Source: Anaerolineae bacterium
Lineage (GTDB): Bacteria; Chloroflexota; Anaerolineae; Anaerolineales; Anaerolineaceae
DNA: 64,000 nt
Assembly: GCA_013178095.1 (NCBI GenBank)
Contig: JABLXK010000007.1
Span: 1 to 64,000, forward strand
Reading direction: 5' to 3'
In this document: positions 1 to 64,000 of the stretch, in pieces
How positions within the stretch are numbered: position 1 is the stretch's first letter
Layout of the letters: every line of letters begins with the position of its first letter
Made by a program: the position numbers and the translations under genes
Notes under the pieces: generated by a model
Told to the model about the DNA's origin: nothing
The model's database searches: none
The model's input: only the letters and a program-made list of their open reading frames with translations

Positions 1-151
1 GACTGGCTCGTTCCGCGCTCAACCCCATCTCGCGCAGTGCTTGCCATGCCCGCAGCATTTGCAGTCTGTGTTTCGCTTTCTCGCTAAGTGCTATTGGCTT
101 GCGCTTGACTAACTGATAAAATTCCTTGGGTAAGTGATATCGAATGTGCAT
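1..151 (-). CDS. Partial N-terminus of probable transposase/integrase (IS481-like helix-turn-helix), truncated by window edge
   Basis: Manual minus-strand translation from ATG at 151: MHIRYHLPKEFYQLVKRKPIALSEKAKHRLQMLRAWQALREMGLSAERAS..., preceded by GGAG; resembles N-termini of IS481/integrase-core proteins. Not in the ORF track because it is truncated. Confidence 0.45.
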   Translation of the reverse strand, partial: MHIRYHLPKEFYQLVKRKPIALSEKAKHRLQMLRAWQALREMGLSAERAS

Positions 152-308
152 CGGGATCTCCTTTTTTTGGTTTACCACCGCTAAGGATGACCCTGATGCT
201 CCTTTTTGTCCAGAGCCTTCGTCTCATATGTTTCTGAACTTATTCAGATTTCAGTATAATACCGGCCGGAAGTAAAATTTTACCGGATGCTATAATCAGC
301 CCAGGTAT

Positions 309-767
309 ATGAATTCCAGAGTGAAAAACCCGCTTATCTCCGAAAAAAAAGCAGTCTGCCGGCGGAACGTGCGCCGCGCCGCAACCCTTTTTTGTTTATT
401 CTGGTACGCGCTGCTGGGCGGACTGCGCTTTTATGAAGCGCTGAAGTATCAGTCTTATCTCGTTGGATTGAATGTCTGGCCGCGGCCGCTATATATCCAA
501 TTGAGCGGATTATTAATCGGATTGGGTTTCAGCCTAGCCTTATTCTTTGTGGTATTCAAGCTGCGCTGCACGCCGCTGTATATTCGCGCCCTGGGCAGCC
601 TCTTTTTAGCCTGGTTATGGTTCGATGTCATCTGGCTGGGCACACGGGAAGCTTTTTACCATAACCTGCCCGTCACCGGCCTGATCAGCGCGGCCACGCT
701 GCTGGTCATGTTCGCGCTGGTCAAGCCATACGACTATTTTCGGGAGGAAAAAGATGGGCACCAATAA
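309..767 (+). CDS. Hypothetical membrane protein
   Basis: 152 aa with several hydrophobic segments; stop overlaps start of next gene. Confidence 0.6.
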   Translation: MNSRVKNPLISEKKAVCRRNVRRAATLFCLFWYALLGGLRFYEALKYQSYLVGLNVWPRPLYIQLSGLLIGLGFSLALFFVVFKLRCTPLYIRALGSLFLAWLWFDVIWLGTREAFYHNLPVTGLISAATLLVMFALVKPYDYFREEKDGHQ

Positions 768-1365
768 ACTGGAGCAGGAAGCCAAATTCTGGCTGGGCGA
801 CCCTGCGAAACTGGAGCAGAATTTGATATCTCTAAATGCGCGCCTGGTGCAGCCGCGCACCTATGAACTCAACTTGCGTTTCGATACCGAGGATGGGCGC
901 CTGGCCAAGGCTTTTCAGGCGCTGCGCCTGCGCCAGGACCAAAAAACCCGACTGACTTTCAAGGGCGCCGCCGACCCGCACAGCGCGGTCAGCTCCCGCA
1001 CGGAAATTGAAGTGGAGGTCAGCGACCTGAAAACCGCGCGTGAAATCCTGGAAGCGCTGGGATACAGGGTCGTGGTTACGTATGAAAAATACCGGGCGGC
1101 ATACCACCTAGGGAAGGTGGAAGTATCGCTCGATGAAATGCCCTTCGGCAATTTCTGCGAGATCGAGGGGCCGGATACGGAAAGCATCCAGACCGCTGCG
1201 GAAAAATTGGGATTGGACTGGGAAGCGCGCAGCAAGCTCAGTTATTTAGCCATCTTCAGCATCTTGAAAGAGGCTTACTCGCTGCCCATCGATGACCTGA
1301 CTTTTGAAGCTTTTAAAGGATTAAAACTTTCAATGGAAAAGGTCGGATTGGTATTCGCAAATTGA
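754..1365 (+). CDS. CYTH domain protein (class IV adenylate cyclase / triphosphatase-like)
   Basis: N-terminal ExExK-type motif (EQEAK), alternating charged residues (LRLRQD, RLTFKG, EIEVEV, CEIEGP) typical of CYTH. Confidence 0.75.
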   Translation: MGTNKLEQEAKFWLGDPAKLEQNLISLNARLVQPRTYELNLRFDTEDGRLAKAFQALRLRQDQKTRLTFKGAADPHSAVSSRTEIEVEVSDLKTAREILEALGYRVVVTYEKYRAAYHLGKVEVSLDEMPFGNFCEIEGPDTESIQTAAEKLGLDWEARSKLSYLAIFSILKEAYSLPIDDLTFEAFKGLKLSMEKVGLVFAN

Positions 1366-1610
1366 TCTTGAATTTTGTCCTCCTAAATAATCACCGGGAT
1401 GGGAATGGATTACCCGTTATTAATTCATTCTCCTGTTTCGTACATAAATACAACCACCGTTTTAAGAAAAATATATTCAGTACTCTTGTGAATGCATGAA
1501 TATACGTATAAAGCATTAAATTCAGAAGACCTTGATCAACAAGGACATTGCATCGAAATTATGAATCGATATAATCACCGCCCGATTTATTAAAACCTAC
1601 ATTAACGTTT

Positions 1611-3101
1611 TTATTCTATCCAATCAAATGTTCTCGTTACTGCTTTTTTCCATTCTTTATATTTTTCAGAATACAGAGGACTGCATACTTTAGGGTTCCA
1701 CACTTTATCTTTCTTCCAGTTGGAACGCATCTCTTTTAGGTCTTTCCAGAATCCGATTGCATATCCAGCTGCATAAGCCGCACCTAATGCAGTGGTTTCA
1801 GCAACACGAGGCCGAATGACAGGCACTTGAAGGACATCTGCCTGGATTTGCATTAACAAATCATTCCTTACCATGCCCCCATCAACTTTAAGCGCAAGTA
1901 AATCCACCCCTGAATCGGATTTCATCGCCTCTAAAACCTCACGGGTTTGAAAAGCGGTTGCTTCCAGCACTGCTCTAGCAAAATGCCCATTATTCACGTA
2001 TCGAGTCAATCCGACGATAATTCCGCGCGCGTTTGATTTCCAGTACGGAGCAAACAATCCTGAAAAAGCTGGCACAAAATAAATCCCGCCATTATCATCG
2101 ACTGTCTTGGCTAGATTTTCAATCTCTGCTGCGCTGCTGATCATTTTTAAATTATCGCGCAGCCATTGGACAAGAGCGCCGGTGATGGCAATAGAACCTT
2201 CCAATGCGTAGACAGGTTTTTCATTTTTCAACTGGTAACAAACCGTTGTTAAAAGGCCATTTTTCGAAAATACGATATTGTTTCCGGTATTGAGCAGCAT
2301 AAAACAACCGGTGCCATAGGTATTTTTTGCTTCTCCAACATCAAAACAGGCTTGTCCGACAGTAGCCGCTTGTTGATCACCCAAATCTCCGCAGACCGGA
2401 ATCTCACCGCCAAAAGGCCCATCCTTGAAAGTCAACCCATAGACTTCGGAAGATGAGCATATTTTTGGGAGCATCTTCATGGGGATAGTAAATATTTCAC
2501 AAATCTCCTCATCCCATTTCAGTGTTTTAAGGTCCATCAACATTGTTCGGCTTGCATTTGTCACATCCGTAACGTGTTGCCCGGTAAGATTCCAAATAAT
2601 CCAGGTGTCGATATTGCCAAATATCGCTCTTCCTTCTTCGGCAGCCTGGCGAACTTCCGGAACATTATCCAGGATCCATTTAATTTTTGGGCCGGAAAAA
2701 TAAGTTGCCAATGGAAGACCAACACGTTTGATAAACCGCTCCTGCCCCCCTTTTTTTGCCAATTCTGAAATTATCTCATCGGTGCGAGTATCCTGCCAAA
2801 CAATAGCGTTATAAAAAACTTTTCCACTATCCTTGTCCCATACAACGGTGGTTTCGCGTTGATTGGTCACTCCAATCGCGGCAATATCTTCAAGTCTAAG
2901 CCCTGCAAGCTTCATAGCCTCTTTGATAACATCTTGAGTGCGCGCCCATATTTCGTAGGGATTATGTTCCACCCATCCGGGTTGTGGATAAATTTGTTTA
3001 TGCTCAAGTTGATGACTGCTGATTATCTCTCCGCCATGATTAAAAATCATACAACGGGTACTCGACGTTCCTTGATCAATCGAAGCAATAAATTCCGCCA
3101 T
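1611..3101 (-). CDS. glpK: Glycerol kinase
   Basis: 496 aa; [50 protein letters not shown]-kinase signatures. Confidence 0.95.
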
Positions 3102-3319
3102 AGAAACCCTCCATTGAATTGTTGTATTAAGTATAAATACAGTTAAGCTTGCGCGGTGGACAAATTATGATCCTAAATTCTGCTTCAGCAAAAGAGAACA
3201 TGAACCATTAATTTTACGAATGATCGAATATCAGCACAATCAGGTTTATATTCCTACTTTTATAAATATGAATATCTTCAGGTGGCAGTTTTACCTGATT
3301 GCTTCTATAATTCCATAGT

Positions 3320-4840
3320 TTGAAGATCATCCTGGGAGCTTGTACGTTGTCTGAAACTTACGATATCATCATCATTGGCGGAGGCGTGGTGGGTTGCATG
3401 ACTGCCCGTTTCCTCTCGCGGTATAAACTATCTATTTTGTTAATTGAAAAAGAAATCGATATCGGTTCGGTCACCTCGGCTGCCAATACCGCGCTGGTGC
3501 ATCCCGGCTACGACCCGGTCAGCGGCTCGCTGAAAGCCAAAATGAACGTGGCTGCCGTGCCGCTTTGGCTGAATTTATCAGAAGAATTGAATTTCGCCTA
3601 TGAGCGTTGCGGTGATTTTGTAGTGGCTATCGGGCAGGAAGAATTACCACAGTTGGACGAGTTGGTTGAGCGCGGCAAACGCAACGGCGTGACAGGCATG
3701 TCCATCGTCTCCGGCGATGAGATGCGCAAGCGCGAACCGTTGATAAATCCCGCTGTCAGCGGCGCTCTGTTTGCTGAAACAGGCGCCATGTGCGACCCCT
3801 TCGGGGTGACCTTGGCCGCTGCTGAAAACGCGGTGATGAACGGCGTCACCATCCTGCGCGATACCGCTTTTGAAGATTTTATTATTCAGAACAAACGCAT
3901 TGTCGGCGTCAAGACCAACCGCGGAGCGTTCGGCTGCCGCTGGGCGATCAACGCTGCCGGTCTGTATTCGGACGTGGTGATGCACAAAGCCGGCGTGCGC
4001 CCGGAATTCAAGATCACGCCGCGCAAGGGCGAATACCTGATTCTCGACCGCGCTGACTTTGAACTTCAGTCGGTCTATTTTCCCGTGCCTACTGAAATCA
4101 GCAAAGGTATTATGGCTACTAATTCCGTGCACGGCAACACCATCCTCGGACCAACCGCTCACGATCAGGATGATAAAGAAGACAAGACTAACAGCGAAAG
4201 CGGACTGCAGGAAGTGCTGGAAGGCGGGCGCAAACTGATCCCGTGTGTAGATCCGCGCCACGTGATCGCGGTTTTCGCCGGTCTGCGCGCGGCAGGCAAT
4301 GCTCCCTGCGAGACGCCCGGCGTGGATTATGGGCATGATTTTATCGTCGAAATTCCGGCCACAATCCAGGGTTTGGTCAACCTGGGTGGTATCGAATCCC
4401 CCGGGTTGTCATCATCGCCCGCCATCGCTCTGCGCGTGATCGACTTGCTGAAAGACGCCGGAGAGAAATTGGTCGAAAAATCGGATTGGAATCCCATCCG
4501 CCCGGCGCGCCCGCGCTTCCGCCACATGACGCACGCGCAGCGTCAGGCGGTCATCGAAAAAGACGAACGTTACGGACGCGTGGTTTGCCGCTGCGAAAAC
4601 GTCACTGAAGGCGAGATTGTAGCCGAGATCCATTCCCCCGTGCCCGCCACCACTTACGACGCGATCAAGCGCCGCACCTGGCTGGGCACCGGCCGCTGCC
4701 AGGGCGGGTTCGACCTGCCGCGCGTGACGCACATCCTGGCGCGTGAATTGGGCATATCCGAAACCGCCGTCAGCAAGAAAGGCGGAGATTCCACTTTCCT
4801 ACTGCGCCCCACCAAGCAAGCGGAGGATGACCATGACTAA
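3320..4840 (+). CDS. NAD(P)/FAD-dependent oxidoreductase, GlpA-like glycerol-3-phosphate dehydrogenase with C-terminal BFD-type [2Fe-2S] domain
   Basis: YDIIIIGGGVVGCMTARFLSRY Rossmann motif; C-terminal CRCENVTEGEI...GTGRCQGGF. ORF track start is TTG; TTG at 3347 with upstream GGGAG is an alternative start. Confidence 0.85.
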   Translation: MKIILGACTLSETYDIIIIGGGVVGCMTARFLSRYKLSILLIEKEIDIGSVTSAANTALVHPGYDPVSGSLKAKMNVAAVPLWLNLSEELNFAYERCGDFVVAIGQEELPQLDELVERGKRNGVTGMSIVSGDEMRKREPLINPAVSGALFAETGAMCDPFGVTLAAAENAVMNGVTILRDTAFEDFIIQNKRIVGVKTNRGAFGCRWAINAAGLYSDVVMHKAGVRPEFKITPRKGEYLILDRADFELQSVYFPVPTEISKGIMATNSVHGNTILGPTAHDQDDKEDKTNSESGLQEVLEGGRKLIPCVDPRHVIAVFAGLRAAGNAPCETPGVDYGHDFIVEIPATIQGLVNLGGIESPGLSSSPAIALRVIDLLKDAGEKLVEKSDWNPIRPARPRFRHMTHAQRQAVIEKDERYGRVVCRCENVTEGEIVAEIHSPVPATTYDAIKRRTWLGTGRCQGGFDLPRVTHILARELGISETAVSKKGGDSTFLLRPTKQAEDDHD

Positions 4841-6107
4841 TCTGCATTATGACGTGGTGGTGGTGGGCAGCGGACCCGGTGGTTTGGCCGCCGCTATTTC
4901 CGCCAGACAGAACGGCGCTGAAAAAGTGCTGATCATCGAACGCGATATCGAACTGGGCGGCATTCTGCTGCAATGCATCCACAACGGTTTCGGCGTGGAG
5001 GTTTTCAAGGAAGACCTGCCCGGCCCCAGTTATGCCCAGCGTTTCATCCAGCAGGTGCATGATCTCAAGATTGATACCTTGTTGGACAGCATGGTGCTGG
5101 AAACCACACCCGACCGGCGCTTGTTCATCACCAACCGTAAACTGGGCATCCGCGAGATCAAGGCCGGGGCGCTGGTGTTTGCCATGGGCTGCCGCGAACG
5201 CACACGCGCTCAGATCCGCCTGCCTGGTTCGCGGCCAGCCGGCGTCTATACCGCCGGCACCGCCCAGCGCTGGGTGAACGTGGAAGGTTACATGCCCGGT
5301 AAGCGTTTCGTCATCCTGGGCTCCGGCGACATCGGCATGATCATGGCCCGCCGTCTGACCTTCGAGGGCGCCAAAGTGGAACGCGTGCTGGAGATCATGC
5401 CTTATCTTTCCGGTTTAACCCGCAACTACGTGCAATGCTTGCAGGATTTCGACATCCCGCTGCAGCTCAACCATACGGTGAAACGTATCATCGGCAACAA
5501 CCGCGTGGAGGCCATCGAAGCCGCCGCGGTGGACGAGCAGCGCCGCATCATCCCGGGCAGCGAGGAAATCATTCCCTGCGACACGCTGCTGCTCTCGGTC
5601 GGGTTGATCCCCGAAAACGAACTTTCGCGCCAGGCCGGCGTGCGCATCGATCCGGTCACCGCAGGCGCTTTCGTAGACAGCCGCTTCCACACCAGCGTGC
5701 CGGGCATCTTCAGCGCCGGTAATGTGGTGCACGTCTACGATCTGGTGGATTGGGTCACGCAGGCCGGGTTAGCTGCGGGAAAGGGCGCCGCGCTTTTCGC
5801 TCAGGGAAAGCTGGCAGTTTCGGATAAGGTGGTTCGAACCCAAGCCGGTGAAAATGTACGCTATATTGTGCCGCACACTTTCGATCCCAATCTGCTGGCA
5901 GAAGAAGCCATTCCGCTGCAAATGCGCGTGAAACAGCCGATCGAAGCGCCGGTATGGGTTGAAGCTGTCTGCAACGGCAAGTCGGTTACCCGCAAAGCGC
6001 TGCCCTATGCCCGGCCGGGAGAGATGGTTACCTTGAACCTGAAGCCGGATGTGGTCGACTCGTTCCGAGAAAGCGGAACTTTGACAGTAAATATTACAGA
6101 ACGGTGA
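4827..6107 (+). CDS. FAD-dependent pyridine nucleotide-disulfide oxidoreductase, GlpB-like
   Basis: YDVVVVGSGPGGLAAAISARQNG; VILGSGDIGMIMARRL; start reassigned to ATG 4827 (RBS GGAGG region, overlaps upstream stop) rather than 4743. Confidence 0.85.
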   Translation: MTMTNLHYDVVVVGSGPGGLAAAISARQNGAEKVLIIERDIELGGILLQCIHNGFGVEVFKEDLPGPSYAQRFIQQVHDLKIDTLLDSMVLETTPDRRLFITNRKLGIREIKAGALVFAMGCRERTRAQIRLPGSRPAGVYTAGTAQRWVNVEGYMPGKRFVILGSGDIGMIMARRLTFEGAKVERVLEIMPYLSGLTRNYVQCLQDFDIPLQLNHTVKRIIGNNRVEAIEAAAVDEQRRIIPGSEEIIPCDTLLLSVGLIPENELSRQAGVRIDPVTAGAFVDSRFHTSVPGIFSAGNVVHVYDLVDWVTQAGLAAGKGAALFAQGKLAVSDKVVRTQAGENVRYIVPHTFDPNLLAEEAIPLQMRVKQPIEAPVWVEAVCNGKSVTRKALPYARPGEMVTLNLKPDVVDSFRESGTLTVNITER

Positions 6108-6475
6108 TTGCCATGACTTCTGAACCGATACCAATCATTTGCGTTGCCTGCCCCAAAGGCTGCCGCCTGGAAGTCCTGCGCAGCGAAGGCGATATTCTGG
6201 TCAACCACGCCGGCTGTAAACGCGGGCAGGAATATGCGCGCGGCGAAGTCACCGATCCGCGCCGCATGGTTGCCAGCACAGTAAAGGTTTTAAACGCCAT
6301 TCATCCCCTGCTGCCGGTGTACACCTCGGCGCCTTTTCCAAAGGGAAGGATTCGTGAATTGCTGGCGGAAATCCGTAAAGTGGAATTAAAAGCCCCGGTC
6401 AAGATAAACCAGGTGGTGATTGAAAACGCGCTGGGCACAGGCATCGATGTGGTCGCCAGCCGCGATTTGGAATAA
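6104..6475 (+). CDS. DUF1667 domain-containing protein
   Basis: PIICVACPKGCRLEV...GCKRGQEYARGEVTDPRRM; translationally coupled to upstream oxidoreductase. Confidence 0.8.
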   Translation: MIAMTSEPIPIICVACPKGCRLEVLRSEGDILVNHAGCKRGQEYARGEVTDPRRMVASTVKVLNAIHPLLPVYTSAPFPKGRIRELLAEIRKVELKAPVKINQVVIENALGTGIDVVASRDLE

Positions 6476-6505
6476 TGCCAATCCGCACTAGCACTCAATA
6501 AGCCG

Positions 6506-6545
6506 AAAAAAAAGGGCAGGTTTGAAATTAAACCTGCCCTTTCCT
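6506..6545. terminator. Bidirectional intrinsic terminator
   Basis: AAAGGGCAGGTTT-GAAATT-AAACCTGCCCTTT between convergent genes. Confidence 0.85.
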
Positions 6546-6563
6546 GTTCAGTTTTCGCTGACT

Positions 6564-7277
6564 TTAATCGTCATCAGGGGTTTTAGTGGGAGACGGATAG
6601 GTGTACGTAACTGCCAGATAGAAACGGCAGAATATGTCACCATTGTCGTTGACAATACCCCATTGCGAAACTTTCATCTTGCTGAATGGATGAGTCGGCA
6701 TCTGGAAATCAATCGTGATATCCACTGTTTCGTAGGGATCGACGTCTTCGGAGAATTTGTACAAATGCTTCGGACTCCAATCCGAGTCCTCGGTGGATTC
6801 GTCCTCGATCCAGGTCACGTAATATTCGTCTTTATCCCAGGTCACCAATCCGGTGTTCTTCACCGTCCAGACGCCATCGAAAATCCACCCGGTCATTTGC
6901 GGGCCGTCCCAAGGAGTTTGGTTGACAATCTCGCATTTATAGACGTCTGGCGTATAGGTAGGAATTTTTGTTTTAGATGAACTGCCGCCGCTCGAGCTGC
7001 TGCTTGAGCTGCTGCCGCCGCTGTAAACCACCTTCACGGTTGGGGTTACCGTGCTGAGCGTGGCAGTGGGCAAGGGGGTCATCGTGGGTGGCACCGGAGT
7101 AGCCGAAGGGTTCAGCGCCGCATCCACGGTGAGCTGCGCCATGGCTTGCATAACGGCTTCGGTTTGGATCGCGGCCACATCCGGGGTGGGTTCCTGGCTG
7201 GCACCGCCGCAGGAAGTCAGCAACAGCATCCCCGCGATAATGATCCCCAAGCTTACTGATTTCATACTTTTAACCAT
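6564..7277 (-). CDS. Lipoprotein with NBR1-type Ig-like domain
   Basis: Lipobox LLLTSCGG; Ser-rich linker; C-terminal VNQTPWDGPQMTGWIFDGVWTVKNTGLVTWDKDEYYVTWIED Trp-rich NBR1-Ig-like pattern. Confidence 0.75.
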   Translation of the reverse strand: MVKSMKSVSLGIIIAGMLLLTSCGGASQEPTPDVAAIQTEAVMQAMAQLTVDAALNPSATPVPPTMTPLPTATLSTVTPTVKVVYSGGSSSSSSSSGGSSSKTKIPTYTPDVYKCEIVNQTPWDGPQMTGWIFDGVWTVKNTGLVTWDKDEYYVTWIEDESTEDSDWSPKHLYKFSEDVDPYETVDITIDFQMPTHPFSKMKVSQWGIVNDNGDIFCRFYLAVTYTYPSPTKTPDDD

Positions 7278-7511
7278 TTTTCCTCCAATCTGTTCCCGGG
7301 TCGAGCATCGGAATCAGAAGTAGTGCCGTATTTTGAACTCAAACTTACGGCTTGTCAAGTGGGGTTGCAGGCAGTTTTACCTGAATTCTTATTTATTGTA
7401 ACACTATGTAATTCAATCAAAGTCCTGGCAGATATCCCAGAGGATCTATCGTGTGGTATGGGTTTAAATCTGATCAAGTCGTAAACATTATTCTTTTTTG
7501 CGTATAATAAT

Positions 7512-9194
7512 GTGCATGCCCGTTTACTGGAAGAGCGGGTAAACTCATTAACGATTGGTTTCATCAAAATGAGCTCTCGCAACAAATTCAACTTGATCAT
7601 CAAATATACAATCTTTGGATGTGCGTTCGGCCTCCTGTTCCCGTTCGTGGCCACCTGCTGCCAGCTCGTGATTCTCAAACTGCCGGTTAATGGGCAAAGC
7701 ATTCGGGAGATTCATCTAAACCCATTGTTATGGATCATCGATACCGCTCCTGTCTTCCTGGGACTATTTGCTTACTCAGCCGGCGTGCGCCAGCAGCAAT
7801 TGGTTGACCAGGCTGACAAACTGGAAGATTTAATCAACCTGCGCTCCACTGAAATTATCCGCCAAAAACTGTTCTACGAAGCCCTGGTCGACAACAGCCC
7901 GATTGCCATCGTCACCCTGGACCAGGATCAGAAGATCATCTCAATCAACCCGGCATTTCAGGAATTGTTTGGGTATCATCAGGACGAAGTCATGGGGAAA
8001 GATCTTGATACTCTGATCGCTAATCCCAATAGCCCTCATGAAGCTTTTTTGATCAGTCAAAAAGTCTGGGAAGGCGAAGCAGTACACGAGTTCGGAAAAC
8101 GAAAACACAAAGATGGGCACATGGTGGACGTGGAGATCTTTGGCGAACAGATCAGAATTAATGGAAAACGCGTTGGCATCGTTGGATTGTATCGGGATAT
8201 CACTGTTGAAAGGCGCGCGCAGGAAGCCCTGAGCGCCAGCGAGGAACGCTTCCGGCGCATGTTTTCGGATTCACCGGTGGCGTTGCGCATGGAAGATTAT
8301 TCGCCTCTAAGAAAATGGCTCGATGAAAACTATCGCGACCAAAGTATTTCGCTTAAAGCAATGGGGGAAAAGGATGCGCTGCTTTTTCAGCGTCTGGCGG
8401 CCCTGCCGCAGGTGATCGATCTCAACGAAGCCACCCTGTGGCTCTTCGGAGTTAAAGATAAAGATGAAATGCAGAAAAACCTGCATAATATCCTGAGCCA
8501 GGAATGCCGCAACGAAGCCCTGGATATCCTGGATTGCATGCTGGCGGGCGAAACCTCGCTGGAACGGGAATTGATTTATAACCGCATGGACGGCAAAAAA
8601 ATCTATACGATCACCAAATTATCCGTGATTCCGGGACACGAAAAAACCTGGGGCAGGGTGCTTTTTTCCAACCTGGACATAACCGAACGGAAATTGGCCG
8701 AGGAACGGTTAACCTATATCAGCCTGCACGATATCATGACCGGCATCTATAACCGGGCATTCTTCGAAGAGGAAGTTTCCCGCTTATCCAAAAGCCGTTC
8801 TTTTCCCATCAGCATCCTGGTAATGGATATGGACAACCTGAAAACTATCAACGATCAATATGGGCATCAGGCGGGTGATTTGGCGCTGCAGAGTATTGCT
8901 AACATCGTCAAGAACTGCTTCCGCAGCGATGACGTGATCGCGCGCATCGGCGGCGATGAAATTGCCGTTCTGCTAACCGGGGTCGATGCCGAAGGGGCTG
9001 AGAACGCCAAGGCCAGGATCAACCATGCCGTTCAAAACCATAATCAAACCAGGGGTACGGATATCCCGCTCAGCGTGTCCATCGGCTGCGCTACAGCACA
9101 TGCGGGGGACAATCTGAGCGAAAAATTCCAAAAAGCCGATACGCTCATGTATGAAGAAAAAAAGACAAAAAAGAAAAACAGCCCCGCGAAATAA
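7512..9194 (+). CDS. Membrane-anchored PAS-PAS-GGDEF diguanylate cyclase
   Basis: PAS segments, HDIMTGIYNRAFFEEE, RSDDVIARIGGDEIAVLL (RxxD I-site and GGDEI). Confidence 0.9.
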   Translation: MHARLLEERVNSLTIGFIKMSSRNKFNLIIKYTIFGCAFGLLFPFVATCCQLVILKLPVNGQSIREIHLNPLLWIIDTAPVFLGLFAYSAGVRQQQLVDQADKLEDLINLRSTEIIRQKLFYEALVDNSPIAIVTLDQDQKIISINPAFQELFGYHQDEVMGKDLDTLIANPNSPHEAFLISQKVWEGEAVHEFGKRKHKDGHMVDVEIFGEQIRINGKRVGIVGLYRDITVERRAQEALSASEERFRRMFSDSPVALRMEDYSPLRKWLDENYRDQSISLKAMGEKDALLFQRLAALPQVIDLNEATLWLFGVKDKDEMQKNLHNILSQECRNEALDILDCMLAGETSLERELIYNRMDGKKIYTITKLSVIPGHEKTWGRVLFSNLDITERKLAEERLTYISLHDIMTGIYNRAFFEEEVSRLSKSRSFPISILVMDMDNLKTINDQYGHQAGDLALQSIANIVKNCFRSDDVIARIGGDEIAVLLTGVDAEGAENAKARINHAVQNHNQTRGTDIPLSVSIGCATAHAGDNLSEKFQKADTLMYEEKKTKKKNSPAK

Positions 9195-9256
9195 AGAAAC
9201 GATCACAAAACCCTGATGCTATTCCTAACCTTTCCCTACCAGGCTGATTTTTAAAT

Positions 9257-9294
9257 CAAAACAGCCGCGTTTGTGTTACCAACGGCTGTTTTTT
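9257..9294. terminator. Intrinsic terminator between convergent genes
   Basis: AAAACAGCCG ... CGGCTGTTTTTT. Confidence 0.75.
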
Positions 9295-9310
9295 GAATTC
9301 GGGACGCCCC

Positions 9311-9595
9311 TTATTTTTCTTTTGATTTTTCTTCTACCGGTTTGACGTCGATGGTTTGCGCATCGCTGGATGCGGCGGGTTTTTCTTTTACGTCGATGCT
9401 GTTATCGATGTTTTCCGGTTGAAGCGGCATGACAATCCACAAAATAATATAGATCCAGAATCCGCCTGTTCCCGCAAAAAGCAATAAAACAAATAATAGG
9501 CGGATAATGGCCGGATCAATTTCAAAGTAATCCGCCAACCCTCCGCAAACACCCGCGATCATCTCATCTGACCTACTGCGATACAACTTTTTCAT
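9311..9595 (-). CDS. PspC domain-containing protein
   Basis: MKKLYRSRSDEMIAGVCGGLADYFEIDPAIIRLLFVLL; start reassigned from 9610 to 9595. Confidence 0.9.
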   Translation of the reverse strand: MKKLYRSRSDEMIAGVCGGLADYFEIDPAIIRLLFVLLLFAGTGGFWIYIILWIVMPLQPENIDNSIDVKEKPAASSDAQTIDVKPVEEKSKEK

Positions 9596-9656
9596 TCTAT
9601 TCTCCTTCAATTCACATTAAATACGGGAAAATGGCGAAAGGGTTGCGCGGATCGCA

Positions 9657-11042
9657 TCAATAACGGGCGGTGGTTACAGCTTTGAGGTATTCAACCGGCG
9701 ATCCGCAGGTAAAACCGACCGGCGCTTTGGGCTGCTCGTAGCGGTTGGTGTCGAAATACAATATGACGGCATCGCTTTGATCTTCGTAAGTCACCGATAC
9801 TTTGCAGTACATCAAACCGTCTTTCTCGACCTCTTCGATCAATTGAATATCCAGCACCTGCCCCTGTGGCCCCAACAACCAGGGCATGCAGCCCGAGCCG
9901 GAACTGCCCTGGTCGCGTGGGTCGTAACCGATGCGGATCGGATTATCAATCGTAAATCCGTAAGTTGGATCGCCGGCATTCACGCAGGCGGCTTCCGGCA
10001 CTGCCGTGGGTTCAGCAAGCGCTGCGGCCAGGTAAGGCAGGTTGGGCGACCAGGCGGGACAAAACTCCTCACCTTCCATTATCGTCAGGCGCTGCATGGT
10101 AGTTCCGTCCGAACTGATGATGAAGATATCGCGCGTGCTTTCGAAATCGGCGGCGATGGCAATCAATTTACTGTCGGGCGACCAGCTCGGCACCTCGACG
10201 GTCGATTTATAGCGGGTTAATTGAACCACATTTTCACCATCGGTGTCCATCAGGTATAAGTTGGTAAAGCCATCCCTGCGCGACACAAAAGCGATTTGGC
10301 TTCCATCCGGCGACCAGGCCGGGGTGTAATCCGCAGCCGGATCATTGGTCAAACGAATCAGGTTTTTGCCGTTCTTGTCCATCTTATAAATTTCCGAGTT
10401 TACGTCCCGCGTGGAAGCAAAAGCGATCCACTCCCCATCCGGCGACCAGCTCGGGGAATCATCGCTGCCAAAGCCGCTGGTCAATTGTTTGACGCCGCTG
10501 CCATCCGTGTTCATCAGAAAGATCTTATCGTCGCCATCCCGATTGGAAACGTAAGCAATTGTCTTTCCGTCCGGAGACCAGGCCGGAAAACTATCCTCGT
10601 ATTCGTCATGGGTCAACTGGCTGATTTTGGCGCCATCCGCGTTCATGACAAAGATATCCGGACTGCCGTTCATATCTGAGACAAAAACAATGCGTGATCC
10701 GTCCGGCGACCAGGCAGGGAACACATCCGCGCCGGCATTATTCGTTAACCGGCTGACCTGGCTGCCGTCGGCATTCATCACGTAAATATCCAGGCTGCCT
10801 GATGCATTGGATTGGAAGGCAATACGCCCCTGGGGTTGGATGCGCAGCGGACGCATGGTCGGCGTGGGCGTGGAAGTGGCGACGTTATCCGGCGCGATCG
10901 TCAGGAAAGTCCGGTAAGTAGCCGTTGGGTAGACGATCGGGGTCTTTTCGGGAGAAAGAGTGGCATCCGGTGAATCCGCGCCGCAGGCTGCAATAAAAAT
11001 CACCATCCACAGAATTAAAAGGTAAAACAATTTCCGCATCAT
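9657..11042 (-). CDS. TolB-like beta-propeller (WD40/PD40) lipoprotein
   Basis: Lipobox; repeated LTxxxxxDxxPAWSPDGxxIAFVSxRDG units. Confidence 0.9.
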   Translation of the reverse strand: MMRKLFYLLILWMVIFIAACGADSPDATLSPEKTPIVYPTATYRTFLTIAPDNVATSTPTPTMRPLRIQPQGRIAFQSNASGSLDIYVMNADGSQVSRLTNNAGADVFPAWSPDGSRIVFVSDMNGSPDIFVMNADGAKISQLTHDEYEDSFPAWSPDGKTIAYVSNRDGDDKIFLMNTDGSGVKQLTSGFGSDDSPSWSPDGEWIAFASTRDVNSEIYKMDKNGKNLIRLTNDPAADYTPAWSPDGSQIAFVSRRDGFTNLYLMDTDGENVVQLTRYKSTVEVPSWSPDSKLIAIAADFESTRDIFIISSDGTTMQRLTIMEGEEFCPAWSPNLPYLAAALAEPTAVPEAACVNAGDPTYGFTIDNPIRIGYDPRDQGSSGSGCMPWLLGPQGQVLDIQLIEEVEKDGLMYCKVSVTYEDQSDAVILYFDTNRYEQPKAPVGFTCGSPVEYLKAVTTARY

Positions 11043-11075
11043 ATCTCAAGCATTCCGATCAATTGTAAACCCGCT

Positions 11076-11735
11076 CTAGGGCTGCCAGACCTTGATGTCG
11101 TCGAACGCGATATGCACATCCGGCTCGTCAAAGGTTCCGGCAATCAAACCCACATCGCCGCTTTCGAAGGATTTATCCTGCTGCGCGTCCACCGGCGTGC
11201 CGTTCACTGCCAAAGCCAGCGATTCGCCGATGCATTCAAAATGGATCAGGTTGGGGGTTGTTCCGCCCAGAATGGCCGGCACGGGGATCATTTCGCTGTG
11301 ACCAAGCATGCGGTATTTTCCATCGTTGACCTCGAATATTCCGGCGTAACCGTCGCTGGTGATCAAAGCGGTGTAAAAATTCTTTTCATCCTGATAACGG
11401 CAGATCACGCCGTAGCTGTTATTCAAGGGGCCAGACTGGCGGGCGGCTTTCACTTCGATGATCGCATTCTTGTATGACCCGCCGGGGTTGGCAAATAAAT
11501 CCACCAGCGGCTCGCGGACAAGGATATGGTAGGCGCCGTCATCATAATTGGTTGATCCGATTTCGGATTCCATGCGGTCCCAGCCGCTGCCGGATTCCGA
11601 GAAATCGTCTTCCAGCAGCATCCCGACTGTGGTAGCCTGGGGAGCGGGATTGAAAACCTGGTTAAGAATCGGCAAACCGCTGCAGCTTGCGAGAAGAAAT
11701 ATTGTAATGATAAAGGTCATTGCTTTCTTGATCAT
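11076..11735 (-). CDS. Lipoprotein with LamG/DUF1080-like C-terminal domain
   Basis: MIKKAMTFIITIFLLASCSG signal/lipobox; DDFSESGSGW...YHILV...DDIKVWQP; start moved from 11786. Confidence 0.65.
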   Translation of the reverse strand: MIKKAMTFIITIFLLASCSGLPILNQVFNPAPQATTVGMLLEDDFSESGSGWDRMESEIGSTNYDDGAYHILVREPLVDLFANPGGSYKNAIIEVKAARQSGPLNNSYGVICRYQDEKNFYTALITSDGYAGIFEVNDGKYRMLGHSEMIPVPAILGGTTPNLIHFECIGESLALAVNGTPVDAQQDKSFESGDVGLIAGTFDEPDVHIAFDDIKVWQP

Positions 11736-11823
11736 GTGAAACAATTCCATTTTTTTATGTTCAGTATACTTCAAGGAAAACCCCAAAGACGAGGATCGGG
11801 TTATTTACCGCAATTATAAATTT

Positions 11824-11894
11824 GAGTGGAAATTTTAACGTTGGAAATTAATTTTCCACTCGTGAGCAAATCCTATCTGATTTGCTCGCGAGTG
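11824..11894 (-). other. Overlapping inverted repeats (mutually exclusive hairpins)
   Basis: 16-bp arms CACTCGTGAGCAAATC (11857-11872)/GATTTGCTCGCGAGTG (11879-11894) sharing CACTC with a second stem GAGTGGAAA (11824-11832)/TTTCCACTC (11853-11861). Confidence 0.6.
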
Positions 11895-11921
11895 TTATAA
11901 ACCGATAAGGAAAAGATGGAA

Positions 11922-12941
11922 TTAATCGGGCACCACGATCACCTTGCTGACGTTGGCAGACCTGGATTCAATGAAACCCTCGCGGATCGCCGACAACTTG
12001 AACTGGCTGGAGATCAGGTCGGCCATTTTTAGATTGGGCAGCAATTTCGCCGACATATTGAAATCGCGGATAGTCGCATCGATGGAGCCGTGTAATTGAA
12101 TCTCACGGTAGTGGATCTTGTTGGGGTCGATGGCAATTTTTGTTCCGTAGGTGTATCCGCTGAACAGGAGGATGTTGCCACCGGGGCGGGTCACCTCGAA
12201 AGCCGTCTCAACCACCGATTCGTTGGAAGTGGCGATGATGACCAAATCGAAGGCATTCTTGAATTTGTCCAGGCTGCCCTCTTCTTTGGCATCAATTGTG
12301 TCGTCTGCGCCGAATCTAACAGCCAGTTCCCGGCGGTACTGCCGGCGACCAGAGGTCACCACAAAAGAAGCGCCCATGAACCGGGTGAGCTGCAGGAAGG
12401 TCAGCCCGATGGGTCCATCGCCGATGATCAGCACACGATCGCCGGCATGAAAGTTCACCAGATTGATGGCATGGTAACAGCAGGATAGGATTTCCGTCAT
12501 GGTGGCGGAAAGCGGGTTGATACCCTGAGGAATGCGCACGACCCCTCCTGACAAAACCATCTGCTCGGGAATGTACATGGTTTCTGAAAAACCACCTGCG
12601 ATGGTGCAGCCGATCACCTCTCCGCTTTCACACAGGTTATCTTCACCACGAATGCAGGCCGGACAGCGCATGCAGGGCATGATCGGGGCGACGGTTACCA
12701 GGTCGCCGACCGCAAGGTCGTTGACCTGGTAACCCTTCTGATCAACCTGCGCGACAATCTCATGACCCAGGACGATTGGAAGTTTATACCTGGGAGTGGG
12801 TCCTTCAAAATACATGCGCAAATCCGAACCGCAGATACCGCACGCCACAATCTTCAGGATCAGGCTATGGCCGGTTGGTTTTGGCATATCCATTGTGATT
12901 TCTCGAATGTCTTCTTTGCCGTAAAGCGCCATTGCTCTCAT
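11922..12941 (-). CDS. Zinc-dependent alcohol/polyol dehydrogenase (MDR family)
   Basis: CGICGSDLRMYFEGP, GHEIVAQV, CMRCPACIRGEDNLC, GDGPIGLTFLQL. Confidence 0.9.
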   Translation of the reverse strand: MRAMALYGKEDIREITMDMPKPTGHSLILKIVACGICGSDLRMYFEGPTPRYKLPIVLGHEIVAQVDQKGYQVNDLAVGDLVTVAPIMPCMRCPACIRGEDNLCESGEVIGCTIAGGFSETMYIPEQMVLSGGVVRIPQGINPLSATMTEILSCCYHAINLVNFHAGDRVLIIGDGPIGLTFLQLTRFMGASFVVTSGRRQYRRELAVRFGADDTIDAKEEGSLDKFKNAFDLVIIATSNESVVETAFEVTRPGGNILLFSGYTYGTKIAIDPNKIHYREIQLHGSIDATIRDFNMSAKLLPNLKMADLISSQFKLSAIREGFIESRSANVSKVIVVPD

Positions 12942-13045
12942 GCTCGATTATCCCTTCGATACCATTGATGTGTTAAACGAACTGGTTCACAGCAATTGTT
13001 AATTATTGTTCTGATCCAAATTCGACAATATAAATATATCACAAT

Positions 13046-13086
13046 ATTTAACATTTATTGACATTATATAACATTAATGCTATTCT
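13046..13086 (+). promoter_or_regulatory. Putative PTS operon promoter with direct-repeat operator candidate
   Basis: TTGACA (13058-13063) - 17 nt - TATTCT (13081-13086); direct repeats ATTTAACATTTAT (13046-13058) and ATATAACATTAAT (13066-13078) with 20-bp period. Confidence 0.5.
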
Positions 13087-13124
13087 TATATCAAATTCAA
13101 TGCAAGGAATTGGATGATCTTTCG

Positions 13125-13586
13125 ATGGAAATCGCGCAATTACTTGACCCAAAACTGATCAGGTTCCAGATGGAATCGCAGGAAAAATGGGGGGCGATTA
13201 ATGAATTAATTGACCTGCTGGCTGCTGAAAAACGGGTGGAATCTAGCGAGAAAATGCTGGAAGCAGTCAGGCAGCGCGAAGCCGAAGTGTCCACCGGAGT
13301 CGGCTTTGGTATCGCCATACCGCACGGCATCTCGGACACCGTCATCCAACCATCCATCGCTTTCGGCCGGTCGTTGAAGGGAATCGAGTATGACTCCATC
13401 GATCAAAAACCGGTGACCCTCATCTTCCTGCTGGCTATTCCAAAAACACAACATAACCAGGATTACTTGCGCACGTTAGCCGGCCTGGCCCGCATGCTGG
13501 TGCATAAGCCGGTGATCGAGAAGCTATTCACCGCCTCCACGTTTGAGGATGTCCTTGAAGTATTCCAAAGCGAGAAACAAAGATAA
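13125..13586 (+). CDS. PTS sugar transporter subunit IIA (fructose/mannitol type)
   Basis: VSTGVGFGIAIPHGISDTV (active-site His) EIIA-Fru; ORF track start 13077 overlaps the putative promoter, ATG 13125 preferred. Confidence 0.85.
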   Translation: MEIAQLLDPKLIRFQMESQEKWGAINELIDLLAAEKRVESSEKMLEAVRQREAEVSTGVGFGIAIPHGISDTVIQPSIAFGRSLKGIEYDSIDQKPVTLIFLLAIPKTQHNQDYLRTLAGLARMLVHKPVIEKLFTASTFEDVLEVFQSEKQR

Positions 13587-13616
13587 GATATTAGGAAATC
13601 GGTTCAAGGAGAAGTT

Positions 13617-13937
13617 TTGATTATGAAAATCGCAATTGTTTCAGCATGCAGCGCGGGAATTGCCAGCACGTATATGGCAGCGGAATCGTTGGAACTGGCA
13701 GCCAAAAAGAAAGGGCACACGGTTTATGCGGAAACCCAGGGCACGATCGGGATAGAGAACGCGATCAGTCTGAAGGATGCCCAATTGGCCGACATCGTGA
13801 TCATCGCCCGGGATATCAAAATCCAGGGAATGGAGCGATTCAAAGGCCGCAAGATCATCGAAGTTGGAGTTGCGGAAGCAATCCGAAAAGCTGACCTGAT
13901 TATCGAGAGAGCTGAAAAGGAGGTGATCGGTAAATAG
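13617..13937 (+). CDS. PTS fructose-type subunit IIB
   Basis: KIAIVSACSAGIASTYMAAESLE with Cys phosphorylation-site region; VIIARDIKIQGMERFKGRKI. Confidence 0.85.
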   Translation: MIMKIAIVSACSAGIASTYMAAESLELAAKKKGHTVYAETQGTIGIENAISLKDAQLADIVIIARDIKIQGMERFKGRKIIEVGVAEAIRKADLIIERAEKEVIGK

Positions 13938-13991
13938 CATTTTGTTCGGTGTGTTCATCAAACCAAATATCTAATTAGGAGGCTCAATATT

Positions 13992-15041
13992 ATGGAAGAC
14001 GAAAAGAAACATTTATTGGACATCAAGAAACACCTGTTGACCGGTGTTTCCTACATGATCCCCTTAGTCGTTGCCGGTGGTATTTTGATCGCATTGTCGT
14101 TTCTCGTGGGTGGATATCTTGGGTTCCAGACTGAAGGTACCCCTGCCGATTACCTGATGCGTATCGGTGGTGGAGCGCTGAGTTTCATCGTGCCTATCCT
14201 AGCCGGCTTCATTGCCTATTCCATCGCCGATCGGGCCGGTATTGCCCCCGGTTTGGTAGCCGGTTACGTGGCCGTACAGGTCAATTCCGGTTTCCTGGGC
14301 GGTATCGTTGGCGGTTTGCTGGCCGGCTATTGCGTATTTTTCCTGAAGAAAATCAAGGTGCCGAACCTGGTTAAACCCCTGATGGGCATTCTGATCATCC
14401 CGCTGCTCAGCACGCTCGTTGTCGGTTTGCTCCTTTACCTGGTGCTCGGCAGCCCCATTGCCGCGGTCATGACTGCCTTGCAGAACTGGCTGACCAGCAT
14501 GAGCGCCACGAACCTGGTCATCTTCGGCGCCATCCTGGGCGCCATGCAGGCTTTCGATATGGGCGGCCCGGTTGACAAGACAGCCTACACCTTCGGCCTG
14601 GCCATGCTTGCTCAAAACCAGTTCACCCCCATGGCGGCCATCATGGTGGGCGGCATGGTTCCCCCCATCGCGCTTTCCATCGCTGCGAAGCTAAAACCCG
14701 CCAAGTTCTCTCCCTCCGAGAGAAAACACGCAGATGCGGCCTGGATCATGGGCTTGTCCTTCATCACCGAAGGCGCCATTCCCTTCGCCTCAGCTGATCC
14801 GCTGCACGTCATTCCGTCGCAGATGATCGGTTCAGCAATTGCCGGCGCGTTATCGATGGTGTTCGGTTGCGCGCTGCGCGCGCCTCACGGCGGTATCTTC
14901 GTCCTGCCCCTGGTCGAAAAACCAGTGCTTTACCTGGTTGCGCTGGCCGCCGGTATCGCGGTGACCACTACGCTGGTGGTTTTGTTCAAGAAGGACCTGC
15001 CAAAGGAAGAAGCAGAAGACACGGCAGTCGTTGCAGATTAA
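13992..15041 (+). CDS. PTS fructose-type subunit IIC
   Basis: 349 aa; KKHLLTGVSYMIPLVVAGGILIALSF; multiple TM segments; AFDMGGPVDKTAYTFG; ITEGAIPFASADP. Confidence 0.9.
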   Translation: MEDEKKHLLDIKKHLLTGVSYMIPLVVAGGILIALSFLVGGYLGFQTEGTPADYLMRIGGGALSFIVPILAGFIAYSIADRAGIAPGLVAGYVAVQVNSGFLGGIVGGLLAGYCVFFLKKIKVPNLVKPLMGILIIPLLSTLVVGLLLYLVLGSPIAAVMTALQNWLTSMSATNLVIFGAILGAMQAFDMGGPVDKTAYTFGLAMLAQNQFTPMAAIMVGGMVPPIALSIAAKLKPAKFSPSERKHADAAWIMGLSFITEGAIPFASADPLHVIPSQMIGSAIAGALSMVFGCALRAPHGGIFVLPLVEKPVLYLVALAAGIAVTTTLVVLFKKDLPKEEAEDTAVVAD

Positions 15042-15081
15042 TCAAAAGTAAAATATTGTTATTGAAGCGATGAACGCACAG

Positions 15082-15128
15082 CCCCCTCTTTATCTGAAAG
15101 AAAAATGGATTCATGGATAAAGAGGGGG
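15082..15128. other. Perfect 13-bp inverted repeat (terminator or operator)
   Basis: CCCCCTCTTTATC (15082-15094) / GATAAAGAGGGGG (15116-15128) between EIIC and deoR-family gene. Confidence 0.6.
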
Positions 15129-15153
15129 GATAAAAAGATTATACTGGATAACC

Positions 15154-15948
15154 ATGATAGCAGCAGAACGCCTGGATTACATCATCGAAAAATTACGCTC
15201 GGAGCACATCGTGTCGATTCAAGTGCTCAGCGCGAAATTGGGCGTGACTCCCATGACCATCCGCCGGGATATCCTGCAATTGGAAGAAATGGGTTTGTGC
15301 CAGCGCACGCATGGGGGCGCAATTTCCACCAGCCGCCCGATCCTGTCGGACACACCCTACGATCAGCGCGAACTGCTGTACGTGAACGAAAAACAAGCCA
15401 TCGCAAGGAAAGCGGCTGAAATGGTCAATGAAGGCGATACCATTGCCATCGACAGCGGCACCACCACCTTTCACTTCGCGCAAGCGCTCAAGGATAAAAA
15501 GAACATCACCGTCATCACCAATTCGGTTTACGTGCTGACGGAATTATATGACTCCCGGCAGATCAACGTCATTTCCTGCGCCGGCATCCTTTCCCGATCC
15601 AATCTCACGGATAAAGAACACGGCGATCCCTGCCTGGTTGGGCCGCTGGCGGAGATGATCATGCACCGCTTTCGGCCGCAAAAAGCTTTCATCGGCACCA
15701 CCAGCCTTTCACTGGTGGACGGCCTTTCCAACAGCGTTGTGGATCAGGCATCCATGAAGCAGGCGATGATCGAAGTATCCTCCGAGGTCATCCTGCTGGC
15801 GGACCATAGCAAATTCGGCCACGTTTCGTCAGCGATAGTCGGTCCGGTCACGTTGGTTGATTACCTGATCACGGACTCAGGTATCTCGGACGAATTCGAA
15901 AAACGGATAACCGAATTGGGAGTTAAAGTCGTCAAAGTAAACCCGTAA
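15154..15948 (+). CDS. DeoR family transcriptional regulator
   Basis: IIEKLRSEHIVSIQVLSAKLGVTPMTIRRDILQLEEMGLCQRTHGGA; IAIDSGTTTFHFA; LADHSKFG. Confidence 0.92.
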   Translation: MIAAERLDYIIEKLRSEHIVSIQVLSAKLGVTPMTIRRDILQLEEMGLCQRTHGGAISTSRPILSDTPYDQRELLYVNEKQAIARKAAEMVNEGDTIAIDSGTTTFHFAQALKDKKNITVITNSVYVLTELYDSRQINVISCAGILSRSNLTDKEHGDPCLVGPLAEMIMHRFRPQKAFIGTTSLSLVDGLSNSVVDQASMKQAMIEVSSEVILLADHSKFGHVSSAIVGPVTLVDYLITDSGISDEFEKRITELGVKVVKVNP

Positions 15949-16030
15949 ATCCGTCTTTCTTCATCACGCGCCGCCACTTCTTTCAACCAAATCATTTTGA
16001 TACACAACTTTGATTCTTTAGGAGAAATCA

Positions 16031-17365
16031 ATGGGTAACTACATGGAAAAATACTTCGGCAAATATACCGAAGAGGACTTAAAACAGGGCCGTGAAACGT
16101 TGGCCGGGGGGAGCGTCGGGAAAAGCGAGGATCTGCTGATCGTCGATCAAACCGGCGCGACCTTCACTGATCAACACGGCAAGGAGTACATCGATTGCAC
16201 TTCGCAAGCCTGGAGTTTGAACATCGGCGGCGGGCGACAGGAGATCATCGATGTGGTCTCCGAGCAAGTGCAACATACCATGCACGTGCGCAGCGGCTAC
16301 GGAACCATCCCGAAATTTCTGTTGAGCAAGCGGCTTGCAGACATCGCCCCCGGCAATTTAAAGAAAGTGAGTTACTGCCTGCACGGCTCGGTGGCCAACG
16401 AAGGCGCAATGAAACTGGCCATGCGCAACAAACCCAACCGCATGTACTTTCTCACCCCCTGGCGCGGCTTTGCCGGCCGCACCCTGGCGACCATCGCCAT
16501 GACCTGGCCGCACCCCAACAATCAATTTCTGCCATTTATGGGGCACGCTGTCCGTTTCCCGAACGCCTACTGCTACCGCTGCCCGTTCGAGAACCATTAC
16601 CCGGGATGCAATTTCGAATGCGCCCGCTTTCTGCGCAAGACCATTGAAAACAGCGTGGACGGCAAACCAATCGCCATTTTAATGGAACCCATGCAAGCAG
16701 CCGGCGGGATGATCACCTACCCCGACGGTTATTTGCAGGAAATTCGCAAAATCTGTGATGAACTGGATATCCTGCTGATCTTCGACGAGATCCAGACTGC
16801 CTTCGGACGCATGGGGCGCATGTTCGTTTCCGAGCTGTACGGCGTTCTGCCCGACATTATGACCTTCGGGAAAGCCATCGGCGGCGGCTTCCCCCTGGCC
16901 GGGTCGCTGCACCGCACGGACCTGGTGGATTTCGGCTCGCAGGACCATGGCTTCACTTTCGCCAGTTTCCCGGTTTCCATGGCAGCCGGCATCGTAACCC
17001 TGGGAATTTTACAGAACGAAAATTTGCCCGAACGGTCAGAAAGAATGGGCAATCTGTTCCTGGCAGGTTTGGAGGAATTGAAGAATAAATACGAGTTACT
17101 TGGCGACGTCCGCGGTCACGGGTTGATGATCGGCATCGAGCTGGTAAAAAACAAAAAGACCAAAGAACCCGCGCTGGACGAAACCGGTATGTTTATCGAG
17201 GAAGGTACCAAAAGGGGCGTGCTCTTCGGGCGATCGACCTATCCGATGATGAGCAACGTGGTCAAGATCAAACCACCTTTGGTGATCTCGGAAGCCCAGG
17301 TCGAACAGGTCTTAAAGGTGTTCAAAGAAACCACGGAAGCCGTCTCGCAAGCATATCATCTATAA
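16031..17365 (+). CDS. Class III PLP-dependent aminotransferase
   Basis: HGSVANEGAMKLA, LIFDEIQTAFGRMGRMF, DIMTFGKAIGGGFPLAG. Confidence 0.9.
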   Translation: MGNYMEKYFGKYTEEDLKQGRETLAGGSVGKSEDLLIVDQTGATFTDQHGKEYIDCTSQAWSLNIGGGRQEIIDVVSEQVQHTMHVRSGYGTIPKFLLSKRLADIAPGNLKKVSYCLHGSVANEGAMKLAMRNKPNRMYFLTPWRGFAGRTLATIAMTWPHPNNQFLPFMGHAVRFPNAYCYRCPFENHYPGCNFECARFLRKTIENSVDGKPIAILMEPMQAAGGMITYPDGYLQEIRKICDELDILLIFDEIQTAFGRMGRMFVSELYGVLPDIMTFGKAIGGGFPLAGSLHRTDLVDFGSQDHGFTFASFPVSMAAGIVTLGILQNENLPERSERMGNLFLAGLEELKNKYELLGDVRGHGLMIGIELVKNKKTKEPALDETGMFIEEGTKRGVLFGRSTYPMMSNVVKIKPPLVISEAQVEQVLKVFKETTEAVSQAYHL

Positions 17366-17398
17366 TCAGATAAACTTGGTTGGATTACAGGATAACCG

Positions 17399-17953
17399 AT
17401 GAAATTTCAGGATTTGGCGGAGCTGTTCAGCGAGGATCAAAGGCAGTCTGCCCGCCTCGTGAATGAGGAGCAATTGGAGCAATTCGCGGAAGCCATCCGG
17501 TCCACGCAGCGCATCTTTCTGCTAGGTAAGGGCCGCACCGGGCTGATCGTCGAAATGTTTGCCATGCGGCTGGTGCACCTCGGGTTTCAGGCATACGTTA
17601 TCGGGCTATCCACGACCCCGAAATATTCGCCGGAAGATATGTTGATCCTGGCTTCCGGCAGCGGGACGACCGAAGGATTGATGCTCACCGCGCAGCAAGC
17701 GCAGCGGGTCGGCGGAAAGATCGGCGTGATCACGCGCAACCCCGCCGGGCCTCTCGGCCAATATGCACAGAGTATATTGGTCATTCCCGACCCGCAACTG
17801 GATCATGGTGCGCTCGCGAAGAGCAAAATCCTCTCAGGGACGCTTTTTGAACAATCGCTGCTGCTGACATTGGATTGCCTGTGCATTTTGTTGGCTAAAA
17901 AAACAGGCCAAGACCTCAACGACATGAGCGACCGGCACGTAACCATCGAGTAA
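17399..17953 (+). CDS. SIS domain protein, 6-phospho-3-hexuloisomerase-like (HxlB-like)
   Basis: IFLLGKGRTGLIVEMFAMRLVHLGFQAYVIG ... LILASGSGTTEG. Confidence 0.8.
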   Translation: MKFQDLAELFSEDQRQSARLVNEEQLEQFAEAIRSTQRIFLLGKGRTGLIVEMFAMRLVHLGFQAYVIGLSTTPKYSPEDMLILASGSGTTEGLMLTAQQAQRVGGKIGVITRNPAGPLGQYAQSILVIPDPQLDHGALAKSKILSGTLFEQSLLLTLDCLCILLAKKTGQDLNDMSDRHVTIE

Positions 17954-17967
17954 AGTTCGCCGAAAGT

Positions 17968-18000
17968 AAAAACAGGCTGAAATTCTTCAGCCTGTTTTTG
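17968..18000. terminator. Bidirectional intrinsic terminator
   Basis: AAACAGGCTGAA-ATTC-TTCAGCCTGTTTTT between convergent genes. Confidence 0.85.
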
Positions 18001-18017
18001 TTTAACATACCTCCGGC

Positions 18018-19445
18018 TTATATGTAGAAATCCACCGCTTTATCCAACGCGTAATCCAGGGTGGAGTGGATGATCTCCGCGAAGGTTGGGTGGGCATGGA
18101 TGATCTCGCTGACTTCGCGAATGTCGGTCTTGAGCGCGATCATGTTGGCAACTTCCTGCATGATCTCGGAAACATTCTGGCCGATGGCCTGGGCCGCCAG
18201 GATGCGGTTGTCTTTCAACCACATCTTGATGAAACCATCCTTGTAGTCCTCAATACCCGCCCGCAGGTTGATGGCAAAGGGCACCTTCACGACTCTTATG
18301 CCTTCCAGGTCTTGCGGGACCATGCCGACGGAAACGATCTCCGGCAAGGTATAGATCACCGCCGGGATGACAGAGTAGTCCATCCTGCGCAGTTCCGCAT
18401 CACTTTTTGCCATGATATTCTCGGCGGCGATGACGCCCTGCTGAATGCCGACATGCGCCAGGATGGAGCGGCCGGTGGCGTCGCCCACCGCCCAAATGCC
18501 GGGCACGTTAGTACGCTGGTAATCGTCCACTTCCACGCCCTTGCGGCTGTATTTCAGGCCCAATTTTTGATAAGTCTCGTCGTGCACGACTGCCTGGCGC
18601 CCGATAGCTACCAGCGTCATGGGAGCGTCGATCTTGACCATTTTGCCGCTGCGCACGTCTTCAGCTTCGATCACGCCGTTTTTCAGGGACACACATTTAT
18701 GCGCGGTGAGAATGCGCACGCCGCGTCCTTCCAGAATACGGGTGATTTCTTTGGAAACATCCTCGTCCATCTGCGCCAGCACGCGGTCGAGAAATTCAAC
18801 GATAGTGACCTTGCTTCCCAGGCTGGAAAAAATGGTGGCGAACTCCAGCCCGATCACTCCGCCTCCGATGATGGTCAGCGACTTAGGCAGCTCGTTAATA
18901 CTGATCAGGCGGTTGCTGCTCACAACGGATGGATCAGAGGCATCGATGAAGCCCGGAATGAGCGGCTGCGAGCCGGTGGAAATGATGATGTGATCGGCGC
19001 TGAGTTCGACTTCGCCGCCGTCATAGTGCATGGTCTTGCCGTCCGGATCGAGCTTTCCTTTGCGTACACGTATCCTTCCCGGAGCCACGATCTCGCCTTC
19101 TCCCTGGTAAATATCCACGTGATAATGCTGCAAGAGGTCCGTGACGAAATTACGCGTGTTGAGGATGACCTTGTTGCGGCGATCCGCGATTGCCGGGAAA
19201 TCAACTTTTACATTTTGCACTTCGATGCCGTAATGCCCGCTTTCCGCGACGGTCTTGGCCACTTTGGCCGACTCGATCATGGCTTTGCTGGGCGTGCAGC
19301 CCCAATTGGTGCAAATGCCGCCGATAAAATCACGTTCGACCAGGGCGACCTTGCCGCCCAATTCTGAGATGCGGACGGCGGCGGAATGTCCCGCCGGGCC
19401 TCCTCCCATCACAATTGCTGTATATTCACTCATTCCTGCTCCCAT
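18018..19445 (-). CDS. lpdA: Dihydrolipoyl dehydrogenase
   Basis: GGICTNWGCTPSKAMIES redox disulfide, Rossmann motifs, C-terminal HAHPTFAEIIHSTLDYA. Confidence 0.9.
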   Translation of the reverse strand: MGAGMSEYTAIVMGGGPAGHSAAVRISELGGKVALVERDFIGGICTNWGCTPSKAMIESAKVAKTVAESGHYGIEVQNVKVDFPAIADRRNKVILNTRNFVTDLLQHYHVDIYQGEGEIVAPGRIRVRKGKLDPDGKTMHYDGGEVELSADHIIISTGSQPLIPGFIDASDPSVVSSNRLISINELPKSLTIIGGGVIGLEFATIFSSLGSKVTIVEFLDRVLAQMDEDVSKEITRILEGRGVRILTAHKCVSLKNGVIEAEDVRSGKMVKIDAPMTLVAIGRQAVVHDETYQKLGLKYSRKGVEVDDYQRTNVPGIWAVGDATGRSILAHVGIQQGVIAAENIMAKSDAELRRMDYSVIPAVIYTLPEIVSVGMVPQDLEGIRVVKVPFAINLRAGIEDYKDGFIKMWLKDNRILAAQAIGQNVSEIMQEVANMIALKTDIREVSEIIHAHPTFAEIIHSTLDYALDKAVDFYI

Positions 19446-19556
19446 AATTAATTCGATAAATAAGACTAAATTGATATTAATTCTTGGGGAAATAGCTGAA
19501 TATTAGCAAATTCTAAGAAATCCAACGATTGTCGTGAGATTTTTGATTATCGCCGC

Positions 19557-22148
19557 TCAGGGTTTATAGACCCGCACGCAATTGCGCCCATCGCCTTTTG
19601 CCTGGTACAAAGCCTTGTCGGCTTTACTAATCAGATCCGTCAAGGATTCATCTTTATTTTCCAGGCCGGCAACGCCGATACTCACGGTAATGCGCACCTC
19701 GCCCTGCTCGGTAGCCAGATGCTTCCCGGAGATCGCTTTGCGAATTCGCTCCGCAGCCACGAGAGCCTTGGATTGCGAAGTCTCCGGGAGGAGCACCACA
19801 AATTCCTCCCCGCCAAAGCGGCACAAGATATCCATCTTGCGCAATTGGGAAGCGCAGGCCTGTGCCATCATGATCAAGGTTTGATCCCCAATGACATGGC
19901 CGAAGTGGTCGTTGATCAATTTAAAATGATCGATGTCCAACATGATCAACGCCAGGTCGCTCCCGTAACGCACGGCGCGCGCCAATTCCTTTTCGCTGTG
20001 CGAGAAAAAATAGCGGCGGTTGAAAACACCGGTCAGGCTGTCGGTGATGGCCATTTGCTGCACCTGTTCAAACAAGCGCGCGTTATCCATAACGATCGTA
20101 GCTTGATTGGCGATAGTTTCCACTAGGCGTATTTGATCCTGGTTGTACGCATTCGGCCTGGATTCTTCCACGAACATGGCCCCTAGAACTTTATCGCGAA
20201 GGATCAATGGAATCCCCAAAATACTGCGCGGGTCATGGCCAGGTATTAAAAGCATATCTTTTCGAGGAAATTCCGAATCGGGGGAATGTGTATCCGGTAG
20301 ATAGACCTTCTTGCATTGTTCCACGACATAACGGGTCAGGGATGGGCGGTCTTTCATGGAAACCGGGCCGAAATCGATTTGTTTACCATCATGCTCGAAC
20401 ATGGTATAAACAGCATTTTCTTCAGCATCATCCAACATGGCAATAAAAAACACCTCGATCGGCAAGACACGCTTCAATTGGTTAAAAAGCGTCACCACAG
20501 TTTTATCCAGTCCTGATCCGGAAGTGACCGCCAGGCCAACTTCATACAGGATTGACATCTCCTGAGCGCTCTCGGAAATTTCCTTGAAATATTGCGCATT
20601 CATAATGGCAACCGCAGCCTGGTTGGCGAATGCTTCCAATCGTGAAATATGTTCTTCCCGAAAATAATTGGGGCGTTCCGCATCCAGGCTGATGAATCCC
20701 AGTAATTGATCTTTGGCAATAATTGGCGCCCCGATATACGACTTTATCCAAGCAGAGCCTTGCATTTCAGTCGCCCAATTGGGGTCATTCCGGGTATCCG
20801 AGCAAAAAGCGGCTTTTCTCGTCTTGGCCATGCGGCGGAAGTTGGGTATTTCTCCCAGCTTAAATTTGATCGCCTTGATATCCTCTTCCGTGCCATATTT
20901 TTCATACCCTTTGATCTTTTCAAAACGCACGATTTTATTCACGTCCACCAGGGCAATGTTAGCCGCATCGTGCGGGACAACGCTGCCCACATTTTCCAGG
21001 ATATTCTCCAGTACATCATCCAGGTCCAGTGAGCTGTTGATGTCAGCAGCGGTGTTGGCCAAGGCCTGCGCCAGGATGCGCTGCTCGGATTGCTCAATTT
21101 CGGCCAGCTTCCTTTTGGTGATATCAAAAATTACTACGATTTCACCGATTTCTTTTTTTTGATCATCACGAATAGTGGTAACGTTGACACCCAAAAATCG
21201 AGGGGGATGATCAGATACTTGTATCTCAGTTGAGTAGTCGGTTTTTCCTTTCAGCCCGTCAATGATATCGGAATAGTCCTTTAAAGCCTCGCGCAGCGTT
21301 AATCCCAACAGGGAATCGCGTTTTTTCACGCCAATCAATGCAGCAGCGGCGGGATTTATGTCAACAATAATATTGTCGGGATCCAGTACGATGACCCCAT
21401 CGTGCATATTATCAATTAATATATCGCGCGCCAGGGGAACAATATTGAATAGCCGCATCTGGAAGATATTCCAGAACAACAGAAAAGCAATGAAAGTAAA
21501 AGAGAGCGGTGTGATATCCAGTCCCTCGATGGGGAATAAACCTGTGATGTACCAGACATTGGCAGACCAACCGATGAGTAGACCGGCAAAGATGATGTAA
21601 ACCTGGCGGCGTTTATTCCGCGTAAATTTCAGTAAAGACTTGATCAGCCAATAGGTCCCCAAAAACAGCATGAGGTAACTATAGGCAATGTGCACGTAAA
21701 ACCAGGGGCCATGTTCGTATTTCGTGATATGCAATATACCCGGAAGGATGGAAACGTTAGACCAAAGCAAGTGATGGTGTTCATTGGTAATGGCCATTCC
21801 GAGCGTGATCAAAGGAATGACCATGATCAACAATCTAAATTTTTCTTTAAGCTTATTCTGCTGCGCAAAATCAGCCGCAAAAAAGAGCCAAAGAGGGGGC
21901 AATGCCACAATTCCGATATATTGCCACTTAGACCAAAATAATCTTTCTGAAAGGTTAGGTGCCCCCGCTTCGAATATCGATGCAAAACTCCATACGCAAA
22001 GCGACATCAACATTAACGCAAATGAAACGTTGCCCGGATTCGCGCGCCGATTCCAGGCTAAGGCCGCGGTCACAAACGAAAGGATAGCCGCTGCCACGTA
22101 CGCAAATGCAAATTCAGGGAATACGTATCCGCTCATTTGCCCATTCAC
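19557..22148 (-). CDS. Diguanylate cyclase: N-terminal 7TM, PAS, two GAF, GGDEF
   Basis: 7TM N-terminal region, PAS (ILIDNMHDGVIVLDPDN), GAF-like modules, RKMDILCRFGGEEFVVLLPE. Confidence 0.9.
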   Translation of the reverse strand: MNGQMSGYVFPEFAFAYVAAAILSFVTAALAWNRRANPGNVSFALMLMSLCVWSFASIFEAGAPNLSERLFWSKWQYIGIVALPPLWLFFAADFAQQNKLKEKFRLLIMVIPLITLGMAITNEHHHLLWSNVSILPGILHITKYEHGPWFYVHIAYSYLMLFLGTYWLIKSLLKFTRNKRRQVYIIFAGLLIGWSANVWYITGLFPIEGLDITPLSFTFIAFLLFWNIFQMRLFNIVPLARDILIDNMHDGVIVLDPDNIIVDINPAAAALIGVKKRDSLLGLTLREALKDYSDIIDGLKGKTDYSTEIQVSDHPPRFLGVNVTTIRDDQKKEIGEIVVIFDITKRKLAEIEQSEQRILAQALANTAADINSSLDLDDVLENILENVGSVVPHDAANIALVDVNKIVRFEKIKGYEKYGTEEDIKAIKFKLGEIPNFRRMAKTRKAAFCSDTRNDPNWATEMQGSAWIKSYIGAPIIAKDQLLGFISLDAERPNYFREEHISRLEAFANQAAVAIMNAQYFKEISESAQEMSILYEVGLAVTSGSGLDKTVVTLFNQLKRVLPIEVFFIAMLDDAEENAVYTMFEHDGKQIDFGPVSMKDRPSLTRYVVEQCKKVYLPDTHSPDSEFPRKDMLLIPGHDPRSILGIPLILRDKVLGAMFVEESRPNAYNQDQIRLVETIANQATIVMDNARLFEQVQQMAITDSLTGVFNRRYFFSHSEKELARAVRYGSDLALIMLDIDHFKLINDHFGHVIGDQTLIMMAQACASQLRKMDILCRFGGEEFVVLLPETSQSKALVAAERIRKAISGKHLATEQGEVRITVSIGVAGLENKDESLTDLISKADKALYQAKGDGRNCVRVYKP

Positions 22149-22242
22149 TCTTAAATCATACCATTCATTTTACATTACCGTTCTACAGTAACGATAATGC
22201 CTCTTCCAATCATCAATCATTCAGTACATCTGACTGATTCTT

Positions 22243-23850
22243 TCAACTCGAAAATACACAATCTTTTCCGGATTGTTTGGCATGGTAGAGAGCGGCGTCC
22301 GCGGCGCCGAGCAAATCATCGTTTGTCTTGCCATCTTTAGGATAGGTAGACAAACCGATTGATACAGTAACGGGTAAATCGAGACCGGGAATTGAAAACT
22401 TCAAGTCGTGGATTTCCTGACACAAAATTTCAGCGCGCTGGCGCGCGTCTTCATTATCCATTCCGGGCAGGATCAAGACAAACTCATCTCCGCCATAGCG
22501 GCTGACGCAATCGTTCTCGCGTGTTTTGTCCTTCAGAAAACGCCCCAATTCAATGACGACTACATCTCCGGCTTTATGACCAAAAGTATCATTAATGATC
22601 TTAAAATCATCCACGTCCAACATCATCAGACTTAAGCAGGTTTGATTAATTTGCGCCTTGGATACCTCGTGTTTCAATACCTCTTCCAGGTAACCCCGGT
22701 TATAAACCCCGGTCAGAGTATCGCGTTTGATTTGTTCACGCAGCTGATCCTCAAGTTTGGAGATGTCATCCAATTGGGTTCCCAGCGCTTGGTTGATCCG
22801 GCGTAATTCATCCTCGGCGTTTTTTCGTAACGTAATATCTTCGCAAATCGCCACCCATCCCAAAAAAAGGCTGCGTTCGTTGCGCAATGGAGAAACGCAG
22901 ATGTTCAGCCAAACCGCGGAATTGTGCGGAGAAATGGCCTCAAACCGGTTTGCTTTTTCTTTATTAAAAAAGGGCTGAATCATCCGCAAGAAATCTTCGT
23001 GGTTTTTTTGAGGATGGTCAATCAATTGCGGGAACTCAAGCTGTAAAAGTCTGGCCGCCGCGGGATTCAGATCGATAATCCTCATTTTTTCATCGAAGAT
23101 CACTACACCTTCGTCAATATTTTTAATAATCAGTTCGTGGGCAACCGGGATGTAATCCATTAAATTCCCCCTGGCGATCCCGATCAACAAGAATAATTCG
23201 GTGAACACAAAACTGATCGAGATCAGCTCAAGCCCGGGGAAAGGATTGGGTTTCAATAAATATAAAAATGTACCCACCCATGGCATGATTGAAGCTAACA
23301 GCAGCGTCAGGTTTTGGATTCGATAGATCTTTTGGCTCTTAACAGCCGAAACAGCCAGCAAAGCCGTGGAGAAAGAAACCAGTATGTAAATATAGGTAAG
23401 ACCTATCCAAAAAGCCGGACCATGTTGATAGATCAGGCTGTTGGTGCCGGAAGGCCCGGAGGCAAAACCGCTCCAGATCAGATGATGGGATTCATTGGTA
23501 GCGGCCAGGCTCACAATCACCGCGGGAATTAAAAAAAGCCCGGTAACGCTGATTGGCTGGATCCTTTCGACCCTGCCGGAAAATTTTAACGCGAATAGCA
23601 GCAGAAAGACCGGTGATGATTGGGCGCCGACGTAAACGATCTTGGAAAATAATATTTTCAAATCCCGCCCCACCGCCGCGCTTTCCAGTCCGTTGCCGAA
23701 AGCCCATTCAGAAACCGCCAGGAAAAGCAGGAAAAGAGCAATTCCGCCCCTGACCGACCGGCGCTGCCATACCAGGATTGTGGTCACAATAGAAATACCA
23801 GCAGCAATGAACTGGGCCAGCGCATAAGGGGTTAAAATAAAGTCGGTCAT
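22243..23850 (-). CDS. Diguanylate cyclase: 7TM, PAS, GGDEF
   Basis: 7TM N-terminus, PAS, RENDCVSRYGGDEFVLILPG. Confidence 0.9.
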   Translation of the reverse strand: MTDFILTPYALAQFIAAGISIVTTILVWQRRSVRGGIALFLLFLAVSEWAFGNGLESAAVGRDLKILFSKIVYVGAQSSPVFLLLFALKFSGRVERIQPISVTGLFLIPAVIVSLAATNESHHLIWSGFASGPSGTNSLIYQHGPAFWIGLTYIYILVSFSTALLAVSAVKSQKIYRIQNLTLLLASIMPWVGTFLYLLKPNPFPGLELISISFVFTELFLLIGIARGNLMDYIPVAHELIIKNIDEGVVIFDEKMRIIDLNPAAARLLQLEFPQLIDHPQKNHEDFLRMIQPFFNKEKANRFEAISPHNSAVWLNICVSPLRNERSLFLGWVAICEDITLRKNAEDELRRINQALGTQLDDISKLEDQLREQIKRDTLTGVYNRGYLEEVLKHEVSKAQINQTCLSLMMLDVDDFKIINDTFGHKAGDVVVIELGRFLKDKTRENDCVSRYGGDEFVLILPGMDNEDARQRAEILCQEIHDLKFSIPGLDLPVTVSIGLSTYPKDGKTNDDLLGAADAALYHAKQSGKDCVFSS

Positions 23851-24007
23851 CGCATCAGGTAATTCTATTTACAATGTGTTTTGATAATTATAGACAATTT
23901 TTAATTGAGACAGCATGAAAATCGGCGTATTAATTCAATACGTTTTCATTGATTATCGCTCAAATAATCCTGCTTTCGAAAAATCTAAATACTTGTTGAG
24001 AATATAA

Positions 24008-24520
24008 ATGAAAAAAAATAAATGGTTCTGGGTATGGGATGATGAAAAAGAAGAAGCCTGGTTGAGAGAGATGGCGCTGCAAGGGTTTCAATTGGAAGCA
24101 ATATATCCTCCTTGCATTTATATCTTTAAGTCCATTCAACCGAGTGATGTGTGTTTCCGCATGGATTTTTGGAACCAAAGCGGGCAGGGGTTGGAAAAAT
24201 ATTTGCAGCCCCGCACCGAAGCCGGCTGGGTTTTCATCAGCAAGCTGAATGGCTGGCATTATTTTTGCAAACCTGCGGAGGACGGTAAAATGCCGCATTT
24301 CGCGGATATTGACCAAAATAAAGCGCAGAAATTCCAACGCCTGATGACTTTCCTGGTCGGTTTTCTTCCGGTAATGCTCTTATGGTTTCCCATCATCGAC
24401 AACCGTCTTTCATCGCCACTCTATGAATTCCTTGGAGCGGTATTTATTCTGTCGTTACTATTTTTTATCTTTGCCACATATAAAATATACCGCCGCATCA
24501 ATCAATTGCGGGAACTATAG
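24008..24520 (+). CDS. DUF2812-type membrane protein
   Basis: KWFWVWDDEKEEAWLREMALQGFQLEAI..., two C-terminal TM segments. Confidence 0.7.
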   Translation: MKKNKWFWVWDDEKEEAWLREMALQGFQLEAIYPPCIYIFKSIQPSDVCFRMDFWNQSGQGLEKYLQPRTEAGWVFISKLNGWHYFCKPAEDGKMPHFADIDQNKAQKFQRLMTFLVGFLPVMLLWFPIIDNRLSSPLYEFLGAVFILSLLFFIFATYKIYRRINQLREL

Positions 24521-24553
24521 AAAAACGCTTTGCCATGCATGAAATTGCCTTTA

Positions 24554-24584
24554 AACCGGCTTGAGACACAAGCCGGTTCTTTTT
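24554..24584 (+). terminator. Intrinsic terminator
   Basis: AACCGGCTTG-AGACA-CAAGCCGGTTCTTTTT. Confidence 0.85.
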
Positions 24585-24629
24585 ACGCAGCCGTTATATA
24601 ATGTTTATTATTCCGCAACGAGGCGCCTG

Positions 24630-25742
24630 ATGCAGATCAAGAAAGCAAGCACTCCTAAAGACCTGACCGAATTTATTAATCTGCCTTATCAGATTTATCG
24701 AAATGATCCCAACTGGATTCCCCCATTGCGCAGTGAAATGCGCGGGCAGTTTGATCCCCGACGCAATCCGCTGCTGGACCATTGCGAATATCAACTGTTT
24801 TTATTGATGGATGGCGATAAACCTGCCGGCCGGATCGCAGCCTTTATCGACACCCTGGCTGTGGATTATTGGAAAGAAAAAATCGGCTTGTTCGGTTACT
24901 ACGAATGCCCGCGGGACGAATCCTGCGCGAAAATGCTCCTGGATACCGCGGCGGAATGGCTGCGCGATAGGGAAATGAAAAGCATACGCGGACCCTGGAG
25001 TTTCGTCTCGCAGGAATGGGGTGCGGTTCTGGAAGGTTTTACCCCCGAACCAGTGGTCATGTCCCCCTACAATCCGCCGTATTACAACGATCACTTCGCA
25101 GCTTACGGATTGGCAAAAACGAAAGATCTGCTGGTTTACTATATTGACGCACGCGAGGGTTATCAGATCCCGGAGCGCATCCTGACCCTGACCGACAAGG
25201 TAGCCCAAACTTATGGTGTGCGCCTGCGTCCGCTGGACACAAAGAACTTTGACCGGGACGTGGAAACGGTGATCGCGCTATCCAACCAAAGCCTGGCGTT
25301 GAACTGGGGTTATTCCCCGGTGACCGAAGACGAGGTGCGCGCCATGGCGCATGATATGAAACCGATCATTCAACCCGAGGGGGTAATTTTTGCCGAGGAT
25401 AGCCAGGGCAGGGCGATCGGTTTTGCCATTGCACTGCCGGACGTTAACGCGCTGATCAAGGGATTGGACGGGCGCCTGTTTCCCTTTGGCTGGTGGAAAT
25501 TGCTGCGCGGATTGCCGCGCCTGAAACAATACCGCATGTTCGCGTTAGGCGTTATCCCTGAATATCACGGCAAGGCCATCGACAGCCTGATTTACCGCGC
25601 GTTGTATGAATCCCTGTTCAGCTCAGATTTACGTATGGAGATCAATTACGTTCTGGAAGACAATGGACCGATGAACAACGCCATCGTCAAGTTGGGCGCC
25701 AAACCGCTGCGCCGGTATCGTATTTACGAGATGGCAATCTGA
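24630..25742 (+). CDS. GNAT-like acetyltransferase-fold protein
   Basis: MQIKKASTPKDLTEFINLPYQIYRNDPNWIPPLRSEMR...; start moved to ATG 24630 (ORF track start overlaps terminator). Confidence 0.75.
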   Translation: MQIKKASTPKDLTEFINLPYQIYRNDPNWIPPLRSEMRGQFDPRRNPLLDHCEYQLFLLMDGDKPAGRIAAFIDTLAVDYWKEKIGLFGYYECPRDESCAKMLLDTAAEWLRDREMKSIRGPWSFVSQEWGAVLEGFTPEPVVMSPYNPPYYNDHFAAYGLAKTKDLLVYYIDAREGYQIPERILTLTDKVAQTYGVRLRPLDTKNFDRDVETVIALSNQSLALNWGYSPVTEDEVRAMAHDMKPIIQPEGVIFAEDSQGRAIGFAIALPDVNALIKGLDGRLFPFGWWKLLRGLPRLKQYRMFALGVIPEYHGKAIDSLIYRALYESLFSSDLRMEINYVLEDNGPMNNAIVKLGAKPLRRYRIYEMAI

Positions 25743-25776
25743 AAAAAGCGCGAGCAGAAATGCCCGCGCTGCTTAT

Positions 25777-26394
25777 CTACAAAAGTGACCCATCCTTTGG
25801 TTTGTCTTCCATTTTTCGCACCCACTCGGCTTTATTCATGCGCACGGGCTGATAAGCCGCGAATACGTCCAGCAGTGCGGCAGGGCTGCCGGCTTGCAGG
25901 ATCAGGTCGCGGTGCGGCTGGTAAATAAAATGATCTGCCACGGATTGGTCGAGAAATTCAAGCAGCCGATCATAGTAGTGGTTGATATTCAAAATACCGC
26001 AGGGTTTGACGTGGAGCCCGAGCTGCGACCAAGTCAGTACTTCAAAAAGCTCCTCCAGCGTGCCATAACCGCCAGGCAGAGCGATGAAGCCGTCAGCCAG
26101 CTCGGCCATCATGGCTTTGCGTTCGTGCATGGAGTTCACCACGCGCAATTCGGCCAACTCGCTGAAGGCCAATTCCTGATCTTGCAAGGCTTTGGGAATC
26201 ACGCCAATCACGCGCCCGCCGTTCTGCAAAGCCGAACGTGCGACCTGGCCCATCAAACCGACCCGCCCGCCGCCGTAAACCAGCGTCAAATCGCGCGCGG
26301 CGATCTCTTCGCCCAACACGCGCGCGGCTCGCATATACTCAGGATTATCACCTGAACTTGATCCGCAGTAAACGCAAATACTCTTTAGCTGCAT
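25777..26394 (-). CDS. LOG family (TIGR00730) cytokinin riboside 5'-monophosphate phosphoribohydrolase-like protein
   Basis: ICVYCGSSSGDNPEY, LVYGGGRVGLMG, MHERKAMM, ALPGGYGTLEELFEVLTW. Confidence 0.92.
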   Translation of the reverse strand: MQLKSICVYCGSSSGDNPEYMRAARVLGEEIAARDLTLVYGGGRVGLMGQVARSALQNGGRVIGVIPKALQDQELAFSELAELRVVNSMHERKAMMAELADGFIALPGGYGTLEELFEVLTWSQLGLHVKPCGILNINHYYDRLLEFLDQSVADHFIYQPHRDLILQAGSPAALLDVFAAYQPVRMNKAEWVRKMEDKPKDGSLL

Positions 26395-26410
26395 CTTTCC
26401 TCAATCGCTA

Positions 26411-27061
26411 TTATTTTTTCGGTTGATAAGCTCCATCCGGATTGATTCCCAGTGAGCCTGCGTCGAATGAGCGCTGATCGATTGGGTTCAGCCGGGCCAC
26501 CTGGGCAGGCGTGATCAGGGGAATCAGTTTCAATGTTTTTAAATAACTTTCCACCCAATCCACACCACCAGAAGAGAACATCCAGTTATGTCTGTCAAAA
26601 CGGCTCAAGTGGACTGGCCGCGTGTAATAGCGTAGCGTTCGCAGGCCATTCACATTAAAGAAATCTTCGAAGTACGAGATGACCAGTTCGCGCAGGTTGC
26701 GGTAAACCGGTTCACGGAAACGCAATCCACTGTAGTTGGATTTAGCCACCGCCCCCCAGCAGCCATCGATCCGGTACAAGGCCAACACGTGATCATCATC
26801 CATACCGGGATCAGGCTGCAAGTCGATAATCAACGGTGGAAAGCCGATGCGCCTCAGCGCAGTCACGGCAAACAAGCCGCCATCCAGACAGTGCGCTTCG
26901 CGCTGACGATAGACCTCGAGCGGAGAGCGGTTTTCGCTGCCCGAGGGGTAGCGGGTTTGGTCCAAAAACGCCTGGATCAGGGCAGGCGTTCGTAGACTTT
27001 CGAAGAACTCTTTTTCTGCTTTGGACAGGTGATTTTCAAGGCGCTGAAGTGCAGTTTCCAT
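26411..27061 (-). CDS. Transglutaminase-like / hypothetical protein
   Basis: CLDGGLFAVTALRRIGFPPLIIDLQPDPGMDDDHVLALYR Cys/Asp/His arrangement. Confidence 0.5.
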   Translation of the reverse strand: METALQRLENHLSKAEKEFFESLRTPALIQAFLDQTRYPSGSENRSPLEVYRQREAHCLDGGLFAVTALRRIGFPPLIIDLQPDPGMDDDHVLALYRIDGCWGAVAKSNYSGLRFREPVYRNLRELVISYFEDFFNVNGLRTLRYYTRPVHLSRFDRHNWMFSSGGVDWVESYLKTLKLIPLITPAQVARLNPIDQRSFDAGSLGINPDGAYQPKK

Positions 27062-27140
27062 TTTTCATCTATTTCCGACAGGAATTCAATGATTGAATCT
27101 TACCATTGCTGTACCTACGGCGCTACGAAAACTTTGCTTA

Positions 27141-27392
27141 TTAATCTTCGACTCTCTCGACCACGATCGAGCCGCTGCCCAATAGAGCGGCGATCGCCCC
27201 AATGGCCGCCAATTGCGGCGCAAGCAGCGCGCCCACTACACCGAAGGTGAGCGGGATATCGATCAGCGTGCGTCCTTCCTGGTTGCGGATGAGGATGCGG
27301 CGGATATTGCCGGCATGCACCAATTCTTTTATCTTCTCCAGCAATTCTTCCCCATTGACCTGAAATTCTTCGGTGTACGTTCTTTCAGGCAT
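27141..27392 (-). CDS. DUF4342-like protein
   Basis: EEFQVNGEELLEKIKELVHAGNIRRILIRNQEGRTLIDIPL... Confidence 0.7.
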   Translation of the reverse strand: MPERTYTEEFQVNGEELLEKIKELVHAGNIRRILIRNQEGRTLIDIPLTFGVVGALLAPQLAAIGAIAALLGSGSIVVERVED

Positions 27393-27411
27393 GTTTTCTC
27401 CTATTCTTTAA

Positions 27412-28131
27412 TTAATCAATTCGCAGGGTGATGGTCGGGTTGTCTTTTGTCAGGTACTGGCAGGATAATTCGCCACCGCAGAACTTCTTGATCAGCTCCA
27501 TCAACTCACCGCTGACCTGTTCAACCTCTGCAAGCGTGACAGGCGGCAGCCCATCCACATTGAACTCAATGACTTTTGTTGCGGGCAAAGTCATGGAGTG
27601 ATTGGCCTGGCGCCAGCTCCAGCGGCGGGTGAGCACCGTATCGCCTTCTACGAATACAAATTCATCAGGGTCCGGATGTTCATGATCTTGCGTGCCGAAG
27701 GGCACGAAATCCTCGCTGCCCCTGGCCGGGCGCAACGCGATATCGCCGGTGACATCATCAAACGCGTGCCCGCCAGTAGGGATCAGGTACCGCAGAGAAA
27801 TGATGTTGCCGATATCCACCAAAGCGTTGATGGCCGGCAATTCGTTGCCGCGAAGCACACGCCGCGACATAGCTTCGATGGAAGAGCGGTATTCACTGGG
27901 TTTAATACCAAGCGCGCGGAATGCTTCGCGCCAGGAATTGATCCTGGGTTCGGTGGCAATATCGTCAACATTCAGGCGCTGTTGAAGCGATTTTTCCTCG
28001 CTGCGCATCAACTGCACCAACTCAGAAGACGACTCGCCATTTTTAACGCCCACTGCCAGGACAACTCCGCGTACATAGGCCGGGAATTTTTCGAAAACTT
28101 CGGGTGAAATGGAGTATTGAATGGTTTTCAT
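27412..28131 (-). CDS. B3/B4 tRNA-binding domain protein (PheT B3/4-like, standalone)
   Basis: SWREAFRALGIKPSEYRSSIEAMSRRVLRGNELPAINALVDIGNIISLRYLIPTGGHAFDDVTGDIALR. Confidence 0.85.
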   Translation of the reverse strand: MKTIQYSISPEVFEKFPAYVRGVVLAVGVKNGESSSELVQLMRSEEKSLQQRLNVDDIATEPRINSWREAFRALGIKPSEYRSSIEAMSRRVLRGNELPAINALVDIGNIISLRYLIPTGGHAFDDVTGDIALRPARGSEDFVPFGTQDHEHPDPDEFVFVEGDTVLTRRWSWRQANHSMTLPATKVIEFNVDGLPPVTLAEVEQVSGELMELIKKFCGGELSCQYLTKDNPTITLRID

Positions 28132-29717
28132 GGTTTATCCTGTTTCTTTGAATTATTTTTTAACTGAATTTGCTTGGCTTGTTTCATGGCGTACATCAAG
28201 CGATCGGCTTTATCCAGATCGGAATCCAGCGAGTGCTCCAGTTTCTCGATCCCGTAAGAAACGCTGAGATTGTCGGAGCGCGTTGCTTCTTCAAGATCGC
28301 GCCTGATGCGCAATGCAACCTGTTCGGCATCGGGAATATGGATACCGCTGAGCAGCACCAGGAATTCATCCCCCCCGTAACGCACCACCAAGTCCTCATG
28401 CCGCAGGTTCTTTTTAATAATCTCGGTGAATTTTATCAGGATCAGATCGCCTTGTTGATGCCCATGCTTGTCGTTGTAGGCTTTGAAATTATCCAAATCC
28501 ATCAGGATCAGGACGTCATATTGCTCCGAGGCAGCTTTTCCGAGGATGTTGCGGTTATACGCGGTAGTCAGCGTATCCATGACGATCCTTTTTTCCAGAT
28601 CCTGTTTTTCCGCATAAATCCGATTGAAATCCAGCAAAAGATTGACGCCAAAAACTGCTGTGCTTAATAAAACGATCGTCTGCATCACAAAAGGACCGGT
28701 AAAGCCGAAAAAGAGATTTGCCAGCACCTGCAAAATGCTTAACGATAACCAGACCGCCAGGAAAATCATCCAATTTCTGACCCTGGATTTATTCACAAGG
28801 TAATAAATTGAAATAATCACATTCAACAGCAGAATGACGTTGAGGGCTGCAATGAGGTCATTGAACTTGGTCATGTCTCTCAGAAAGATGATCAGTAAAA
28901 CCGAGAGCAGTGTAGGTATGGCGATGGATTTACTGATGACAAGTTTCTGGCGGCAGTATTTTTCCATGCCTGCCAGGAAAGCGAAGCTGGCCAAATACCC
29001 GGCGCTGATCAGAATTTTTTTGAAAGCAAAATAAAAAGACAGGCTGTCAAGAGAGACGCTATATGCGAAGTCGTAACTTTCGACCGCGGCCAAAACAGCC
29101 GCCCATCCCATCCACATTTCCACGCTCCAGCGCCTCTTTTGCATCATGGAAAGAAAGATGAGGATAAAACCGATTAATAGTGAAGCACCGATCGCGATCA
29201 GAAGAAAATCGTTGTAGACCAGATTGGCCAAGGCAACTCTGCGCCGGGCGGATTTCATATCCATGATGTAAGGCGAATTGGAAATATCGATCGGGTACGA
29301 CGCGCTGGACAGGTAAATGTCCAGATTTTTTTCCATTACAGTCGCGTCGTCATCCGGAAGCGCGATCAGGAATGTCTGATTCCAGATATTCGCGGTAGGT
29401 TGAGCGGGATCGCCGACAGAGAAGATTACATCCCCATCCAAGCGAACTTCAAGCGCCTGACCATCCAAACGCGCCAGCACCAACCCTTCGCCGGATTCAT
29501 ATTGAATCTTTCGAGAGAATTTAAAAGTCGATAATTCAGCAATCGATTCGCGAAACGGCAATTCAATCTCGGTTTGACGGCCGTTCTCTGTCAACACCCA
29601 GCCATCGTCCAATACCTGCCCGGCGGGTTTGATCAGACCGGTAAGCAGGAAATAGAATAACGCAAAGGAAATGATTGCGCCGACAGCATAAGCAAGTCGA
29701 TGGAAAACAGGTTTCAT
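28128..29717 (-). CDS. Membrane GGDEF diguanylate cyclase with extracytoplasmic sensor
   Basis: RHEDLVVRYGGDEFLVLLSG; predicted TM segments; start moved to ATG 29717. Confidence 0.88.
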   Translation of the reverse strand: MKPVFHRLAYAVGAIISFALFYFLLTGLIKPAGQVLDDGWVLTENGRQTEIELPFRESIAELSTFKFSRKIQYESGEGLVLARLDGQALEVRLDGDVIFSVGDPAQPTANIWNQTFLIALPDDDATVMEKNLDIYLSSASYPIDISNSPYIMDMKSARRRVALANLVYNDFLLIAIGASLLIGFILIFLSMMQKRRWSVEMWMGWAAVLAAVESYDFAYSVSLDSLSFYFAFKKILISAGYLASFAFLAGMEKYCRQKLVISKSIAIPTLLSVLLIIFLRDMTKFNDLIAALNVILLLNVIISIYYLVNKSRVRNWMIFLAVWLSLSILQVLANLFFGFTGPFVMQTIVLLSTAVFGVNLLLDFNRIYAEKQDLEKRIVMDTLTTAYNRNILGKAASEQYDVLILMDLDNFKAYNDKHGHQQGDLILIKFTEIIKKNLRHEDLVVRYGGDEFLVLLSGIHIPDAEQVALRIRRDLEEATRSDNLSVSYGIEKLEHSLDSDLDKADRLMYAMKQAKQIQLKNNSKKQDKP

Positions 29718-29843
29718 GATACGATCGTTTCTTGTAAAAAAAGGGCGGCCAGCCAATTATAAATAATACAATCAAATTGGACAGGGTCATTTATGCCATT
29801 GTTCAAGCAAAATGACGTTAACCCTGCATCCATTATAAATGGT

Positions 29844-30347
29844 TCAGTCCAAATCGATAAAGCTCTTCAGTGCGCCCAAAGAAATCACATCACTGATACG
29901 TTCCACAAAACGGATATTTTCCTCACTGCCGCTGGCCAGTGCGTCCCGCAGCAGGATGGGGTTGAGGTCCAGGTCCATCGCGCCGCGATAAGTTGACAGC
30001 ACGCAATATTCAGCGCAATAACCTGACAAGATGATCGGATCGGCCCCCAGGTTTCGCAGATTTTCCGCCAAACTGGTTTTGATGAAAGCGTTGCTATATT
30101 TTTTGTGAATGTGCAAGTCACCCGGGAGAATATTCAAATCATCCGGCAGATCGAAACCGATCTTGCCGGGGGTTAAATCTTCCGTTTCATCGATATGCTG
30201 GATGCTGATCACCGGCAGGCTCTTTTCCCTGAAAAGCGCAATGGCAGCATTGATATATGCCACGGCGCTTTTCAGCGATTGAATGGTTCCCACATCATCT
30301 TTGAAAAACTCTTTCTGGATATCGATCACCAAAAGGGCTGGTTTCAT
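29844..30347 (-). CDS. Isochorismatase-family cysteine hydrolase
   Basis: ALLVIDIQKEFF, IILSGYCAEYCVLSTYRGA. Confidence 0.88.
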   Translation of the reverse strand: MKPALLVIDIQKEFFKDDVGTIQSLKSAVAYINAAIALFREKSLPVISIQHIDETEDLTPGKIGFDLPDDLNILPGDLHIHKKYSNAFIKTSLAENLRNLGADPIILSGYCAEYCVLSTYRGAMDLDLNPILLRDALASGSEENIRFVERISDVISLGALKSFIDLD

Positions 30348-30426
30348 CTTTTTCCAATCCTCCTTTACAATTATATTTTAGAAAGAAACAAGCATTGTTA
30401 TCCATATCACAACAACCGGAGCATTC

Positions 30427-31482
30427 ATGAACTTCGATAAACCAAGACCAGAGTTTTATAAAGCACCTCTCGACATTTTCCAGTTCAACGGCATGCCTTA
30501 CATGCAGTTGGGAAAATCAGGCTTGTGGGTACCCAGGGTTGGATTGGGGACGTGGAAATTCGGGCGGCCGGAAAGCGGGGATGAAGCGCGGGTTGACCAG
30601 GAAACCGGCTTAAGAATCTTCGACCGCGCGCTGGAGCTGGGCGTGACCTTTTGGGATACCGCTCCGCGGTACAACAACGCCTCCGGGAACTCGGAGCGGG
30701 TGATCGGCGCGTGGTTCAAAGCCAACCCCGACCAGCGGCGCAACATTGTGATCGCCACCAAATTGTACGGCGGCATGGACGGATTGACGCCCAATCATTG
30801 CCGCCTGACGCGCGGCAACATCAAAGAATCGGTTTACGCGTCACTTGAAAGAATGCAGATCGACACCATCGACCTGCTGTATTTTCATCATTATGATGCT
30901 TACACGCCGGTTGATGAAAGCCTCAGCGCGGTGGAAGACCTGGTGCGGGCCGACCTGGTGCGCTATCTGGGTGTATCCAATTTCACCGCGGAACAATTAC
31001 ATCAACACCGGGAACTGGAATCAGCGTTCGGCTCGCGCTGCCGGATCATCGCCGTCCAGAACCAATTCGACGTGCTGCGCGGAGAACACCCGGATTATCC
31101 AGGCGTGCGTAAACTGACGCAAGAGATGGGAGCGGCTTTTATTGCCTACAGCCCCCTGGCGGAAGGGTTCTTAACCGACCGCTACCTCGATTTGAGCGCA
31201 GTTTCCAAAGGCGATCGCATTTACGACCAGGGCATGCTGACCAACCTGGCCACGCCGGCCAACCATGCCAGCTTGCGCGCGCTGGCGGAATTGGCGCGCA
31301 AATGGGAGTTAAGCCTCAGCCAGCTTGTGCTGGCATTCACGCTCAGCCTGCCGGGCATGGGCCCGGTCATTCCCGGCGCGTCTTCGGTCGCTCAACTGGA
31401 ATCCAACGCGAAAGCGGGCAGCGTGACTTTTACATCCTCACAAATCAACGAGATAAAAGCCATCCTGACACCAGCGCCTTAG
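30427..31482 (+). CDS. Aldo/keto reductase
   Basis: GVTFWDTAPRYNNASGNSERVIG, YLGVSNFTAEQL, VIPGASSVAQL. Confidence 0.92.
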   Translation: MNFDKPRPEFYKAPLDIFQFNGMPYMQLGKSGLWVPRVGLGTWKFGRPESGDEARVDQETGLRIFDRALELGVTFWDTAPRYNNASGNSERVIGAWFKANPDQRRNIVIATKLYGGMDGLTPNHCRLTRGNIKESVYASLERMQIDTIDLLYFHHYDAYTPVDESLSAVEDLVRADLVRYLGVSNFTAEQLHQHRELESAFGSRCRIIAVQNQFDVLRGEHPDYPGVRKLTQEMGAAFIAYSPLAEGFLTDRYLDLSAVSKGDRIYDQGMLTNLATPANHASLRALAELARKWELSLSQLVLAFTLSLPGMGPVIPGASSVAQLESNAKAGSVTFTSSQINEIKAILTPAP

Positions 31483-31487
31483 GAAGC

Positions 31488-31521
31488 AAAAAGTGCTTTG
31501 GAAAACCAAAGCACTTTTTTT
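31488..31521. terminator. Intrinsic terminator between convergent genes
   Basis: AAAAAGTGCTTTGG-AAAA-CCAAAGCACTTTTTTT. Confidence 0.9.
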
Positions 31522-31540
31522 CTTTTCGGCTCAATCCTGT

Positions 31541-32503
31541 TTAGCCTTCCAGCACAATCCGGATTGATTCCATCACATCCGGCGTCATCTGCGCGACCAC
31601 TTCCATGGCTTTCATGTTCTCTTTGACTTGCTCCAGTTTACTGGCGCCGGTGATGACCGTGCTGACGTTGGGATTTTTCAGAATCCAGGCAATCGCCATT
31701 TGCGCCAGCGGCACGCCCAGCTCATCCGCCACTTTCTGCAGACGAGTCACTTTTTCCATCTTCGCTGTATCAGCCACCCTGTCCTTGAGCCACTCATAAC
31801 CGGGCAGCGTGGCGCGCGTCCCCGCAGGAATGCCCTGGTTGTATTTACCGGTCAGCAGGCCGGATGCCAGCGGGCTCCAGGTGGTGCTGCCGTAGCCGTA
31901 GTCCTTGAAGAGGCGCGCGTATTCCACCTCGAAACGTTCGCGGTGAAGCAGGTTGTATTGCGGCTGCTCCATGAGCGGTTTGTGCAGATGATGGCGCTCG
32001 GCAATTTCGATAGCCGCCAGGATATCGGCCGCCGGCCATTCGGAGGTGCCCCAGTAAAAAGCCTTGCCGGATTCGACTATGTTGTGCATCGCCCAAACCG
32101 TTTCGCCAATGGGAGTATTGGGATCCGGGCGGTGGCAGTAAACCAAGTCGACGTGGTCAAGGCCGAATCGCTTTAGAGAGCCGTCAATAGCTTCCAAAAG
32201 GTATTTCCGATTGAGCGTATCCTTCTCATTAATGCCTTCGTTGACACCCCAGAAAAACTTGGTCGAGATCAGGTAGCTGGAGCGCCGCCAACCCAATTTC
32301 TTAAGCGCCGCGCCCATGATCTCTTCAGATTTGCCTTTGGCATATGCCTCGGCGTTATCAAAAAAGTTGACACCCGCGTCATAGGCGGCCGCCATCATGT
32401 TGACCGCATCCGCGACATTCACCTGGTTGTGAAAAGTGACCCAGGATCCCAGGGAGAGGGCGCTGACCCGAATTCCGGAACGCCCCAAATAACGATATTC
32501 CAT
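31541..32503 (-). CDS. Aldo/keto reductase (Kv-beta/YghZ-like)
   Basis: [48 protein letters not shown]. Confidence 0.92.
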
Positions 32504-32585
32504 ATTAAAGATACCTCCTGTTTTACCGCAATTATTTCATTATTTATACTCACTCAAAAGGCGGAAAAATCTTTAAGTTCTATAA

Positions 32586-32616
32586 GAAAAAGCCCGAGGG
32601 TGATACTATCGGGCTT
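32586..32616 (-). terminator. Intrinsic terminator of PPIase gene
   Basis: Minus strand AAGCCCGA...TCGGGCTTTTTCTT. Confidence 0.75.
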
Positions 32617-32634
32617 GGCATTCAGGCGAATCGA

Positions 32635-33180
32635 TCAGGCTGCACTGATCTCAGATTCTTCGATAAGGATAGATTTGATCGCGTCGCCGGGGAAATCAGG
32701 ATTGCGGCTTGGGTCGCGGCGCTTGATGTTGTTGACCACCGGCATGCCTTTGACCACCTGTCCGAAAATGGTGTAACCGCCGTTCAGGTGTGGGGTAGGC
32801 GCAAAAGTGATGAAAAACTGGCTGCCGTTGGTATCGCGTCCGGCGTTAGCCATGGCCACAATCCCGGCGCGGTCGAACTCCAGATCCGAATCCTCATTCT
32901 CGAATTGGTAGCCGGGACCGCCGCGGCCGGTGCCGGTGGGGTCGCCGCCCTGCGCCATGAAACCTTCCAGGACACGGTGAAAGGTCACGCCGTCAAAATA
33001 GCCTTCCCGCGCCAGGAAAACAAAACTATTGACCGTGATGGGGGCTTTATCGGCATATAAATTGATCAGAAATTCCTCGCCCTTTTCCATTTTCACAACA
33101 GCCGTGTACTGCTTTTGGGGGTCAATGGTCATTGGGGGAACGGAAGCGTATTGCTTCTTCTCATTGCTTGTGGTATCCAT
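32635..33180 (-). CDS. Cyclophilin-type peptidyl-prolyl cis-trans isomerase
   Basis: FHRVLEGFMAQGGDPTGTGRGGPGYQFENE, NGSQFFITFAPTPHLNGGYTIFGQV. Confidence 0.95.
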   Translation of the reverse strand: MDTTSNEKKQYASVPPMTIDPQKQYTAVVKMEKGEEFLINLYADKAPITVNSFVFLAREGYFDGVTFHRVLEGFMAQGGDPTGTGRGGPGYQFENEDSDLEFDRAGIVAMANAGRDTNGSQFFITFAPTPHLNGGYTIFGQVVKGMPVVNNIKRRDPSRNPDFPGDAIKSILIEESEISAA

Positions 33181-33468
33181 TTTTAATACTGCTTTCTTTT
33201 ATTATTTGAGGTTCAAGGTTAATTGGCTGATTATACCCGCTTCACGATTTTTTGAGAGCCGGTTGCGGGCAAACCGATTACGTTATTTTATCAAAACCGG
33301 AAGTCTGCTCTTCCATTTATCAGGACACATGTAAATTATTTATTAATTTCGCTCCTTTCAGGTGAAAATTTCAGCCGTTGCAAAGCAACTGTCGTACAAT
33401 AAAAAAACTTGGAACCAGTCAAAGTGTTCATCGTTTGAGTAAAATGCCGGCATTAAAAGGATATGAAT

Positions 33469-34326
33469 ATGGGTAAAGAAATTGCGCTGGTAACCGACAG
33501 CACGTGCGATATTCCCCCTGAATGGCGCGAACAGTACGATATCAGCGTAGTGCCGTCAATCATTATTTTCGGCGAGAAACAATACGTCGATGGCGTCGAA
33601 ATGACCGCAGCGGAATTCTACCAGCAGCTGCCCAGAGAAAGAGTCCATCCCAGCACCTCTCATCCCGCGCCGGCCGCATTTGTGCAAGCCTATCTGGAAG
33701 CGATCAAAAAGGGCGCCAAGCAGATCCTGACCATCGTGGTTGCGGCTGCCATGAGCGGCACCATGGCTGCCGCGCAGGAAGCCGCCAAACTGGTGAAAAT
33801 CCCGGTGCATATCATCGATAGCTGCAGCAATTCCATGGGATTAGGCTGGCAGGTGATCGCCGCGGCGCGCGCCCGCGAGAACGGCGGCGTATTGGCGGAC
33901 ATGATCGCCGCCGCGGAAAAGGTGCGCGAAAAAATGGTGTATTTCGTCTCCCTCAACACGCTGGAATACCTGTCCAAGGGCGGCCGCATCGGAGACGCCA
34001 TCCGCCTGGTTGAATCCGTGCTCAGCATCAAACCGCTGGTATACGTCAAACGCGAAAATGGGACAGTGGGCGTCGGCTTGCCGGCGCGATCACGCAAATT
34101 GGCTATCGAAGGGTTGCAGCGCGAATTCTTTAAAAACGTGAATACCCGGACGCCCCTGCACATTGCCGTTTTGCACAACAACGCGCTGGAAGAAGCCAAA
34201 ATGCTCGCGCAAAAGGTTACAGAGACTTACAATCCCACTGAGTTGATTATCACCATCGTGTCGCCCATCCTGGGCGTGCATACCGGACCGCAGGCCATCG
34301 CGCTGTGCGGGTATTCCGAAGGATAA
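33469..34326 (+). CDS. DegV family fatty-acid-binding protein
   Basis: IALVTDSTCDIPPEW, TSHPAPAAFVQAY, IDSCSNSMGLGWQV, KGGRIG, GVHTGPQAIALCGY. Confidence 0.92.
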   Translation: MGKEIALVTDSTCDIPPEWREQYDISVVPSIIIFGEKQYVDGVEMTAAEFYQQLPRERVHPSTSHPAPAAFVQAYLEAIKKGAKQILTIVVAAAMSGTMAAAQEAAKLVKIPVHIIDSCSNSMGLGWQVIAAARARENGGVLADMIAAAEKVREKMVYFVSLNTLEYLSKGGRIGDAIRLVESVLSIKPLVYVKRENGTVGVGLPARSRKLAIEGLQREFFKNVNTRTPLHIAVLHNNALEEAKMLAQKVTETYNPTELIITIVSPILGVHTGPQAIALCGYSEG

Positions 34327-34382
34327 AACTTTCGCTTAGGGCATAATCCACAACATCATTCTAAAGCTTGAATCCGTTTCAC

Positions 34383-35009
34383 TTACCAGCAGTCGTGGTG
34401 GATTTTTTCAGCGACTGAAACCGGGTACTGTTCCAGCCGCCCCGCGTTTTCAGCCGGATAGCCCAACGCCAGGTAGCAGGGAACTTCATATTCAGCCGGT
34501 ACCTTGAGTATCCTGCGAATATGCTTGCGTTCCGGTTCGAAGGGAATGCGCGTCACGCCAAAGATTCCTTCAGAGGCAGCGGCGACCAGGATATTCTCGA
34601 TGCAGCACCAGATGGAAGCGAAGCTGTTCAGCGATGAAAGGCTTTCGGGATGCAGCAAGTCGCCGGAAGCGAAGAAGCAGGGCATGATTAAAACCGCTGC
34701 ATCCAGCAGCATTTGCGATTGGCGCGGGATGGCCTCAATGTAGACATTGCGCTGCGAGGGAATGGTCAGCCCCCAGCGGTTCACCGCCGCCGCGGCGCCT
34801 TTGCGGTCTTTTGGATGGCGGATTTTACCGACCAGCAGCTCGCGCTGCGCCCTATCCTGCACCAGGATATATTCCCATTGGCGCAGATGGTCGTTGGAAG
34901 GCGCCTGCAAGCCTGCCGAGAGGATCTTTTGGATAATCCCGGCAGGAATTTCTTTTTGGGCAAAATCCCGGATGGTCCTGCGACCGGCAATCGCCTGATA
35001 GACTTCCAT
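34383..35009 (-). CDS. Nitroreductase family protein
   Basis: MEVYQAIAGRRTIRDFAQKEIPAGIIQKILSAGLQAPSNDHLRQWEYILV; start moved to 35009. Confidence 0.85.
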   Translation of the reverse strand: MEVYQAIAGRRTIRDFAQKEIPAGIIQKILSAGLQAPSNDHLRQWEYILVQDRAQRELLVGKIRHPKDRKGAAAAVNRWGLTIPSQRNVYIEAIPRQSQMLLDAAVLIMPCFFASGDLLHPESLSSLNSFASIWCCIENILVAAASEGIFGVTRIPFEPERKHIRRILKVPAEYEVPCYLALGYPAENAGRLEQYPVSVAEKIHHDCW

Positions 35010-35019
35010 GCTTGCCCGC

Positions 35020-35430
35020 TTATTTCGAAATCGGCCCGGTGTATACCACTTCGAATAACAAATTATCAGGGGAAGCAAACATGACCTGGTAATACGTCTC
35101 GTCCGGACTGCCGCTGAACTCGGGGCGGTGGCGCGGAGTCTCGAACAAAGCCGGGATACCCTGATCCTTCAGATAGGCCGCGGTTTGGTCGACTTCCTGT
35201 TGGCTGCCGGCGGCGATGGCGATGTGATTGGCGCCGATACCGTCGTAGTCATTCACCACCTGCTTCAAGCCTGGCACAAACCATAATCCGCAGCCATGCT
35301 CGTCACCCACTCCCAATATGTTTTCGTCCTGATACAACAGCGACCATCCCAGAAAATCAAACAGAGCTTTATAGAACGCCTGATTTTTAGGGTTGACATT
35401 CACCTGTAAATGACCGATTTTCGTTTTCAT
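35020..35430 (-). CDS. VOC/glyoxalase family protein
   Basis: IGHLQVNVNPKNQAFYKALFDFLGW...NHIAIAA...YYQVMFASPDNLLFEVVYTGP. Confidence 0.88.
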   Translation of the reverse strand: MKTKIGHLQVNVNPKNQAFYKALFDFLGWSLLYQDENILGVGDEHGCGLWFVPGLKQVVNDYDGIGANHIAIAAGSQQEVDQTAAYLKDQGIPALFETPRHRPEFSGSPDETYYQVMFASPDNLLFEVVYTGPISK

Positions 35431-35831
35431 ATTTTCCTCCTGATTTCAACTTTGAACTATTCCTGCAACCCAATACGGGCTGGTTCAGATTACCTAATTC
35501 TATCAATGCCTATTTTTTGCGGAGGGGGATTTTTTCGCAATCATGCGCGTGTCGATGACCTCCCCCAGATTCTACAAGCTGTATATTTCGGATCCACAGC
35601 TCTGGCATCGATCGTTGCTTTCAACCTAATGGGCGTTTTCAGGTAGTTACACGCAGTGGGACAGCTTTCAAATGGTACTGAAAGAAATCATCACTGTATT
35701 ACAGGAGGTATGGCATTTGCCATTTTATCCGTTGATTTATTCCTTAAAATGGAGTAATATATTCAATGGTTCGGTAGAAGCTTTTATTTTTTTTCATCGG
35801 ACACTGCAGCACGTTTAGGGAACCGTGCAAG

Positions 35832-35870
35832 AAGATCGATAGTGACTAGAGGTCAGCCACTATCGATCTT
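35832..35870 (-). terminator. 13-bp perfect inverted repeat downstream of mutS2 (possible terminator)
   Basis: AAGATCGATAGTG (35832-35844) / CACTATCGATCTT (35858-35870); only a weak U-tract. Confidence 0.5.
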
Positions 35871-35874
35871 TGTC

Positions 35875-38271
35875 TTATTCATTCGTGAAGTGCACGATGG
35901 TCACGCCTTCCCCGCCCTCGTTATCCATGGCATTTTCCCAACGGGCAACCAGCGGCGATGCGCCCAAAGCCTGGCGCACCAGTTGGCGCAGCGCGCCGGT
36001 GCCCTTGCCGTGCACAATGCGCGCAAAAGGCAATCCGGAAGCGTAGGCGCTGTCGAGATATCGATCCAGCTGCTCCAGGGCTTCATCGCCCCGCAAGCCG
36101 CGCAAATGCAGTTCCACGCCCGGCGAGGGCTGCAGCGAGATGGAGCTGGAGGATTCAACCGCCTGCCGTTCCTCCCGCACAGCTTTCGTTTTTGAGGGAG
36201 CGGTTCCTTTTCCGGAGCGTTCGATATTGCGCAGGTCCACCTTAACGCGCATCTTGCCAATCTGAACTTCCACGATATCGTCGCCGATATCCAGCACTTC
36301 TCCATCCGTTTTTAAATTGCGCAGGTGCACGCGATCGCCCACGCGCAGCGGGCGCGGCGTGGATGGCGATCCATATTCCTTTTTATCCAACGGTTCGGAG
36401 GCTTTTTCTTCCAGGCCGGCGATCTTTTTAGCCAGGTTTTTCTTCTCTTTAACGTCTCCGGCGGTTTCGCGGGCATCCTTCCGGATGGTTTCCATTTCGG
36501 CGCGCAACTCTTCCAATTCGCGCAATGATTGCCGGCGGGCTTCTTCCAGCACTGCCAGTCTTTCATTCTCGATGTCCTGCAATTTTTCCGCCATTTCCCG
36601 GCGCTGCGTTTCCAGTTCGTTCTTCAGATTTTCAGCCTCGGCATGTTCGCGGCGGGTTTGCTCCAACTGGCGGTGAATTTCGTCCAGCAGGTCCTCCGTG
36701 CGCAGGCTGCCGGGGTCGATCATCTCGCGCGCGTCCTGGATGATCTCGTCGCGGATACCCAGGCGCGCGGCGATGGCCAGCGCGTTGGAGCGGCCGGGGA
36801 GACCCATGATCAGGCGGTAGGTCGGTTTAAGCGATTGCAGGTCGAATTCCACGCTGGCGTTCAATGCGCCGGGCGTGTTGTGAGCATAGGCTTTCAGTTC
36901 CGGGTAGTGCGTGGCGATCAGCGCGGGGATGTTGCGGCGCAGCAGGTAGGCCAGGATGGCACGCGCCAAGGCCGAACCTTCCTGCGGATCGGTGCCCGCG
37001 CCCAACTCGTCGAAGATCACCAGCGAGCGCGCGTCGGCCTTCTGCAGGATGCGCACGATGTTGGTGACATGGCCGGAAAACGTGGAAAGGGATTGTTCGA
37101 TGGACTGCTCATCGCCGATATCGGCGAACACATCCCTGAAAATGCGGGTTCGCGAGCCGGATTGGGCGGGGATATGCAGCCCCGCCTGGGCCATCAGCAC
37201 CAGCAAACCCGCCGTTTTAAGCGAGACGGTCTTGCCGCCGGTATTGGGGCCGGTGATCACCAGCGCGCGGGTGCCTTTTTCCAGCGCAATATCGATCGGT
37301 ACGACCGACTGCGGATCGAGCAGGGGGTGACGGGCGCGCGTGAAATGCAGGATGGTCTGCTCATCTTCATCCGTCTTGCCGGAATTTTCCAGCAGCAGCG
37401 GTTCAGCCGCGCCCAGGTCATCCGCATACTTGGCGCAGGCAAAAGCCATATCCAGAGTTGCCAGCGCGCGCACGTTGGCCTGGATGAGGGAAATCTGCGC
37501 GCCCACTGCGGCGGATAATTCAGCCAGGATGCGCCTTTCTTCCTCTTTCTCTGCCATGACCGCTTCGTTCCAGGCGTTGTTCATTTCGACCACGTTGAGC
37601 GGCTCGACGAAGAGTGTCGCGCCGGAGGCGGATTGGTCCTGCACCACGCAGCGCATGCGACTCTTGAACTCGGCACGCAGCGGCACCACGTAGCGCCCGT
37701 TGCGCTTGGTGATAATGGCTTCCTGCAGCATGGCTGAAGTGCGGCTGTCACCGATCAGTTTTTCCAATTTGGCCAGGATGCGCTCGTTGGCGGCTTTCAC
37801 TTCGCGCCGCAGGCTGTCCAGTCTTTGCGACGCGCCGTCGGCCACCTCGGCGTTTTCCGTGATAGTTTGCGTGATGGCTTCAATCAGCCCGGGCGGTGGG
37901 GTCAGGTCGGCCGCGATGGCTTGCAAGTGAGGGCATTCGAATTCCAGCTTGCTGAAGAAGCGCTGCAGATCGCGGCTGGAGATCAGCGTGGCTTTGACGT
38001 CCAGCAAATCCTGCGGCGTCAGCACACCGCCACGCCCAGCCAGCTCCACCTGCGGGCGCACATCGCGCGCGCCGCCGATGCTCGTTTCAGGAAATTCCGC
38101 CAGCAGGCGGCGGGCCTGGCTGGTGCGGGCTTGGCGTTCTTGAGCCAGGATTAAATCGTTGGTTGGGCGCAGGGCGCGCAGCAGCGCGGCGGAGGCGCTG
38201 AAAGCGGCATAGCCGCTCAGGCGCTCCAAAATTTTGTTAAATTCAAGCGTAGCAACAGATTTGGCGTCCAT
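35875..38271 (-). CDS. mutS2: Endonuclease MutS2 (ATPase plus Smr domain)
   Basis: GPNTGGKTVSLKTAGLLVLMAQAGLHIPA Walker A, DELGAGTDPQEGSALARAIL, C-terminal Smr LHLRGLRGDEALEQLDRYLD...IVHGKGTGALR. Confidence 0.95.
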   Translation of the reverse strand: MDAKSVATLEFNKILERLSGYAAFSASAALLRALRPTNDLILAQERQARTSQARRLLAEFPETSIGGARDVRPQVELAGRGGVLTPQDLLDVKATLISSRDLQRFFSKLEFECPHLQAIAADLTPPPGLIEAITQTITENAEVADGASQRLDSLRREVKAANERILAKLEKLIGDSRTSAMLQEAIITKRNGRYVVPLRAEFKSRMRCVVQDQSASGATLFVEPLNVVEMNNAWNEAVMAEKEEERRILAELSAAVGAQISLIQANVRALATLDMAFACAKYADDLGAAEPLLLENSGKTDEDEQTILHFTRARHPLLDPQSVVPIDIALEKGTRALVITGPNTGGKTVSLKTAGLLVLMAQAGLHIPAQSGSRTRIFRDVFADIGDEQSIEQSLSTFSGHVTNIVRILQKADARSLVIFDELGAGTDPQEGSALARAILAYLLRRNIPALIATHYPELKAYAHNTPGALNASVEFDLQSLKPTYRLIMGLPGRSNALAIAARLGIRDEIIQDAREMIDPGSLRTEDLLDEIHRQLEQTRREHAEAENLKNELETQRREMAEKLQDIENERLAVLEEARRQSLRELEELRAEMETIRKDARETAGDVKEKKNLAKKIAGLEEKASEPLDKKEYGSPSTPRPLRVGDRVHLRNLKTDGEVLDIGDDIVEVQIGKMRVKVDLRNIERSGKGTAPSKTKAVREERQAVESSSSISLQPSPGVELHLRGLRGDEALEQLDRYLDSAYASGLPFARIVHGKGTGALRQLVRQALGASPLVARWENAMDNEGGEGVTIVHFTNE

Positions 38272-38326
38272 TTCTGTCCATTATAGTGTTGATTGTCTAT
38301 TGTTCGAGAAAAGAAATCTTTTCAGG

Positions 38327-39580
38327 TTACTCCCATCCGAATAATTTTCGGATGATATTCATCGAGAAACGCTCACGCAGGTACAGGCCGTAATTCTTGG
38401 CAGTTTCGACTTGCTCGGCGGTGATCTCCAGTTCTGCGGCAGTGGTCGGCGCTCCCAGCAGCTTCAACCAGCTCCGCACCTGTTCGGCAGTCGGTACGTT
38501 GGCCGCCAAAGACTGGATCTCGTCCCAATGCTCCAGGATACGCTGCCGGCTGCGTTCGAGCAAAGCCGGATCAGCCATTTGCAGGTAGATCGGGTTGCCA
38601 TGCACCAATTCCTCCGCGATCAGCGGGACATGCGTTTCGATGGCTTTGATCTGCGCTGCCCGATCGGGCACGACTGCCTTGTTAAGCAAGCTTTCCGCTT
38701 CGGCCCTGGAAAGCGCGCGCAGGCGTTCGTACCACTCCGCTTCGATGATGGTGGCAACACCCACGGCATGGCCATGGAACAGACCATCGCGGCCTTCCCA
38801 GTGGTACATCATCTCCCACAAGTGGGCGATGTGATGTTCACCGCCGGAAGCCGGAGCACTGTTGGCGAAATCGGCCATGCAAAAGCCGCTTTCAAACTGC
38901 GAATCCATCAGGCGGGCCATGCTCTCCGGATCGGAACGCAGGATGCCCTGCAAGGCATCGGCGGACTGGCGGGCGGCATGCAGCGCGTGCCGGTAGATAT
39001 CGTCGTCAAAACCACAGCCCCAGATCAACTGGCTGAATTTCCAATCGGTGGAAGAAGTGAATTTGCTGATGGAATCGCCAAAACCAGAAGCTGTCAGAAA
39101 GCGCGGCGATTCGCAGACAGTCGCGATATCGGTGAAAATGGAAACCGGCGCGTGGCAGTAGATGGACCCTTTCAATCCGCCCACGGTAACCGGGGCATTC
39201 TTGGAAGTGTAAGCGTCCACCGAAGCAGCGGTTGGAAAGGAAACGAAGGGATTGCGGGAGCGGTGGCTGGTGAAACGCGTGATGTCGGTGATGGTGCCGG
39301 AACCCACCGCCACGAACAGGCGCGGCTGCGCATCATAGGCTGCGAAAACGCGCGTCAGGGAGAAATCGTCGGCGTGCAGGTGTTCCGGATTCAAGATTTG
39401 ACTGAGCACGTCCCAACCCTGACCTTTGATGGCTGTCAGCACGCGGTCGCCCAGCACGCGGTAGGTGTTCTCATCCGCGATCAGGTAGAATTTTTTATAT
39501 TCCTTTTCCTTGCAGAATTTTAAGAATTCCTCGATGGCTTTATCGCCAACGTAAATAGGCATGTGGTCGTTCACGGGCAA
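38327..39580 (-). CDS. sn-glycerol-1-phosphate dehydrogenase (AraM/EgsA-type iron-containing ADH family)
   Basis: GSGTITDITRFTSHRSRNPFVSFPTAASVDAYTSKNAPVTVGGLKGSIYCHAP...ASGFGDSISKFTSSTDWK...GGEHHIAHLWEMM. Confidence 0.85.
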   Translation of the reverse strand: MPVNDHMPIYVGDKAIEEFLKFCKEKEYKKFYLIADENTYRVLGDRVLTAIKGQGWDVLSQILNPEHLHADDFSLTRVFAAYDAQPRLFVAVGSGTITDITRFTSHRSRNPFVSFPTAASVDAYTSKNAPVTVGGLKGSIYCHAPVSIFTDIATVCESPRFLTASGFGDSISKFTSSTDWKFSQLIWGCGFDDDIYRHALHAARQSADALQGILRSDPESMARLMDSQFESGFCMADFANSAPASGGEHHIAHLWEMMYHWEGRDGLFHGHAVGVATIIEAEWYERLRALSRAEAESLLNKAVVPDRAAQIKAIETHVPLIAEELVHGNPIYLQMADPALLERSRQRILEHWDEIQSLAANVPTAEQVRSWLKLLGAPTTAAELEITAEQVETAKNYGLYLRERFSMNIIRKLFGWE

Positions 39581-39664
39581 TCTCCTGAAAGCGCGATATG
39601 GTCGGACTTGTGGATTATACCCCAGCGATGTTTTTCCGCCAAAAACCGGGCAAATTCACAATGA

Positions 39665-40177
39665 TTAGGTGCCCGGCGCGCAGCGGACCAGCCAGGGAGC
39701 GGCTTCCTTTTCAGGTTGAAAGCTGCAGGTGCGCAGTTCAATGATCAGCCCGTTGAGAATGGACCGCGTGTCGAAATAAGCCCAGCGCGAGCCGGCGTGC
39801 ACCCCCCGCCCGCAGGAAATCATCAAGTAGCCTTTGCGCTGGAATTCCGCCACCGCCTGGTCGAAATCGTCCACGCTGAAGCGCAGGTGATGCAAACCCG
39901 AACCGCAGCGCGCCAGGAATTCCTCCATCTGCGGGTTGCCCGCTATCGGCTGGATCAGTTCGAGGTGCACGCTGCCCACGTCCGCGAAAGCGATATCCAT
40001 GCGCCAATCCGCCGGCTGCCCGTCCAGGTATGAATCCGGCTGATTGCCCTCTACAGGCCACTCGCTGATCTCGAACGGGCCGATGCCCAACAGGTCCTCC
40101 AATTGACCGGCAGCGGTTTGGATATCCGCCACCAGGTAGCCAACCTGGTCCAGCGTGAAACGCTTCTTTTCCTTCAT
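39665..40177 (-). CDS. VOC family protein
   Basis: QVGYLVADIQTAAGQLEDLLGIGPFEI...LHHLRFSVDDFDQAVAEFQRKGY. Confidence 0.85.
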   Translation of the reverse strand: MKEKKRFTLDQVGYLVADIQTAAGQLEDLLGIGPFEISEWPVEGNQPDSYLDGQPADWRMDIAFADVGSVHLELIQPIAGNPQMEEFLARCGSGLHHLRFSVDDFDQAVAEFQRKGYLMISCGRGVHAGSRWAYFDTRSILNGLIIELRTCSFQPEKEAAPWLVRCAPGT

Positions 40178-40214
40178 GCCAACCCTCCTATTTTGCAGTT
40201 CAATCCGGGCAATC

Positions 40215-41321
40215 TTACTTGCGCATCTCCGGTTCCTGGCGGCCGGGCGGGAGAATGGTCTGCAGGATGGATTCCATGGAAGCGGGCGCGTCCGGGTTCA
40301 TGCCGCGCCGGACTGTCCAGTAATATGCCAACAGCTGCACCGCCGGCAGGTAAACCAGGGCGGCCAGATAAGGATCGTCGAAAGCGGGGGTGACGATTTC
40401 ATCATCTGCCAATCCGCCCAGGTCCAATCCTTGCGGGTGAACGGCCAGGATGTAAGCATGGAACCCGCGTGTCAGTTTGAGCAGTTGTTTGCTCAATTCA
40501 ACGTCCTGAGGCATGACCAGGGCATACACCAGCCAGTCTTTATTCAACGCGCCCACCGGTCCTTGCAGCAGGCCGGCAGTGCTGTCGCCGCGCGTGGGGA
40601 TATATGTGGCTTCCTGCACCTTGATGGCGGCTTCCAGGGCGGTGCCGTGATTGCTGCAGGTTCCCACCACGTCGATCAGTTTATGCTCCGCAATTTTGGG
40701 CAGGAGCGCCAGCAGTTGGGGCTCGATGCTCTCGATGAAGCCCTTCATTTCGGCGGACAGAAGGCTCAGTTTTTCCAGGCGCTGCTGCGCGGCTTTATCC
40801 TCCGGGCACGCCAGCGCCAACCCCAGGCGCATGAGCGTGGCCACGCAGGCGCTCACGCTCTTGGTCTTAGGGAAGGTGATTTCCGGGCCTTCCTGCGTGA
40901 TCAGGGATAATTTGGAAGTCTGCGCCAGCAGGCTGTCGGCTACGCCGGTCACGGCTACGCCCAGCGCGCCGGCATCATTGGCGGCTTGCAGCGTGTCAAT
41001 CACCGCGCCGCGCTCGCCCGAGCGGGAAACCACCACCACCAGGCTGTGGGCGTCGACCCAGCGCTGCGCGTAATAACCGGTCTCCTCGGAATTGATCACG
41101 ATGGTCGGAAAGGGGCAATGCACCTGAAAGAGCGGCAGCGCCATCAAACAGGAGGTATAGGAACTGCCCACGCCGGACAGGACGACCTTGTCCACGTTCA
41201 TTTCTTTGGCTTTTTGGGCGATCGCGCGGATGGCGGCCTCGTTTTCCTTCAAAGTTTTTTCAAGCGCAATGGGGCTTTCGTGGATGTAATCCAGCATGTG
41301 ATAGTGTTCCATTTTGACCAC
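40215..41321 (-). CDS. SIS domain protein, GlmS isomerase-domain-like (candidate sugar isomerase/deaminase)
   Basis: VVLSGVGSSYTSCLMALPLFQ, VVVVSRSGERGAVIDTLQAA, no glutaminase domain. Confidence 0.82.
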   Translation of the reverse strand: MVKMEHYHMLDYIHESPIALEKTLKENEAAIRAIAQKAKEMNVDKVVLSGVGSSYTSCLMALPLFQVHCPFPTIVINSEETGYYAQRWVDAHSLVVVVSRSGERGAVIDTLQAANDAGALGVAVTGVADSLLAQTSKLSLITQEGPEITFPKTKSVSACVATLMRLGLALACPEDKAAQQRLEKLSLLSAEMKGFIESIEPQLLALLPKIAEHKLIDVVGTCSNHGTALEAAIKVQEATYIPTRGDSTAGLLQGPVGALNKDWLVYALVMPQDVELSKQLLKLTRGFHAYILAVHPQGLDLGGLADDEIVTPAFDDPYLAALVYLPAVQLLAYYWTVRRGMNPDAPASMESILQTILPPGRQEPEMRK

Positions 41322-41324
41322 TCC

Positions 41325-42272
41325 TTAATTTTTGTATTTTTTCTTCAATTCAACGGCTTTATTGACCGCGGCCAGGATATCGGGGACGCCAATACGGAAT
41401 TTCTCCGCCAGGTATTCCGCGCTGCCCACCTCGCCGAAAGCGTCGTGGATGCCGACCTTCACGACCGGTACGGGACAGGCTTCGCCGACAATCTCAGAGA
41501 CTGCCGAGCCCAGGCCGCCAATAACGGTATGGTTCTCGGCGCTGACGATGCAGCCGGTTTCAGCGGCACAACGCAGGATGGTTTCTTCATCAATTGGTTT
41601 CAAGCAGGAAAGCGCCACCACGCGCACCTCTATACCAGTTTTAGCTAATTCGTCTACCGCCGCCAACGCCCGTTCCAGCATGATCCCGCTGGCGATGACG
41701 GTCGCGTCCCGGCCTTCGCGCAGGATAAGCGCCTTGCACGGGTCGGCGGCCGCGGCCGGGTCGAGGATGGCCGGGCCGGATTTGCGAATGCCGCGCAGAT
41801 AGGCCGGACCAGGATGATCGGCCTCGTAATGCATGACCGCGTTCAACGAGACCGCGTCCACAGGATCGTACACGCGCATGTTGGGCAGGGCGCGCATCAG
41901 CGCCAGGTCCATCATACTCTGGTGGGTGGCGCCGTTTGAGCCGGAGGTGAGGGCAGCTTCGATGCCGCACAGCTTGACGTTGTTCTGCATGTATGCCACG
42001 GAGATGGCCACCTGGTCGTACACCCGTTGGGTGATGAAGCAGGCGAAGGTGCCGCTGAACACCAGCTTGCCGGAAAGCGCCAGACCGGCGGAAACCCCGA
42101 TCATGTTGGCTTCGGTCACGCCCAGGTTAAGGTAGCGTTCGGGGTATTTTTGGGCAAAGTCACCCGTGTCGCACGCCCGCGAAAGGTCGGCGTCGATCAC
42201 CACCAATTCGGGGTGCGTTTCCGCCAGTTTGAGCAGGCCGGCTCCGTAAGGCTTATCGATCTTTGGGTACAT
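41325..42272 (-). CDS. Transketolase C-terminal subunit (split transketolase)
   Basis: LVVIDADLSRACDTGDFAQKYPERYLNLGVTEANMIGVSAGLALSGKLVF. Confidence 0.9.
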   Translation of the reverse strand: MYPKIDKPYGAGLLKLAETHPELVVIDADLSRACDTGDFAQKYPERYLNLGVTEANMIGVSAGLALSGKLVFSGTFACFITQRVYDQVAISVAYMQNNVKLCGIEAALTSGSNGATHQSMMDLALMRALPNMRVYDPVDAVSLNAVMHYEADHPGPAYLRGIRKSGPAILDPAAAADPCKALILREGRDATVIASGIMLERALAAVDELAKTGIEVRVVALSCLKPIDEETILRCAAETGCIVSAENHTVIGGLGSAVSEIVGEACPVPVVKVGIHDAFGEVGSAEYLAEKFRIGVPDILAAVNKAVELKKKYKN

Positions 42273-42274
42273 GC

Positions 42275-43150
42275 CTAGGCTCCTTTTCCTGATAAAGCGG
42301 TAAAAGCAGCTTCTGCCGCGGCCAACTGGTTAATGGCAGAACAATATTCGTCTTCGGTGAGCCCCCTGGAATGCCATTCCACTTTAAGTTCCATGAAATC
42401 GAAGCCTTTGCCTTTGATAGTATCCGCGATGATCACGTGCGGTTTGCCCTGTACGGATTTGGCGAGCGCGGCGGCTTTAAGGATCTGCTCCACATCGCTG
42501 CCGTCGATGCGCTGCACGTGCCAGCCGAAGCTCTCCCATTTTTGCACAAGCGGTTCGACGTTGAGAATGTCTTTGGTGAAACCGTCCACCTGCATCTGGT
42601 TGTCGTCCACGAAGGCGATGATTTTGTCAAGCTTGTGCTGGGCAGCGGTCAGGGCGGCTTCCCAGATTTGGCCTTCCTGCATTTCCCCATCACCCATCAA
42701 CACGTAGGTGAAGCGTTCTTTTCCATCCATACGGTCAGCCAGCGCCATACCCGCGGCGATGGAAAGCCCCTGCCCGAGCGAGCCGGAAGAGGCATCGATG
42801 CCGGGCAGTTTGTGCATGTCCAGGTGCTTTTGCAGACGCGTGCCGCTCTTGCCGAAGGTTTTCAATTCCTCGGCCGGGAAAAAGCCCCGGGCGGCCATGA
42901 CGGCATACATGCCCGGGGCGGCGTGCCCCTTGGAAATCACCAGGCGGTCGCGTTTTCCCCACAGCGGCAGGTCGGGATTGATGCTCATGATCCTGAACAG
43001 CAGGCAGGTGAGGATTTCCACGGAGGAAAGCGATCCGCCCAGGTGGCTGGAGCTGCCATAGAAAGTCAGGTCAAGGATGTTGCGCCGGACTTCCAGGCAT
43101 TTCTTTTTCAAATCCAGGATCTCATCTTGCGACCAATCATTGTTCGTCAT
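42275..43150 (-). CDS. Transketolase N-terminal subunit (split transketolase)
   Basis: RDRLVISKGHAAPGMYAVMAARGFF, SSGSLGQGLSIAAGMALADRMDG, LMGDGEMQEGQIWEAALTAAQHKLDKIIAFVDDNQMQ. Confidence 0.92.
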   Translation of the reverse strand: MTNNDWSQDEILDLKKKCLEVRRNILDLTFYGSSSHLGGSLSSVEILTCLLFRIMSINPDLPLWGKRDRLVISKGHAAPGMYAVMAARGFFPAEELKTFGKSGTRLQKHLDMHKLPGIDASSGSLGQGLSIAAGMALADRMDGKERFTYVLMGDGEMQEGQIWEAALTAAQHKLDKIIAFVDDNQMQVDGFTKDILNVEPLVQKWESFGWHVQRIDGSDVEQILKAAALAKSVQGKPHVIIADTIKGKGFDFMELKVEWHSRGLTEDEYCSAINQLAAAEAAFTALSGKGA

Positions 43151-43174
43151 GCAGCCCTCTTATAGAATATAATT

Positions 43175-43197
43175 ATGTCGTGATGTACCTACAACTT
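43175..43197. promoter_or_regulatory. Putative GntR operator site 1
   Basis: ATGTCGTGATGTACCTACAACTT, matches site 2 at 47146-47168; overlaps a minus-strand promoter candidate (TTGTAG-17-TATATT). Confidence 0.55.
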
Positions 43198-43315
43198 CAC
43201 AGAGTATAAAGGCGAACGATGGGCTTGTCAAAATAAAAATCATCACTTTATAAGGCTTCCCATTCGTTCATGCGATAAAAATATACCTGCTTATATCAAG
43301 TAAACTGAAAAAAAG

Positions 43316-44470
43316 ATGAACACGCTTATAGAAAATGCGGATATATACACTCCCGATCAGCATATCGTGAACGGTTCAATCCTGATCGATGGGCAAAAGA
43401 TCACAGCGGTCCATTCCGGCAAAACGGCTTCCCTGCCCCCGGATACGCAAATTATCGACGCGCTCGGAAAAAAGGTCATTCCGGGATTGATCGACACGCA
43501 CATTCATGGCGCGGGCGGGTTCGATATTTCGGCCGGCGGCACCCCCGGCGCGGCGCGCTACCTGGCAACCCAAGGCACCACGGCTTTCCTTCCCAGCACG
43601 CATTTCGTGATGACCCACGACGAACTGCTGCGTTCCATCGCGCAGATTGCGGAGGATATGCAAAACATGCAGGAAGGCGCCCAACCCCTGGGCATTCACA
43701 TGGAAGGTCCCTGGATCGCCGCGGACCGCTCGCCTTTCTCGCAGGAGGAACTCTGCTATCCGATCACCCGAGGGGATATCGAGCTGTTTATCAAAGCCTC
43801 CCAGGGCCGGCTGCGCATGGTGACATTCGCGCCGGAATTGCCGGGGTCGCTGGAGGTGATCCCCTGGCTGAAAGAGCAAGGCATCATCCCATCCATCGGC
43901 CATACCAACGCCAGCTACGATTTGACTATGCAAGCGGTGGCATTGGGTCTGAAGCACAGCACGCACACGTACAACGCCATGCCTTCGCTGCACCACCGCA
44001 ACCCCGGCGCGCTGGCAGCCATCATGGACAGCCCGCAAATTTACGCCGAACTGATCGCCGACGGCTTTCACGTGCTGCCGCCCTTGATGCGCCTGTTGAT
44101 TAAAGCAAAGGGCATCGACAGGATCAGCATTGTGAGCGATGCCGTGCCTTTGGCGGGCATGCCGGCCGGCACCGAAATGGATTGGTGCGGGCTGCACATC
44201 GGCACGGACGGCGAGATCAGCATTCTGCCGGACAGGCGCCCGGCAGGGGCTTATAAATTGCTCAACCGTTCGCTCAAAATCCTGGTCGAGAAGGAGGTGG
44301 CTTCGTTTAGCGAGGCGGTGCGCATGGCCAGCACAGTGCCGGCGGAGATCCTGAACGTGAAAAAGGGCCGCCTGACAGCGGGTTATGACGCCGACCTGGT
44401 TATCCTGAATGAGGATTACAATCCATTATTGACCATGATCACAGGGCGGATCGTGTTCTCAAAAATTTGA
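43316..44470 (+). CDS. nagA: N-acetylglucosamine-6-phosphate deacetylase
   Basis: VIPGLIDTHIHGAGGFDI, LGIHMEGPWIA, GHTNASYD, HTYNAMPSLHHRNPGALAA, ISIVSDAVPLAGMPAG. Confidence 0.92.
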   Translation: MNTLIENADIYTPDQHIVNGSILIDGQKITAVHSGKTASLPPDTQIIDALGKKVIPGLIDTHIHGAGGFDISAGGTPGAARYLATQGTTAFLPSTHFVMTHDELLRSIAQIAEDMQNMQEGAQPLGIHMEGPWIAADRSPFSQEELCYPITRGDIELFIKASQGRLRMVTFAPELPGSLEVIPWLKEQGIIPSIGHTNASYDLTMQAVALGLKHSTHTYNAMPSLHHRNPGALAAIMDSPQIYAELIADGFHVLPPLMRLLIKAKGIDRISIVSDAVPLAGMPAGTEMDWCGLHIGTDGEISILPDRRPAGAYKLLNRSLKILVEKEVASFSEAVRMASTVPAEILNVKKGRLTAGYDADLVILNEDYNPLLTMITGRIVFSKI

Positions 44471-44489
44471 TTTTGCAGGGTAACTGATC

Positions 44490-45314
44490 ATGATGAAAAA
44501 TCCACAAACGGCTATCGAGCTGGTGGCGATCGACTGCGACGGCACCCTGCTGGATTCGCGGAAAGAAATTTCCACGGGCGCCGCGAAAGCCATCGCGGAG
44601 GTCAACGCAGCCGGCATTCAAACAGCGCTGATCACCGGGCGCAACGTGGACGCCGTGCGCTTCATTCTCGACGCCATCGAATTAAGCGGGCCGATGGTGG
44701 GCTGCGGCGGGGCGTTCATTTACGATCAGCATTCGCGCAAAACCCTGGAAATGCACACCTTGCCGATGGACAAAACTATCGAACTGGTCAAGATTTGCCG
44801 CGATTACCAATCCGTGCTGTACCTGGAATATTTACACTATGCCATTTACGAAAAAACCAATGCGTTGATGGAGCACCTGAACAGCCTGCATCAATACAAC
44901 CGCCGCAGGGTATCCGATTTACTGTCCGAAATACAGACCGAACCGGTCAAAGCTATGGTCATCGGGGAAGAGAACGTCAGCAGTGTGATTGACGAAATTC
45001 AGAGAAGAGGACTATTCGGGAATTTTGTGTTTGCGGATGCTTTTTCCGCGGACATCCTTCCGGAGAGTGTGAACAAGGGCGTGAGCCTGCGTTCGCTGGC
45101 CGACATTCAGGGCGTTCCCTTGGAGCGCGTGGCCGTAGTCGGCGATTGGTTGAACGATCTGGATATGTTCAACGTGGGTGGATACAAGATCGCCATGGGC
45201 AACGCTCCCGCTGAATTGAAAGCGCAGGCCGACCTGATCGCCCCGACCAATGATGAAGGCGGCCTGGCTTGGGCTTTACGAAAAATATTGAAGTTCAAAC
45301 GGGAAAAACAATGA
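44490..45314 (+). CDS. Cof-type HAD-IIB hydrolase
   Basis: VAIDCDGTLLDSRKEIS, GDWLNDLDMFNVGGYKIAMGNAPAELKAQADLIAPTNDEGGLAWAL. Confidence 0.92.
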   Translation: MMKNPQTAIELVAIDCDGTLLDSRKEISTGAAKAIAEVNAAGIQTALITGRNVDAVRFILDAIELSGPMVGCGGAFIYDQHSRKTLEMHTLPMDKTIELVKICRDYQSVLYLEYLHYAIYEKTNALMEHLNSLHQYNRRRVSDLLSEIQTEPVKAMVIGEENVSSVIDEIQRRGLFGNFVFADAFSADILPESVNKGVSLRSLADIQGVPLERVAVVGDWLNDLDMFNVGGYKIAMGNAPAELKAQADLIAPTNDEGGLAWALRKILKFKREKQ

Positions 45315-45464
45315 GAAACGTGACCATCTCCGATAGTTTGAGAATCCCGAACATAAAAATGACGGACATATTATAATGAACGACTGATTGCGTTTTGGGG
45401 TTAGACAATCACCCCGGCTTGAATCAATTTTTAAAAAGAAAGCTCCATAAGAGAAATTCCTGAA

Positions 45465-46277
45465 ATGAAAAACAAACAGAACAGGTCATTCGACCTGGTT
45501 GCTATCGACTGCGATGGTACATTGCTGAATACCGACAAGACCATTTCGGATGGCGCCAAGGAAGCCATCGATCAGGTAAAAGCCACGGGGGTGGAAATCG
45601 CCTTGATCACCGGCCGCAATCTGGGAGGCGTGACATTCATTGTCAGCGAACTTGGGCTGGATGGATTGATCGTCGGCTGCGGCGGCGCAGTTCTTTACGA
45701 TATTAAAACCTCCCGGACGATCGAGTGGCATCCATTACCGAAAAATGAAACTGCCGAATTGATCCGGATTTGCCGCAGGCAGGATGCGCTGCTCGTCCTC
45801 GAGAATTTGGAATATTCGGCATACGAGAAAGCGGTTGATGAAAAGGAAAGCCAGGATCGGGCAGCTAAATTCAACAACCGCAAAGTGGATGATTTGATGC
45901 AGGTTATCGACGAAAACCCCATCAAAGCAGTGCTCGTCGGCGAACCGGAAGCCATTCAGGCAGCGCTCGCGGAAATTGAGAGCCTCCAATTATCATTCAA
46001 TCTTGCCATGTCCGGCCCGAATTCCGTCGACATATTGGCAAAAGGGATCAACAAGGGTTCGGGGTTGAGAGCGCTGGCAAATGTCAGGAATATCCCACTG
46101 GAAAGGATCGCGGTGATCGGCGATTGGCTGAATGACCTGGATATGTTCAAAGCCAGTCATTTTTCCATCGCGATGGGCAACGCTCCTGAGGAATTAAAAG
46201 CTGAAGCCGACCTGATCGCCCCCACCAACGACGAGGGCGGGGTCGCCTGGGCTTTGCGGGAGATAATCGGAAGTTAA
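45465..46277 (+). CDS. Cof-type HAD-IIB hydrolase (tandem paralogue)
   Basis: VAIDCDGTLLNTDKTIS, GDWLNDLDMFKASHFSIAMGNAPEELKAEADLIAPTNDEGGVAWAL. Confidence 0.92.
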   Translation: MKNKQNRSFDLVAIDCDGTLLNTDKTISDGAKEAIDQVKATGVEIALITGRNLGGVTFIVSELGLDGLIVGCGGAVLYDIKTSRTIEWHPLPKNETAELIRICRRQDALLVLENLEYSAYEKAVDEKESQDRAAKFNNRKVDDLMQVIDENPIKAVLVGEPEAIQAALAEIESLQLSFNLAMSGPNSVDILAKGINKGSGLRALANVRNIPLERIAVIGDWLNDLDMFKASHFSIAMGNAPEELKAEADLIAPTNDEGGVAWALREIIGS

Positions 46278-46278
46278 G

Positions 46279-46306
46279 AACAGGCGCCGGATCACCGGCG
46301 CCTGTT
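46279..46306. terminator. Intrinsic terminator between convergent genes
   Basis: AACAGGCGCCGG-ATCA-CCGGCGCCTGTT. Confidence 0.8.
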
Positions 46307-46309
46307 AGT

Positions 46310-47059
46310 TTAACCGCAAATATAGCGTTTCCCGCCGAAGCGGTCGTACAACAAGCGGGTGCGCTCGTCGCCGCCGGGAACGTTGGCGCTGGTCCAAATG
46401 GGCGGCTCGAAGCCGTCGGCATGCATGCGCGCCGCCACTTCCGCCACGATGGTCTGAACGATGGTCGCGCCGGCCAGCGTGGAAAGCGAAGAAGCCTTGG
46501 GCAAACCCGGAGCGATTTCAACGCAGGCATCTCCCACATCAATGCAGTTATCGATCACCAGGTCGGCGATTTCGTAGAGTTTCTTTCCGCTCGAATGGCG
46601 GCTGTGGGCAGCCCGCGATTGGGTCAGGTTGGTCATGGCGATGATTTTCAACCCGCGTTCTTTTCCGATCATGGCCACCTCGATCGGGACAGCGTTGATG
46701 CCCGAATTGGAGACCACCAGCAGCACCTCGCCCTTGCGCAGATCGTAACTGGCCATGATGATCTTGGCATAGCCTTCCAGCCGCTCCAGGTTGGTACCAC
46801 GGGTGGGCGAGCCGCCGCCGAACATCGACAGGTTCACGTCCAGGATGGCATCCACCGGCGCCAATCCTCCGGCGCGGTAGAAAAGTTCCTCACACATGGC
46901 GTGGCTGTGCCCGCTGCCGAACACATGCCAGACACCGCCCTGTTCGATTGAGTCCTTGATCCAATCGGCGGCTGTTTCGATGGCCTGCGCCTGGGTTTCG
47001 CGGATCTGTTTCAATACTTCCATGCTTCTTTCAAAAAAATCGTTGCCTTTGGTTAACAT
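46310..47059 (-). CDS. SIS domain protein (UPF0309-type)
   Basis: WHVFGSGHSHAMCEELFYRAGGLAPVDAILD, VLLVVSNSGINAVPIEVA. Confidence 0.88.
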   Translation of the reverse strand: MLTKGNDFFERSMEVLKQIRETQAQAIETAADWIKDSIEQGGVWHVFGSGHSHAMCEELFYRAGGLAPVDAILDVNLSMFGGGSPTRGTNLERLEGYAKIIMASYDLRKGEVLLVVSNSGINAVPIEVAMIGKERGLKIIAMTNLTQSRAAHSRHSSGKKLYEIADLVIDNCIDVGDACVEIAPGLPKASSLSTLAGATIVQTIVAEVAARMHADGFEPPIWTSANVPGGDERTRLLYDRFGGKRYICG

Positions 47060-47145
47060 AGGAACCTCGTTTTTCAGGATTTTTTACCGATATAGACTCA
47101 ATTATCAGCACAAAAAAAATAATTAGGTAGATAATTTATGTCATG

Positions 47146-47168
47146 ATGTCGTGTTGTTACTACAATTA
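47146..47168. promoter_or_regulatory. Putative GntR operator site 2
   Basis: ATGTCGTGTTGTTACTACAATTA; 18/23 identical to 43175-43197; contains TTGT-N4-ACAA palindrome. Confidence 0.55.
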
Positions 47169-47254
47169 TAGTCTATACTATGGATATCGGCAATTGATTC
47201 TGGTTATTCTTAAAATAAGCAAGTTCGATTACAATTAATTCATTCGAGGTTGCT

Positions 47255-48019
47255 TTGAGCGAACGTATTGAAAAACTGGATAGCAAGAGCCCCATACCGC
47301 TCTATTATCAATTGAAATCCTACATCGAGGAGCAGATTGAAACAGGGGTGTGGGAAGCAGGCACGCAAATTCCCTCCGAACTGGAATTAAGCGAACAGTT
47401 CAATATCAGCCGCACCACCATCCGGCAGGCCATCGGCGATCTGGTCAACGAGCGCAAGCTGGAGCGCATTCAGGGACGCGGCACATTCGTTTCCGAGATC
47501 AGCATTGAAAAGCAGATCGAAAGGGTATCCGGTTTCTCTCAGGACATGCGCATGCGCGGCCTGGTGCCCACCTCCGACATTCTCAATTTTGAAGTCGTCA
47601 AGGCCAGCCCGGCGGTCGCCAAAGCCCTGAAGATCAACGAAGGCGATGACGCCATCCTGCTCAAGCGGCTACGAAAAGGCAATGACAAGCGCATCGCGCT
47701 TGAGGTTGTCTACATGGATTACAAAAAGTACAAAGATTTTCTATCGGTCAACCTGGCGAATGAATCCTTATACGAAATGTTGGCCAAGAAGTTCGCGGTC
47801 TGGCCGAAATACTCCCAACAGGTGATCGAGTCGATCAAGTGCCCGGCAGAAGAAGCTGAGTTGTTAGGTATTCAAAAGGGCGATCCGGTTTTTTATTTCC
47901 ACACGACCGCCTTCGACCAGTATGACGAACCGTTGGAATACACCGAAGGGTATTACCGCGGCGACCGCTACATCCTGCACCTGACCAACGTGATCAACCC
48001 CAGTTCGCAATCTAAATAA
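47255..48019 (+). CDS. GntR/HutC-family transcriptional regulator (NagR-like)
   Basis: PIPLYYQLKSYIEEQIETGVWEAGTQIPSELELSEQFNISRTTIRQAIGDLVNERKLERIQGRGTFV plus UTRA domain. Confidence 0.93.
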   Translation: MSERIEKLDSKSPIPLYYQLKSYIEEQIETGVWEAGTQIPSELELSEQFNISRTTIRQAIGDLVNERKLERIQGRGTFVSEISIEKQIERVSGFSQDMRMRGLVPTSDILNFEVVKASPAVAKALKINEGDDAILLKRLRKGNDKRIALEVVYMDYKKYKDFLSVNLANESLYEMLAKKFAVWPKYSQQVIESIKCPAEEAELLGIQKGDPVFYFHTTAFDQYDEPLEYTEGYYRGDRYILHLTNVINPSSQSK

Positions 48020-48093
48020 CCCCATTACCTGTTGCGCAAGCGTTGATATTCCAAACCACAGATGGTTTAGAATAAATAGAGGTTTTAAATCGC

Positions 48094-49152
48094 ATGAGCA
48101 CAGTTCAGGAAAAACTGGATTCCCTGACCAAAGCCGGATCCCTGTACAGCACAGAGTCCGGCGGCGCTGTGCGCTGCCAGGCTTGCGCGCATCGCTGCCG
48201 CATCCAACCCGGCAAGCGCGGCGTTTGCCTGATGCGCTTCAACCGCGATGGTCAGCTCTACGTGCCTTGGGGTTACGTGGCAGCCGCCAACGTGGACCCT
48301 ATCGAGAAAAAACCGTTCGCCCACTTCCTGCCGGGCAGCGACGTATTGACCTTCGGCATGTTAGGATGCAACTTCCACTGCGATTTCTGCCAAAACTGGG
48401 TCAGCTCGCAAACCTTGCGCGATCCGGCGTGCGACAACAGCCTGGCTTACATCCAGCAGGTGAGCGCGCGCGACCTGGCCGCCTATGCTGTGCGCAGCGG
48501 CGCGAAGGCTGTGGCATCTTCCTATAACGAACCGCTCATCACCAGCGAGTGGGCAATCGAGATCTTCAAAGCCGCCAAAAAAGAAGGGCTGCGCTGCGCG
48601 TACGTCTCCAACGGTTTCGCCACGCCGGAAGCGCTGCATGCCTTGCAGCCATATCTGGACGGGTACAAGATCGACTTGAAGTGCATGACCGATGCGGCTT
48701 ACCGCGAACTGGGCGGTTCGCTGCAAATCGTTCTGGATACCATCCGCCTGGCGCGCGAACTGGGTATGTGGGTGGAAGTGGTCACGCTGGTCATTCCGGG
48801 TTTCAACGACAGCAACGAAGACCTGTGGGAAATGGCGCGCTATCTCGCTTCTGTATCAAACGACATTCCCTGGCACGTGACCGCATTTCATCCGATGTAC
48901 AAGCGTCTGGAGGCGACCGCCACCGACAGTGAAACGCTGCAGCGCGCCGCCGAGATCGGACAGGAAGCCGGGCTGCATTACGTGTATGCCGGCAACCTGC
49001 CGGGCCGGGTCGGCTCGCTGGAAGATACACATTGCCCCAAATGCCATGCTGTGTTGATCCGGCGCACGGGTTACCTGGTGCGCAGCAACCGGGTCACCCC
49101 GCAAGGCACCTGCCCGGATTGCGGGCAGCCCATCGCCGGCATTTGGTCTTAA
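48094..49152 (+). CDS. amrS: AmmeMemoRadiSam system radical SAM enzyme
   Basis: CQACAHRCRIQPGKRGVCLMRFNRDGQL, LGCNFHCDFCQNW (CxxxCxxC), C-terminal CPxC motifs. Confidence 0.9.
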   Translation: MSTVQEKLDSLTKAGSLYSTESGGAVRCQACAHRCRIQPGKRGVCLMRFNRDGQLYVPWGYVAAANVDPIEKKPFAHFLPGSDVLTFGMLGCNFHCDFCQNWVSSQTLRDPACDNSLAYIQQVSARDLAAYAVRSGAKAVASSYNEPLITSEWAIEIFKAAKKEGLRCAYVSNGFATPEALHALQPYLDGYKIDLKCMTDAAYRELGGSLQIVLDTIRLARELGMWVEVVTLVIPGFNDSNEDLWEMARYLASVSNDIPWHVTAFHPMYKRLEATATDSETLQRAAEIGQEAGLHYVYAGNLPGRVGSLEDTHCPKCHAVLIRRTGYLVRSNRVTPQGTCPDCGQPIAGIWS

Positions 49153-49226
49153 AGAATTCCACAAAAACTTCACAAAACCGGAAACTTTTTTCGTATTTTT
49201 GCGTTAAGTAGATACAGGTACGATTA

Positions 49227-49254
49227 TTGCACCTTAATTTACAGGTCTTATTAT
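49227..49254 (+). promoter_or_regulatory. Putative sigma70 promoter of small-ORF/structured RNA unit
   Basis: TTGCAC (49227-49232) - 16 nt - TATTAT (49249-49254). Confidence 0.5.
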
Positions 49255-49330
49255 TGAAATGCCGCAGACAGGCTGCCGCGCCGCATTGGAAAACCAATGG
49301 GAAGCCTGTCAAGGCAGGAAGAGGAGAGCC

Positions 49331-49423
49331 ATGGCTATTTTTACAAATCTCGTAATTGGATTTCTCGGATTTATCTTTCTGGCCATGAGCCTGTTAGGTT
49401 TACAGCCACCATCCAAGCAATGA
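49331..49423 (+). CDS. Unannotated 30-aa predicted membrane peptide
   Basis: Manual translation MAIFTNLVIGFLGFIFLAMSLLGLQPPSKQ*; RBS AGGAG four nt upstream of ATG; absent from ORF track (below length cutoff). Confidence 0.55.
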   Translation: MAIFTNLVIGFLGFIFLAMSLLGLQPPSKQ

Positions 49424-49537
49424 GGATGCGATCTCAACACCCAACGGGAAGGAGCGGTTAGCGCGGCAGCCGCGGCTGACCGTTGGACAAGGGATCTGGC
49501 AAGCCTGTTGCAGGCAGCCGGAACCATTTCCGACCCG

Positions 49538-49566
49538 CCGGGAGCATTCAAGCTCCCGGTTTAGGT
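49538..49566 (+). terminator. Intrinsic terminator-like hairpin
   Basis: CCGGGAGC-ATTCAA-GCTCCCGG followed by TTTAGGTTT. Confidence 0.55.
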
Positions 49567-49609
49567 TTAACAATTCAGAGTTTTTTGGATTTTGCTTAAA
49601 TAAGAGCGG

Positions 49610-50191
49610 TTATTCTTGCCGATCCGAAAAGAGAATCTCGCCATTCTCCATCGATTTTATGGAAGCCAGCGCATGCACGGGAACATTCAAATATGCCAGG
49701 GCTTCCCGTCCGCCCTCGAATTCTTTCTCGATCAAGGCACCCACTCCCACCAGGGGCGCGCCGGCGGCCTGGATGAGGCGCACCAATCCCATGATGGTCG
49801 CACCGCTGGCTAAAAAGTCATCGATGATCAAGACTGGTTCTTCGCGGGGCAAAAAATCGGGAGAGACAATCAACTCGGTCATTACGCCTTTGGTATGCGA
49901 AGGTGCTACGGTCAGATAAACCGTATCCGACATGGTGACTGGTTTCTTTTTACGAGCATAGACTACCGGTAAATTCAAATATCGCGCGGTCATCAATGCG
50001 GGAGCAATACCCGAGATCTCGGCTGTGAGGATGCGCCTGGCGCCCACGCCGGCAAACAGCCGCGCGAATTCCTTCCCGCAAGCTTCCATTAACTCAGGAT
50101 CAACCTGATGATTGATAAATCCATCGACCTTGAGAATTCCATCCCCCAGGTTTCGAGCTTCTTTCGCAATGCGATCCTCTAATAATTGCAT
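49610..50191 (-). CDS. xpt: Xanthine phosphoribosyltransferase
   Basis: MQLLEDRIAKEARNLGDGILKVDGFINHQVDPELM; PRPP-binding VLIIDDFLASGATIMGLVRL; start probably 50191. Confidence 0.88.
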   Translation of the reverse strand: MQLLEDRIAKEARNLGDGILKVDGFINHQVDPELMEACGKEFARLFAGVGARRILTAEISGIAPALMTARYLNLPVVYARKKKPVTMSDTVYLTVAPSHTKGVMTELIVSPDFLPREEPVLIIDDFLASGATIMGLVRLIQAAGAPLVGVGALIEKEFEGGREALAYLNVPVHALASIKSMENGEILFSDRQE

Positions 50192-50256
50192 AGACAACTC
50201 CTGCGGCATATTTCAGGCAATTAAACCACAATCCTAACCCTTGCATAGGGGAATCC

Positions 50257-51012
50257 CTAAACGCTGATCGCGCCGCGAATTTGTTTTGCCATGGCCTGAA
50301 ATTCAGCGGAATAGCGGGCCTCCTCGCCGCGCGGGCGCGGCAGCCTGACCGGCAAATCCAGCAGCACGCGCGCCGGCCGCTGGCTGAGCACCAGTACACG
50401 ATCAGCCAGCAGCAGAGCCTCGGAGATTGAGTGCGTGACCATAACCACCGTTTTGCGGCGCGCCTGCCAAATGCGCAGCAACTCCGCCCCCATCTTTTCG
50501 CGGGTCAGAGCGTCCAGCGATCCGAAGGGCTCATCCAGCAGCAGCAAGTCAGGGTCCTGGATGAGAGCGCGTGCGATCGCCACGCGCTGGGCCATCCCAC
50601 CCGACAGGGATTCCGGCCAGACGTTGGTGAACTCCTGCAGGCCGACCAATTCGATCAAGTCCTGCGCTTTTTGCAGCGCCGCATCCTGCGGCACCCCGCG
50701 CAACTCCAAAGGCAGCAGGATGTTATCCAGCACGGTGCGCCAGGGCATCAGGTTGCTTTGCTGGAAGACCAGCCCTACGCTTAACTGCTGATTGTCCGCT
50801 TTGAGCAGTTGGCCGCCGGTTGGCGCCAACAACCCCGCCAGCATCCGCAGCAAGGTGGACTTTCCGCAGCCGGAAGGACCCAGCACGCATAAAAACTCCT
50901 GCGGACGGATTTCCACCTGAATATCCCGCAGCACTTCCAACTCTCCATTCTGATCGTGGAAAGTCATCTGAATGTGCTGGAGGGAAATCACGCTGGCAGT
51001 TGAAGCGGTCAT
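50257..51012 (-). CDS. ABC transporter ATP-binding protein (candidate flavin transporter ATPase)
   Basis: LGPSGCGKSTLLRMLAGLL, LSGGMAQRVAIARALIQDPDLLLLDEPFGSLD; third gene downstream of FMN riboswitch. Confidence 0.9.
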   Translation of the reverse strand: MTASTASVISLQHIQMTFHDQNGELEVLRDIQVEIRPQEFLCVLGPSGCGKSTLLRMLAGLLAPTGGQLLKADNQQLSVGLVFQQSNLMPWRTVLDNILLPLELRGVPQDAALQKAQDLIELVGLQEFTNVWPESLSGGMAQRVAIARALIQDPDLLLLDEPFGSLDALTREKMGAELLRIWQARRKTVVMVTHSISEALLLADRVLVLSQRPARVLLDLPVRLPRPRGEEARYSAEFQAMAKQIRGAISV

Positions 51013-51016
51013 TGTC

Positions 51017-51991
51017 TCATTCAGGCAAAAAAGTGTTGCTGTAAGCGGCACTCAAATCCAGCGGGCTGGAAAGCAGCTCCATGCGCAGCAGTAAATCTTG
51101 CATATTCTGCCAGGCTTGCGGGTCGCTATAACCCGGCCGTTCGACCTGCCAGATTTTGATGGAAGCTTCCAACACCTGGCGCTGTACTTCCTGTTCTTCA
51201 GGCGTAAGGGAAGCCAGGTTATCCACATATTTTTTGCAGATTTGGAAAGCTTCATCCGCGTGTTCAGCCGTGTAGGTGACCCCGCGCGTGAGTGCGCGCA
51301 CCATCCCGCGCACCAGGTCAGGATCCTCCTCCATCGTTTTTTCATTGGTGATCAGCCCATTGGCTACCAGCGACAGGTAATCCGAAACCGGCAGGACATC
51401 GACCTCATAACCCCTGGCTTGCAGCTGGATCGGTTCGTTGCTGGTGTAGATGTCTACCACATCCACCACCCGGTTAGCCAGGGATTCGACCTGGGTATAA
51501 CCGATCGATTGCAGGGTAACGTCGGCATCGCTTAACCCGCCGGCATGCAGCAGGGCTTCCAGGCCGATATAACTGGCGCCGTACAAGCCGGGTAAACCGA
51601 TGGTCTTGCCTTTTAAGTCGTGTGGAGAACGCAGGTTTTGCTCCTTCAGGGCGGCGATACCCACCGGGTAATCCTCATACCAGGCGGCCACGTACACCAC
51701 CGGCAATTGCTGGGCGCGCCCCAGCAGCACCTGCTCGCCGGACACGATGGCAAATTGCAGTTCGTCCGAACCCACCAGCGCCACCGAATCCGTTTCCATG
51801 TTGTAATCCAGCTCCACCTGGATGCCTTCTTCGGAAAAATACCCTTTTTCAATTGCTACATAAAGGGGTGCGAATTGCACGTTGGGGATGTATCCAAGCG
51901 GCAGGCGCACCGCGCTCACTTTTTGGGATGAACAAGCAGATGCCAGCAGCATGATGATCCCACACAGGATAAAATTCAATGTCTTTTTCAT
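51017..51991 (-). CDS. ribY: NMT1-family substrate-binding lipoprotein, candidate riboflavin/flavin-binding RibY
   Basis: LASACSSQ lipobox; LPLGYIPNVQFAPLYVAIEKGYFSEEGIQVEL; downstream of FMN riboswitch. Confidence 0.75.
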   Translation of the reverse strand: MKKTLNFILCGIIMLLASACSSQKVSAVRLPLGYIPNVQFAPLYVAIEKGYFSEEGIQVELDYNMETDSVALVGSDELQFAIVSGEQVLLGRAQQLPVVYVAAWYEDYPVGIAALKEQNLRSPHDLKGKTIGLPGLYGASYIGLEALLHAGGLSDADVTLQSIGYTQVESLANRVVDVVDIYTSNEPIQLQARGYEVDVLPVSDYLSLVANGLITNEKTMEEDPDLVRGMVRALTRGVTYTAEHADEAFQICKKYVDNLASLTPEEQEVQRQVLEASIKIWQVERPGYSDPQAWQNMQDLLLRMELLSSPLDLSAAYSNTFLPE

Positions 51992-52006
51992 CGTTAAAAT
52001 CCTTCC

Positions 52007-52825
52007 TTAATCCAGTTTCCAACGCAACAATCTCTTTTCCAGCCAAACAACCAGGGAATACAGCAGCACTGCCAGGCAGACCAACGTCAGCACACCCACG
52101 AAAACCAGAGCGGTATCATACTGGCCGCGCCCGACATTGATCAAAAAACCCAAACCGCGGTCTGAACCCACCAATTCCCCCACCACCGCGCCGATCACCG
52201 AAAGCGTGGCGCCGATACGCAAGCCGCCCAGCAGAATTGGCAAGGCAGCCGGGAGTTCCAACTGGCTGAATGTCTGCCAGGGCGTGGCGCGCATGGACCG
52301 CATCAGATCGCGCAGATTTTCCGGCACGGCGCGCAAGCCCACCACCGTGTTCACCAGCACCGGGAAGAATACGGTCAGCGCGCAAATCAGCACCTTGGAA
52401 AAAATTCCCGACCCAAACCAGATCACCAACAGGGGCGCAATGGCTATCGTAGGCACCGCCTGGCTGGCTACCAGGAAAGGCTGCAGCACGTTTTCCAGGA
52501 ATCTGGACTTGGCCAGGAGATACCCCAGCAGGCTGGCAAATAAAACCCCGCAGGAAAGGCCGCTAACCACTTCCAACAGGGTTGCGGCGCCATGTTCCAA
52601 CAGCGATCCGTCGCTCAACGCGCGCACAAAGCGCTCAGCCACCTGGATGGGTGCCGGCAGGATAAAAGCCGGCAATTGCAGCAACAGCACCAGCAACTCC
52701 CACAGCAACAGGAATAGAGCTATGGTGATCACCACGCTCAACCTCCTGATGCTTCGATTTTTTACTTCAGCGGTTTCCATTTTGTATATAAAAAGACCTC
52801 GAAAACGAACTACGTTTCGAGGCAA
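52007..52825 (-). CDS. ribX: ABC transporter permease, candidate RibX
   Basis: BPD permease pattern AVPTIAIAPLLVIWFGSGIFSKVLICALTVFFPVLVNTVVGLR; first gene downstream of FMN riboswitch. Confidence 0.75.
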   Translation of the reverse strand: MPRNVVRFRGLFIYKMETAEVKNRSIRRLSVVITIALFLLLWELLVLLLQLPAFILPAPIQVAERFVRALSDGSLLEHGAATLLEVVSGLSCGVLFASLLGYLLAKSRFLENVLQPFLVASQAVPTIAIAPLLVIWFGSGIFSKVLICALTVFFPVLVNTVVGLRAVPENLRDLMRSMRATPWQTFSQLELPAALPILLGGLRIGATLSVIGAVVGELVGSDRGLGFLINVGRGQYDTALVFVGVLTLVCLAVLLYSLVVWLEKRLLRWKLD

Positions 52826-52840
52826 TTCATAAAAGAAAAC

Positions 52841-52968
52841 CTTCTTTAATATCCGGACTATACCGTCGACCCCGGAATTACACCGGATCTGCGCATTTCA
52901 GCGCTCGTGGGTTATTACCACCGATCGGGAATCGGGAAACCAGTTCCCTCACCCTGCCCCGAAGGAAG
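52841..52968 (-). promoter_or_regulatory. FMN riboswitch (RFN element)
   Basis: Minus strand CTTCGGGGCAGGGTGAGGGAACTGG...GATCGGTGGTAATAACCCACGAGCGCTGAAATGCGCAGATCCGGTGTAATTCCGGGGTCGACGGTATAGTCCGGAT matches the RFN consensus. Confidence 0.95.
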
Positions 52969-53043
52969 TTCGCCATCATTGTATAAGCATTTTTAACACG
53001 CGTCAAGTCAAATCTGTGAATATCCATTTATAATGTTGAAATC

Positions 53044-53517
53044 ATGCAAGCGGAAAAACCCTATACCATCCAACCGGCCACCTGGCGCGACCTGTTCGCT
53101 TTGAGCGAACTGGAGAAGATCTGTTTCAAAGAAGACGCCTGGCCGCTGCTGGAATTGATGGGCGTGCTCACTTTTCCCGGCGTGGTGCGGCTGCGAGCGG
53201 TGGTGGAAAAGGAAATGGTCGGTTTCATCGCCGGCGATGCGCGCCGCGCGGAAAAAACCGGCTGGATCCTGACCCTGGGCGTGCTGCCTTTCTGGCGGCG
53301 CAGGGGAATCGCATACGACCTGCTCAGCACTTGCGAGCAGCAAATGGGCATGCCGGTCGTGAAACTGACCGTCCGGCGCAACAACGAATCCGCCCTGCGG
53401 TTGTATGAAAAAATGGGCTACCGGCAAGTGGACATCTGGTCGCGTTATTACCGCAGCGGGGAAGATGGATTGGTTTTGGAAAAGACAATCGCGCCCGCAT
53501 TCGAATCCACAAAATGA
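53044..53517 (+). CDS. GNAT N-acetyltransferase (RimI-like)
   Basis: GWILTLGVLPFWRRRGIAYDLLSTCEQQ, KLTVRRNNESALRLYEKMGYRQV. Confidence 0.9.
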   Translation: MQAEKPYTIQPATWRDLFALSELEKICFKEDAWPLLELMGVLTFPGVVRLRAVVEKEMVGFIAGDARRAEKTGWILTLGVLPFWRRRGIAYDLLSTCEQQMGMPVVKLTVRRNNESALRLYEKMGYRQVDIWSRYYRSGEDGLVLEKTIAPAFESTK

Positions 53518-54146
53518 ATATCAACACAGAATCTCTGCAAATCATCCTGAAAGGCCTAGCGCTGGGGTTTTCAATCGCCGCACCAGTCGGGCCGATCGGC
53601 ATCTTGTGCATCCGCCGTACGCTGGAACGCGGATTCAAATCGGGCGCGGTCAGCGGGTTAGGAGCCGCTGCAGCCGACGCGATTTACGGAACTATCGCAG
53701 CCGCGGGATTAACGCTGGTGGCCAAATTCCTGGCCGAGCAGAAATTGTGGATGGGCCTGCTGGGAGGCGGATTTCTGCTTTATTTGGGCGTGAAGACCTT
53801 TTTCAGCAAGCCTGCTGAAAACTCGGTCCGGAGCGACAGCCGGAACCTGGGTGGAGATTTTATCTCCACGCTGTTGTTGACCCTCAGCAACCCCATGACC
53901 ATCTTCGCGTTCGTGGCCATCTTCGCCGGCTTCAACGCTCAATCCGACACGGGCTACCGCACTTCCGCTTTTCTGCTGGTGCTGGGCGTTTTCTGCGGTT
54001 CGGTTTTCTGGTGGTTGACCCTGAGCACCTTGGTAAACCTGCTCAGACAGCGCTTGAACGCAAGCGTGATCTATTTCATCAATAAAGCTGCCGCCCTGAC
54101 CATTGCCGGATTTGGGGTATATTTGATTTTCAGCCAAGTCTTATAA
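53514..54146 (+). CDS. LysE/RhtB family transporter
   Basis: LKGLALGFSIAAPVGPIGILCIRRTLERGFKSGAVSGLGAAAADAIYG. Confidence 0.9.
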   Translation: MNINTESLQIILKGLALGFSIAAPVGPIGILCIRRTLERGFKSGAVSGLGAAAADAIYGTIAAAGLTLVAKFLAEQKLWMGLLGGGFLLYLGVKTFFSKPAENSVRSDSRNLGGDFISTLLLTLSNPMTIFAFVAIFAGFNAQSDTGYRTSAFLLVLGVFCGSVFWWLTLSTLVNLLRQRLNASVIYFINKAAALTIAGFGVYLIFSQVL

Positions 54147-54163
54147 ATGCAACTGCAAGGTTT

Positions 54164-54733
54164 ATGAAAACAGAGTCCAAAAATTCATGGGAAGTGATCC
54201 GTTCCGAAAGCGGACCGGATTTGGGTTTATTCAAAACCCGCTACGATTGGGCAAAAAATCCGCGTAACGCCAAAACCATCAAAGCGGTGGTGCTCGAATC
54301 GCGCGATTGGGTCAATATCGTGGCGCTCACACCTGCGCACAAGATCCTGATCGTGCGGCAATTCCGCTTTGGGGTAGGCCGAGACACGCTTGAGATCCCC
54401 GCCGGCATCATGAATGCAGGAGAAAACCCGCAGCAAGCAGCGATGCGCGAGCTTAGGGAAGAAACCGGCTGCGTGACCGATAACTGGAAGTACCTCGGCG
54501 CGTTCGACGCCAACCCGGCATTCATGAACAATATTTGCCATTCCTGGCTGGCCCTGGACGTCATTCAAAAATTCCCCCTGCAACTGGATGAGGGAGAAGA
54601 GATCGACCTGGCGGAACTATCCCTGGATGAAATCCGTAAAGAGATCAACGCAGGCCGCATGCGCAACGCCCTCTCGCTGGCAGCGCTTTCCCAAGTGTTC
54701 GACCTGCGTATTCAGCAGGGCGATGCCGGTTAG
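54164..54733 (+). CDS. NUDIX hydrolase
   Basis: GENPQQAAMRELREETGCVTDNW Nudix box; ADP-ribose pyrophosphatase-like. Confidence 0.92.
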   Translation: MKTESKNSWEVIRSESGPDLGLFKTRYDWAKNPRNAKTIKAVVLESRDWVNIVALTPAHKILIVRQFRFGVGRDTLEIPAGIMNAGENPQQAAMRELREETGCVTDNWKYLGAFDANPAFMNNICHSWLALDVIQKFPLQLDEGEEIDLAELSLDEIRKEINAGRMRNALSLAALSQVFDLRIQQGDAG

Positions 54734-54766
54734 TGATCCAAAAACCGAACCTATCGAGAGGTATTC

Positions 54767-55408
54767 ATGGCAAAAAAATCAAAAAAAATTCAGAGCGTTG
54801 ATAGTCTGTTAGCCGGCGTGGAGCGGCTGTACATACAGGTCATGATTGGAATCGTGCCGCCTGTCTTCTTGCTGCTGGCGGGTTGGTGGGGCAGCCTGTA
54901 TTTTGTACCGGAAGAAGCGGTCAAATTCTTTGCCCTGGGCGGGCTGCTGCTGGGCTTGTTCCTGGATATATTGTTCATGCGGCGCTGGCTGCGCAAGGCC
55001 TACACCTTACCGGCGGGTTGGTTCGCGGCAGTTTATCTCTTCTACTCCGCCGGCTTGTTCGGTTTCTTTATGGGTGTGCCGGTTTTCAACGCACTGTTGG
55101 GAATCATGGGCGGCTACTATGTGGGGATCTGCCTGCGCTTCGCGCAAAAGGATAAAGCGGAAGTGGAAATCGCCGCCCGGCGCACCGCGTTGTTCGCCGC
55201 CGGCATGCTGGCAGCGGTTTGCGCCGCTAGTTGGACCATCGCTTACCTGGATCCTTCAACAGCCGCCAATATCAACGGTATGTTCCATCTATCCAGGCCA
55301 ATCAGCCGCGAGAATATCCTGCTGTTTTCCGCCTTCGCGGGAGTTGGGCTGGCGGCGCTTGAATATTTCATCACGCGCGCGACCGTCAAGTTCGCGCGCT
55401 TCATGTAA
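54767..55408 (+). CDS. Hypothetical membrane protein
   Basis: 213 aa with several TM segments. Confidence 0.65.
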   Translation: MAKKSKKIQSVDSLLAGVERLYIQVMIGIVPPVFLLLAGWWGSLYFVPEEAVKFFALGGLLLGLFLDILFMRRWLRKAYTLPAGWFAAVYLFYSAGLFGFFMGVPVFNALLGIMGGYYVGICLRFAQKDKAEVEIAARRTALFAAGMLAAVCAASWTIAYLDPSTAANINGMFHLSRPISRENILLFSAFAGVGLAALEYFITRATVKFARFM

Positions 55409-55419
55409 TTGCAGGCGAT

Positions 55420-56301
55420 TTAACGGTTCATTTTTTCCGCGGTAATTTTCCGACTGGCTGGCTGCATCCGGTAGAGAGTAGCAAGCGCCAGGCAAAGGAA
55501 CAAGCCCGCGTTGATCACGCCGGCTGCCCCGACCACCAGTTTGCTGGGATTAATGAAGATCACGCTCCATACGCCGTAAGTATTGGCGTTAAAGAAAGCG
55601 TGCATGAACGCTGCCAGGATGGTGCTGCGGGTTCTAAACCATACGGCGCCCATCCAGACACCCAGACTGGACACCAGGATAAAGTGCAACAGCACGCCCG
55701 GGAACGCCTGGCGCCCATAGCCGAACCCCAGGATCAGGATCAGCGGCGTATGCCATAAAGCCCAGATCATACCGGAAAGCACTACCGCCCTGACCTGCCC
55801 CAACGGTTCCAGCGCCGGCAGCAGGAATCCGCGCCAGCCAAGTTCTTCCCCCAGGGAGGGAAGCATGTTCATAACCGGCGCGCCTGCCAGTGTTACGAAA
55901 GCCAGGGCAGCCAGCATGGTGCCTGCCGGCAGCGGCAGCCCGCTGCTTACGCCGTATTGAGCCATGAAAGATTGCAGGGTCAGGTCGGGCTTTTGGATAA
56001 AAGCCCAGGTAATGGCGTAGTTCAATACAAACATTAGCAGGATCACGGCATAGACTTTCAGATAGTCGAACGCTTTTCCCCAATTCAAGCCCAAATCCTT
56101 AAGCGGTCTTTTCATTACGATGGTCTGGGTGAAGATGGCGCTCAATGCCGGCACGAACATGGCAGCCGCGATCACCATTTGCGAATTGAGCAAGGGTGCG
56201 TCGTAGAGCGTCAGCCCCAACCGCCTGGCCGCGCAGGCCAGCAAGATGGTTGCGCCGAAGGTCAGCCCGATGAAACTGAAGAGCGCTTTTTTGTTGATCA
56301 T
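55420..56301 (-). CDS. CPBP family intramembrane glutamic endopeptidase
   Basis: LGEELGWRGFLLPAL, ALWHTPLI, HAFFNANTYG. Confidence 0.88.
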   Translation of the reverse strand: MINKKALFSFIGLTFGATILLACAARRLGLTLYDAPLLNSQMVIAAAMFVPALSAIFTQTIVMKRPLKDLGLNWGKAFDYLKVYAVILLMFVLNYAITWAFIQKPDLTLQSFMAQYGVSSGLPLPAGTMLAALAFVTLAGAPVMNMLPSLGEELGWRGFLLPALEPLGQVRAVVLSGMIWALWHTPLILILGFGYGRQAFPGVLLHFILVSSLGVWMGAVWFRTRSTILAAFMHAFFNANTYGVWSVIFINPSKLVVGAAGVINAGLFLCLALATLYRMQPASRKITAEKMNR

Positions 56302-56332
56302 AGCAATTTCCCGATTTTGATTGAATTGCAGA

Positions 56333-57031
56333 TTATAGATCCCGCCGGTGTTTGTTCTCAATCACGCGCTGCTGGATCTTTTCGCTCTGCAGCTCGCGCA
56401 GCGCGTCGCGCGCGATCCAGTTGGCGGTCTTGTCGCCCAGGGTCAGCAATTCATTGGCCAATTCAATGGCCGCCTTGTTCAAAGCCAGGTTGCGCTTGCC
56501 GATATTGCGCAGTGCCCAGTTCACGGCTTTTTTGACGAAGTTGCGCGGATCGCCGGAGCAGGTTTTGATCAGGGGAAAGCAGGCGATGAATTGTTGGTCA
56601 TCGGCGGTCTTGTCGTGCCAGGCCAGGCAGGAAAGCAGGGCAAAAGCAGCGCGCCTGACGAATTCCTCATCGCGCGTTGACCATTCGCGCACATTATCCC
56701 AGGCAAAACGCGTATGCTGAAAGAGGTTGTCGCACACCTGATCGCATACGTCCCAGGAATCGAAATCCTTCACCCAGGCTTCCAGTTGCTGCTCAGTGGC
56801 TTGTTCGGGAACGTCGAGCATGGAGGCCAGGACGCGCGCATCAGGAATGCCGCTCTGCCAGAGTTCGAGCGCCAACTGGTGATCATGCGGAATCTCTTTG
56901 GCCAGCTTGCGCAGGTCGGGGATGGAAAGTCCCAACCGCTGCTCGGTGCGGATGGCGAAGCGCGCCATGCTTTCCAGTTGATCCGGCCGGGCGCGGGATT
57001 TAAGGAGATCGAGAACTTGTTCTGTTTGCAT
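56333..57031 (-). CDS. DNA alkylation repair enzyme (AlkD-like)
   Basis: GLSIPDLRKLAKEI...LALELWQSGIPDARVLASMLD...FVKKAVNWALRNIGKRN. Confidence 0.88.
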   Translation of the reverse strand: MQTEQVLDLLKSRARPDQLESMARFAIRTEQRLGLSIPDLRKLAKEIPHDHQLALELWQSGIPDARVLASMLDVPEQATEQQLEAWVKDFDSWDVCDQVCDNLFQHTRFAWDNVREWSTRDEEFVRRAAFALLSCLAWHDKTADDQQFIACFPLIKTCSGDPRNFVKKAVNWALRNIGKRNLALNKAAIELANELLTLGDKTANWIARDALRELQSEKIQQRVIENKHRRDL

Positions 57032-57045
57032 ACCGGACTGCCTTT

Positions 57046-58125
57046 CTAAAACTTCAATTCTTGTGTTTTTCGCTCTTCAAAGAGGTCCCAGTAGATATTG
57101 TACTTTCTGCCGGTCATATCCAAAGCCAAAGTCCAGATGGTTTTGATTCCGGGGAAGTTCTGCAGGGTATAGGTTCCGGGCGCTGTCAGGATCCACAGAA
57201 TGCTGTCATAAGTGAATTTTTCCCGCTGCAGGGCGATGCGCTGCAGGGTTTCATAGTAACGAATGAAAGTGTTGTGGTACGGGATTTTTTTCAACACGGT
57301 GTCTTCACGCGCCAGTTCGGGGTCGAGATAGTGGTTGGTCTGGATCAAAACACCCTCCCTGGGATGGATCACCTTGAAGCGTTGGGCGGTGTGTTCCACC
57401 GTCGCCATGTTGCCGAAGCGATCGGCCAAAAAATATTTCTTCGGGCAGCAGGCCGGCACCCTTTCGAACACAGCCAGCGCGTCGTCCACCGTTGCGCAGG
57501 TCTCGGCTATCAGTTTCACCAGGTGGATGCTGGAAATGCCGTAAGCCCATTGTTCCGCAAAAGAGAAGGTGATGCCGACGTATAAACCCTGGTCGTTGAG
57601 GGCGTCCTCGGGGAGGAAAGCGCGGTAGGACGGCGCGGTCAGCGCTGGATCGACAATGCCGTAATCTGTCACCGCGAAAAATGCGTTCCGTTCCGAATTT
57701 TTCACCCGGTAGGCTTCGAAGAGATCGGCGGGAACCGGCAGCCAATCGTAATTGCGGCCTACGCAAAGCGCATCGCCCTGCCTACAACCAAAAATCGTAC
57801 AAGCCCTGCCCATCCCGATCATATTTTTGAAGAAGAAAATCTCGCCGGTAATGGCGCCATAGAGCGCACTTTGCAGGTCAAACCCGCCGCCCTCGGCTAT
57901 TCCCCTCAACTCTTCCAGGTACTCCGGGTAGAATTTTTCGTATACCCGCAGTTGATTTTTCAACAGCTGCGGGTCGATAGGGACCGGACTGTTCCCGGCA
58001 CCATTCTCTCGATAAACGCAGCCCATTTGCCGGCCGATTTCGTAGAAATTACCTTCAAAGGTTCTGTTAAGCATGAATTGTCCTCTTTGTCTTCCTTTGT
58101 ACTTGTACAAAAGAATTATTGACAC
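57046..58125 (-). CDS. C45-family autoproteolytic acyltransferase/linear amide hydrolase
   Basis: ELRGIAEGGGF...GRACTIFGCRQGDALCVGRNYDWLP; choloylglycine hydrolase/6-APA acyltransferase-like. Confidence 0.78.
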   Translation of the reverse strand: MSIILLYKYKGRQRGQFMLNRTFEGNFYEIGRQMGCVYRENGAGNSPVPIDPQLLKNQLRVYEKFYPEYLEELRGIAEGGGFDLQSALYGAITGEIFFFKNMIGMGRACTIFGCRQGDALCVGRNYDWLPVPADLFEAYRVKNSERNAFFAVTDYGIVDPALTAPSYRAFLPEDALNDQGLYVGITFSFAEQWAYGISSIHLVKLIAETCATVDDALAVFERVPACCPKKYFLADRFGNMATVEHTAQRFKVIHPREGVLIQTNHYLDPELAREDTVLKKIPYHNTFIRYYETLQRIALQREKFTYDSILWILTAPGTYTLQNFPGIKTIWTLALDMTGRKYNIYWDLFEERKTQELKF

Positions 58126-58255
58126 ATCTCATCCAGTGCAGGGATGATTAATATACCAAAACTATACTAACATAAATAAAATTATTGCGTGGAATTATTT
58201 TCAGGGGGGGGGTTCTTGGGGTGATCAAATAAAAGAGTTCAAGATAAAAAACAGC

Positions 58256-58342
58256 GGAGAGGGTGGGATTCGAACCCACGGTAACCAAACTGGCTACAAC
58301 GGTTTTCGAGACCGCCCCGATCGGCCGCTCCGGCACCTCTCC
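58256..58342 (-). tRNA. tRNA-Ser (anticodon CGA)
   Basis: GGAGAGGTGCCGGAGCGGCCGATCGGGGCGGTCTCGAAAACCGTTGTAGCCAGTTTGGTTACCGTGGGTTCGAATCCCACCCTCTCC; GTTCGAATC T-arm, long variable arm, anticodon loop CTCGAAA. Confidence 0.95.
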
Positions 58343-58409
58343 GTGTGCAGGGTATTATACATTGAGAATCGCCGCTCTGTAGGAGAATTTTTGCCAGTGA
58401 TTCTGATAA

Positions 58410-58446
58410 TAACCACAGATGAACACTGATAAACACGGATATTTAA
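58410..58446. repeat. Dispersed intergenic repeat (ACCACAGATGAACACTGATAAACACGGAT type)
   Basis: Related to 63305-63326 and, inverted, 63519-63537. Confidence 0.5.
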
Positions 58447-58536
58447 AAACCCAGCTCTTCGACTCGCACAGTGATCGGGATTTTGTACTTTTCGCTGAAA
58501 AGGATACTCGCGTCGCAGATTCAAACGCAGTTAGCC

Positions 58537-59331
58537 TTATTTTCCCTTCAGTTTTTGGCGCATGATGTTGGCGAAGCGCGTGCTGCTGATGGGATGATGG
58601 CTGAGAACTTCTCCCTGATAGATCAGGCAAAAAGAACCGAATGGGCTGGGGCAATTTTGTGCAGCTTCGAAATCAGCCATCTCCACCAGGTTGGCTTCAA
58701 GGCCAAATTCCCCTTTGGCCGCCTCCAGGATGGCTTTAATATTTTTTTCGGTATAGGGGCACTGGAACGAGCGCATGACCGTCAGGCCTGCGGGGTATCC
58801 GTCGGAATGATTGATGATTTCGTGCCTGAAATGCGGATTTTCAGCAGCTTCATCAAATTTCAATGCCAGCAATTCAAAATCGGGTTTGGCCTGATCGACA
58901 ACCAAGAAACCGTTCTTCAGGAAAATATCACTGCCGGCCATGAACGCGCTCTTGCGAGTAACCACCGCCAGGCCGGCCAATTGTTTTTGCCGGGCTTCTT
59001 CAACGATTGTCTGCAGCATGGCTGAAGCATAGCCATGATGCTTGCAGGTACTCTTGAATCCCACAAAGATGCAGTGGATGAACAAATAGCCTTTCGCGCG
59101 CACCGGCCGATGGACGTATTCACCGGGAATGTATTCCAGCATGCCCTGGTAACCTTCCGTTTTAGTTATCAAAGCTTTGATGCGTAATCCTTGGGGGTAA
59201 TATTGGCCAAACCACTGGATTTTGTTTCTGAGCTCCAGATGCTTAGCAACATCCTTGTAACCGCAAACACCGTAATCGGCAATGTTCTCCGGGGTTAGAT
59301 CGATAATTTGCGCATTGCCATCCAATTCCAT
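58537..59331 (-). CDS. GNAT acetyltransferase with YoaP-like domain
   Basis: GFKSTCKHHGYASAMLQTIVEEARQKQLAGLAVV; C-terminal CPSPFGSFCLIYQGEVLSHHPISSTRF. Confidence 0.8.
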   Translation of the reverse strand: MELDGNAQIIDLTPENIADYGVCGYKDVAKHLELRNKIQWFGQYYPQGLRIKALITKTEGYQGMLEYIPGEYVHRPVRAKGYLFIHCIFVGFKSTCKHHGYASAMLQTIVEEARQKQLAGLAVVTRKSAFMAGSDIFLKNGFLVVDQAKPDFELLALKFDEAAENPHFRHEIINHSDGYPAGLTVMRSFQCPYTEKNIKAILEAAKGEFGLEANLVEMADFEAAQNCPSPFGSFCLIYQGEVLSHHPISSTRFANIMRQKLKGK

Positions 59332-59561
59332 GGGTTTCTCCCTCATCATGTTCTGTTTATCGTTAGGATAACATGAATCATGATTCATATTGTAAGTTTG
59401 AGAAATGCACGATGCAATTCCACCTAATTTTCACCCATAAATAGTTCGCGTTACAAATGAGGGGGGTATATTATTGCTTGAGATTGCCACGCCCGTCTGT
59501 CCTTCGATAGACTCAACGTAAGCGGCGCGTGCGCAATGACAAATAAAAATAATCTAATGAT

Positions 59562-59715
59562 CGTAGGTTGGGTTGGAACCGCACCAACCCAACAGATCCA
59601 TAAAAAATAAAAGAGTTGGGTTTCGCTGTGCTCCGCATTATGCGGCTGGAAGCCGCTATTGCAGAGTATCTCCGCTCAATACGCTGTATTGAGCTTCGAC
59701 GCTCAACCCAACCTA
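59562..59715. mobile_element. MITE-like element
   Basis: 13-bp TIRs GTAGGTTGGGTTG (59563-59575)/CAACCCAACCTAC (59704-59716); flanking direct repeats CTAATGAT at 59554-59561 and 59716-59723. Confidence 0.7.
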
Positions 59716-59725
59716 CTAATGATTT

Positions 59726-60883
59726 TTAATAATTTGTGAACACGTGTGTGATGGCGGTGGAGGCGGGGCCGCCCAGGGCTTGCAGGACGGCTGTGCGCAC
59801 ATCCGGCACCTGGTTCCCGCCAGCCTGCCCGCGCAACTGCATCACGGCTTCGACCGCCTGGTAAACGCCGGCCGCGCCCAGCGGAAAACCGCGCGCCTTA
59901 TTGCCGCCCATGGTCAGCAGCGGCAGCCTGCCCCTGGAGCTCAGGTCGTTTTCCTGCAGCCAGCGCCAGCCCTCGCCGCGCGCGGCAAACCCGCAGGCTT
60001 CCAGCGTTAAAACTCCATAGATGGAGGCGGCATCCCATAATTCGAAAAAGCTCACGCCGTCCCAATCCAGGTTCGCGTTCTGCAGCGCTTTGAGCACGGA
60101 TTGCGCGGCGGCGTTGAACGCCAGCGGATCGGGGCGGTCGTGCAGCGCCAGGGCATCGATGGATATGGTGGAGGAGGCGATACGCACCGGTTTCACCTGT
60201 CGGCTGCGGAAGAGCACCTTGTCGCTGACCAACAGCAGGGCAGCCGCCCCATCTGCATAGGGAGCCACGTCATACAGGTTGAGCGGGTCGCACACCAGCG
60301 GCGCGCGGTCGTAGGCTGCCTGGTCAATTGCCTTGCGGTACATGGCGTGCGGGTTATGCACGGCGTTGGCGTGCGCCAGCAGCGGCAGGACAGAGAAAGC
60401 GGCACGGGGAGCCTGGTAAAGGTCCAGATAGCGCTGCATAAGCATGCCCGCCAACCCGTTGGGGGTCAGGCCCTGCGTACTCTCGAAATCGAAATCAGCA
60501 GCTTGCGCCACGATCCCGTCCACTTCCGGGCCGACCATGTCGGTGTATTTTTCCACGCCCACTACCAGGGCGGATTCCACCAGGCCGGATTTAATTGCCA
60601 GGTAGCCCAGGCGCAGGGCGGCTGCGCCGGAAGCCTCGCCGGCTTCGGTTGTGAAGGTTTCAATGCCCTGCAAACCGATGTCGCTGGCCAGGCGCCCGCC
60701 CAAATTGGCCTGCTGCGAAAGAGAGGACGCCAGCAGGTTGCCCACGTACATGGCCTGCGGACGCATTACGCCCGCCTCGCGCATGGCCGCCAGCATAGCT
60801 TTGGAGGCCAGATTTTCCAGGGTAAGCTCCCAATGCTCCCCCACCGGAACGGCGCCGACTCCCGCAATGATGACTTCGCTCAC
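59726..60883 (-). CDS. Thiolase (acetyl-CoA C-acetyltransferase, archaeal/SCP2-like)
   Basis: EAGEASGAAALRLGYLAIKSGLVESALVVGVEKYTD; FFELWDAASIYGVL; GGNKARGFPLGAAGVYQAVEA. Confidence 0.88.
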   Translation of the reverse strand: MSEVIIAGVGAVPVGEHWELTLENLASKAMLAAMREAGVMRPQAMYVGNLLASSLSQQANLGGRLASDIGLQGIETFTTEAGEASGAAALRLGYLAIKSGLVESALVVGVEKYTDMVGPEVDGIVAQAADFDFESTQGLTPNGLAGMLMQRYLDLYQAPRAAFSVLPLLAHANAVHNPHAMYRKAIDQAAYDRAPLVCDPLNLYDVAPYADGAAALLLVSDKVLFRSRQVKPVRIASSTISIDALALHDRPDPLAFNAAAQSVLKALQNANLDWDGVSFFELWDAASIYGVLTLEACGFAARGEGWRWLQENDLSSRGRLPLLTMGGNKARGFPLGAAGVYQAVEAVMQLRGQAGGNQVPDVRTAVLQALGGPASTAITHVFTNY

Positions 60884-60889
60884 GATACC

Positions 60890-61963
60890 CTACCTCATCG
60901 CGATCTTGCCGCGGTAGCGGACATAAGTGGCGTAATCGATCTCCACACGCCGTGCGATATATTGGGCAGTCGAGGTCGCCAAAGACCGGTACTTCTCCAA
61001 CCGATCGGTTACGCGCAAATCCAGCGCGTCAGAACCGGCGCCGGAACCGTAGGAGACCACCAGGATGCGGTCGCCCGCTTTGGCCTCGTCCAGCACGGCA
61101 GTAAGGCCAATGGGGGAAGCCGCCGCGTAGGTATTGCCGATCATCGGCGCCAGCAGCCCGGTTTTGATTTGCTCCGCGCTAAAACCCAACTGCTTGGCCA
61201 CTCGTTGGGGAAACTTGGTATTGGGTTGATGGAAAACGGCGTAGGCATAATCGGCCGCCGTGGTGCCGCTGGCTTCCATCATGGTTTTGGCTGCCGTGGA
61301 AACGTGCTTGAAGTATGCCGGTTCACCGGTGAAGCGCTGGCCGTGTTCGGGGTAATGCTGGTAGGCGCGCCGCCAGAAATCGGGGGTATCCGTAACAAAA
61401 GAATAGGTGGAAATGATCTCGACCAGCGATTCTTCAGCCGGCCCCAGGATAAAGGCAGCCGCGCCGGCCGCGGCGGTGTATTCCAGCGCGTCACCGGGCT
61501 TGCCCTGCGCGGTATCCGCGCCGACAGCCAGGGCGTAATCGCCCATGCCGGAACCCACCAGCGCAATGGCCATCACCATGGCTTCCGTGCCGGCTTTGCA
61601 GGCGAATTCCATGTCGGCCGCCTGGATGTTGGGCGCAGTGCCGATAGCTTCCGCTACGATGGTGGAGCTGGGTTTGACCGCGTAAGGATGCGATTCCGAG
61701 CCCACCCAAACCGCGCGCAGCTTGCGCGGATCGAGGGCGGAACGCGCCAAGGCGTTGCGCGCTGCTTCGATGGACATGGTGACCGTGTCTTCGTCTAAAC
61801 CGGGGACGGATTTCTCCTTAATCGGCAGGCCCTCGTCCGAACCGCCCCACATGCGCGCCACTTCCGTGGCGGGCAGGCGGTACTGCGGCACGTAAGCGCC
61901 GTAGCCAACAATGCCCACCGGGCGGTTTGGTTTTAACAGCAAAGAATTCGATTCAGGGTTCAC
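60890..61963 (-). CDS. Hydroxymethylglutaryl-CoA synthase (archaeal-type)
   Basis: [74 protein letters not shown]. Confidence 0.9.
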
Positions 61964-63240
61964 TTGGCCCTCCAGCTTTCGATAATTTCCAGGGCGCGTT
62001 GAATGTGGATCTTGCCCTCGTTGATCATTTGCTCCGATACGGCCGCCACCATGTCCTCCGGCGCACCGGCCGCAATTGCCACCTGGCGGGCATGCAGCGC
62101 CATGTGCCCGCGCTGAATGCCTTCGGTCGCCAGGGCGCGCAGTGCGCCCAGGTTTTGCGCCAGCCCGACCGAAACGATCACCTCGGCCAGTTCGGCGGCG
62201 GTCTTCACACCCATTAATTGGATGGCCGCGGCCGCGCCTTTGTGCACGCGCGTGGCCCCGCCTACGATCCCGACCGCCATGGGCATTTCCAGGCTGCCCA
62301 GCAGGCTGCCGTCCTCACCCTTTGACCAGGTACTCAGGCTGGTGTAACGCCCGCTGCGGGCGGCGTAGGCGTGCGCGCCGGCTTCCACCGCGCGCCAGTC
62401 GTTTCCGGTGGCAATCACCACCGCGTCCACGCCGTTCATGATGCCCTTGTTATGGGTGGCCGCGCGGTAAGGGTCCGCCGCGGCGAATGCCCAGGCTTCA
62501 ATGATGCGATCACGCACTTCGGCTCCCGTGTAATTGTTGAATGCCAGCGCCTCTTCCGGGATGCGGCATTGCGCGCGCGCCAGCCGGCGGTCCGCCAGGT
62601 TGGACAGGATGCGCAGCAGCACACGCCCGCCGCTGATGCGTTCGACCTGCGGCGCCAGGCGTTCCAGGGCGGTATTAATGGCGTTGGCGCCCATGGCGTC
62701 GCGCACGTCCATGATCAGGTGCAGCACGAGGAACGGCCCGATGGGCGATTTCTCGATCAGGCGCACCTGCAAATCGCGCGCGCCGCCGCCCAGCTTGAGC
62801 AGCAGCGGATCGATCTGGTTCGCTTCCGCCAGCAAGCCCTCACGCTGGGCTTCCAGGGCAGCTTTAGCCTGCTGCAGGTCGGGGACATCCAGCACTTGCA
62901 TCTGCCCGATCATCTCGGGAGCAGTTGCGGAAGCAGTGAAACCGCCGCCGGCGCGCGCCAGGCGCGCCATGAAAGAAGCAGCCGCCACCACCGAGGGTTC
63001 TTCGATCACCATCGGCACAGGTACTTCCCGCCCATTGATGAGGAAATGCTGCGCAACGCCCATGGGCAGGGCGTACGTACCCACCACATTTTCGATCATG
63101 TGATCGGCCTGCGCCAGGTTTAGTCCGTCCGCTCCGCTCAGCGCATCCAGCGCGGACTGATCCAGCGAGGTTTGCTCCGCCAGCTGCGCCAGGCGTTCGG
63201 CCGGGGTCATTTCGTAAAATTTCTTGTTATATTCTTCCAT
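61960..63240 (-). CDS. mvaA: Hydroxymethylglutaryl-CoA reductase (class II-like)
   Basis: [102 protein letters not shown]. Confidence 0.93.
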
Positions 63241-63304
63241 TTTTAGATTGTAGATGATACAAGCCGCCGGCTTGCAAAAACTATCAGAATATTAACAGGG
63301 ATTT

Positions 63305-63326
63305 TAACCACAGGTGAACACAGATT
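63305..63326. repeat. Dispersed intergenic repeat copy
   Basis: TAACCACAGGTGAACACAGAT, related to 58410-58446. Confidence 0.4.
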
Positions 63327-63518
63327 AGGGATAGCTCCCTCTCCGGTTTATACGCCTTGAGGAGAAGGCAAAAAACCTTCCACTTCCAGCCGAGATTCTT
63401 CCCTCGCTGCGCGAGGTCAGAATGACAGTATCTGGCGGGAATGGAATCTCATCCTACCGATTACACAAGAAAGACAGATAAAAGTGAGTCATCTATGTTC
63501 ATCAATTATGAAACAATC

Positions 63519-63537
63519 ATCTGCGTTTATCCGTGTA
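63519..63537. repeat. Dispersed intergenic repeat, inverted copy
   Basis: CATCTGCGTTTATCCGTGT. Confidence 0.4.
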
Positions 63538-63641
63538 AGAAAGCAGCCTTTCAACCAAGTAGTACACATGAATGGGTGCTCTAGAAACATTTGGGGAGAG
63601 GTAAAATAACCATAGCACTACAGAATTAGAATGGAGTAAAA

Positions 63642-64000
63642 ATGAGAGATCCGCGCATCGATAAATTGGCTGACCTGTTGGTGGATTACAGCGTCAAAGT
63701 TCAGCCCAAACAAAAAGTCCTGATCCACGGCGAGTTGGGCAGCGAACCCTTGATATCCGCCTGTTTCAAGAAATGCCTGCAAGCCGGCGCGTATCCATTC
63801 GCCGTACCGTACATTGCCGACTGGGTGGAAAGCACCCTGCGCTACGGCAGCCCCGAGCAATACGCCGAGGTTTACCGCCCCTTCAAGGAAATGTACGAAA
63901 CCTACGACGCGCGTATCCGCATCCTGGGCGAGTTGAATACCAAAGAGCTTTCCCAGTTCGACCCGGCCAAAGTCTCGCAATTTTTTGGCGTCAACGGCGA
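63642..64000 (+). CDS. M29-family aminopeptidase, truncated by window end
   Basis: MRDPRIDKLADLLVDYSVKVQPKQKVLIHGELGSEPLISACFKKCLQAGAYPF; open to position 64000, no stop; preceded by GGAG. Manual translation. Confidence 0.8.
   Translation, partial: MRDPRIDKLADLLVDYSVKVQPKQKVLIHGELGSEPLISACFKKCLQAGAYPFAVPYIADWVESTLRYGSPEQYAEVYRPFKEMYETYDARIRILGELNTKELSQFDPAKVSQFFGVNG

Follow-up and report, generated by a model that had tools for sequence, protein, structure and literature searches.

Predicted transcription unit between the amrS-type and xpt-like genes

The window is a 64,000-nt stretch of an Anaerolineaceae genome (contig JABLXK010000007.1). A preliminary description, made from its letters alone, had proposed an uncalled transcription unit between 49152 and 49610, encoding a 30-aa membrane peptide. 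We assigned the following features to this gap and its flanks.

48094-49152, + strand: upstream neighbour, AmrS-type radical SAM protein of 352 aa (Pfam Radical_SAM), outside the unit
49180-49206, + strand: predicted ECF-sigma-type promoter GGAAACTTTTTTCGTATTTTTGCGTTA, that is GGAAACTTTT-N11-GCGTTA (recurrence of the motif in relatives, rarity in its own genome, published hallmarks)
49267-49310, + strand: 5′ leader hairpin, GACAGGCT (49267-49274) with AGCCTGTC (49303-49310), enclosing CATTGG-AAAA-CCAATG (from the sequence)
49284-49289 and 49294-49299, + strand: inner leader stem, CATTGG with CCAATG (from the sequence)
49322-49326, + strand: Shine-Dalgarno sequence AGGAG (SD-like sequences also precede the ATG in relatives)
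49331-49423, + strand: microprotein gene of 30 codons, product MAIFTNLVIGFLGFIFLAMSLLGLQPPSKQ (30 aa) with one predicted transmembrane helix (family homologues, purifying selection, AlphaFold)
49441-49486, + strand: 3′ UTR stem, CCAACGG (49441-49447) with CCGTTGG (49480-49486) (compensatory changes within the genus)
near 49504-49516: GCCTG/CAGGC hairpin (from the sequence)
49537-49560, + strand: intrinsic terminator GCCGGGAGC-ATTCAA-GCTCCCGGT followed by a T-rich tail (terminator scan)
49610-50209, - strand: convergent downstream neighbour, phosphoribosyltransferase (xpt-like; Pfam Pribosyltran), outside the unit

The peptide, a terminator of its own and a conserved promoter all support the proposed unit. 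The stems, the AGGAG, the ORF and the GCCTG/CAGGC and terminator hairpins are present as first described, and the scan found the terminator in the same place. The boundaries changed: instead of 49227-49570, the unit spans about 49213, the predicted start, to 49563.

A terminator was found within 220 nt past the stop codon in 52 of the 61 loci read (the window's own included). As controls, random windows drawn from these loci gave 6-11 of 61, the reverse strand gave 23 and the upstream side 18. Because 52 of 61 loci have their own terminator, the gene appears to be mostly monocistronic.

The promoter originally suggested, TTGCAC (49227-49232), N16 and TATTAT (49249-49254) on the + strand, is probably not one. 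TTGCAC matches the -35 consensus TTGACA at only three of six positions, a consensus sigma-70 scan finds no site, and neither the hexamers nor their spacing are conserved in relatives. The conserved ECF-type site lies just outside the coordinates first given, at 49180-49206.

The microprotein family and its predicted helix

A DNA search of 147 Anaerolineaceae genomes matched genus mates only, plus the ORF stretch alone in genus g36, and a narrow alignment used as query recovered three Pelolinea loci. The 30-aa query followed by profiles widened the family to 68 genomes and later to 78 of 147, in 29 of 40 genera. The gene occurs once per genome, the sole exception being a weak partial second match in genome G106. 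It is present in Pelolinea submarina (NZ_AP018437.1), the nearest named relative, and in two Pelolinea MAGs, which points to a Pelolinea-like member of Anaerolineaceae as the source of the window. Beyond Anaerolineaceae, an order-wide search gave one weak partial match, and a class-wide profile search gave weak partial matches only, mostly within long frames. The family is essentially confined to Anaerolineaceae. The peptide had no significant match in Pfam, NCBIfam, PHROGs or PDB sequences, in agreement with the preliminary description, which had recognised no small-protein family. Literature searches for small proteins from Anaerolineaceae or Chloroflexota yielded nothing relevant.

All 61 inspected peptides start with ATG, are 26-34 aa long and share the consensus MAxxVYxVVGxxGxxFxAxSLxGL. 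Values of pN/pS were 0.11-0.32 in five genera, indicating purifying selection. Within Pelolinea, second codon positions are nearly invariant, with 6 differences vs 79 at third positions. With its conserved frame and synonymous-biased substitutions, the 30-aa ORF at 49331-49423 is, on comparative evidence, a genuine protein-coding gene.

AlphaFold predicted one helix at residues 2-23 (mean pLDDT 85.9), consistent with the membrane peptide first described. Conservation along the helix peaks at 100 degrees, the alpha-helical period, with a modest permutation p-value of 0.018. The conserved face of the family consensus is Y6/V9/G13/F16/S20/G23, with 3-4-3-4 spacing; the window's copy has N instead of Y at residue 6. 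The peptide termini carry little consistent charge. A single conserved helical face is expected for helix-helix packing, and this pattern suggests specific packing, with itself or with a partner, rather than general membrane disruption.

Synteny is conserved inside genera. amrS lies directly upstream, about 141-231 nt away, in 20 of the 61 loci, and different genes take its place in the other 41. The flanking genes vary among loci and so point to no partner gene; we rejected a functional link to amrS since synteny is broken in two thirds of genomes. A DinB-like/MDMPI-type gene adjoins the microprotein gene in about 30 loci (L103-L113, L135-L153), often on its downstream side; it runs in the same direction in genus g5, whereas the two genes converge in g39/g40. 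We rejected a link to this gene as well, because both orientations occur and many loci are without it.

ECF-type promoter and putative regulon

ECF promoters have AAC at -35 and CGT at -10 as hallmarks, and the -35 of RpoE is GGAACTT (PMC8103513). The site at 49180-49206, with -35 GGAAAC and -10 CGTTA, has the sequence features of this class (AAC/GGAAC at -35, CGT at -10, fixed spacing), and transcription from it would start at about 49213. The strict form GGAACTTTT-N9..13-CGT[ACT] was found in 29 of 61 upstream regions and in none on the reverse strand or in shuffles (background ~0.002 per 260 nt). A relaxed ECF-type motif was present upstream in 41 loci vs 2 of 61 on the reverse strand; about a third of the loci have no recognisable GGAAC/CGT motif. 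The motifs were first spotted on visual inspection of the very regions counted here, and the relaxed patterns were drawn up later, so the counts are descriptive; the regulon provides the independent test.

Several genera have a variant, GCTTTTT-N10-GGGTTAT. It was found in 15 of the 61 loci (background 0.002 per 260 nt), either by itself or in addition to the first motif. It lies upstream of the microprotein gene at L097, L100-L102, L120-L122, L128-L132 and L152, and occurs together with GGAACTT-CGT at some of these loci. Another ECF sigma factor may recognise it.

The window's own genome has exactly four copies of the pattern GGAA(N)CTTT-N10..14-CGTTA, and one of a reversed control pattern. 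The four sites lie 55-151 nt upstream of the genes for the microprotein and for three lipoproteins: SIMPL, chagasin-type I42 inhibitor and Ig-like. Across 14 genomes few strict sites were found, 0-4 in each except G038, which has 10. Apart from those at the microprotein gene, several of these sites precede genes for SIMPL (DUF541), DUF4349, DUF4282 and Ig-like proteins, most of which bear lipoprotein or secretion signals; DUF4349 lipoproteins carry the promoter in other genera. Some of the remaining sites are within coding sequence. The reverse test, starting from SIMPL genes in 20 genomes, revealed the motif upstream in 14 of 25 loci, including all four in Pelolinea; four of the misses are second copies of a tandem pair. 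Since the motif was found both from the microprotein side and from the SIMPL side, shared control is supported both ways. From the class of promoter and the nature of the products, we infer that this putative regulon may respond to envelope stress. The literature searched contained no description, for Chloroflexota or Anaerolineaceae, of a regulon that combines the microprotein with SIMPL, DUF4349, chagasin-type and Ig-like lipoproteins.

G038 (genus g10) has far more strict sites than the other genomes, yet the microprotein was not detected in it. The window's own genome has 11 sigma-70 region-2 matches, about 8 of them ECF-sized, and no obvious autoregulated copy of the motif upstream of any of its sigma genes. 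In several genera (L159, L165, L167, L181, L194, L191), the final codons of an ECF sigma gene contain GGAACTT...CGTCT, about 45 nt ahead of the likely anti-sigma gene. This may be an internal anti-sigma promoter, or may only reflect conservation of the sigma factor's C-terminal peptide.

Proposed function of the peptide and of the mRNA structure

The region folds at -130.8 kcal/mol (z = -5.2 vs dinucleotide shuffles), and in the MFE fold the leader is able to pair with the 3′ region. All three other Pelolinea are predicted to form a leader hairpin at this position, though its sequence diverges and the G105 fold is weak. By and large, leaders from other genera show no more structure than shuffles. 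In the 3′ stem, compensatory changes were found in two of the three genus mates (an alignment of four sequences): A-T is replaced by G-C in G106 and by T-A in G105, and C-G by T-A in G105. P. submarina and G105 have one mismatch each. Outside the genus the structure is not kept. With four sequences, the comparison suggests that the leader hairpin and the 3′ stem are genuine Pelolinea features that covary in part; neither extends across the family.

The preliminary description had also noted a repeat, AAGCCTGT...GGCAGG in the leader with the near copy AAGCCTGTTGCAGGCAG in the 3′ region, which could allow alternative pairing. The window has the repeat, P. submarina and both Pelolinea MAGs lack it, and with the hairpins confined to Pelolinea a conserved alternative-pairing switch is not upheld. 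No Rfam family matched the region above gathering score, in line with the preliminary description, and the best match at relaxed threshold is at chance level (E = 8.8). Judged from the sequence comparisons, what is kept family-wide is the peptide, the ECF-type promoter and the terminator, whereas the stems are conserved only within Pelolinea; most likely they protect or tune the mRNA there and are not the conserved function.

We consider it probable that the locus encodes an ECF-controlled single-pass membrane microprotein of an Anaerolineaceae-specific family, produced from a monocistronic gene in an envelope-stress regulon and packing via its conserved face. At the sequence level, the conserved ORF, the Shine-Dalgarno sequence, the terminator, the ECF-type promoter and the sharing of this promoter with a few envelope lipoproteins have all been demonstrated. 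Under envelope stress, an anti-sigma factor would release the ECF sigma factor, and the freed sigma factor would transcribe the microprotein gene together with the lipoprotein genes. The peptide would insert into the cytoplasmic membrane as one helix, and the face Y6, V9, G13, F16, S20 and G23 would pack against itself or a membrane-protein partner, helping to stabilise or tune the membrane. More specifically, the microprotein could be the membrane arm of an undescribed Chloroflexota ECF envelope-stress response, its helix face regulating the anti-sigma factor, a membrane protease or the lipoprotein machinery of the same regulon; this extension is speculative and rather doubtful.

Proteins of this kind are already known; the family and the regulon are new here. 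YohP is a stress-related single-helix membrane microprotein that may dimerise and protects stressed cells (PMC7549839, PMC12719787). YohP (E. coli, 27 aa, Pfam PF25659) is of the same size and topology as the present peptide but belongs to another phylum, and the present peptide has an Anaerolineaceae-specific motif and an ECF-type promoter common to lipoproteins. PF25659 gave no significant match (1 of 21 members at E = 0.22). The promoter resembles those of RpoE/SigW-type ECF regulons in its architecture (-35 GGAAC, -10 CGT) and in driving envelope genes (PMC8103513); the difference is the set of lipoproteins plus a microprotein, of which the literature searched gave no Chloroflexota example. 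Annotation routinely overlooks microproteins of <35 aa. In this case a gap noted by hand led to a conserved single-copy family without a Pfam or NCBIfam entry and to a small ECF-type regulon. The system can be tested directly, as it has a single promoter motif, a single 30-aa product and a named relative, P. submarina MO-CFX1, whose genome is complete.

Other explanations were weighed against this one. KdpF and CydX are ~30-aa single-pass membrane proteins, and a small subunit of their type, serving a respiratory or transport complex, would share the size, the topology class and a conserved packing face with our peptide. Such a role is unlikely: the microprotein gene is free-standing and monocistronic, neither family is among its Pfam or NCBIfam matches at a threshold of E = 10, and its promoter is common to envelope lipoproteins, not to complex subunits. 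Among the neighbours annotated, no consistent complex genes were found: in the window the gene is flanked by amrS and xpt, and those recurrent clusters that were examined are of other kinds. A type I toxin in the style of TisB or DinQ, that is a small hydrophobic peptide from a structured mRNA under antisense RNA control, is very unlikely, although the size, the single helix (predicted at residues 2-23), the structured leader, its possible pairing with the 3′ region and a stress promoter all recall DinQ/TisB (PMC3567139). Against it stand the single-copy distribution across the family with synteny conserved inside genera, the strong purifying selection and the conservation on a specific helix face. 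Moreover, the structured leader is absent from most genera, the leader-3′ repeat is not conserved, and no sigma-70-like antisense promoter was found in the region.

If the RNA itself were the functional product, as an sRNA or a cis-regulatory RNA with the ORF incidental or a leader peptide, the low fold energy and the compensatory pairs in the 3′ stem would be accounted for. This explanation is highly improbable in view of the codon-position bias in Pelolinea, the retention of the peptide but not of the RNA structure outside the genus, and the lack of an Rfam match; because the gene that follows varies or is oppositely oriented, there is nothing consistent to regulate in cis. Last, the position directly downstream of amrS in a third of the loci would fit a small accessory subunit of the AmrS system. 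AmrS is a soluble radical SAM enzyme, amrS lies elsewhere in the other 41 loci, where the neighbours differ, and the microprotein's own predicted promoter sits between the two genes, all of which make this explanation extremely improbable.

Elsewhere in the window, a minus-strand ABC transporter set lies downstream of an FMN riboswitch.

50257-51051, - strand: ABC transporter ATPase
51017-51991, - strand: NMT1/THI5-like binding protein of the same set
52007-52825, - strand: ABC permease of the same set
52835-52970, - strand: FMN riboswitch (Rfam RF00050, 83.7 bits)
58254-58342, - strand: tRNA-Ser (CGA) gene

The FMN riboswitch ahead of the set suggests that this transporter takes up riboflavin, not thiamine or nitrate.
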